Source: Klebsiella pneumoniae (lineage in GTDB: Bacteria > Pseudomonadota > Gammaproteobacteria > Eutrophobiales > Eutrophobiaceae). From it: 35,450 nucleotides of DNA. The notes under the pieces are model-generated. The model ran no database searches. It saw nothing but the letters and a program-made list of their open reading frames with translations, and was not told where the DNA came from. The first letter of the stretch is position 1. Every line of letters begins with the position of its first letter. Of the stretch, positions 1 to 35,450 are shown piece by piece. The translations under genes and the position numbers were made by a program. Location: the NCBI GenBank assembly GCA_945870865.1, contig CAMBTO010000017.1, positions 1 to 35,450 of the forward strand. Direction: 5' to 3'.

Positions 1-42
1 GGATCCCTAATGATTATTTTTGAACCATATTTCCTATTAAAC

Positions 43-179
43 CTCGCGTAGCGAGAACATCTGGATATATGCCACTTTTAAGGGGCATTATGTTCAGATG
101 TTGTAGCTCCCTCTCTCACCCCGGATGAGCTACACTAGGTTATTGGATAATATCTGCAATCAAAATATGGATTACAGAT
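43..179. repeat. cluster of inverted repeats in the gene-free left end
   Basis: No gene is visible in the first 343 bases. Four inverted repeats follow one another: CTCGC/GCGAG (43-47 and 51-55); an 8-bp arm pair AACATCTG/CAGATGTT (56-63 and 95-102) enclosing ATGCC/GGCAT (69-73 and 84-88); GTAGCTC/GAGCTAC (103-109 and 127-133); and a ten-base arm pair with one mismatch (152-161 and 170-179). The arms are read directly from the sequence. Whether they form a transcribed structured RNA, a decayed mobile repeat or DNA cruciforms cannot be told from one copy. Confidence 0.5.
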
Positions 180-220
180 TAATTTACTCATGCAGGTGCC
201 CGGGTAGTAGTGTTGATGGA

Positions 221-249
221 AAAAATTCGGGTAAACCCGCTTTTTGTTT
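221..249. terminator. possible bidirectional intrinsic terminator beyond tldD
   Basis: A short CGGG/CCCG stem (228-231 and 236-239) is followed on the plus strand by CTTTTTGTTT. On the minus strand it is followed, after two bases, by a run of six T (221-226 read in reverse). It lies about 100 bases past the tldD stop, so it could end the leftward nitrilase-tldD transcript. The stem is only 4-5 bp, so the call is tentative. Confidence 0.4.
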
Positions 250-343
250 GACCTGGATAAATTAATCGGGGCCAGTGCGGGTACTGGTTGCTCTCAATTG
301 CCGTAGAAGTGGCCGGCCTGGGGCTGAACAATGCCTGTCAGCC

Positions 344-1783
344 TTACGCTGTTCCGCCGACTGTCAGGTTATCAATCCGTATCGTCGGTTGCCCGACACC
401 CACAGGTACAGACTGGCCGTCCTTGCCACAGACACCGACGCCAGTATCAAGTTGCAGGTCATTGCCGACCATGGACACACGTGTGAGTACGTCAGGGCCG
501 TTACCAATCAGCGTGGCGCCGCGTATCGGTGCGGTGATCTTGCCATTTTCAATCAGCCAGGCCGAACTTGCGCTGAACACAAACTTGCCATTGGTGATAT
601 CAACCTGTCCACCACCAAACTGGGTGGCGTAGATCCCTTTCTCAACCGAGGCGATGATCTCGTTCGGGTCCATCTTGCCGGCGAGCATGTAGGTATTAGT
701 CATACGCGGCATGGGCAGGTGTGAATAGGATTCGCGTCGACCGTTACCCGTCGCGGCCATGCCCATCAGCCGGGCATTGTGTTTGTCTTGGATGTAGTTT
801 TTGAGGATGCCGTTTTCGATAAGTGTGGTGCAGTTGGTAGGAGTGCCTTCGTCATCAATCGACAGTGAGCCGCGCCGACCGGGCAGGGTGCCGTCGTCGA
901 CCACGGTTATATGTTCGGTTGCGATACGTTCGCCGAGGCGTCCGGAGAACGCAGAGGTGCCCTTACGGTTAAAATCGCCTTCGAGGCCATGGCCGATGGC
1001 CTCATGCAACAGGATGCCCGGCCAGCCCGGGCCAAGTACCACCGTGGTACTGCCAGCCGGTGCGGCGATGGCATCCAGATTGATGACCGCCTGGGTGACG
1101 GCCTCATCAACATACGACGTCAACAGTTCATCGTTCAGGAAATGGTCATAACCAAAACGACCACCACCGCCGGAACTGCCACGTTCACGTTTGCCGTTTT
1201 GTTCAACGATCACACTGACATTCAATCTGACCAGGGGACGTACATCGGCTGCAAACGTACCGTCGATAGCGGCAATCAGTACGGTGGTAAATTCTCCGCT
1301 CAGCGAGACGATGACCTGCTGGACACGCGCGTCCTTTGCGCGTGCCATCACATCGACCTTTTTCAGCAGCGCAACCTTTTCATCCGCGCTGATCGAATCA
1401 ATGGGATCATCTGCGCGATACAAGGCAACACCCTGTTGCGGCTGCCACGCACGTACCACAACACTGTTACCGCTGCCGGCAATCGCGCGGGCGGCCTTTG
1501 CCGCGCTGGTCAGTGCTGGCAGGACAATCTCGTCGGAATAGGCAAAGCCGGTCTTCTCGCCGCTGATAGCACGTACACCCACACCTTGTTCAATATTATG
1601 CGAGGCCTCCTTGATGATCCCTTCTTCCAGCGCCCAGGATTCCGAACGGGTCGATTCAAAATACAGGTCGGCCTGATCGATGCTGTGTATCGATAATTGT
1701 CCGAGTATTTTTTGCAGGTCTGCGATTTCCAGACCGACCGGGGTCAACAGGTGTTGCTGAGCTATTTGCAGATACTGATTCAT
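344..1783 (-). CDS. tldD: TldD-family metalloprotease
   Basis: The 479-residue product matches the usual TldD length (E. coli TldD is about 480). TldD works with PmbA/TldE as a cytosolic zinc protease that degrades unfolded peptides and processes peptide precursors such as microcin B17 and the CcdA antitoxin. The zinc-binding HExxxH motif (HEAIGH) is at about residues 260-265, followed by the family-typical [10 protein letters not shown] stretch. The frame is open upstream to 1906, but the start at 1783 gives the conserved N-terminal length and sits 7 bases after the stop of the nitrilase-family gene, so the two are probably co-transcribed. The partner pmbA is not in this window. Function is assigned from family membership with high confidence. 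Confidence 0.95.
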
Positions 1784-1790
1784 AGGTAAT

Positions 1791-2600
1791 CTATAGTTTC
1801 CTGTGTTGTAGTGCCGGGAATGATTTCCGCAGGCTGTGTAATTTGTCGAGATCCAGATCAGCGCAGGCCACGCCGGGACCCTGTTCGACCGTTGCCAGTA
1901 TGTCACCCCACGGGTCTATGATCATGCTGTGGCCCCAGGTGGCGCGGCGGGCCGTATTCTGGCCACCCTGGTTTGCGGCAATAACATAACACAGGTTTTC
2001 AACCGCCCTGGCGCGGAGCAACAGTTCCCAGTGGCGTTGACCGGTCGTCCAGGTAAATGCGGACGGGACGGTGATTATGCTGATGTCCCGATCCAGCATG
2101 CGGCGATACAGTTCCGGGAAGCGCAGATCATAACAGATAGACATGCCGATACGTGCAAACGGGGTCTCGGCGACCACCACCTCGCTACCGGCAGCAATGG
2201 TGTTTGATTCATTATAGGCCTCCTTGCCGGAATCTACCTGTACATCAAACAGGTGGATCTTTTCATAACGCGCAACAACCTTGCCGTCCGGATTGTATAA
2301 CAGACAACTATTGTAGACACGGGCCGGATCCCCACTGTCGAGCGGGATACTGCCTGCCATCAGCCAGATCCTGTGCCTGCTCGCTGCCGCCGCGAGAAAA
2401 TCCTGTACAGGTCCACTGCCATACGTCTCGCGACAGGCGAACTTGTCACGCTCATTGTCACTGATAATCGGAAAATATTCGGGCAATACAGCGAGTTCCG
2501 CCCCCGTGGCGGCGGCCTGTTCAATCAAACGGGCGGCCGAGGCCAGATTTTCTGACAGATTGGCAGTGGATACCATTTGGATTGCGGCAACGCGAGTCAT
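1791..2600 (-). CDS. nitrilase-superfamily carbon-nitrogen hydrolase (Nit1/omega-amidase-like)
   Basis: The 269-residue protein has the complete nitrilase Glu-Lys-Cys triad: Glu41 in LPEYF, Lys114 in YEKIHLFD and Cys156 in [12 protein letters not shown]. Members close to this length hydrolyse small amides, for example deaminated glutathione or alpha-keto acid omega-amides; which substrate applies here cannot be read from sequence. The frame continues open to 3014, but that extension would run back over the divergent aminotransferase, and residue 1 at 2600 begins the family-typical MTRVAAIQM. It lies 7 bases upstream of tldD on the same strand, an arrangement common in gammaproteobacteria, so the two probably share a transcript. 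The cytosolic location follows from the lack of a signal peptide. Confidence 0.93.
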
Positions 2601-2787
2601 ATCACCAGTATACCCGTAGCCCGCAGGCCGCGCAGCGAATTCCGGGGTAATGCCATGGACCCATCCCGCGATTCGTAATACGTGGTGGATGTTGGTTAAA
2701 CGGCAAAATCGCGGACAATACCGCCGAATCAGGCCGGTTGTGGTGGGTATAACCCCTGTCCAGTTTGGCCAGATTCCCTTATACTTC

Positions 2788-2816
2788 CTGTCATTTTTTG
2801 CGACACATATTATTAT
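2788..2816 (+). promoter_or_regulatory. possible sigma70 promoter for alaC
   Basis: CTGTCA (2788-2793) and TATTAT (2811-2816) are 17 bases apart, matching the sigma70 -35 and -10 boxes at four and five of six positions. The predicted transcript would start only a few bases before the ATG at 2826, giving an almost leaderless message. The AT-rich composition of the divergent gap makes chance matches likely. Confidence 0.3.
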
Positions 2817-2825
2817 ACGGACACT

Positions 2826-4004
2826 ATGAACGAAGATTTCCCCAGGATCTCGCGGCTGCCACCCTATGTATTCAGTATCGTTAACGAACTGAAGATGCAG
2901 GAACGCCATCATGGCGAGGACATTATTGATTTCGGGATGGGCAATCCTGATCAGCCGGCCCCAAAACACGTCGTCGACAAGCTGATTGAGGTCGCACAAC
3001 GTGACGATGTGCACCGCTATTCCGTCTCGCGCGGTATCCCGCGTCTGCGTCGTGCCATCTGCAACTGGTACAAGTCAAAATATGACGTGGACCTCGACCC
3101 GGATTCCGAGGCGATTGTGACGCTGGGATCAAAAGAAGGCCTCGCCCATCTGGCGATGGCGATAGTTGATCGCGGTGATGCAGTGCTTGTACCAAATCCG
3201 TCCTACCCGATCCATCCTTATGGATTTATTCTCGCCGGCGCCGATGTTCGTCATGTGCCGATAGGACCGGATGTGGACTTCTTCGAGGAGCTTGAGAATG
3301 CTGTCCGCAACAGCTGGCCGAAGCCGAAATTATTGCTACTGAATTTCCCGAGTAATCCGACCACCCAGTGTGTTGAACTATCCTTCTTCGAGCGGATTAT
3401 TGATTTTGCCCGTGAGCACCAGATCTGGATAGTGCAGGATCTCGCCTATGCGGAGATCGTGTTTGACGGTTACGTGGCCCCGTCGATCTTGCAGGTTCCC
3501 GGGGCAAAGGACGTCGCGGTAGAATTTTATACGCTGTCGAAGACCTACAATATGCCCGGTTGGCGTGTTGGCTTCATGGTCGGCAACCCGATACTGGTGA
3601 AGGCGCTGGCCAAACTGAAATCGTATCTTGATTACGGCATGTTCACCCCGGTACAGGTGGCGGCCATCCTCGCACTGGAAGGCCCGCAGGATTGTGTCGA
3701 AGAAATCAGGATGACCTACCAGAACCGGCGTGATGTTCTGTGTGATGGTCTGACTGCGGCCGGCTGGAAGGTAGAAAAGCCACAGGGCACGATGTTTGTA
3801 TGGGCGCCAATACCGGAGCCGTTTGTGCATATGGGCTCGCTCGAATTTTCCAAGCAGTTGCTGCTACAGGCCAAGGTGGCCGTTTCTCCCGGTATTGGCT
3901 TTGGCGAATACGGAGACAAGCACGTGCGCTTCGGATTGATTGAAAACGAACACCGCACCCGGCAGGCTGTCCGCGGCATCCGGGCGATGATCAAGAAGGG
4001 ATAA
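2826..4004 (+). CDS. alaC: AlaC-type class I/II aminotransferase (glutamate-pyruvate)
   Basis: The 392-residue protein is a PLP-dependent fold-type I aminotransferase. The PLP-binding lysine is Lys239 in [11 protein letters not shown], the NFPSNPTT motif is at about 173-180, and DFGMGNPD near the N-terminus is typical of the AlaC/YfdZ group, which transfers the amino group between glutamate and pyruvate to make alanine. The start at 2826 is the only plausible one. It stands divergently from the nitrilase gene and 84 bases upstream of hom, an order seen in other proteobacteria. This links it to the aspartate-derived amino acid pathway or simply to general amino acid supply. Exact substrate preference among AlaC-like enzymes is inferred. 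Confidence 0.93.
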
Positions 4005-4025
4005 GAATTGATACAGGATATTATT

Positions 4026-4051
4026 GTCATGCTGGCGTACGTTAGCATGAC
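4026..4051. repeat. half-copy of the intergenic palindromic repeat
   Basis: GTCATGCT (4026-4033) pairs perfectly with AGCATGAC (4044-4051), and the inner GGCG can continue the stem through G-T pairs. The GTCAT/ATGAC ends and the CTGGCG core resemble the right arm of the two full elements at 5413-5506 and 10688-10780. It lies in the 84-base gap between alaC and hom and may act as an RNA processing or stabilising hairpin. Confidence 0.5.
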
Positions 4052-4088
4052 GCAGGGTTATACACACAGCTAACGAGTAACGAAATAA

Positions 4089-5399
4089 ATGGAACCAGTA
4101 AAAATCGGATTATTAGGCCTTGGCACCGTCGGTGGCGGTACCCTCAGTGTCCTGACCCGCAATGCCGAGGAAATCGCACGTCGTGCCGGACGTGACATCG
4201 TCATCAGTCATGCCGCGGCGAAGGACTACAACCGTGGGCTGAAAGGCCTCGACCAGATTTCACGCATTACCGACGACGCATTTGCGGTGGTAAATGACCC
4301 GTCGGTCGAGATCGTGGTTGAACTGATAGGTGGATACAAGCCGGCACTGGAGCTGGTGTTGAAGGCGATTGAAAACGGTAAACATGTGGTCACCGCCAAC
4401 AAGGCGCTGATCGCAACGCATGGCAACGAGATCTTTGCTGCTGCCCAGAAAAAAGGCGTGACCGTTGCTTTTGAAGCAGCCGTGGCCGGTGGTATTCCAA
4501 TTATCAAGGCACTGCGCGAAGGCCTGGCGGCCAACCAGATTGAATGGGCCGCCGGTATCATCAACGGTACCAGCAACTTTATCCTGACTGAGATGAAGGA
4601 AAAGGGTCGTGACTTTGATGATGTGCTAAAGGAAGCGCAGGCCCGCGGTTATGCCGAGGCTGATCCAACATTTGATATTGAAGGTGTTGATGCCGCGCAC
4701 AAGCTGACCATACTGGCATCCATCGCCTTTGGAATACCGTTGCAGTTTGACAAGGCATACAAGGAAGGCATAACCGCAATTGAACGACAGGACGTGTCCT
4801 ATGCAGGCGAGCTCGGTTATAACATCAAATTACTGGGCATTACCCGCAAGACCAGTAACGGGATCGAGTTGCGCGTGCACCCGACGTTGATCCCGGAAAA
4901 CCGTCTGATTGCGAATGTCGATGGTGTAATGAATGCGGTACTGGTCAAGGGTGATGCCGTGGGACCGACGCTGTATTACGGTGCCGGTGCCGGTGCTGAA
5001 CCGACTGCCTCGGCGGTCATTGCCGATATTATTGATGTTGTACGTGCGCTGACAACAGATCCGGGAAACCGTGTGCCCCATCTGGCCTTCCAGCCGAAAT
5101 CAATGTCGAACATCGCCATCCTGCCGATGGATGAGGTACAGACAGGTTATTACCTGCGTATCAATGCAGTCGACAAACCGGGCGTGTTATCGGAAATCAC
5201 CACTATCCTCGGTGATCAGCAGATCAGTATTGAGGCGATTATCCAGAAGGAACCGGATGACGACGCGACCTACGTGCCGGTCATCCTGTTGACACAGAAG
5301 GTGATTGAAAAAAACATGAACGAGGCGATACGCAAGATCGAGGCGCTCGACTCTGTCAGCGGCAAGGTCAGGCGTATCCGTGTGGAAGGACTGGCGTAA
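4089..5399 (+). CDS. hom: homoserine dehydrogenase
   Basis: The enzyme reduces aspartate semialdehyde to homoserine with NAD(P)H, the branch point to threonine and methionine. The 436-residue, monofunctional protein has three parts. A Rossmann domain starts with GLLGLGTVGGGT (residues 7-18). The catalytic domain includes GIINGTSNFILTEM and the EADPTFDIEGVDAAHK stretch. A C-terminal ACT domain (about 350-430) usually gives threonine feedback inhibition. The length matches other monofunctional proteobacterial Hom proteins rather than the aspartokinase fusions ThrA/MetL. It is followed 147 bases later by thrC, with a palindromic repeat in the gap, so the genes probably form one pathway operon whose two messages may be separated by processing. 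Confidence 0.96.
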   Translation: MEPVKIGLLGLGTVGGGTLSVLTRNAEEIARRAGRDIVISHAAAKDYNRGLKGLDQISRITDDAFAVVNDPSVEIVVELIGGYKPALELVLKAIENGKHVVTANKALIATHGNEIFAAAQKKGVTVAFEAAVAGGIPIIKALREGLAANQIEWAAGIINGTSNFILTEMKEKGRDFDDVLKEAQARGYAEADPTFDIEGVDAAHKLTILASIAFGIPLQFDKAYKEGITAIERQDVSYAGELGYNIKLLGITRKTSNGIELRVHPTLIPENRLIANVDGVMNAVLVKGDAVGPTLYYGAGAGAEPTASAVIADIIDVVRALTTDPGNRVPHLAFQPKSMSNIAILPMDEVQTGYYLRINAVDKPGVLSEITTILGDQQISIEAIIQKEPDDDATYVPVILLTQKVIEKNMNEAIRKIEALDSVSGKVRRIRVEGLA

Positions 5400-5412
5400 C
5401 GACATATTCTTT

Positions 5413-5506
5413 CGTCATTCCCGCGAAGGCGGGAATCCAGTCGAATGAAGTCTACCCGAAGGGCAGCCGTTTTACGCACTGGATACTGGCGTTCGCCAGT
5501 ATGACG
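5413..5506. repeat. REPIN-like intergenic palindromic element, copy 1
   Basis: The 94-base element is bounded by CGTCAT (5413-5418) and ATGACG (5501-5506). It contains two hairpins: ATTCCCGC/GCGGGAAT with a GAAG loop (5417-5436) and ATACTGGCG/CGCCAGTAT with a TT loop (5483-5502). ATCCAG (5435-5440) also pairs with CTGGAT (5479-5484), so the whole element can fold as a cloverleaf. The CGTCATTCCCGCG start is a widespread intergenic repeat motif in proteobacteria. A second copy is at 10688-10780. Confidence 0.75.
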
Positions 5507-5546
5507 GGGATAGTTCAATGAACCAGAGCGACGAGTAAGGATATAA

Positions 5547-6671
5547 ATGACTACATTTTACAAAGGCCTGATCGACCATTACCGCAGCCGTCTGCCGGTC
5601 AACGACAATACCTGCATCGTCACACTGCATGAAGGCAATACGCCGCTGATCCCGCTGGTCAACATCCCGAGACTGCTCGGCAAGGATGTACAGATCTATG
5701 TGAAGTTTGAAGGGCTAAATCCGACCGGTTCGTTCAAGGACCGTGGCATGACGATGGCGGTTACCCAGGCGGTCAATGAGGGCTCACGTGCGATCATCTG
5801 TGCCTCGACCGGTAATACCTCGGCGGCCGCCGCCGCGTATGCCAGCCGGGCCGGTATCAAATGTTTTGTGCTGATCCCGGACGGCAAGATTGCGCAGGGT
5901 AAACTGGCGCAGGCGATGATCAAGGGTTCAGTGGTGATCCAGATCCTGGGTAATTTTGATGACGGTATGCGTCTGGTCAAGGAAGTGGGTGACGCCGCCC
6001 CGGTCACGATCGTCAACTCGATCAATCCCTATCGTATCCACGGGCAGAAGACCATAGCCTTCGAGATCATCGACGCACTAGGACGTGCCCCCGATTACCA
6101 CTGTCTACCAGTGGGTAACGCAGGCAATATCACCGCACACTGGCTCGGCTATTGCGAATACGCAGGCATACCGGTGTTTGCTGACTCATTCCAGAAACAG
6201 CAGGGTAGCTACAACCGGGACAAGGTCGTCGACAAGACCCCGGTCATGTGTGGCTATCAGGCCAGTGGGGCTGCGCCCTTCCTGCGAGGTCATCCCATCA
6301 ACAATCCCGAGACGGTGGCGACCGCGATCCGTATCGGTAATCCGCAGTCCTGGGAACAGGCCTGGACCGCACAGCGCGATTCCAAAGGCTGGTTTGATGA
6401 GTTTTCCGATGCAGATATCCTGGCGGCACAAAAATTACTGTCAGAACGGGAAGGCATTTTTTGTGAGCCGGCCTCTGCCGTGTCACTTGCCGGTGCAATG
6501 AAAGACATTAGCTCAGGCAAGATCCTGGAAGGCAGTCTGATCGTGTGTACATTGACCGGGCATGGACTGAAAGACCCTGATACGGCGATCAAGCAAAGCA
6601 CCTCACCGGTCATCCGGGTCGAGGCCGATCTGGAGCAGGTGAAGAAGGCGATACTCGGGAATATTAATTAG
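5547..6671 (+). CDS. thrC: threonine synthase
   Basis: The 374-residue PLP enzyme converts O-phosphohomoserine to threonine. The PLP lysine is Lys64 in PTGSFKDRGM; the phosphate-binding STGNTSAAAA loop follows, and a glycine-rich VGNAGNITA stretch lies near residue 190. The length and the short N-terminus place it in the shorter bacterial ThrC class rather than the roughly 430-residue E. coli type. The start at 5547 is supported by GAGTAAGG six bases upstream. It follows hom directly after the palindromic repeat. The kinase thrB is not between them and none is seen in the window, so homoserine phosphorylation must be encoded elsewhere. Confidence 0.96.
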   Translation: MTTFYKGLIDHYRSRLPVNDNTCIVTLHEGNTPLIPLVNIPRLLGKDVQIYVKFEGLNPTGSFKDRGMTMAVTQAVNEGSRAIICASTGNTSAAAAAYASRAGIKCFVLIPDGKIAQGKLAQAMIKGSVVIQILGNFDDGMRLVKEVGDAAPVTIVNSINPYRIHGQKTIAFEIIDALGRAPDYHCLPVGNAGNITAHWLGYCEYAGIPVFADSFQKQQGSYNRDKVVDKTPVMCGYQASGAAPFLRGHPINNPETVATAIRIGNPQSWEQAWTAQRDSKGWFDEFSDADILAAQKLLSEREGIFCEPASAVSLAGAMKDISSGKILEGSLIVCTLTGHGLKDPDTAIKQSTSPVIRVEADLEQVKKAILGNIN

Positions 6672-6703
6672 TCATTCGTAACCGGTTAGGGTAAATTTCC
6701 GCC

Positions 6704-7729
6704 ATGCGAAATCTGACCTTGTTGATCCCCGGATTGTTTGGCCCGGACACGAAATACAGGGAAGACGTTGCCCCGAAACTTGACGCGTTGGAAATGCTGC
6801 TCGCGCGCTCCGACCATAAAACTGATTTGTCTCCCTCTTTGTACCGTGCACTGTTTGGGCTGACCGATTTTGCGCTTGACCCTGCGCGTGATGTCCCGGT
6901 TGCGGTGCTGACGCGTCTGACGGATGATAATGAACCGCCGCAGGGTAGCTGGATGCGCGCGGATCCTGTACATCTGCGCCCGGAACGTGACGGTCTGGTA
7001 TTGATGGATTCATTTGTTCTCGGACTCAGCAGACACGATGCGCTCGCGATTGCCTCCGAGGTGAACAAGGTCCTGTCGCATTATGGCTGGACGCTGGAGG
7101 TCCCCACGGAAGATCGGTGGTATATCCGCATGGACGAGGTGCCTGACCTGACGACAACCGAACTGCCGCTGGTTGTGGGCAAGGATATACGCCGCCTGTT
7201 ACCGCAAGGTGTCGATGCGCGGAAGTTTCATGCCGTAATGAACGAGATCCAGATGCAGTTATATGCGTGTGATCTGAATCAGTTGCGTGAGAGTCGTGGC
7301 GAATTGCCGGTCAACAGTGTGTGGTTCTGGGGACTGGGTGATTTACCGGATAACTTTAGCGGGGACTGGACCGTGGTATTTACTGATGATCTAGTTGTAC
7401 GCGGTATGGCGACAATGACGGGTAGCCCCTGGTATCCAGCGACTGCGGACCTGGACACGGTGATCGATACCTGTGCCGCCGAAGACAATGCGTTGGTCGT
7501 GTTGCAGCATAGTCAGACCCCGGCCCAGTACCAGAACCTGATGTTATGGCATCAGGCGCTGGAGTCGCTTGAGAATGCGTGGTTCCGCCCGGCGCTGGAT
7601 CTTTTGCGCAAGCGCAGGATAAACCGGCTGACTATTCTTACTGAAGGCCATAGTTTTAACACGGGTTGGCTCGGTCTGAAACAGTTCTGGCGTCGGCCTG
7701 TGCCGATAGGGGACTATCGCAACGCATGA
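6704..7729 (+). CDS. conserved protein of unknown function, coupled to recJ (possible COG4255-like)
   Basis: The 341-residue protein begins MRNLTLLIPGLFGP and has no signal peptide or membrane segment. Similar proteins, some labelled as phosphoglycerate-mutase-like, are found next to recJ in gammaproteobacteria; this is from memory and I cannot confirm the family by search. The N-terminal LLIPGLFGP and the later WFWGLGDLP hint at an alkaline-phosphatase/iPGM-like fold, but the usual metal-binding Asp and His set is not evident, so catalysis is doubtful. Its stop codon overlaps the recJ start (ATGA at 7726-7729), which implies translational coupling. It starts 32 bases after thrC and could be in the same transcript. 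Function is left open. Confidence 0.8.
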   Translation: MRNLTLLIPGLFGPDTKYREDVAPKLDALEMLLARSDHKTDLSPSLYRALFGLTDFALDPARDVPVAVLTRLTDDNEPPQGSWMRADPVHLRPERDGLVLMDSFVLGLSRHDALAIASEVNKVLSHYGWTLEVPTEDRWYIRMDEVPDLTTTELPLVVGKDIRRLLPQGVDARKFHAVMNEIQMQLYACDLNQLRESRGELPVNSVWFWGLGDLPDNFSGDWTVVFTDDLVVRGMATMTGSPWYPATADLDTVIDTCAAEDNALVVLQHSQTPAQYQNLMLWHQALESLENAWFRPALDLLRKRRINRLTILTEGHSFNTGWLGLKQFWRRPVPIGDYRNA

Positions 7730-9480
7730 ACGGTCCCGGGCGTATCATCCGTCGGCGTACTGGCAGCTCTGTTGTCAACTGGCCTGACCATCTCCATCCG
7801 GTACTGCGCCGTATCTACGCCACCCGCCGTGTGGGTTCAGTCGCCGAGCTGGAGTATGGACTGAACCGACTGTGTTCGTATGAAGGCCTGCTGAATATAG
7901 ACCTGGCCGCCGGTCTGCTGGCCGATCTGATCGAGCAGCAAAAATACATCCTGATTGTTTCCGACTATGATGCTGACGGCGCCACAGCCTGCGCACTCGC
8001 CATTCGAGGCTTGCTGGGCATGGGCGCGGCCCGTGTTGAATATCTGGTGCCGGACCGGTTTAAACACGGTTATGGCCTGGGTACCGGTGTGGTTGAGCTC
8101 GCGCTGGATCTGAATCCGGATGCCATCGTCACGGTAGACAACGGCATTTCCAGTATCGACGGTGTGGCGCTGGCGCGTGCCAATGGTATTGAGGTAATCA
8201 TTACCGACCACCATCTGCCGGGCAGGGTGTTGCCGGAGGCAAACGCGATTGTCAATCCGAACCTGCCGGGAGACGGCTTCCCGAGCAAATGTATCGCCGG
8301 TGTCGGGGTGATGTTTTATGTGCTCGCGGCCGTGCGGGCCGAGTTGCGCAAGCGGGACTGGTTTGGCAAACGCGATCTGCCCGATCCTAATCTGGCAGGC
8401 TTGATGGATCTGGTGGCGCTGGGTACAGTCGCCGATGTGGTCCCGCTCGATCATAACAATCGTATTATGGTCGCTTATGGCCTCGCCCTGATCCGCAGTG
8501 GACGTTGTCTGCCGGGTGTGCGTGCCCTGTTTGATGTGGCAGGAAAGGACCTTAAAAATATCTGTGCCGGTGATATCGGGTTTGTCGCCGGCCCGCGTCT
8601 GAATGCCGCAGGTCGCCTGACCGATATGAGCCTCGGGATTGAATGTCTTATCAGCAACAATATTGATGCAAGTAATGCGATGGCAAAACAGCTGGACGAG
8701 TTGAATCGCCAGCGCAAAGACATCCAGGATGAAATGCAGCAACAGGCGATGCAGGAAGTGACACGTATGCATATTGCAAACGATCAGCCACTGCCGTCTG
8801 GCTTGTGTCTGTACAAGTCCGACTGGCATCAGGGCGTGATAGGCATACTTGCCTCGAAGATCAAGGACCGGTTGCAGCGGCCGGTCATTGCCTTTGCCCG
8901 CGATGAAGAAGGCCTGTTCAAGGGCTCGGCACGCTCGATCAGCGGCATCCATATCCGCGATGTGATCGACAGGATTGCCACCGAGCAACCCGACCTGATC
9001 GTGACCTTTGGCGGCCATGCGATGGCGGCTGGTCTGACCATACCCGAACAGGCCTATCCAGAGTTTTCGCGTATGTTTGATGTACTGGTGTGCAAGCTGA
9101 TGCTGGAAAATGGTGTGGATGCGGATATCCATTCCGATGGTGAGCTTGGGCGCGAGGAGTTCACGATGGAGGTGGCCGAGTTGATCCGCAATGCCGGTCC
9201 CTGGGGGCAGGGTTTCCCCGAGCCGGTTTTTGACGGCTGTTTCGAAATAGTGGACAAGAAAATCGTCGGTGAGAACCATCTGAAGCTGAAGGTCCGTGCT
9301 GTTGGAGGCGGTCGCGATATTGAGGCGATTGCGTTCAATACGACCAATCGTTCCTGGCCAAAAGGCACCTCTCAGATTAATGCGGTCTTCCGGCTCGATA
9401 TCAACGAATACATGGGCCGACGCACACCGCAGCTGATCGTCGAATATCTTGAACCTGTCATCGTGGAGGAAGGGACCTGA
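7726..9480 (+). CDS. recJ: single-stranded-DNA-specific 5'-3' exonuclease RecJ
   Basis: RecJ degrades single-stranded DNA 5' to 3' in RecF-pathway recombination, mismatch repair and stalled-fork processing. The 584-residue length fits the family (E. coli 577). The DHH phosphoesterase motifs are complete: DYDADGA (80-86), VDNGIS (138-143) and DHH (161-163), which bind the catalytic manganese ions. The DHHA1 domain has the GGHAMAAG signature at 429-436, and the C-terminal OB-like region follows. The frame is open back to 7666, but ATG 7726 overlaps the upstream stop as ATGA and gives the family-typical start, so I prefer it. It is followed by prfB and lysS, as in E. coli. Confidence 0.96.
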   Translation: MNGPGRIIRRRTGSSVVNWPDHLHPVLRRIYATRRVGSVAELEYGLNRLCSYEGLLNIDLAAGLLADLIEQQKYILIVSDYDADGATACALAIRGLLGMGAARVEYLVPDRFKHGYGLGTGVVELALDLNPDAIVTVDNGISSIDGVALARANGIEVIITDHHLPGRVLPEANAIVNPNLPGDGFPSKCIAGVGVMFYVLAAVRAELRKRDWFGKRDLPDPNLAGLMDLVALGTVADVVPLDHNNRIMVAYGLALIRSGRCLPGVRALFDVAGKDLKNICAGDIGFVAGPRLNAAGRLTDMSLGIECLISNNIDASNAMAKQLDELNRQRKDIQDEMQQQAMQEVTRMHIANDQPLPSGLCLYKSDWHQGVIGILASKIKDRLQRPVIAFARDEEGLFKGSARSISGIHIRDVIDRIATEQPDLIVTFGGHAMAAGLTIPEQAYPEFSRMFDVLVCKLMLENGVDADIHSDGELGREEFTMEVAELIRNAGPWGQGFPEPVFDGCFEIVDKKIVGENHLKLKVRAVGGGRDIEAIAFNTTNRSWPKGTSQINAVFRLDINEYMGRRTPQLIVEYLEPVIVEEGT

Positions 9481-9549
9481 TCTAATCCTGTATCACGATC
9501 CCGCCTTGTAGTAGAATTCCACACATTATTCTGTCACTGGAAATTTAAC

Positions 9550-10645
9550 ATGGAAATTACCTCAGTCATCGCGCACATCAAGGATATCAAGGGAAGGACC
9601 GAATCCCTTAGGGGGTATCTTTGAATACGATCTCAAATCTGAAAGACTGGTAGAAGTCACCCGCGAACTTGAGCTGCCGAACGTCTGGGATGTCCCGGAA
9701 CGTGCGCAGGCTCTGGGCAAGGAACGTGCTGCCCTCGAAAATATTGTCAGGACCATCACCACACTGACCTCTGGCATCGATGAGGCAGAAGAACTGTTGG
9801 CCATGGCGAGGGAAGAGAACGATCCGGATACCGTCGCTGAAGTGGACCGTGATCTGGATCAGTTGCAGAAAAAACTCGAAGAGCTTGAATTCCGCCGCAT
9901 GTTCTCCGGCGAGATGGACCAGAGTAATGCGTTTCTCGACATCCAGGCCGGATCCGGTGGTACCGAGGCACAGGACTGGGCGGAGATGATGTTGCGCATG
10001 TTCACCCGCTGGGGTGAGGCGCACGGGTTTGGCATTGAACTGGTAGAAGTCTCCCCCGGTGATGTTGCCGGGATCAAGAGCGCAACAATCAAATATACTG
10101 GCGATTACGCCTATGGCTGGCTCAGGACCGAGACTGGTGTACACCGTCTGGTACGCAAGTCACCGTTTGACTCCGGCAACCGGCGCCATACCTCGTTTGC
10201 CTCGGTCTTTGTTGCACCGGAAATTGATGACGATATCGATATTGACATCAATCCGGCTGACCTGCGGATTGATACCTACCGTGCCAGTGGTGCGGGTGGA
10301 CAACACGTGAACAAGACCGATTCAGCCATTCGGATTACGCATATTCCCAGCGGTATCGTCGTGCAGTGCCAGTCTGACCGTTCACAGCACAAGAACCGCG
10401 ACAGTGCGCACAAGCAGTTACGTGCGAAATTGTATGAAATGGAAATGCAGAAGCGGATGGCAGAGCAGCAGAAACTGGAAGAAACCAAGTCGGACATCGG
10501 CTGGGGCAGCCAAATCCGCTCCTATGTGCTCGATCAGTCCCGTATCAAGGACCTGCGTACCGGTGTCGAAATCACCAATACCCAGTCCGTGCTCGACGGT
10601 AATCTCGACAAGTTCATGGAAGCGAGTCTGAAGGCGGGTATTTAA
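9550..10645 (+). CDS. prfB: peptide chain release factor 2, expressed by programmed +1 frameshift
   Basis: RF2 recognises UGA and UAA stop codons and triggers peptide release. Translation starts at ATG 9550, runs 24 codons to an in-frame TGA (9622-9624) and must slip +1 at CTT to continue in the frame that ends with TAA at 10643-10645. The joined product is 364 residues, one fewer than E. coli RF2. The stop-codon recognition tripeptide Ser-Pro-Phe is at about 204-206 and the hydrolysis motif Gly-Gly-Gln at 249-251 within [11 protein letters not shown]. The span given crosses the frameshift, so it is not a single open frame. It sits between recJ and lysS; a palindromic repeat separates it from lysS. 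Confidence 0.97.
9610..9625 (+). promoter_or_regulatory. prfB: prfB autoregulatory +1 frameshift site
   Basis: The internal Shine-Dalgarno-like AGGGGG (9610-9615) is followed by TAT, then the slippery CTT and the stop TGA (9619-9624), the same core arrangement as in E. coli prfB. When RF2 is scarce the ribosome pauses at TGA and slips forward one base, reading GAA at 9623. This makes RF2 synthesis self-correcting. Confidence 0.96.
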
Positions 10646-10687
10646 CCAGGGTGGTATAATTCTACATATTATAATACAGGCTAAAGT

Positions 10688-10780
10688 CGTCATGCCGGGT
10701 GTAGTCCCTTATCCAGTAGCATAAGATCCGCCTGCAGGTGGAACATTATCTTACTGGATTCTGGCGTTCGCCAGAATGAC
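10688..10780. repeat. REPIN-like intergenic palindromic element, copy 2
   Basis: This 93-base element shares its ends and right arm with the copy at 5413-5506: CGTCAT at 10688, ATTCTGGCG/CGCCAGAAT with a TT loop (10758-10777), and ATGAC at 10776-10780. ATCCAGTA (10711-10718) pairs with TACTGGAT (10752-10759), an 8-bp inner stem. The left hairpin is degenerate here (GCCGGG without a clean partner). It fills most of the prfB-lysS gap. Confidence 0.7.
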
Positions 10781-10835
10781 ATGAGTGACTAAGCGACAAT
10801 AAACGACAATGATGCTATCGGTGAAATAACAAATC

Positions 10836-12338
10836 ATGACAGACGAAAATCACAGTACCGAAGAAGATCTGATTGCCCAGCGTCGCGGCCATCTCCAGCG
10901 TTTGCGTGATACCGGCATTGCCTATCCGAATGATTTTAAACGTGACTCGCTCGCGGCTGATCTGCACAAGCAGTATGACAGTATCGACAAGGACGAACTG
11001 GAACAGAAACGTATCCAGGTAAAACTGGCTGGCCGCATGATGAGCCGACGGGTTATGGGCAAGGCCTCTTTTGCTGATTTGCAGGATATGTCCGGCCGCC
11101 TCCAGCTGTTTGTGAAAAAGGATGCCGTATCCGAACAGGCCTACGAAGAATTCAAACAGTATGACCTCGGCGATATTATCGGCGCAGAAGGTTATCTTTT
11201 TATTACCAAAACCGGTGAGTTATCACTGCATGTCGATTCCATTCGTTTGCTGACGAAGTCACTGCGGCCATTACCCGAAAAATTCCACGGCCTGACGGAT
11301 CTGGAGACCCGCTACCGCCAGCGTTATCTGGATCTGCTGACCAACGAACAGACGCGGCGAGTGTTTGCCGTCCGCACCCGGGTGATCAACTTTATCCGTG
11401 ATTATCTGGGTCGTTGCGGGTTTGTCGAGGTGGAGACCCCGATGATGCACCCGGTCCCCGGTGGCGCAACGGCCCGGCCGTTCAAGACACATCATAATGC
11501 ACTGGATATGGAACTGTACCTGCGTATCGCGCCGGAGTTGTATCTGAAGCGGCTGCTGGTCGGCGGGATGGAGAAGGTATTCGAGATCAACCGCAGCTTC
11601 CGTAACGAGGGACTGTCCCCGCGCCATAACCCTGAATTCAGCATGCTGGAGTTTTACCAGGCCTATGCTGATTACAATGACCTGATTGACCTGTCCGAGG
11701 ACATGTTGCGCAAACTGGTTATCGATCTGACAGGCACAACCTCTGTTACCTCGCAGGGTCACACTTACGATGTGTCACAACCGTTCCGACGCATGACCGT
11801 TATTGAGGCCATCCTCCATTTTAATCCGGAGATGACCCGGGTCGAGCTGTCGGATCTGGCGTCGGCCCGCGCACTGGCAGAAAAACTGAAGATTCACATT
11901 GAACCTAAATACGGTCTGGGCAAGGTACAGATAGAAATCTTCGAGAAAACCGTCGAGACGAAATTGATGGAACCAACGTTCATCACCGCGTACCCGACCG
12001 AGGTCTCACCATTGGCACGTTGTAATGATGCGGACCCGTCGGTGACCGACCGGTTTGAGTTCTTTATCGGCGGACGCGAGATCGCCAACGGTTTCTCCGA
12101 GCTGAATGATCCGGATGATCAGGCCGCACGGTTCCGCAAGCAGGCGCAGGACAAGGATGCCGGTGATCAGGAGGCTATGCATTACGACGAGGATTACATC
12201 ACCGCGCTCGAATACGGTATGCCACCGGCCGCCGGCGAGGGTATTGGTATCGATCGACTGGTTATGTTGCTGACCGACTCGCCGTCGATCCGCGATGTCA
12301 TCCTGTTCCCGCATATGCGGCCAAAAGGTCAGGTTTAG
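10836..12338 (+). CDS. lysS: lysyl-tRNA synthetase, class II
   Basis: The 500-residue enzyme charges tRNA-Lys. An N-terminal OB-fold anticodon-binding domain (about 60-145, including [15 protein letters not shown]) precedes the class II catalytic core. Motif 1 lies around [11 protein letters not shown] (about residues 195-207), motif 2 contains [20 protein letters not shown] (about 256-275), and motif 3 is [11 protein letters not shown] near 468-478. The length matches E. coli LysS (505). The start at 10836 is chosen because [12 protein letters not shown] is the typical acidic start; a GGTGA lies 11 bases upstream. It belongs to the recJ-prfB-lysS group, separated from prfB by the repeat element. 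Confidence 0.97.
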
Positions 12339-12582
12339 CTTCTTCTGCAAGCGTTGACTTGCATCAAGCTGTCCGGACACACATTATTCCTAAAATCTGC
12401 CACCGGGTTGCAGCATACATAACAGGATGTGGTCGTCCGTGGCGGAGAAGAAATCCTGCAAATGTTACATTCACGGGATATTATTCCCGGTACACTAAAG
12501 ATGTAGTATTACTGTCAACAAGCAGTTAAATAATAAACGACGCTAACCATCTGTATAACTGAGTTTGGGGGAGGGTATGTCC

Positions 12583-14085
12583 ATGAGCTTGACCGGACCG
12601 GATGCGTTTCTGTTTAATGCAGTCGAAATACTGGCGGTCTGTTTCATATTTTTAATCGGACTGGCTGTACTCGGGGTCGTTGTTATTTATATCCATGACG
12701 TCCGTCAGACCCGTCATGCGATCCTGAGAAACTATCCGGTCATCGGCCATTTCCGTTATCTGTTTGAACATCTGGGAGAGTTTTTTCGCCAGTATTTCTT
12801 CGCGATGGATCGCGAGGAGTTGCCGTTTAACCGGGCCCAGCGTTCCTGGTGTTATCGTGCGGCGAAGAACCTCGATAATACGGTTGCATTCGGATCGACG
12901 CGGGATCTGCGCCCGCCCGGCACGATAATGTTTGTCAATTGTCCGTTCCCGACACTGGATGAAGATGCAGTTGAACCAGGACCGGTGACGGTCGGGCCCT
13001 ATTGCAGAACACCCTATACAACATCGTCGTTCTTCAATATCTCTGGCATGAGTTTCGGGGCGATATCAAAACCTGCCGTGCTGGCGCTGTCGAACGGGGC
13101 GCGTATGGCGGGATGCTGGTTGAACACCGGAGAGGGTGGAATGTCTCCCTATCATCTGGAAGGAGGTGCTGACATTATCTTCCAGATCGGGACAGCAAAA
13201 TATGGCGTGCGTGATGCCGAGGGTAATCTGAGCGAACAAAAGTTGCAGGAGGTAGCCGGACATAAACAGGTCAGGATGATCGAGATTAAACTGAGCCAGG
13301 GTGCCAAACCGGGCAAGGGTGGCATATTACCGGGTGGCAAGGTCACGCCGGAGATTGCCAACATACGTGGCATACCGGTGGGACATGATTCCATCAGTCC
13401 GAACCGTCATCTGGACATTGAATCGAACTCGGAACTGCTCGACCAGATTGAGCACATCCGTCGCATTACCGGCAAGCCGGTAGGAATCAAGGCAGTACTT
13501 GGCGCAGTTGGATGGCTGGACAATCTGTTTGAGGAGATCAACTCGCGCGGCATAGAATCAGCGCCGGACTTTTTTACGGTCGACAGTGCTGACGGCGGCA
13601 CCGGTGCGGCACCGATGCCATTGATCGATGGCGTCGGGCTACCGCTACGTGAGAGCCTGCCTTTGCTGGTCGACAAACTGTGTGAGTACGGCCTGCGTGA
13701 GCGGGTCAAGGTGATTGCGTCAGGTAAACTCATTACCCCGACGAATGTGGCCTGGGCATTATGTGTCGGTGCTGATTTTATCAACTCTGCCCGTGGTTTT
13801 ATGTTCGCACTCGGTTGTATCCAGGCACTGCAATGTAACAAGAACACCTGTCCGACCGGTATAACCACACACGACCTTGACCTGCAAAAAGGCCTGAATC
13901 CAGAGGACAAGGCCGTGCGCGTGATGTATTACCAGAAAAACATGGTGAAAGAGGTCGGTATCATTGCCCATTCCTGTGGTGTGCGTGAACCGCGGCAGCT
14001 GCGTCGTCACCATGCCAGAATCGTGACCGAGACCGGGCTGTCAATTCCGTTGAACAAATTACATCCGGATGTGATCCATCACTGA
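12583..14085 (+). CDS. membrane-anchored FMN-binding glutamate synthase family protein
   Basis: The 500-residue protein carries the FMN and 3Fe-4S part of the glutamate synthase large subunit but no N-terminal glutaminase domain and no C-terminal glucosyl-hydrolase-like domain. The iron-sulphur ligands follow the family spacing C-x5-C-x4-C at Cys412, Cys418 and Cys423, ending in NTCPTGITTHD. An FMN-site-like DSADGGTGAAP lies near residue 345. Residues about 8-35 form a hydrophobic helix, so it is probably tethered to the inner membrane. The start at 12583 places the GGGGGAGGG Shine-Dalgarno run seven bases upstream; ATG 12577 would be too close. Without a glutaminase domain, whether it makes glutamate from free ammonia or does another flavin reaction is unknown. 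Its stop overlaps the next gene as TGATG. Confidence 0.9.
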   Translation: MSLTGPDAFLFNAVEILAVCFIFLIGLAVLGVVVIYIHDVRQTRHAILRNYPVIGHFRYLFEHLGEFFRQYFFAMDREELPFNRAQRSWCYRAAKNLDNTVAFGSTRDLRPPGTIMFVNCPFPTLDEDAVEPGPVTVGPYCRTPYTTSSFFNISGMSFGAISKPAVLALSNGARMAGCWLNTGEGGMSPYHLEGGADIIFQIGTAKYGVRDAEGNLSEQKLQEVAGHKQVRMIEIKLSQGAKPGKGGILPGGKVTPEIANIRGIPVGHDSISPNRHLDIESNSELLDQIEHIRRITGKPVGIKAVLGAVGWLDNLFEEINSRGIESAPDFFTVDSADGGTGAAPMPLIDGVGLPLRESLPLLVDKLCEYGLRERVKVIASGKLITPTNVAWALCVGADFINSARGFMFALGCIQALQCNKNTCPTGITTHDLDLQKGLNPEDKAVRVMYYQKNMVKEVGIIAHSCGVREPRQLRRHHARIVTETGLSIPLNKLHPDVIHH

Positions 14086-14899
14086 TGGAAAAGCGCTATA
14101 TTGATATCTTGAGGCGTGCGCTGATCCAGGCATACCCTGATCGGACAGACGTTCGCGATGTGCAGTTTGATAGAACTTATGCGCAGGCCTGGCAGGCATT
14201 CGCCAGAATTCTGGGCATAGATACGATCGAACTGGCAAGAATTGTAGCCCCGGTATTCGGAATGGACGTGTCTAATCTGCAGGAGGAGATACCGGCAGAA
14301 ACTGTGGTACTGCTGCCCTGTGTTCGATACTGCGTCAGGATCCCGATATCATCCTGATAGGTGAGATCCGTGATCAGGAGACCGCCGAAATTGCGACCCA
14401 GGCCGCCTTGACCGGGCATCTGGTGCTGTCGACACTGCATGCCAATGATTCCCTGTCTACCATACCCCGTTTGCTCGGGTTAGGTATCTAGCCATCGATC
14501 CTGGCCGATGCGCTGGTGGGCTTGGTCTCACAACGCCTGTGCCGGATGTTATGTGCAAAATGCAAGACAGAAGTAAGTGAACCGTACACTGAAGATGAGC
14601 CGTTGTTTTACCGGATCACACGTCATTATCCGGCACACCGCCCGCTTGGTTGCAATGAGTGTGGTCATTCGGGTTTTCGCGGCCGTCTTCCCGTTGTTGA
14701 TATACTGGAAGTGAACCCACTCTTGCGTGAGGCCATTTCACTCCGGACAACCAGTCTGTCTGCACTGCAACCTTTGCGCGAGGGTGGTCTGCAATCGATG
14801 GCGGTATCCGCCAGCAGACGCATTATCTCGGGTGAAACAACGGTGATGGACGCCTATGCGATGATGGGGCTGCCCATAACGAAACGCATATGCAACTAG
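14085..14899 (+). pseudogene. GspE/PilB-type secretion ATPase remnant (internal deletion, frameshift, nonsense)
   Basis: This was probably a type II secretion or type IV pilus assembly ATPase, normally about 550 residues. Only the ends survive. Frame one (14085 to about 14320) encodes the N-terminal GspE_N-like domain ending near VVLLP. From about 14321, in another frame, the text resumes at the Walker B/His-box part: [34 protein letters not shown] and the tetracysteine zinc motif CAKC...CNEC (residues of the second half). The central region with the Walker A loop is missing, about 250-300 residues. A TAG at 14489-14491 replaces the usual Glu codon (GAG to TAG). Three independent lesions make a working ATPase very unlikely. 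It starts inside the upstream stop codon. Confidence 0.88.
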
Positions 14900-15312
14900 A
14901 TGATCTGGACAACTTTATTTATGCCCTTGGTTCGGAACCCAGTGTGTTGTTAATCAGCCAACATAGCGGGCTGGCCAACCAGATTGGTCAGGGTTTACAG
15001 TCCGAGGGATACCGGATGTTTCATTCCCCGGATCCGGAGAGTGCGAGTGAGTTGCTCAGGCGTGAAGAGCTTATATCCTTCGTGGTACTGGATATCCCTG
15101 ACGATAGCGATTTGGATGATGCAAAACAGCTGTTGCGTCGAACAGCGCGGAACCTCTACTGGTCGCGACTACCTGCACTGGTGTTGTTTCCACCGCATCT
15201 GTCGAGCTATGAACAGGAATTCAGGGACCATGGCATGATTTCACCCTGCCTGACCAAGCCGGTTGATTTCCGCCAGTTCATGCAAAAGATACGCAAGGTA
15301 CAGGCCCGCTAG
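14890..15312 (+). CDS. degenerate response-regulator receiver-like protein
   Basis: The 140-residue protein has the beta-alpha pattern of a CheY-like receiver domain: VLLISQHS (first strand), SFVVLDIPDD with a candidate phosphoacceptor Asp68, ALVLFPPH (fourth strand) and CLTKPVD with the conserved Lys123. The acidic pair that should follow strand one is replaced by SQHS, and the Thr/Ser switch after strand four is not evident, so phosphorylation is doubtful. There is no output domain. It overlaps the 3' end of the GspE-like pseudogene by 10 bases, so it may be a leftover partner of the lost ATPase, though its own frame is intact. Receiver homology is inferred from motifs only. Confidence 0.7.
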   Translation: MQLDDLDNFIYALGSEPSVLLISQHSGLANQIGQGLQSEGYRMFHSPDPESASELLRREELISFVVLDIPDDSDLDDAKQLLRRTARNLYWSRLPALVLFPPHLSSYEQEFRDHGMISPCLTKPVDFRQFMQKIRKVQAR

Positions 15313-15381
15313 ACAACCTTCTCTCAAAATCACATTTCAAGACCTGACCCCGAATCCCGGAAACCGGATGAGAATGATAAG

Positions 15382-16602
15382 CTACTTGTTCTTCTTGCGG
15401 TTCAGGATACGCAATCGCAACGCGTTCAGCTTGATAAAGCCTTCCGCATCTTTCTGGTTGTACGCACCGGCGTCATCTTCAAAGGTGGCGATGGTCTTGT
15501 CGAAAAGGTCGTTGGTGGCGGATTTCCTGCCGGTCACAAACACACTGCCTTTCCACAGTTTCATCCTGACGATACCGTTTACATTCTGCTGGGTTGTATC
15601 AATCAGTGTCTGCAACGCCTGACGTTCCGGGCTGAACCAGTAACCGTTGTAGATCATGCTGGCATAACGCGGCATTAGCTCGTCTTTCAGATGGGCGGTT
15701 TCACGGTCGAGTGTCAGTGATTCAATCGCACGGTGCGCCTTCAACAGAATCGTGCCACCGGGTGTCTCGTAACAACCGCGCGACTTCATGCCGACATAAC
15801 GGTTTTCAACGAGATCCGCGCGGCCGATACCGTGTTTGCCACCGAGGGTGTTTAATGCCACCAGCATTTTTGCTGGTTTCAGCGTCTTGCCATTCAGTGC
15901 GACAGGATCGCCCTGTTTGAATGTAATCTCGATATACTCAGGCTGATTCGGCGCCTTTTTTAATGGCACCGTCCGGCGCCACATCGACTCCTCCGGCTCA
16001 AACCACGGGTCTTCCAGTTCGCCGCCCTCATAGGAGATATGCAGCAGGTTCGCATCCATCGAATAGGGTGAACCTTTCTTGCGCTTTGCCTCGATAGGGA
16101 TATCGTGCCGGTCGGCATAGGCCAGCAGCGTATCGCGCGAGGTCAGGTCCCATTCACGCCAGGGGGCAATAATCTTGATGTCCGGATTGAGTGCATAGGC
16201 GCCGAGTTCAAAGCGGACCTGATCGTTGCCCTTGCCAGTCGCTCCGTGCGAGATAGCATCCGCACCAGTCTTGATTGCAATCTCGACCAGTCGCTTGGCA
16301 ATTAGCGGTCGAGCAATCGAGGTGCCAAGCAGGTATTCACCTTCGTACTGCGCATTGGCCCGAAACATCGGGAATACAAAGTCACGTACAAATTCTTCCT
16401 GCAGGTCTTCGATAAAGATCTGCTTTACGCCCATCTTCTTCGCCTTTTCCCGGGCCGGTGTGAGTTCCTCGCCCTGGCCGATGTCGGCGGTGAAGGTCAC
16501 GACTTCACAGTCGTATTGTTCCACCAGCCATTTGAGGATAACCGAGGTGTCTAGTCCGCCGGAGTAGGCGAGTACAATCTTCTTGATTTTTTGCTTGGCC
16601 AT
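15382..16602 (-). CDS. argG: argininosuccinate synthase
   Basis: ArgG joins citrulline and aspartate with ATP to give argininosuccinate, the penultimate step of arginine synthesis. The 406-residue length is typical of the short, non-E. coli class. The ATP-pyrophosphatase P-loop AYSGGLDTS is at residues 12-20, and the [17 protein letters not shown] stretch with the conserved substrate-binding residues is near 258-275. The start at 16602 gives the family-standard [16 protein letters not shown]. It faces the receiver gene tail-to-tail and is preceded by an inverted repeat in the leader (16631-16660). No other arginine genes are present, so it is probably transcribed alone or from the region upstream. 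Confidence 0.97.
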
Positions 16603-16630
16603 AAATAGTCGTCTTTATCAGTAAATGTGA

Positions 16631-16660
16631 GGGCACAGACCCGAAGTGCTGATCTGTCCC
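16631..16660. repeat. hairpin in the argG leader region
   Basis: GGGCACAGA (16631-16639) pairs with TCTGTCCC (16653-16660) through an eight-base stem with one bulged C. It lies 30 bases upstream of the argG start on the minus strand, inside the likely leader. A related pair of arms is at 16760-16766 and 16791-16798. It could be a regulatory hairpin or a degenerate copy of a repeat family. Confidence 0.45.
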
Positions 16661-16740
16661 AGGGTTCCCTTATTCTGCGCGGGAAAAGCGCCTAATTGTA
16701 ATGCAGGGAAGTCCAAAGATAAACGCGGAATGTGAGGTCT

Positions 16741-16814
16741 GGGGTCAGCTATCCTGGTCGGACAGAGGGCGGATCGACCCGCAGTGAGGGTCTGCCCCGG
16801 GATATTTCCGGGGG
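16741..16814. repeat. GGGGTCAG motif with two adjacent inverted repeats
   Basis: GGGGTCAG begins at 16741. GGACAGA (16760-16766) can pair with TCTGCCCC (16791-16798) and CCCCGG (16795-16800) pairs with CCGGGG (16808-16813) across a 7-base loop, so the two hairpins are mutually exclusive. Read on the minus strand the second hairpin lies 11 bases beyond the hydrolase stop and could slow or end that transcript, although no T-run follows. Confidence 0.4.
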
Positions 16815-16824
16815 CACTGTTATT

Positions 16825-17604
16825 TTAGTCAGCCATCAGGAACCGACGGACCTCTGAAGCCAGTACATCCGGCTTGTCCGCATGCACCCAGTGCCCGGCC
16901 CCGTCGATGCTGACGATTTTAGCCTCGGGAAAATGGGTGGCGATGGCGTCATGATGTTCAGGCAGGACATATTTTGACTGACTGCCTGTCAGAAACAGGC
17001 CCGCCCCGCCAAACTGCTTGTTGATCAGCTCTGGCGGAAACGAACGCAGCTTTTCATAGTTGCTGTGAATTGCATCCAGATTGATCCGCCAGCGGAAGCC
17101 GGACTGCTCGTTCCTGACCAGGTTTTGCAGCAGAAACTGGCGGAGGATGGGATCCTTGATGTCCTGCGCCAGCAGATCGCTAGCTTCTGTACGATTGTTC
17201 AGGCGGGCAACGGGCAGGGCCTCCAGCGCGGTAATCAGTTGATCATGTTTGGGGTTATACACGACCGGTGCAATATCAACGACGATCAGCTTGTCCAGCA
17301 ATTCGGGATATAACAGTGCTGCGGTCATCGCCGTCTTACCACCCATGCTGTGCCCCAGCAGGTTGATAGCGTGGTGGTTTAGTGAAGCCGCAAGTTCCGC
17401 TACATCATTGGCCATTTCTATATAGCCCATCGTCACTGCATGGCCGCTGTCACCATGATTGCGCAGGTCGACCGCGACCAGCTGACCGATACCGGCCAGT
17501 TGCCGTGCGATGCTGAACCAGTTGCGATTCGAACCGAACAGTCCGTGCAGCAGGTAAAATGGCTTGCCTTCACCGTAGATCTGGTAATTCAGTTTGACGG
17601 GCAT
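16825..17604 (-). CDS. alpha/beta hydrolase, YbfF-like esterase
   Basis: The 259-residue protein is an alpha/beta-hydrolase closest in pattern to the YbfF esterases, which hydrolyse short-chain acyl esters including acyl-CoA and palmitoyl derivatives in vitro. The nucleophile is Ser86 in GHSMGG, an oxyanion-hole HGLFGSNRNW motif is at 20-29, and Asp110 in VVDIAP and His238 in GAGHWVHADKP complete the likely triad, with spacing close to the E. coli enzyme. No signal peptide is seen. It follows aceF on the same strand after 66 bases that contain an 11-bp hairpin, so it may be a poorly expressed distal cistron of the pyruvate dehydrogenase operon. The physiological substrate is unknown. Confidence 0.93.
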   Translation of the reverse strand: MPVKLNYQIYGEGKPFYLLHGLFGSNRNWFSIARQLAGIGQLVAVDLRNHGDSGHAVTMGYIEMANDVAELAASLNHHAINLLGHSMGGKTAMTAALLYPELLDKLIVVDIAPVVYNPKHDQLITALEALPVARLNNRTEASDLLAQDIKDPILRQFLLQNLVRNEQSGFRWRINLDAIHSNYEKLRSFPPELINKQFGGAGLFLTGSQSKYVLPEHHDAIATHFPEAKIVSIDGAGHWVHADKPDVLASEVRRFLMAD

Positions 17605-17632
17605 AAACAGTTATCGGGCCGAGGAGTTAACA

Positions 17633-17667
17633 GGGTATACAGCGCAGGCTGTGTACCCCGGGGTCAG
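17633..17667. repeat. 11-bp hairpin plus GGGGTCAG between aceF and the hydrolase
   Basis: GGGTATACAGC (17633-17643) pairs with GCTGTGTACCC (17648-17658) across a four-base loop with one G-T wobble, followed at once by GGGGTCAG (17660-17667). No T-run follows on the minus strand, so it looks more like an intercistronic RNA-stabilising hairpin or a mobile repeat than a terminator. Confidence 0.55.
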
Positions 17668-17670
17668 TGT

Positions 17671-19329
17671 TTACAGCAATAATTCACGTATATCGGACAA
17701 TGACTCGGACAGGGTCTTGGTAAATTCAGCCGCCGCCACACCGTCAATGACCCGATGGTCATACGAGAGCGAGAACGGCAGTATCAACCTCGGTTCAAAT
17801 TTGCCGTTGATAAAGACCGGCTTCATCGAGGCCTTGGACACACCGAGTATCGCCACTTCGGGTGCATTCACAATCGGCGTGAATCCGGTTCCGCTGATAT
17901 GACCGAGACTGGAGATGGTAAAGCAACCACCCTGCATATCGGCCGGTGGCAGTTTTTTGTCCCTGGCCTTTTGTGCAAGCGCGGCCAGTTCCTTTGCCAG
18001 GTCATACATGCCTTTATTGTCGGCGTCTTTCAACACCGGTACCATCAGGCCCTGCTCGGTATTGACCGCGACGCCGATATTGAAATACTTCTTCATGATC
18101 AGCTCTTCACCGTTTGGTGCGAGCGACGAGTTGAAGCGCGGGTGTTTTTTCAATGCAACCACAACGGCCTTGATCAGGAAACTGAGCGGGGTCAGTTTGG
18201 TGCCGTGTTTCTCGGCCTCGGCCTTCTTGGAGGCGCGGTAGGCCTCCATGTTGGTGATATCCGCCTCGTCAAACTGGGTCACATGCGGGACATTGATCCA
18301 GCTGCGATGCAGGTTGGTGGCAGACAACTTGTTCAACCGGGTCATCGCAACGGTCTCGATTGGGCCGAACATCGAGAAGTCGACCGCCGGGATCTCGAAC
18401 ATCGACATCATGTTCTTGCCACCGCCAGCGGAGCTCTGTTCGCCGGACATGACTGCACGGGTATAGGCGGTTATGTCTTCACGTACGATGCGTCCCTTGC
18501 GACCACTGCCTTTGACGCGTTCCAGATGTACACCGAGTTCGCGGGCAAATTTGCGTATTGCCGGGCTGGCATGGGCCAGGCCATTGGCACGGTAATCATT
18601 ACTCTCGTGGATTCTGGTTGATACGCTGGTGATGGATTCCGGTTTTGCACTGCTGACTACCGGTCTGGGCTCAACCGGGGCTGCTGCCTCTGCCTTCGTT
18701 GCTGCCGGTGCCGACGCAACCGGGCCATCGTTAACAGCATCAATAATGGCGAGAGTTGAACCTTCGGAGACCTTGTCACCGGACTTTACCAGTATTTTTT
18801 TGATGGTTCCGGCATGCGGTGAGGGGATATCCATCGTCGCCTTTTCACTTTCCAGTGACACCAGCGGCGCGTCCAGATTGACCACATCACCCACCTTGAT
18901 CAGTACATCAATCACTTCCACCTGTTTGTAGCCACCGATATCCGGTACCTTGATCTCCATTTCCTTGATCATGGCGGCTTGTGCCGCTACCGGTGCCGCC
19001 GCAGGTGCTGGCGCAGTGACAGCTTGCTCCACCTTCGCCGGTGTGGCCGGTTTTTCTGCGGTGGGTTTCGGTGCAGCGGCAGCATTCTCGGCGGCTTCAA
19101 GCAGCAGGATCAACGCGCCTTCCGATACCTTGTCGCCGACCTTAAGTTTTATTTCGTTAACTGTACCACCGAAGCTGGACGGTATCTCCATCGTGGCCTT
19201 GTCGCTTTCCAGGCTGATGAGCGGATCGTCTTTCTTGATCTGGTCACCTTTCTTGACAAGGATTTCGATTACTTCAATATTCTTGAAGTCACCGATGTCA
19301 GGGACTTTTACCTCGATTACATTTGCCAT
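17671..19329 (-). CDS. aceF: pyruvate dehydrogenase E2, dihydrolipoyl acetyltransferase
   Basis: E2 transfers the acetyl group from lipoate to CoA and forms the core of the pyruvate dehydrogenase complex. The 552-residue protein has two lipoyl domains with modified lysines Lys44 (ESDKATMEIP) and Lys163 (ESEKATMDIP), separated by Ala/Pro/Thr-rich flexible linkers. A peripheral-subunit-binding domain follows (about 253-288, ASPAIRKFARELG). The C-terminal acetyltransferase domain has the catalytic His525 in YDHRVIDG. E. coli has three lipoyl domains, so this is the two-domain form common in other proteobacteria. Its start codon overlaps the aceE stop as ATGA. The E3 gene lpd is not adjacent. Confidence 0.96.
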   Translation of the reverse strand: MANVIEVKVPDIGDFKNIEVIEILVKKGDQIKKDDPLISLESDKATMEIPSSFGGTVNEIKLKVGDKVSEGALILLLEAAENAAAAPKPTAEKPATPAKVEQAVTAPAPAAAPVAAQAAMIKEMEIKVPDIGGYKQVEVIDVLIKVGDVVNLDAPLVSLESEKATMDIPSPHAGTIKKILVKSGDKVSEGSTLAIIDAVNDGPVASAPAATKAEAAAPVEPRPVVSSAKPESITSVSTRIHESNDYRANGLAHASPAIRKFARELGVHLERVKGSGRKGRIVREDITAYTRAVMSGEQSSAGGGKNMMSMFEIPAVDFSMFGPIETVAMTRLNKLSATNLHRSWINVPHVTQFDEADITNMEAYRASKKAEAEKHGTKLTPLSFLIKAVVVALKKHPRFNSSLAPNGEELIMKKYFNIGVAVNTEQGLMVPVLKDADNKGMYDLAKELAALAQKARDKKLPPADMQGGCFTISSLGHISGTGFTPIVNAPEVAILGVSKASMKPVFINGKFEPRLILPFSLSYDHRVIDGVAAAEFTKTLSESLSDIRELLL

Positions 19330-21989
19330 CAGACGGTTACCGGATTGGGTTTCTCTGGATCAAGCTTGTACTTCTTGATTGCTTCACTGACCTTGCTCGC
19401 CGGGATCTGCTTGTCATCCGCGAGTGTTTTCAGCGCGGCGACTACAATGTAATAGCGATTCACTTCAAAATGCTTACGCAGTTTCTGGCGGGTATCACTG
19501 CGTCCGAACCCGTCGGTGCCCAGTACGGTATAGGGACGGCCCTGGATGAAGGTACGAATCTGTTCAGCGTAGATCTTCATATAATCGGTCGCCGCAATGA
19601 TCGGGCCGCTTGTGTGCTTGAGGCACTGCTCGACATAGCTGATTCTGGGCTTCTTCTCAGGATGCAACATGTTCCAGCGCGACACATCCAGACCGTCGCG
19701 CCTCAACTCGTTAAAGCTGGGGACACTCCACAGGTCAGCGTCGATATCAAAATCGTCGCGCAACAGGTCTGCTGCCGCGATGACCTCCCGGAAGATCGTG
19801 CCGGAGCCGAGCAACTGTACGCGTAACTTCTTCTTGCCACCCTGTTTGAACAAATACATACCCTTGACGATGCCCTCGGCAGCGCCTTCCGGCATGCCCG
19901 GGTGATCATAGTTTTCATTCATTACGGTGATGTAGAAATATATGTCCTCATTCTTGTTATACATGCGGTCAAGACCGTTATGGATAATTACGGCGAGTTC
20001 ATAGGCAAAGGTCGGGTCGTAGGAAACGCAGTTCGGGATCGTAGCGGCCGCCAGATGGCTGTGTCCATCCTGGTGCTGCAGGCCTTCTCCGGCCAGTGTG
20101 GTCCGTCCGGCGGTACCGCCAAGCAGGAAGCCGCGTGAACGCAGGTCTCCGGCCGCCCAGGCCAGATCACCAATACGCTGGAATCCAAACATGGAGTAAT
20201 AGATATAGAACGGGATCATCTGCACGCCATGGTATTTATAGGCGGTGGCCGCCGCGATCCAGGAGCAGAATGAACCGGCCTCATTGATGCCCTCTTCGAG
20301 GATCTGGCCCTTGATATCTTCCTTGTAATACATCACCTGATCACTGTCTACCGGATCGTACAACTGGCCCACCGAGGAGTAGATACCAAGCTGACGGAAC
20401 ATACCTTCCATACCAAACGTCCTTGCCTCATCCGGGATGATGGGGACGATGTATTTTCCAATCTCCTTGTCCTTTACCAGAATGTTGAGAATCCTCACGA
20501 AGGCCATCGTGGTCGACAGTTCCTTGCCTTCTGTGCTTAACAGCAATTTACCCAGTATGTCGAGATCGGGAACAGTATGTGATTCCCCTTGCGGCCAGCG
20601 TACGAACAGGGAGCCGCCAAGGGCCTCCTTACGCTCGTTCAGGTATTTCATCTCCGGGCTGTCTTGTGCCGGTTTGTAGAAGGGTGCCTCGCTTATCTTG
20701 TCATCCGGGATCGGGATATCAAAGCGGTCACGGAATGCCTTGAGCGCATCATCCGCCATTTTTTTCTGGTTATGAGTGATGTTCTGTCCTTCACCGGCAG
20801 CGCCCATCCCGTAACCCTTGACCGTCTTTGCCAGGATAACGGTAGGTTGGCCCTTGTGTTTCATGGCCGCCGCATAGGCTGCAAATACCTTGTGCGGGTC
20901 ATGGCCGCCACGATTCAGGTTCCAGATCTCTTCATCCGACATCGTCGAGACCATCTCCAGCAGTTCCGGATATTTACCAAAGAAGTGCTTGCGGATGTAT
21001 GCACCGTCCTTGGCCTTGTAGGTCTGGTATTCACCGTCGACCACTTCTTCCATGCGCTTCAGCAACAGACCCTTCGTGTCTTTCGCAAACAGGGCATCCC
21101 AATGCGAGCCCCAGATGACCTTGATGACATTCCAGCCGGCACCCCGGAACACACCTTCGAGTTCCTGGATGATCTTGCCATTGCCGCGTACCGGTCCGTC
21201 CAGACGTTGCAGATTGCAGTTGATGACAAACACGAGGTTATCGAGTTTCTCACGCGCGGCCATACCGATGGCACCGAGTGATTCCGGTTCGTCCATCTCG
21301 CCGTCGCCCATATAGGCCCAGACCTTGCGATCCGTGCGCGGGGTCAGTTCGCGGTTTTCCAGATAACGCAGAAAACGCGCCTGATAAATCGCCATGATTG
21401 GTCCGAGTCCCATCGACACGGTCGGGAACTGCCAGAAGTCCGGCATCAGCCAGGGGTGTGGATACGAGGAAAGTCCGCCGCCATCGACTTCCTGTCGGAA
21501 TTTGGTCAGATGTTCATCGGTCAGTTGTCCATACAAATAGGCACGGGAATATATTCCCGGCGCAGAATGGCCCTGGATAAAGATGAGGTCGCCACCCTGT
21601 TTTGCGGTCGGCGCCCTGAAGAAATGATTAAATCCGACATCATAAAGAGTTGCCGACGAGGCGAAACTGGCGATATGACCGCCGAGTTCCGTGCTGATTC
21701 GATTGGCCTTGACCACCATCATCAGCGCATTCCAGCGGATAATCGAGCGGATGCGTCTTTCCATCTCATGGTCGCCATGGGACGGTTCCTGCTTTGAGGG
21801 CGGGATCGTGTTCAGATAGGCGGTATTTGCCGAGTAAGGGAGATAGGCACCTGATTTGCGCGCCCGGGCAATCAGTTGTTCCAGCAGGTAGTGTGCGCGT
21901 TCTACCCCATCTTGGGACAATACGGAGTCAAGAGCCTCCAGCCATTCCCTGGTCTCCTGTACATCTACATCTTCATCTTTATCTGACAT
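19329..21989 (-). CDS. aceE: pyruvate dehydrogenase E1, homodimeric type
   Basis: E1 decarboxylates pyruvate with thiamine diphosphate and acetylates the E2 lipoyl group. The 886-residue single-chain protein matches the homodimeric AceE length (E. coli 887) rather than the two-subunit alpha/beta type. The thiamine diphosphate motif begins with GDGE at 228-231 and ends with Asn258/Asn260 in INCNLQ. The HSAPGIYSRA segment near 141-150 and DGHSHLAAATIPN near 640-655 are typical of AceE. The start at 21989 gives the acidic MSDKDEDVD leader. It is divergent from the aminopeptidase gene across 147 bases and translationally coupled to aceF. Confidence 0.97.
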   Translation of the reverse strand: MSDKDEDVDVQETREWLEALDSVLSQDGVERAHYLLEQLIARARKSGAYLPYSANTAYLNTIPPSKQEPSHGDHEMERRIRSIIRWNALMMVVKANRISTELGGHIASFASSATLYDVGFNHFFRAPTAKQGGDLIFIQGHSAPGIYSRAYLYGQLTDEHLTKFRQEVDGGGLSSYPHPWLMPDFWQFPTVSMGLGPIMAIYQARFLRYLENRELTPRTDRKVWAYMGDGEMDEPESLGAIGMAAREKLDNLVFVINCNLQRLDGPVRGNGKIIQELEGVFRGAGWNVIKVIWGSHWDALFAKDTKGLLLKRMEEVVDGEYQTYKAKDGAYIRKHFFGKYPELLEMVSTMSDEEIWNLNRGGHDPHKVFAAYAAAMKHKGQPTVILAKTVKGYGMGAAGEGQNITHNQKKMADDALKAFRDRFDIPIPDDKISEAPFYKPAQDSPEMKYLNERKEALGGSLFVRWPQGESHTVPDLDILGKLLLSTEGKELSTTMAFVRILNILVKDKEIGKYIVPIIPDEARTFGMEGMFRQLGIYSSVGQLYDPVDSDQVMYYKEDIKGQILEEGINEAGSFCSWIAAATAYKYHGVQMIPFYIYYSMFGFQRIGDLAWAAGDLRSRGFLLGGTAGRTTLAGEGLQHQDGHSHLAAATIPNCVSYDPTFAYELAVIIHNGLDRMYNKNEDIYFYITVMNENYDHPGMPEGAAEGIVKGMYLFKQGGKKKLRVQLLGSGTIFREVIAAADLLRDDFDIDADLWSVPSFNELRRDGLDVSRWNMLHPEKKPRISYVEQCLKHTSGPIIAATDYMKIYAEQIRTFIQGRPYTVLGTDGFGRSDTRQKLRKHFEVNRYYIVVAALKTLADDKQIPASKVSEAIKKYKLDPEKPNPVTV

Positions 21990-22019
21990 GTCTACACCAT
22001 TGTCGATGGAAAAATGGTA

Positions 22020-22049
22020 GTATTAAACGCAAGTTTAACGGTAATTCAA
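22020..22049 (-). promoter_or_regulatory. possible promoter for aceE-aceF
   Basis: On the minus strand TTGAAT (22049-22044) and TAATAC (22025-22020) are 18 bases apart, resembling sigma70 boxes. They lie about 30 bases upstream of the aceE start. No clear PdhR-type operator was recognised. The AT-rich setting makes this a weak call. Confidence 0.3.
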
Positions 22050-22136
22050 ACAGGATTTAACCTACCGTGTCCGGATAATTAATATTATCGTACCCGGCAT
22101 TTTACCAGAAAAAAAACCATATGGTCTCGACTAGTT

Positions 22137-23642
22137 ATGATTAAATTCGACTTCAAAATCCGACAAAATCAGCAAGCGGCTGCACCAGATCAGGTCGACA
22201 AACTGAAAAACTGGATAGTTTTGTTTCCTGAACGAGCACCCGCAACACGCGCACGCAATGATCAGTTCCCGTATCTGGATCGGTTGATCACCCGACTGGA
22301 TCTGTCTGAAGGTATCAAGGCCGGGACGGAGGTCCATGTAGCTGACCTGCCGAACTCGATCAGTTCGCGGGTTGCCTATGCCTGTGTCAAACCTGATCTG
22401 CCCAGTTTTGAATTGCTGACACTTGCCCGCAAGCTCGTTGCTGTGCACAAAAGTGCAAAATCCCGCCACATTGCAGTGGATGTAAGTGGCTTTAATGCAT
22501 CGCAGCGCCAGCGTATAGGCGAGGCGATCGTCGCTGCCACCGCCGCCGCCTCGGTCGGCATGCCCAGCTTCAAGAGCAAACCGGCCACTGCAAAGCCGGT
22601 CAAACAACTCGACATATTCGGTCATGTAGAAAAAGACGGATACCGGCGCTCACTAGCCGAGGCCGAGGGTAATGGCTTGTGCCGTTATCTCAGTATTCTG
22701 CCGCCGAACCAGCTGACCCCAACCGAGTATCTGTCTACTATCAGGACACTGTCCAAACAGCATGGCTGGAAACTGACGTTCCACAATATCGCTGCACTGA
22801 AGCAGAAAAAGGCCGGTGCGTTCCTCGCGGTCGCGCAGGGCAGTCCGGTTGCCGATGCAGGCATTGTGCATCTGCGTTATACCCCGGCGAAAAAGTCAGC
22901 TGCAAAGTCCGGCCTCGCGCTGGTCGGCAAGGGCATTTGTTATGACACCGGTGGTACCAATCTGAAACCGGCCAAGTTCATGTATGGCATGCATGAAGAC
23001 ATGCAGGGCAGTGCGGTTGTGCTGGGTATATTGCTCGCACTGACCCGGCTGAAGGTGGACTTTCAGGTCGATTGCTGGATGGCACTGGCGATGAACCATA
23101 TCGGACCTCTGGCCTACAAGCCAAATGATGTGGTGACGGCCTCGGACGGGACCACCATTGAAATCATCCATACCGATGCCGAGGGCCGGATGGTGCTGGC
23201 AGATACGCTGGTATATGCCACCGAACAGAAACCCGCACTGTTGATTGATTATGCTACGTTGACAGGTGCCTGTGTTTATTCAGTTGGTACGGCCTACAGT
23301 GGGGTCTTTACCAACCAGCAAGATTCAATCCATAAATTGATCAAGGCCGGTGTGGACAGCGGTGAACGCGTGTGGCCGTTCCCGCTGGATGAGGATTATG
23401 ACGATGCACTAAAGAGTGATATCGCCGATGTGAAACAGTGTGCGCTTGAAGGTAATGCCGACCACATTCTGGCCGCACGTTTCCTGCAACGTTTCGTCAA
23501 AAACGATACGCACTGGGTCCATATCGACCTGTCCAGCAGCCGGAATAAGGGCGGACTGGCACATATCCCGACCGATACGACCGGCTTTGGGATAAGATAC
23601 ACACTGAACTTGCTGTTTGATAACAGCCTGGGTCAGCCCTGA
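22137..23642 (+). CDS. M17 family (leucyl) aminopeptidase
   Basis: The 501-residue protein is a cytosolic M17 metallo-aminopeptidase that removes N-terminal residues from peptides. The two-metal site is recognisable: Lys265 and Asp270 in GKGICYDTGG, Asp288 in MHEDMQG, and Asp347 and Glu349 in HTDAEGRMVLAD, with Arg351 as the catalytic arginine and Lys277 in TNLKP. The CYDTGGTNLKP wording differs from E. coli PepA (FDSGGISLKP) and fits the proteobacterial M17 branch related to PepB/PepA paralogues, so I do not assign pepA firmly. The start at 22137 leads into MIKFDFKI. It is divergent from aceE and 56 bases upstream of the peroxiredoxin gene. Confidence 0.93.
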   Translation: MIKFDFKIRQNQQAAAPDQVDKLKNWIVLFPERAPATRARNDQFPYLDRLITRLDLSEGIKAGTEVHVADLPNSISSRVAYACVKPDLPSFELLTLARKLVAVHKSAKSRHIAVDVSGFNASQRQRIGEAIVAATAAASVGMPSFKSKPATAKPVKQLDIFGHVEKDGYRRSLAEAEGNGLCRYLSILPPNQLTPTEYLSTIRTLSKQHGWKLTFHNIAALKQKKAGAFLAVAQGSPVADAGIVHLRYTPAKKSAAKSGLALVGKGICYDTGGTNLKPAKFMYGMHEDMQGSAVVLGILLALTRLKVDFQVDCWMALAMNHIGPLAYKPNDVVTASDGTTIEIIHTDAEGRMVLADTLVYATEQKPALLIDYATLTGACVYSVGTAYSGVFTNQQDSIHKLIKAGVDSGERVWPFPLDEDYDDALKSDIADVKQCALEGNADHILAARFLQRFVKNDTHWVHIDLSSSRNKGGLAHIPTDTTGFGIRYTLNLLFDNSLGQP

Positions 23643-23698
23643 CAGGGCGTCCCCCGATTTAACCACAACCTGAAGTAAATCTTTAAAAGGAGATTGAT

Positions 23699-24181
23699 GT
23701 GACTATAAAAATTGGCGACAAGATGCCGGATGGCGTATTCAAGATAATGAAGGCAGACGGTCCGGGTGCGTATAGTGCGAAGGAACTGTTTACCGGCAAG
23801 AAGGTTGTGCTGTTCTCTGTACCGGGTGCATTTACCCCGACCTGTTCGAAGCAGCACCTGCCCGGTTTTATCGACCATGCCGGTGACCTGAACAAGAAAG
23901 GTATCGACACGATAGCCTGTATGGCCGTCAATGACGTGTTCGTCATGGGCGCCTGGGGCGAGTCCTGTCATGCCGGTGACAAGGTCCTGTTATTGTCGGA
24001 TGGTAACGGCGAGTACGCCCGTGCACTTGGTCTGGAACTGGATGCAACCGGTTTTGGTATGGGTATGCGCGGCAAGCGGTTTGCGCTGGTTGTCGACAAT
24101 GGTGTAGTTACCCAGCTGCATATCGAGGCCCCCGGCGAGTTCAAGGTCAGCTCCGCAGATCATATCCTGGCCAGCCTGTAA
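23699..24181 (+). CDS. peroxiredoxin of the Prx5 type
   Basis: The 160-residue protein reduces hydrogen and alkyl peroxides with a peroxidatic cysteine. Cys49 lies in PGAFTPTCSKQHLPGF, the Prx5/AhpE-like active-site signature. Other cysteines at 74 and 90 could serve as resolving residues or glutathione/glutaredoxin contacts; some Prx5 homologues carry a fused glutaredoxin domain, which is absent here. The start is GTG 23699, with AAGGAG (23687-23692) six bases upstream; the ATG two bases earlier is followed directly by a stop. It follows the aminopeptidase and ends before a strong hairpin at 24199-24228. Confidence 0.94.
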   Translation: MTIKIGDKMPDGVFKIMKADGPGAYSAKELFTGKKVVLFSVPGAFTPTCSKQHLPGFIDHAGDLNKKGIDTIACMAVNDVFVMGAWGESCHAGDKVLLLSDGNGEYARALGLELDATGFGMGMRGKRFALVVDNGVVTQLHIEAPGEFKVSSADHILASL

Positions 24182-24198
24182 ATCAACTGACGGCATTC

Positions 24199-24228
24199 CA
24201 GGGAACCGCACGCATGTGCGGTTCCCTG
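24199..24228. terminator. perfect 13-bp hairpin between convergent genes
   Basis: CAGGGAACCGCAC (24199-24211) pairs without mismatch with GTGCGGTTCCCTG (24216-24228) around a four-base loop. It stands 17 bases after the peroxiredoxin stop and 34 bases before the 3' end of the leftward gene, so it can serve both transcripts. No T-run follows on either strand, so it is not a classical intrinsic terminator; it may instead block 3' exonucleases. Confidence 0.6.
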
Positions 24229-24262
24229 TGATCCAGTCAAACAAATTACCGGTTATTTTCGA

Positions 24263-24622
24263 CTAACTGCCTGTAAGTAATATCACTATCGCAACGGCAG
24301 AAATACAGACCGCCGTTACCGACAGATACGTCAATACCGTAATCTTCCGGTCAGTCTGTTTCAGCGTCTCTGCCAGCGATTCATTCTGTTTGGCCAGCTG
24401 TTCTATCAGCCGGATCTGTTCCACGTCCGAGCGGTAGTTTTCGTGCAGGCTCTTTTCTATTTGCTTAATCTGTAGTTTCAGGCCCTCGACAGTGACTGGC
24501 AGACTTTCCTTTTCTGCGGTCGTCTCGTCTTCGCGTTCGCGGATCAGGCGCAGAAGTTTACCGGCACCCTGGATGATCATCGGTGCGGTATTTAGTATCG
24601 TATTCAGTGTCGCGGGTGTCAT
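24263..24622 (-). CDS. small coiled-coil protein with C-terminal membrane anchor, unknown function
   Basis: I do not recognise this family. The 119-residue form starts at 24622 (MTPATLNTILNTAP), with AAAAAGGG five bases upstream. The frame is open to 24745, which would add 41 Arg-rich residues, but that ATG has no ribosome site and abuts a TATAAT (24753-24748), so the shorter form is preferred. A charged heptad-like stretch (about residues 20-90 of the short form, EREDETTAEKE, KLQIKQIEKSLHE, LAKQNESLAETLKQ) suggests a coiled coil. The last 24 residues (VLTYLSVTAVCISAVAIVIL) form one membrane helix, so it is probably tail-anchored in the inner membrane facing the cytosol. It is divergent from the Bat operon. 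Confidence 0.65.
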   Translation of the reverse strand: MTPATLNTILNTAPMIIQGAGKLLRLIREREDETTAEKESLPVTVEGLKLQIKQIEKSLHENYRSDVEQIRLIEQLAKQNESLAETLKQTDRKITVLTYLSVTAVCISAVAIVILLTGS

Positions 24623-24847
24623 CATTGCCCTTTTTAACACGACGACAGGTCCGGTCAAGCACTTTATCCCGGTTTGCAGGTCATAAGGTGCGCTGGCCCT
24701 GTCCCGTCTGACAACAAGAACCTTATCAGGTTCTGGCTTAATCATATATTATAGCGTGGCTCGCATCGGATCCGGCGAGACAGGTCCGTGATGTACCGGT
24801 ATCTACAGTCAGTGGTTCTCGAATCAATCAGATTAAGGAATAGACAG

Positions 24848-25816
24848 ATGTCAGTATTACCAGGAATTTATAAACTTCAGGATTATATCCGCCAGCAGAT
24901 TATCGGCCAGGAAGTGCTGATCAACCGCTTGTTGCTGGCCCTGCTTGCTGACGGTCACCTGCTGGTCGAGGGTGCGCCAGGACTGGCAAAAACACGTGCA
25001 ATCAAGGTGCTCGGTGAAGGCATCCACGGCGATTTTCACCGTATCCAGTTCACGCCTGACCTGTTGCCCGCCGATTTGACCGGCACCGAGATTTACCGTC
25101 CGCAGGACGGCTCCTTCCATTTCCAGCAGGGGCCCTTGTTTCATAACCTCGTGCTGGCAGACGAAATCAATCGCGCCCCGGCCAAGGTGCAGTCTGCACT
25201 GTTGGAGGCAATGGCAGAACGCCAGATAACTGTGGGCAAGGATACTTACAAGTTACCCGAACTGTTTCTGGTTATGGCAACGCAGAACCCAATCGAGCAG
25301 GAGGGTACCTACCCGTTGCCGGAGGCACAGCTGGACCGTTTCCTGTTACACGTAAGCATCACCTATCCGAAAGCGGAAGAGGAAAAACAAATCCTCGACC
25401 TGTCTCGTGCCGAGGCGCGTCGCAATTACACCCATAACACCGCCGCATATACACCCGTGTCACAGGACGTTATCTTCGCCGCACGCGAAGAGGTGCTGGA
25501 CACACACATGTCCGATGAGTTGCAGCAGTATCTGATCCAGCTGGTGCTGGCGTCACGTAATCCGGGCGTCTACGGTTCCGACCTCGCTGAATGGATCCAG
25601 TACGGTGCGAGCCCGCGTGCCACGATTACACTGGATCGTTGCGCCCGTGCCCATGCCTGGCTGGCGGGCCGCGATTATGTATTACCCGAAGACATCCAGG
25701 AACTCGCCTTTGATGTCATGCGCCATCGCCTCATCCTGAATTACGAGGCCGAGGCCGACGGTATCACCACTGACAAGGTCATCTCTGAACTGATAGCGCG
25801 TATCGCCGTACCCTGA
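24848..25816 (+). CDS. MoxR-family AAA+ ATPase
   Basis: The 322-residue AAA+ protein has a Walker A loop GAPGLAKT (42-49), a Walker B LVLADEIN with Asp105-Glu106, and the MoxR-typical ATQNPIEQEGTYPLPEAQLDRF stretch with sensor 1 and the arginine-finger region; a lid domain follows. MoxR ATPases act as chaperones that load cofactors or remodel partners carrying von Willebrand factor A (VWA) domains. The frame is open to 24788, but ATG 24848 has AAGGA (24835-24839) eight bases upstream and removes a 20-residue non-conserved leader. It is the first gene of a six-gene operon; its stop overlaps the DUF58 gene start as TGATG. Confidence 0.95.
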   Translation: MSVLPGIYKLQDYIRQQIIGQEVLINRLLLALLADGHLLVEGAPGLAKTRAIKVLGEGIHGDFHRIQFTPDLLPADLTGTEIYRPQDGSFHFQQGPLFHNLVLADEINRAPAKVQSALLEAMAERQITVGKDTYKLPELFLVMATQNPIEQEGTYPLPEAQLDRFLLHVSITYPKAEEEKQILDLSRAEARRNYTHNTAAYTPVSQDVIFAAREEVLDTHMSDELQQYLIQLVLASRNPGVYGSDLAEWIQYGASPRATITLDRCARAHAWLAGRDYVLPEDIQELAFDVMRHRLILNYEAEADGITTDKVISELIARIAVP

Positions 25817-26754
25817 TGCAAGCACGCAAGCCTCTGGTCAACGACGCCGTACAGATTACCGTTCCGGCCATCGTCAGCCTGAACCGCTACTCGGCGTTGA
25901 TTCCGCTGAGCCCGGGCAAGATCCTGGCGCGTCAGGCCGGTAACTACCAGTCGCCGTTCAAGGGTCGGGGCATGGAGTTTGACGAATCCAGGTTGTACCA
26001 GCCCGGTGATGACATCCGCAATATCGACTGGCGCGTGACCGCACGTACTGGCAAGACCCATACCAAGCTGTTTCGTGAAGAACGTGAGCGACCGGTGTTT
26101 CTGTGGGTGGACCTGCGCGCCCCCATGTTTTTTGCCACACGCGGCAAGTTCAAGTCGGTGATGGCCTCGCATCTGGCCGGGCTGCTGGCATGGAGTGCCG
26201 TGCATCATGGTGACCGTCTTGGTGGTGTGATCTTTTCCGAAACCGTCAGCCATGAGCTTAAACCACATCGCGGCAAGACCGGCGTGCTGCGCTTTATCAA
26301 CAAGCTGGTCGACCATCCCGCCTGGCAGGATCCGTATCAGGCCCAGGCCGACAAGGGTGCAATAGGTCGTGAGTTGATCCGCCTGCGCCGGGTAACCCGT
26401 CCCGGCAGCATGATTTTTCTTATCAGTGATTTTCGCTATCTGAATGACACCGATGAAAACCAGATCATCCGCCTCAGCAAACACAATGACGTAATCATGA
26501 TCTTTGTGCGTGACCCGCTGGAAGAGGCGCTGCCGCGTGGTGGCGAATACCGGCTCAGCGACGGGCGTAATGAAATGTCGATTGATACATTTGATCGCAG
26601 CTATACCGACCGTTACCGGGAGCGTTTTCAGCGTCATAATGATCGCCTGCAACGCCTGTCGCGGATGAGTAATATCTTTTTGATCTCCTGTTCAACGGTC
26701 GATGAGCCGTTACAGGTGCTGAAAACCGGCATGACCGCGAACGCAATGAAATGA
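25816..26754 (+). CDS. DUF58 domain protein
   Basis: The 312-residue protein has the DUF58 signature RLYQPGDDIRNIDW at about 59-72. It has no membrane helix or signal peptide. A VWA-like fold is likely for the central part (WVDLRAPMFF, where other DUF58 proteins have a DxSxSM-like motif), but the metal-binding serines are missing here, so it probably does not bind a MIDAS metal. DUF58 proteins regularly sit between MoxR and BatA and are thought to be partners of the ATPase. It overlaps moxR by TGATG and the next gene by ATGA. Function beyond this association is unknown. Confidence 0.93.
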   Translation: MQARKPLVNDAVQITVPAIVSLNRYSALIPLSPGKILARQAGNYQSPFKGRGMEFDESRLYQPGDDIRNIDWRVTARTGKTHTKLFREERERPVFLWVDLRAPMFFATRGKFKSVMASHLAGLLAWSAVHHGDRLGGVIFSETVSHELKPHRGKTGVLRFINKLVDHPAWQDPYQAQADKGAIGRELIRLRRVTRPGSMIFLISDFRYLNDTDENQIIRLSKHNDVIMIFVRDPLEEALPRGGEYRLSDGRNEMSIDTFDRSYTDRYRERFQRHNDRLQRLSRMSNIFLISCSTVDEPLQVLKTGMTANAMK

Positions 26755-27242
26755 CCGAGCCGAAAGACCTCGCCCTGCGCGACATCCATCTGCCCGGAGA
26801 AATTTCGTTCTGGCCGCCTGCGCCCGGCTGGTGGATCCTGGCTGCATTGATCATTTTCGCCGTGGCGGGTGGTATCTGGCTGTACCGACATAACCGCCAG
26901 TTGAAACTGTCCGCGACGCGCATGGCGCGTGAACAGCTGCAACTTATCGTAGCGCGTTACCAGTCGGACAAGGACCCGCTGGAGTTGTTACAGCAACTGT
27001 CCGTCCTGTTACGTCGACTCAGTATCAGCCTGTACCCGCGCACCGAAGTGGCCAGCCTGACCGGACAGGCCTGGCTGGAGTTTCTCGACAGACAATCTGC
27101 GCAACAGCATTTCAGTACCGGTAGCGGACGCTTGTTGTCCGAGGCACCGTATCGCCGCACGGTAGATGCCGCCGAGGCCGAGCAGGTCTTGCAGTATTGC
27201 CAGCAGTGGATAGACAAGATTGGTACGGGTAAACGACGATGA
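26751..27242 (+). CDS. DUF4381 single-pass membrane protein
   Basis: The 163-residue protein has an N-terminal DIHLPGEISFWPPAPGWW stretch (about 11-28) leading directly into one transmembrane helix (about 27-45), then a cytosolic or periplasmic helical domain. This layout and position between DUF58 and BatA fit DUF4381, a small inner-membrane component of many Bat/MoxR operons. It starts at ATG 26751 inside the upstream stop (ATGA) and ends overlapping the next ATG (ATGA at 27239). No catalytic motif is visible. It is assigned by arrangement and the N-terminal motif. Confidence 0.9.
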   Translation: MTEPKDLALRDIHLPGEISFWPPAPGWWILAALIIFAVAGGIWLYRHNRQLKLSATRMAREQLQLIVARYQSDKDPLELLQQLSVLLRRLSISLYPRTEVASLTGQAWLEFLDRQSAQQHFSTGSGRLLSEAPYRRTVDAAEAEQVLQYCQQWIDKIGTGKRR

Positions 27243-28228
27243 TCCAGTTTGAATGGCCGATGATGCTGTCGTTGCTGCCGTTACCGCTGGTGGTACGTTA
27301 TTTCAGCGGTGCCAGCACATCGAACCGCGAGGCGGCGTTACGCGTGCCGTTTCTGGAAGAGTTTGCTGCACAGTCCCGCTATGGCCAGCATCGCATGTCC
27401 ACCGCCTGGCGCGGTGCTCTGGCGACGCTGGCCTGGTTGTTGTTGATACTCGCCGCGATGCAGCCACAGTGGCTGGGCGAGTTTATCGAATTGCCTGTCA
27501 GTGGCCGCGACATGATGCTGGTGGTCGATCTGTCCGGCAGTATGCAGGAAGAAGACTTTGTCATCCGCGACCAGCGGGTAGACAGATTAACCGCGCTCAA
27601 ATATGTCGCCGGTGACTTTATTGATCGTCGGGTCGGTGATCGTATCGGCCTCATCCTGTTCGGTGATCGCGCCTACCTGCAGGCGCCACTGTCACTGGAT
27701 CGCGAGACGGTGAAGACACTCCTGTATGAAACCGTCATTGGTCTGGCAGGACGTGCCACCGCCATTGGTGACGGGATTGGTCTGGCCGTCAAACGCCTGC
27801 GTGAACAGAAAAACTCGAACCGGATCCTGATCTTGCTGACCGATGGTGCGAATTCCGCCGGTGAGGTTGAGCCGATTGATGCGGCAAGGCTGGCGGCCAG
27901 CGAAGGACTGAAGATCTACACGATAGGTATAGGTGCAGATGAAATGGTCGTCGAATCGTTTTTCGGCTCGCGCAAGGTGAACCCGTCAGCGGATCTTGAT
28001 GAAAAGGCGCTGACCGATATTGCCGAGACCACCGGTGGCCGCTATTTCCGCGCCCGCGATACCGAAGAGCTGGAGCAGATCTACGCGATACTGGATGAGC
28101 TCGAACCGATAGAGCAGGATGTGAAACGGTTCCGGCCGATGAAGTCGCTGTATTTCTGGCCGCTGTCCCTGTCGGTGTTGCTCATGTCCGGCCTGCTGCT
28201 TTACCACTACATGAGGCGCGTCGCATGA
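27239..28228 (+). CDS. batA: BatA-type VWA-domain membrane protein
   Basis: The 329-residue protein has membrane helices near 5-22 and 58-77, a VWA domain, and a C-terminal helix (about 305-325). The metal-ion-dependent adhesion site is complete: DLSGS with Asp97, Ser99 and Ser101, the Thr in ATAIGDG, and the Asp in LLTDGANS. The N-terminal MIQFEWPMMLSLLPLP resembles the aerotolerance-related N-terminal helix typical of BatA. Bat proteins (Bacteroides aerotolerance) form a membrane complex with MoxR that in some bacteria affects oxidative stress and envelope integrity. It overlaps its neighbours by ATGA on both sides, so the VWA proteins are made in step. Confidence 0.94.
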   Translation: MIQFEWPMMLSLLPLPLVVRYFSGASTSNREAALRVPFLEEFAAQSRYGQHRMSTAWRGALATLAWLLLILAAMQPQWLGEFIELPVSGRDMMLVVDLSGSMQEEDFVIRDQRVDRLTALKYVAGDFIDRRVGDRIGLILFGDRAYLQAPLSLDRETVKTLLYETVIGLAGRATAIGDGIGLAVKRLREQKNSNRILILLTDGANSAGEVEPIDAARLAASEGLKIYTIGIGADEMVVESFFGSRKVNPSADLDEKALTDIAETTGGRYFRARDTEELEQIYAILDELEPIEQDVKRFRPMKSLYFWPLSLSVLLMSGLLLYHYMRRVA

Positions 28229-29997
28229 GCGGACTCGAACAGTTTCATTTTCTCCGTCCCTGGTGGTTGCTCGGTTTTATCCCGCTGCTGTGGTTACTGC
28301 TGCAGATGGCCAGAAGCACACTGATCAGTCGCAGCTGGGAGGCCGTTGTTGATCGCCAGTTATTACCGTTTATTCTGGTCGGCAATACCACCGCACGCGG
28401 AACCGTGCCCTCGGTATTGCTGGGTATCTGTGGCACGCTGGCCATCGTCGCTCTCGCCGGGCCGGTGTGGGAAAAAATGCCACAACCGGTATTCAGTGCG
28501 CGTACGGCGCTGGTCGTAGCGCTGGACTTGTCGCGGTCGATGGATGCTGCTGATATCCAGCCAACGCGGCTTGAACGCGCACGTTTCAAGATCAATGACT
28601 TTCTGGACAAACGCGCCGAGGGCCAGACTGCATTGCTGGTGTATGCCGGTGATGCGTTTGCGGTGACACCGCTGACCGATGATGTGGCGACCATCAAGTT
28701 ACAGCTGCTGGCGCTGACGACCGACATTATACCGGTGCAAGGCAACCAGACCGGCACCGCGATCATGATGGCCATTGAGTTGCTGAAAAAAGGCGGTGCG
28801 ACAAAAGGGGATATCCTGCTGATTACTGACGAAGTCGATTTTGATCGGGCAGAGGAGGCCGCCACGGCGGTAGCCGGGGCGGGTTACCGCCTGTCCATTA
28901 TGGGTGTCGGTACAGAAGAAGGCGCACCGATTGCGAAGCCCGATGGTGGATTCCTCACTGATGAACTGAACAATATTATCGTGCCGGTCCTTGACGAGGC
29001 GCCGATGCAGCAACTGGCTGGCGTCGGTGGTGGCCGTTATACCCACATCAGTCTGGATGATTCCGATATTGAGACACTCGACAGCTTCTTCTCTGCAGCG
29101 TTGACCGAGGGGGATGTGGACGAGACCGAGTTTGAAACGGATGTCTGGCGTGAACAGGGGCCGTGGTTATTGTTGCTGTTGATACCATTGTCCGCCTTGT
29201 TATTCCGCCGTGGTTATATCATCGTCCTGGTACTGGCCATTATGCCCTGGCCACAACCGGCCGAGGCACTGGACTGGGACAGCCTGTGGCTGCGTCAGGA
29301 TCAGCGGGCGAAGTCGGCACTGGATGCCGGTGATGCGTCGACTGCAGCTGAACTGTTTGAGGATCCCTCCTGGAAAGGGGCGGCACAATACCGCGCCGGC
29401 GAGTATGACAAGGCCGCCGAGACGTTGAAGACACAGGAAGATATCGAGAACAACTATAACCTCGGCAATACACTTGCTCGCAAGGGCCAGTATGATCTGG
29501 CGATCAAGATGTACGATCAGGTACTGGCCGCCAATCCGGAGCACGAGGACGCGAAGTTCAACAAGGAGTTGCTGGAAAAGGAACTCGAACAGGAGCAACA
29601 ACAGCAGAAGCAGGACCCGAATCAGCAGCAGGATCAGCAAAAGGACGAGAATCAGGAAAAGGACGAACAGAACCAGCAGCAGAATCAGCAGCAAAATCAG
29701 GACGAGCAGAAACAGGAACAGCAGGACGAAAAGAAACAACAGCAAGATCAGAACCAGAACGAGCAGAAAGAAAAACAGAAGCAGGAAGAGCAGCAACCAG
29801 AGGAACAGCAGCAGGAGTCCGAGCAGAAACAGCAGGAACAGTCTGAAAAGGAATTGCCACAGAACGAAGAGAAACAGGCCACCGAACAATGGTTGCGGCG
29901 TATCCCGGATGATCCGGGTGGCTTGTTACGCAGAAAATTTCTGTATCAGTACCAGCAACGAGACCATGGCAGGGACCAGGGAGATAAAACATGGTGA
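28225..29997 (+). CDS. BatB-BatC fusion: VWA domain, TPR and Gln/Glu/Lys-rich tail
   Basis: The 590-residue protein joins two usual Bat proteins. Residues about 10-330 are BatB-like: N-terminal helices (12-28, 60-80), then a VWA domain with DLSRS (Asp101, Ser103, Ser105), and a further hydrophobic pair (about 313-345). The second half has tetratricopeptide-like repeats (about 385-445, NYNLGNTLARKGQYDLAI) as in BatC. From about 452 to 555 the sequence is almost only Gln, Glu, Lys, Asp and Asn, likely a charged disordered or coiled linker. It ends with PDDPGGLLRRKFLYQYQ, a conserved C-terminal motif in TPR-containing BatB proteins. The TPR should lie in the periplasm. Translation of the next gene starts inside its last codons. 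Confidence 0.92.
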   Translation: MSGLEQFHFLRPWWLLGFIPLLWLLLQMARSTLISRSWEAVVDRQLLPFILVGNTTARGTVPSVLLGICGTLAIVALAGPVWEKMPQPVFSARTALVVALDLSRSMDAADIQPTRLERARFKINDFLDKRAEGQTALLVYAGDAFAVTPLTDDVATIKLQLLALTTDIIPVQGNQTGTAIMMAIELLKKGGATKGDILLITDEVDFDRAEEAATAVAGAGYRLSIMGVGTEEGAPIAKPDGGFLTDELNNIIVPVLDEAPMQQLAGVGGGRYTHISLDDSDIETLDSFFSAALTEGDVDETEFETDVWREQGPWLLLLLIPLSALLFRRGYIIVLVLAIMPWPQPAEALDWDSLWLRQDQRAKSALDAGDASTAAELFEDPSWKGAAQYRAGEYDKAAETLKTQEDIENNYNLGNTLARKGQYDLAIKMYDQVLAANPEHEDAKFNKELLEKELEQEQQQQKQDPNQQQDQQKDENQEKDEQNQQQNQQQNQDEQKQEQQDEKKQQQDQNQNEQKEKQKQEEQQPEEQQQESEQKQQEQSEKELPQNEEKQATEQWLRRIPDDPGGLLRRKFLYQYQQRDHGRDQGDKTW

Positions 29998-31721
29998 TGC
30001 ACATAATCCACAGATTTATGGCAGTGTTCATGCTGATGTTATTGACCGGCACGGCAGTTGCCGAGATTTCCATCCGCGCCGATCGGAACCCGGTATCGAT
30101 GAACGAATCATTCAAGCTGACCTTTGATGTGACCAATGGCTCGGGTGATGACCCTGATTTTGCCCCGCTGCAGAAGGAGTTCCAGATCCTCTCGACCAGT
30201 CAGAACAGCTATTACAGTATGGTCAACGGTCAGATCAGCAGCTCTAAACAATGGACGCTGACGCTGATGGCGACGGCATCCGGCAAGCTGAAGATCCCGG
30301 CGATATCGTTTGGTGCCGAGATGAGTCCGATCGCCGAGATCGAGGTGGAAGCTGACAGCAGTGGCACCGGTGGCCAGAAAGACGAGTTTGTGTTCCTGGA
30401 ATCGAGTGTGTCCAGCCAGAACCCGTATGTGCAGTCCCAGGTCATCTATACACTGAAATTGTTTCGCGCGGTTGCTATCGCCAAGGCCAGTCTCGGTGAA
30501 CCGGTCATAGGTGAGGGCAACGCGGTGCTCGACAGGATCGATGATGACAAGACCTACGATACCGTTATCGACGGCAAGCCCTGGCAGGTGATAGAACGCA
30601 CCTACGCGATTTATCCGCAGGCGAGCGGCAAGGTCACGATCCCGCCGGTCAGTTTTATGGGGCAGATTTCGCGTAACGCCTACGGTTATGATCCGTTTGG
30701 CCCACCACCGCGAACCGTGTCACGTCGATCATCCGAGCAGGTGCTCGACGTACGTGCCATCCCGGCCGCGTTTACCGGCACACACTGGATGCCGGCAAAC
30801 AACCTGACACTGGCCGAACAATGGAGCGTCGACCCGGCCAGCCTGCAAATGGGTCAACCGGTCACCCGTACGCTGATCATGACAGCGAACGGCCTGCTCG
30901 CCAGCCAGTTACCGGAATTACCCGCCTGGCCACTGACCGAACTGAAATATTACCCCGACCAGCCCACGTTAAGTGATGAGCGGTCCGACACCGGCGTGAC
31001 CGGTACCCGCAGCGAGAAGGCGGCAATCATTCCTAACCTCGCTGGCAAGTATGTGCTGCCGGAGATTTCGATTCCGTGGTGGAATATTACAATGGACAAA
31101 CTTGAATACGCGGTCGTGCCAGAACGGACAGTTGAGGTCATGCCTGGTGCCGCTGGTGCCAATGCACCTGCCGCTGCCCCGCAGCCACAAACGCAACAAC
31201 CCGTTGTAACCGAGTCAGTTGTCGCACCCGCCCCGGTGGAGGTATCCGCAGTGGTCACCGAGGCTGTGCCTGCCACCAGCGGTGATCACTGGAAATGGAT
31301 CAGCGCCGCCCTGTTGATGTTGTGGATAGCGACGATGCTGATGTGGTGGCAAAAGACGCGTGGCGTTGCAACCTCGGTTACCCCATCGCACCCTGGCAAG
31401 GGAAAGGTAGATGGCGCAGCAAAGCAGGTGCTCGACACCTGCAAACAAAACGATGCCGCAGCGACCCGACTTTCATTATTGCAATGGGGCAAACTTGCCT
31501 GGCCGAAAAATCCACCGTTCAGTCTGATCGACATCGGTGCGCGTACCGGTAGCGAGATGGCCATGGAAATCAAGTCGCTGAATGATGCCCTGTACGGCAA
31601 GGACAGCAAGTCTTGGTCCGGCGAGAATCTCGCCCGCGTATTTGCAGTGGAGTCGGCACGAATTGTGGTGGAGAAAAAACCGGGCGAACCGGGCAAGCTG
31701 GAGCCGTTGTACCGGTTATAA
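29991..31721 (+). CDS. BatD-like protein (DUF7939/BatD family)
   Basis: The 576-residue protein has a signal peptide (cleavage likely after Ala24, TAVA-EIS), several periplasmic beta-rich repeats (FKLTFDVTNGSGDDPDF, then PYVQSQVIYTLKLFR and PVTRTLIMTANGLLASQLPELP), an Ala/Pro/Thr-rich linker (about 384-430), one transmembrane helix (about 436-455) and a cytosolic helical tail. This matches BatD, the last component of the Bat complex. The start at 29991 has GGGAG seven bases upstream and overlaps the previous stop; ATG 29997 is possible. It ends the operon, followed by 191 bases with no clear terminator before the cytochrome gene. Confidence 0.93.
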   Translation: MVMHIIHRFMAVFMLMLLTGTAVAEISIRADRNPVSMNESFKLTFDVTNGSGDDPDFAPLQKEFQILSTSQNSYYSMVNGQISSSKQWTLTLMATASGKLKIPAISFGAEMSPIAEIEVEADSSGTGGQKDEFVFLESSVSSQNPYVQSQVIYTLKLFRAVAIAKASLGEPVIGEGNAVLDRIDDDKTYDTVIDGKPWQVIERTYAIYPQASGKVTIPPVSFMGQISRNAYGYDPFGPPPRTVSRRSSEQVLDVRAIPAAFTGTHWMPANNLTLAEQWSVDPASLQMGQPVTRTLIMTANGLLASQLPELPAWPLTELKYYPDQPTLSDERSDTGVTGTRSEKAAIIPNLAGKYVLPEISIPWWNITMDKLEYAVVPERTVEVMPGAAGANAPAAAPQPQTQQPVVTESVVAPAPVEVSAVVTEAVPATSGDHWKWISAALLMLWIATMLMWWQKTRGVATSVTPSHPGKGKVDGAAKQVLDTCKQNDAAATRLSLLQWGKLAWPKNPPFSLIDIGARTGSEMAMEIKSLNDALYGKDSKSWSGENLARVFAVESARIVVEKKPGEPGKLEPLYRL

Positions 31722-31912
31722 ATTCGACATTCCAGAGCTGCGATTACCTTCTATATCGCTTGACTGATCTCGAAAAAACCATGCACATTGTCCAGCGTTA
31801 AACTTATGATGTATTATCAGGCCGCAGGGGGAGCACCACATGGTTATCAAAAATTGACCCGCTCGACTATTCCCAGGCCTGCACTTGTGAACAGCATCTA
31901 GAGGAGATTTGC

Positions 31913-32854
31913 ATGAAACACTATATCTGCATTCTGTTGTTTACGCTGGTATCCACGTATGCTTTCGCGCAGCAACCCAAGCCTGACTGGGCTTTTCCGG
32001 TCACCGATAAAGTGCTTCCTCCCGCCAACGAGGATCCTGACAAATTGTGGACCGCACCGGGCAGTAAGTTGTCTGTAACGCGTGCGCAGATCAATGACAG
32101 GTATAACACGCCGGACTGGTTTCCGGAGATGTACCCACCGATGCCTTCCATAATAAAAACTGGAGACCCCGCGCGGGAACTGCGTGCATGCGGTTTGTGC
32201 CACCTGCCTACCGGCACGGGGCATGATGAATCCGCCTATGTGGCCGGCCTTCCTGTCGATTATTTCATCCGGCAGATGGCCGACTACAAGAGTGGTGACC
32301 GTAAGGGATCTGGCACGATGGTCACGCTGGCCAAGGTGATCACCGACGAAGAGGTGCGCATCGCCGCCGAGTACTATGCGGCGGTCAAACCGCGTCCCTG
32401 GTTCCGCATCGTCGAAACCGATACCGTACCGAAAAGCTACGTCGGTCAGGGTAACAAGCGCCTGGTGCATCCTGACGGTGGTACCGAACCGATAGGCAGT
32501 CGCATTGTGGCTCTGGCGGAAGATGAGGACATTGTGCTGAATCGCGACCCGCGATCGGGTTTTGTCGCGTATGTGCCGAAGGGCAGCCTTGAGAAAGGCA
32601 AGGAACTGGTCACGACGGGGGGTGGCGGCAAGACGGTCCCTTGCGGTGTTTGCCATGGCGCAACCTTGCAGGGGGCGAACAATGTGCCACCGATCGCAGG
32701 ACGTGGACCAAACTATATCGTACGCCAACTCTGGAGCATGCAGAACGGTGAACGAACCGGTCCGTCAAATGCGATGATGACGCCCGTGGTCCATAATCTT
32801 ACTGTAGACGATATGCTGGCGATCGCCGCGTATACTGCGTCGCTGGCACCGTAG
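31913..32854 (+). CDS. exported diheme c-type cytochrome
   Basis: The 313-residue protein has a signal peptide (about 1-19, cleaved at AFA-QQP) and two covalent heme sites, CGLCH at 93-97 and CGVCH at 244-248. Each half has the class I cytochrome pattern of a C-terminal helix (TDEEVRIAAEYYAAV and TVDDMLAIAAYTASL) and a candidate axial Met (GSGTM and NAMM). About 70 residues without a heme motif precede the first site, and about 70 lie between the domains, so it is larger than a typical c4. GAGGAG (31901-31906) six bases upstream supports the start. It is 192 bases upstream of a heme-containing lipoprotein gene. It is probably a periplasmic electron carrier; the donor is unknown. Confidence 0.94.
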   Translation: MKHYICILLFTLVSTYAFAQQPKPDWAFPVTDKVLPPANEDPDKLWTAPGSKLSVTRAQINDRYNTPDWFPEMYPPMPSIIKTGDPARELRACGLCHLPTGTGHDESAYVAGLPVDYFIRQMADYKSGDRKGSGTMVTLAKVITDEEVRIAAEYYAAVKPRPWFRIVETDTVPKSYVGQGNKRLVHPDGGTEPIGSRIVALAEDEDIVLNRDPRSGFVAYVPKGSLEKGKELVTTGGGGKTVPCGVCHGATLQGANNVPPIAGRGPNYIVRQLWSMQNGERTGPSNAMMTPVVHNLTVDDMLAIAAYTASLAP

Positions 32855-33046
32855 CCTGCAGAATAACTGAACCTGCCCGCAGTACCCGCATCCATGGATG
32901 TGCCGTAGCCGCTGGATCTCAGGCGGCACGGTATTATCCAGACTGACTTTCCAACGGTTTAGCTTTATCTTGACGATTAATCACGTCTATACTGTCAAAA
33001 AATGATGTGCGCTAATAACTTTATCGTTCATGAAGGAAATGCAAAG

Positions 33047-35188
33047 ATGAAAATGACACAGGGTTTACTCTCAATATTCATTATAGTATCGCTCGCTGTT
33101 TCCTCTTGTGACAGCGGTACCCAGCAGGCATCGACAGCAGTGGCTCCACCGGAACCAATATCGTCTACACCTGCACCGGTCCCTTCGATTGCGATCGATG
33201 CGGATGATATTGCCGGGGTGGTGAGTAGTAGCAACGGCCCGGAAGCCGGCGTGTGGGTTATAGCCGAGACCGATGCCTTGCAGACTCGATTTAATAAAAT
33301 CGTGGTGACCGATGACCAGGGCAGGTATTTGATCCCGGATCTGCCGGATGCGGAATACCGTCTCTGGGTCCGCGGCTACGGCCTTGCGGATTCCACCCGC
33401 GTAAATGCGCGCCCGGGCAATATTGTAGATCTGGCCGCTGTTATCGCACCGGATCGGAAAACAGCGGCAGAGGTATATCCCGCCGCCTACTGGTACGCAA
33501 TGTTGAAGCTACCCGAGGAAAGTGAGCTTGCCTTTTTGCCTGGCGGTCTGAATCATTATATAGGCAGGATGAAGAACACCGACTGTCTCGGCTGTCATCA
33601 ACTGGGTGCCAAGGCAACCCGGACCCTTCCCGCTGAATTTCAGGGTATGGAGACATCACAGGCCGCCTGGCTGCGACGCCTCTCGTCAGGACAGGCCGGT
33701 ACCCGCATGATGGGGGTCATCAGTGACCTGCAGGGATTGCCGATAAAGTATTTTGCGGACTGGACGGACAGGATCGCTGCCGGTGAATTGCCGGCTGAAG
33801 ACCCCGTGCGGCCATCAGGACCGGAGCGTAATATCGTGGTGACGATACGTGACTGGATGGAACCGATTAACTACGTACATGATCTGTCTGGAACGGATCG
33901 CCGCAACCCGACCGTCAACGCCTACGGCCCCTTGTATGGCGCACCCGAGCTTAGTACCGATCAGTTCCCGATTCTGGATCCGGTCAATAATACGGCCACC
34001 AGCTTTACCGCGACTGTCCGCGACGCAGACACACCCAGCACAGCAAAGGATCCGGTCATCGCACCCTCGGCCTATTGGGGTGGTCAGGTGATCTGGGACA
34101 GCAAGGCGATTGCACATAACCCGATGTTGGACCACAAGGGCCGGGTCTGGTACACGGCGCGTATCCGGGGACCGGAGAATCCCGCGTTCTGCCAGGAGGG
34201 ATCGGAGCATCCGTCTGCCAAACTGTTTCCCACCAAGCGTTCTGGCAGACATCTATCGGTGTATCAGCCTGCCACCGGCGAATATAAATTTGTCGACACC
34301 TGTTTTTCGACTCATCACTTGCAGTTTGCCGAGGATGCAGATAACACGCTCTGGACCAGTGGCGGCGGTGAGGTCATCGGCTGGCTGAACACACGAATTT
34401 ATGACGAGACCGGCGATGTCGAGGCGGCGCTCGGCTGGTCACCCTTGATCCTGGATACTAACGGCAACGGGGTACGGGACGAGTGGGTCGAACCCGACGC
34501 ACCGGCGGATGCGGCCAAGGATACCCGTATAATCCCTGACTTCTATTCGATCATGCCCAACCCGGCAGACGGTTCTGTGTGGGGCTCAAATAACGGCTAT
34601 CCCGGCAGGCTCATACGCTTTGATCCGAAGACCGGATTGGGTGAGAAATTCAATGTGCCGCTACCGGGCTTCAGCAGCCGTGGGTCGGACATTGATCGTA
34701 ATGGCGTGATCTGGGTGGCACTGGCCAGTGGTCATATGGGCGAATTCGACCGCCGCAAATGTACCGGGCCGTTAAACGGACCGAATGCGACAGGAGACCA
34801 TTGCCCTGAAGGCTGGACCTTCCATCAACTGCCCGGCCCGGCGTTTATCGGTCATCCGGAATACAAGGTGGATTCAAGCTATTACGCCTGGGTCGATCAA
34901 CACAATACGCTGGGACTGGGCGAGAATGTGCCGATGGCAATCGGTAACCTGTTTGACGGCGTACATGCGCTCGTTGATGGAAAATTCATCACCATCCGTA
35001 CACCCTATCCACTCGGGTTTTATACCAAAGGTTTTGAAGGCAGGATAGATGACCCGAATGCAGGCTGGAAGGGACGTGGTCTGTGGATACCGGAAGGTAG
35101 CCGCACACCCTGGTTGCTCGAAGGTGGTAAAGGTACAAAGCCGATCATACTGCATGTCCAGTTGCGCTCAACCCCGCTGGATAAATAA
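33047..35188 (+). CDS. heme-binding lipoprotein: carboxypeptidase-regulatory-like domain, CxxCH and Vgb/NHL-like propeller
   Basis: I do not know a named function. The 713-residue protein starts at 33047 with AAGGA nine bases upstream. It has a lipoprotein signal peptide (lipobox Val-Ser-Ser-Cys near residue 21), then a Ser/Thr/Pro/Ala-rich linker, a carboxypeptidase-regulatory-like beta domain (about 48-140, GVVSSSNGPEAGVWVIAE, DDQGRYLIPDLPD), one heme site CLGCH at 180-184, and a beta-propeller-like region (about 335 to the end) whose repeats DHKGRVWYTA, DADNTLWTSG, NPADGSVWGS and DRNGVIWVAL resemble virginiamycin B lyase/NHL blades. DTNGNGVRDE (470-479) looks like a calcium-binding loop. 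Probably an outer-membrane or periplasmic redox enzyme served by the adjacent cytochrome; substrate unknown. Confidence 0.88.
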   Translation: MKMTQGLLSIFIIVSLAVSSCDSGTQQASTAVAPPEPISSTPAPVPSIAIDADDIAGVVSSSNGPEAGVWVIAETDALQTRFNKIVVTDDQGRYLIPDLPDAEYRLWVRGYGLADSTRVNARPGNIVDLAAVIAPDRKTAAEVYPAAYWYAMLKLPEESELAFLPGGLNHYIGRMKNTDCLGCHQLGAKATRTLPAEFQGMETSQAAWLRRLSSGQAGTRMMGVISDLQGLPIKYFADWTDRIAAGELPAEDPVRPSGPERNIVVTIRDWMEPINYVHDLSGTDRRNPTVNAYGPLYGAPELSTDQFPILDPVNNTATSFTATVRDADTPSTAKDPVIAPSAYWGGQVIWDSKAIAHNPMLDHKGRVWYTARIRGPENPAFCQEGSEHPSAKLFPTKRSGRHLSVYQPATGEYKFVDTCFSTHHLQFAEDADNTLWTSGGGEVIGWLNTRIYDETGDVEAALGWSPLILDTNGNGVRDEWVEPDAPADAAKDTRIIPDFYSIMPNPADGSVWGSNNGYPGRLIRFDPKTGLGEKFNVPLPGFSSRGSDIDRNGVIWVALASGHMGEFDRRKCTGPLNGPNATGDHCPEGWTFHQLPGPAFIGHPEYKVDSSYYAWVDQHNTLGLGENVPMAIGNLFDGVHALVDGKFITIRTPYPLGFYTKGFEGRIDDPNAGWKGRGLWIPEGSRTPWLLEGGKGTKPIILHVQLRSTPLDK

Positions 35189-35204
35189 CGGGTCACCCCC
35201 CTCA

Positions 35205-35241
35205 AACGGTGTCTGAATAAACAGGCCCCGTTATTTTTTTT
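35205..35241 (+). terminator. intrinsic terminator after the heme lipoprotein
   Basis: AACGG (35205-35209) pairs with CCGTT (35228-35232), with an inner CTG/CAG pair, and eight T residues follow at 35234-35241. It lies 17 bases past the stop codon and should end the rightward transcript. Confidence 0.75.
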
Positions 35242-35324
35242 CTGTTTATTTCTACTCCCGCAAGTATTCGCCGTCGACTCCAGCGATCCGGACTATAGTC
35301 TACCCCTTTACTTACTATTGAAGT

Positions 35325-35450
35325 TCAGGGGCAGTGCCCTATGCGGCAGCCGCGTGCCTCAATGTCGGCAATCTCGTCCAGGTTCGAAGGGATGAACCCG
35401 TCGCGGTTTGGCATGACGACCTTCGGAAGTGTTTCAGCGTTCATCACCTC
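35325..35450 (-). CDS. 3' end of an unidentified leftward gene, cut by the window edge
   Basis: The last 126 bases are open on the minus strand for 41 codons before a TGA at 35325-35327. The fragment ends NLDEIADIEARGCRIGHCP, with two cysteines near the C-terminus. It contains no stop and has a normal amino-acid mix, so it may be the tail of a real gene, but the family is not recognised and so short an open frame can occur by chance. It would be convergent with the heme lipoprotein gene, with the terminator at 35205-35241 between them. Confidence 0.4.
   Translation of the reverse strand, partial: EVMNAETLPKVVMPNRDGFIPSNLDEIADIEARGCRIGHCP

Follow-up and report, generated by a model that had tools for sequence, protein, structure and literature searches.

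A diheme cytochrome c gene and a heme-propeller lipoprotein gene form a locally conserved pair with a plausible joint redox function

The window analysed here, a stretch of DNA of 35,450 nucleotides, carries towards its end two genes that encode a diheme c-type cytochrome and a lipoprotein with a heme-binding motif and a predicted beta-propeller (Table 1). A Bat-type operon (24788-31721) lies upstream of this pair. At the contig end, past the terminator, a convergent cytochrome c gene is represented by its 3′ end (35325-35450, minus strand). In the sister genome, termed G274, the counterpart of this last gene (L026:6467-7060) overlaps the 3′ end of a gene for a SoxC-type sulfite dehydrogenase, and the two are a convergent sulfite-oxidation pair adjoining the module. 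Below, G000 denotes the window's own genome, and G275, G276 and G277 denote other members of the genus.

Table 1. Features of the cytochrome and lipoprotein locus, in window positions; residues of the lipoprotein are counted from position 33002.
Feature	Positions	Strand	Basis
Exported diheme c-type cytochrome, 313 aa	31913..32854	+	ORF; RBS GAGGAGA; 70-sequence alignment
Heme-binding motif 1, CGLCH (residues 93-97)	32189..32203	+	Translation; invariant in 70 sequences
Met136, likely sixth ligand of heme 1	32318..32320	+	Invariant in 70/70; role by analogy with class I cytochromes
Heme-binding motif 2, CGVCH (residues 244-248)	32642..32656	+	Translation; invariant in 70 sequences
Met289, likely sixth ligand of heme 2	32777..32779	+	67/70, the other 3 gapped
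Hairpin between the two genes, without T tract	32895..32940	+	Strong fold; conserved in G274
Lipoprotein: CarboxypepD_reg-like domain, c-type heme, seven-bladed propeller	33047..35188	+	ORF, lipobox, start in sister genome
CarboxypepD_reg-like domain (residues 70-144)	33209..33433	+	PF13620, E 8.4e-6, under its cut-off here
Heme-binding motif CLGCH (residues 195-199)	33584..33598	+	Cys195, Cys198 and His199 invariant in 65/65
Met236, likely sixth ligand of the lipoprotein heme	33707-33709	+	Invariant in 65/65
Seven-bladed beta-propeller, Vgb-like (residues 277-722)	33830..35167	+	AlphaFold2 model; fold matches
Rho-independent-type terminator	35183..35245	+	Inverted repeat AAATAACGGG/CCCGTTATTT and T tract

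An earlier, sequence-only reading of this DNA had proposed that an exported diheme cytochrome and a heme-containing propeller lipoprotein make up a two-gene redox module. The description of the cytochrome is confirmed by our analysis, since the open reading frame begins with a signal-like sequence and encodes two CXXCH motifs. Because both motifs are invariant and both Met136 and Met289 are conserved, the protein can be described from its sequence as a two-domain carrier with predicted ligation of the His/Met type. Its best relatives among solved structures are cytochromes c4, c552 and c554. Assignment to the periplasmic diheme shuttle PdsA (NF049874) was rejected, with a score of 34.9 bits that falls far below the cut-off of 330. 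The window's genome also encodes PF01578 proteins for cytochrome c assembly, as well as subunit I of two heme-copper oxidases, and hence has the means to attach hemes and to reoxidize them. On contig C19 of the same genome we observed a decayed paralogue of the diheme cytochrome (L038:6398-6703), which contains an in-frame stop, is missing its heme-1 half and immediately follows a heme-Vgb propeller gene (L038:4970-6310).

The longest open reading frame for the lipoprotein spans positions 33002-35188 and encodes 728 amino acids. The real start is likely to be position 33047, because there is an RBS-like sequence GAAGGAAA and because the open reading frame in G274 begins at the corresponding codon. 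With this start the two rightward genes are separated by 192 bases (147 if position 33002 is used), precisely the spacing given in the sequence-only reading. The signal peptide MKMTQGLLSIFIIVSLAVSSC contains, by reading, the lipobox LAVSSC, which fits the pattern of bacterial lipoproteins; many homologues have no lipobox match, so that membrane anchoring is not universal in the family. Pfam identifies the CarboxypepD_reg-like domain alone in the window protein, and all 65 aligned members match PF13620 at E<=0.01. Likewise, only this small N-terminal domain was matched, weakly and to SdrD, when relatives with solved structures were sought by sequence. The heme domain modelled alone had no match with Z>=2 in a small comparison with 25 PDB chains.

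The structure of the lipoprotein was predicted using AlphaFold2 with an alignment of 65 sequences, and the resulting confident model has a mean pLDDT of 90.7 and a pTM of 0.88. In both structure comparisons the top match to the propeller was virginiamycin B lyase (Z 23.1, rmsd 2.7, 287 aligned residues), and the next other fold followed at a Z of about 20.6, approximately 2.5 Z lower. The repeat motifs of the inner propeller strands include His372, His438, His439 and Arg560, which are among the residues invariant in all 65 sequences. Against the corresponding Pfam family (PF24684, Vgb_lyase), the window protein gave no match at E<=1, and none of the 65 members gave one at E<=0.01. With its lipobox, single CXXCH motif and predicted seven-bladed propeller, the protein agrees with the heme-containing propeller lipoprotein proposed earlier.

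Two RNA-level features accompany the genes. The hairpin between them, absent from the earlier reading, is present as a single copy in the window's genome and has no match in Rfam, and we therefore rejected its assignment as a REP-like repeat or as a known RNA; it may serve as a processing or stability element. The terminator downstream of the lipoprotein gene folds better than shuffled sequences do (z -2.1), and in G274 the corresponding position has a stronger hairpin with a T tract (z -2.7). A crude terminator scan found 3 sites where 2.9 are expected from shuffles, which is not above chance. The earlier proposal that both genes are closed by one strong terminator thus stands with respect to the hairpin and T tract, which are kept in G274, but the word 'strong' was slightly generous. 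A single transcript spanning the cytochrome and lipoprotein genes is possible.

Within the genus the pairing is conserved. The cytochrome gene adjoins the lipoprotein gene in G000, G274 and G276 (in the last at a contig end), and in G275 the two genes share one same-strand cluster without being directly adjacent. G277 has no lipoprotein paralogue of the window type, and its cytochrome gene is located elsewhere. In the lipoprotein tree, all four members of the window-type clade have the cytochrome in the cluster, while none of the members of the second paralogue clade do. The pairs in G275 and G276 are clearly diverged (73% lipoprotein identity).

The cluster of G275 (L027:6868-16075) encodes on one strand a heme-Vgb protein, the diheme cytochrome, a TonB receptor, an Amidohydro_2 protein and the lipoprotein, and it faces two hydrolase-like genes. 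The presence of the TonB receptor, the amidohydrolase and a second heme-Vgb protein points to the uptake and breakdown of an organic compound. At three other loci (L030, L031 and L033) the second lipoprotein paralogue is found in a different conserved cluster, together with a HEAT-repeat protein, small secreted paralogues and ABC/permease-like genes and without any cytochrome.

Outside the genus the two families occur in the same genomes far more regularly than they occur side by side. Among approximately 80 lipoprotein loci with flanks of up to 10 kb, the cytochrome family was found at three that lie outside the genus. A search at 1e-20 recovered 62 copies of the cytochrome family in 25 of the 49 lipoprotein-bearing genomes outside the genus, with none in the other 24. 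The same family is absent from the 251 other genomes sampled from the class, such that the window's genome is the sole carrier among 252. A Fisher test of 25/49 versus 0/251 yields a p of about 3e-23, of which only the direction is to be trusted because phylum and lifestyle are not the same in the two samples. The two families are no more than 3 kb apart in 4 of the 25 genomes, versus 0.56 expected under random placement (P about 0.002), in a chance model that assumes uniform gene placement, ignores gene clustering, uses a 3 kb limit picked after the data had been seen and is applied to short contigs. In the remaining 21 genomes the genes are kept apart or reside on separate contigs.

The pairs outside the genus differ in gene order and orientation. 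In the acidobacterium G347 the lipoprotein gene comes first and the cytochrome gene follows 18 bp away on the same strand. G317 carries a lipoprotein gene and two cytochrome genes in divergent orientation, G329 carries the same set on one strand, and the two genes of G343 are on the same strand 2.5 kb apart. When adjacency is mapped as a label on the lipoprotein tree and on the cytochrome tree, each requires at least five changes, and 6 of the 8 rows that represent adjacent cytochromes fall into one subclade with the window's cytochrome. G283 and G296 have the cytochrome family and lack the lipoprotein. Heme proteins in general are not enriched beside the lipoproteins (12/406 near versus 8/431 far, p 0.37).

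The cytochrome family also has other neighbours. A scan of 114 proteins, almost all of them encoded no more than two genes away from a member of the family, identified 13 DUF6152, 4 GSDH and 3 SGL proteins, of which the GSDH and SGL types are propellers. DUF6152 recurs across the cytochrome-family loci L161-L220 as the commonest neighbouring family, ahead of the lipoprotein described here. Furthermore, the cytochrome homologue of the alphaproteobacterium Parasedimentitalea has a gene for an MRJP-type propeller 20 bp upstream. The DUF6152, GSDH and SGL neighbours make the cytochrome look like a shuttle for several enzymes, some of which are propellers, and it is probably a general shuttle that serves other enzymes too rather than one dedicated to the lipoprotein.

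These counts bear directly on the proposed module. A fixed two-gene module across bacteria was rejected on these counts, since homologues of one gene mostly lie away from those of the other. Counting adjacent homologues, the check proposed in the earlier reading, supports the pairing inside the genus, where three genomes have adjacent genes and a fourth has them clustered, and proximity outside is above chance. Across all homologues, however, the two are rarely neighbours, which literally matches the refuting condition set in that reading. What survives of the two-gene redox module is therefore a conserved local pair with a recurrent association, whereas a fixed or obligate unit is not supported (4/25). 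The data instead support an optional, locally assembled and repeatedly formed partnership of the cytochrome with the lipoprotein.

The lipoprotein family itself is widespread. A profile search of species genomes identified 580 relatives among 595 pattern hits, and the record names place these in Gamma-, Alpha- and Betaproteobacteria, Acidobacteriota, Rokubacteria, Bacteroidota and others. The protein is rare when the class of the window is sampled evenly. Many of the relatives derive from MAGs and some of their names are doubtful; specifically, the closest relative carries the label Klebsiella pneumoniae and is encoded on a contig of G274 (L040, CAMDWI010000005.1), whose source MAG is evidently mislabelled. 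A full-length homologue with 56% identity is present in Microvirga ossetica (WP_099514940.1), where it is annotated as a 'carboxypeptidase-like regulatory domain-containing protein'. This name reflects the N-terminal domain only, and no cytochrome gene is listed next to the Microvirga gene.

Thus a large family whose database name derives from a small N-terminal domain alone combines a Vgb-type propeller with a c-type heme motif that is invariant, and the genes of some lineages are linked to one for an electron carrier. A search of the open-access literature yielded no description of a cytochrome system of the heme-Vgb or CarboxypepD_reg kind. Taken alone, the pair looks like an ordinary redox neighbourhood, and more interest attaches to the uncharacterised lipoprotein family. 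If redox-active, the members of this family would represent a new oxidoreductase class, located in the periplasm or at the outer membrane of soil and marine bacteria. A more specific proposal, which we regard as rather unlikely in its full form, is that the family members are exported heme-propeller oxidoreductases that act on TonB-imported organic substrates and have repeatedly recruited diheme shuttles as acceptors. The window pair and the larger G275 cluster offer a concrete place for testing electron transfer and substrate.

A joint function of the cytochrome and the lipoprotein is plausible, and we tentatively favour the view that the pair in this genus is a small electron-transfer unit of the periplasm and outer membrane; its redox activity, its substrate, the direction in which electrons flow and the contact between the two proteins are inferred. 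The lipoprotein would be exported and lipid-anchored, and its single covalent heme would sit in a small domain that adjoins the Vgb-fold propeller. Most likely, the propeller pocket would bind and oxidize an organic substrate, and the lipoprotein heme would then relay electrons to the diheme cytochrome, a soluble carrier that would hand them on to the respiratory oxidases. The propeller genes of GSDH, SGL and MRJP type beside the cytochrome family speak for this view. There is, however, a serious possibility that the neighbours work separately. In that case the cytochrome would be a c4-like shuttle of general use in the periplasm, placed downstream of the Bat operon by chance, the lipoprotein would have its own acceptor or none, and adjacency would reflect the clustering of catabolic and redox genes. 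The scarcity of adjacent homologues of either gene is consistent with separate work, as are the cytochrome of G277 without a paired paralogue, the cytochromes of G283 and G296 without any lipoprotein, and the DUF6152, GSDH and other genes that adjoin the cytochrome family. Nevertheless, the pair has been conserved in the genus over the clear divergence between G275 and G276, the genes have approached each other several times independently on the trees and form the closely spaced same-strand pair of G347, and the two families strongly co-occur by genome.

Given the Vgb relationship, the lipoprotein could also be a Vgb-fold lyase or a hydrolase, with a heme that is structural or senses redox state and a cytochrome that either is unrelated to the chemistry or supplies a regulatory electron. 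This explanation draws on the best fold match, on the profile similarity of most of the lipoprotein to heme proteins that match Pfam Vgb_lyase, and on the amidohydrolase and hydrolase neighbours, which suggest hydrolytic pathways. We nonetheless consider it improbable, because a heme motif and candidate Met ligand that are both invariant in 65 of 65 sequences fit electron transfer better than a structural role. Even the direction of flow could be the opposite of that in the favoured electron-transfer unit, with the cytochrome giving electrons to the lipoprotein and the lipoprotein reducing an external acceptor. The sequence fixes no direction, and one cytochrome domain is weakly similar to PdsA. 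However, that similarity is far below the cut-off noted above, the neighbourhoods examined revealed no multiheme outer-membrane conduit, and the two heme-copper oxidases suggest aerobic use, all of which make reverse flow very improbable.

Comparison with known systems places both proteins more precisely. Like cytochrome c4, the window cytochrome has two class I c-type domains, each with a CXXCH motif and a candidate distal Met, and its sequence matches both c4 domains with E values down to 8.8e-15. Unlike c4, it has a long stretch between its domains (roughly residues 158-226), and in the best alignment the domain order is swapped, such that the second domain corresponds to the first c4 domain and vice versa. 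The protein therefore lacks the c4-type order and short linker, and it belongs to a distinct family of its own, apart from c4.

Quinohemoprotein dehydrogenases and cytochrome cd1 nitrite reductase likewise combine a propeller and a c-type heme in one periplasmic protein and exchange electrons with small cytochromes. The lipoprotein was rejected as a member of either group, as it has no match at E<=1 to a PQQ family or to Cytochrom_D1 (PF02239). Vgb, its closest match in fold, is a redox-neutral lyase and not a redox enzyme. In contrast to Vgb, the window protein adds a lipobox, a CarboxypepD_reg-like domain and a heme domain, and its propeller contains large insertions (about 446 residues versus about 290).

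Proteins in which CarboxypepD_reg, CXXCH and Vgb_lyase follow one another in this order (for example L027:14441-16075 and L222:12455-14233) also occur in the genus. These heme-Vgb proteins, which are linked to the lipoprotein family by hhalign and match PF24684 themselves, share with the lipoprotein the domain order, the single CXXCH motif and, within the genus, a location near the same cytochrome family. The similarity is remote (hhalign 98.5%, 19% identity over 415 columns), and the propeller of the heme-Vgb proteins is shorter. On the basis of the Vgb-type fold and this profile link, the heme-Vgb architecture, in a diverged and enlarged form, describes the lipoprotein best.
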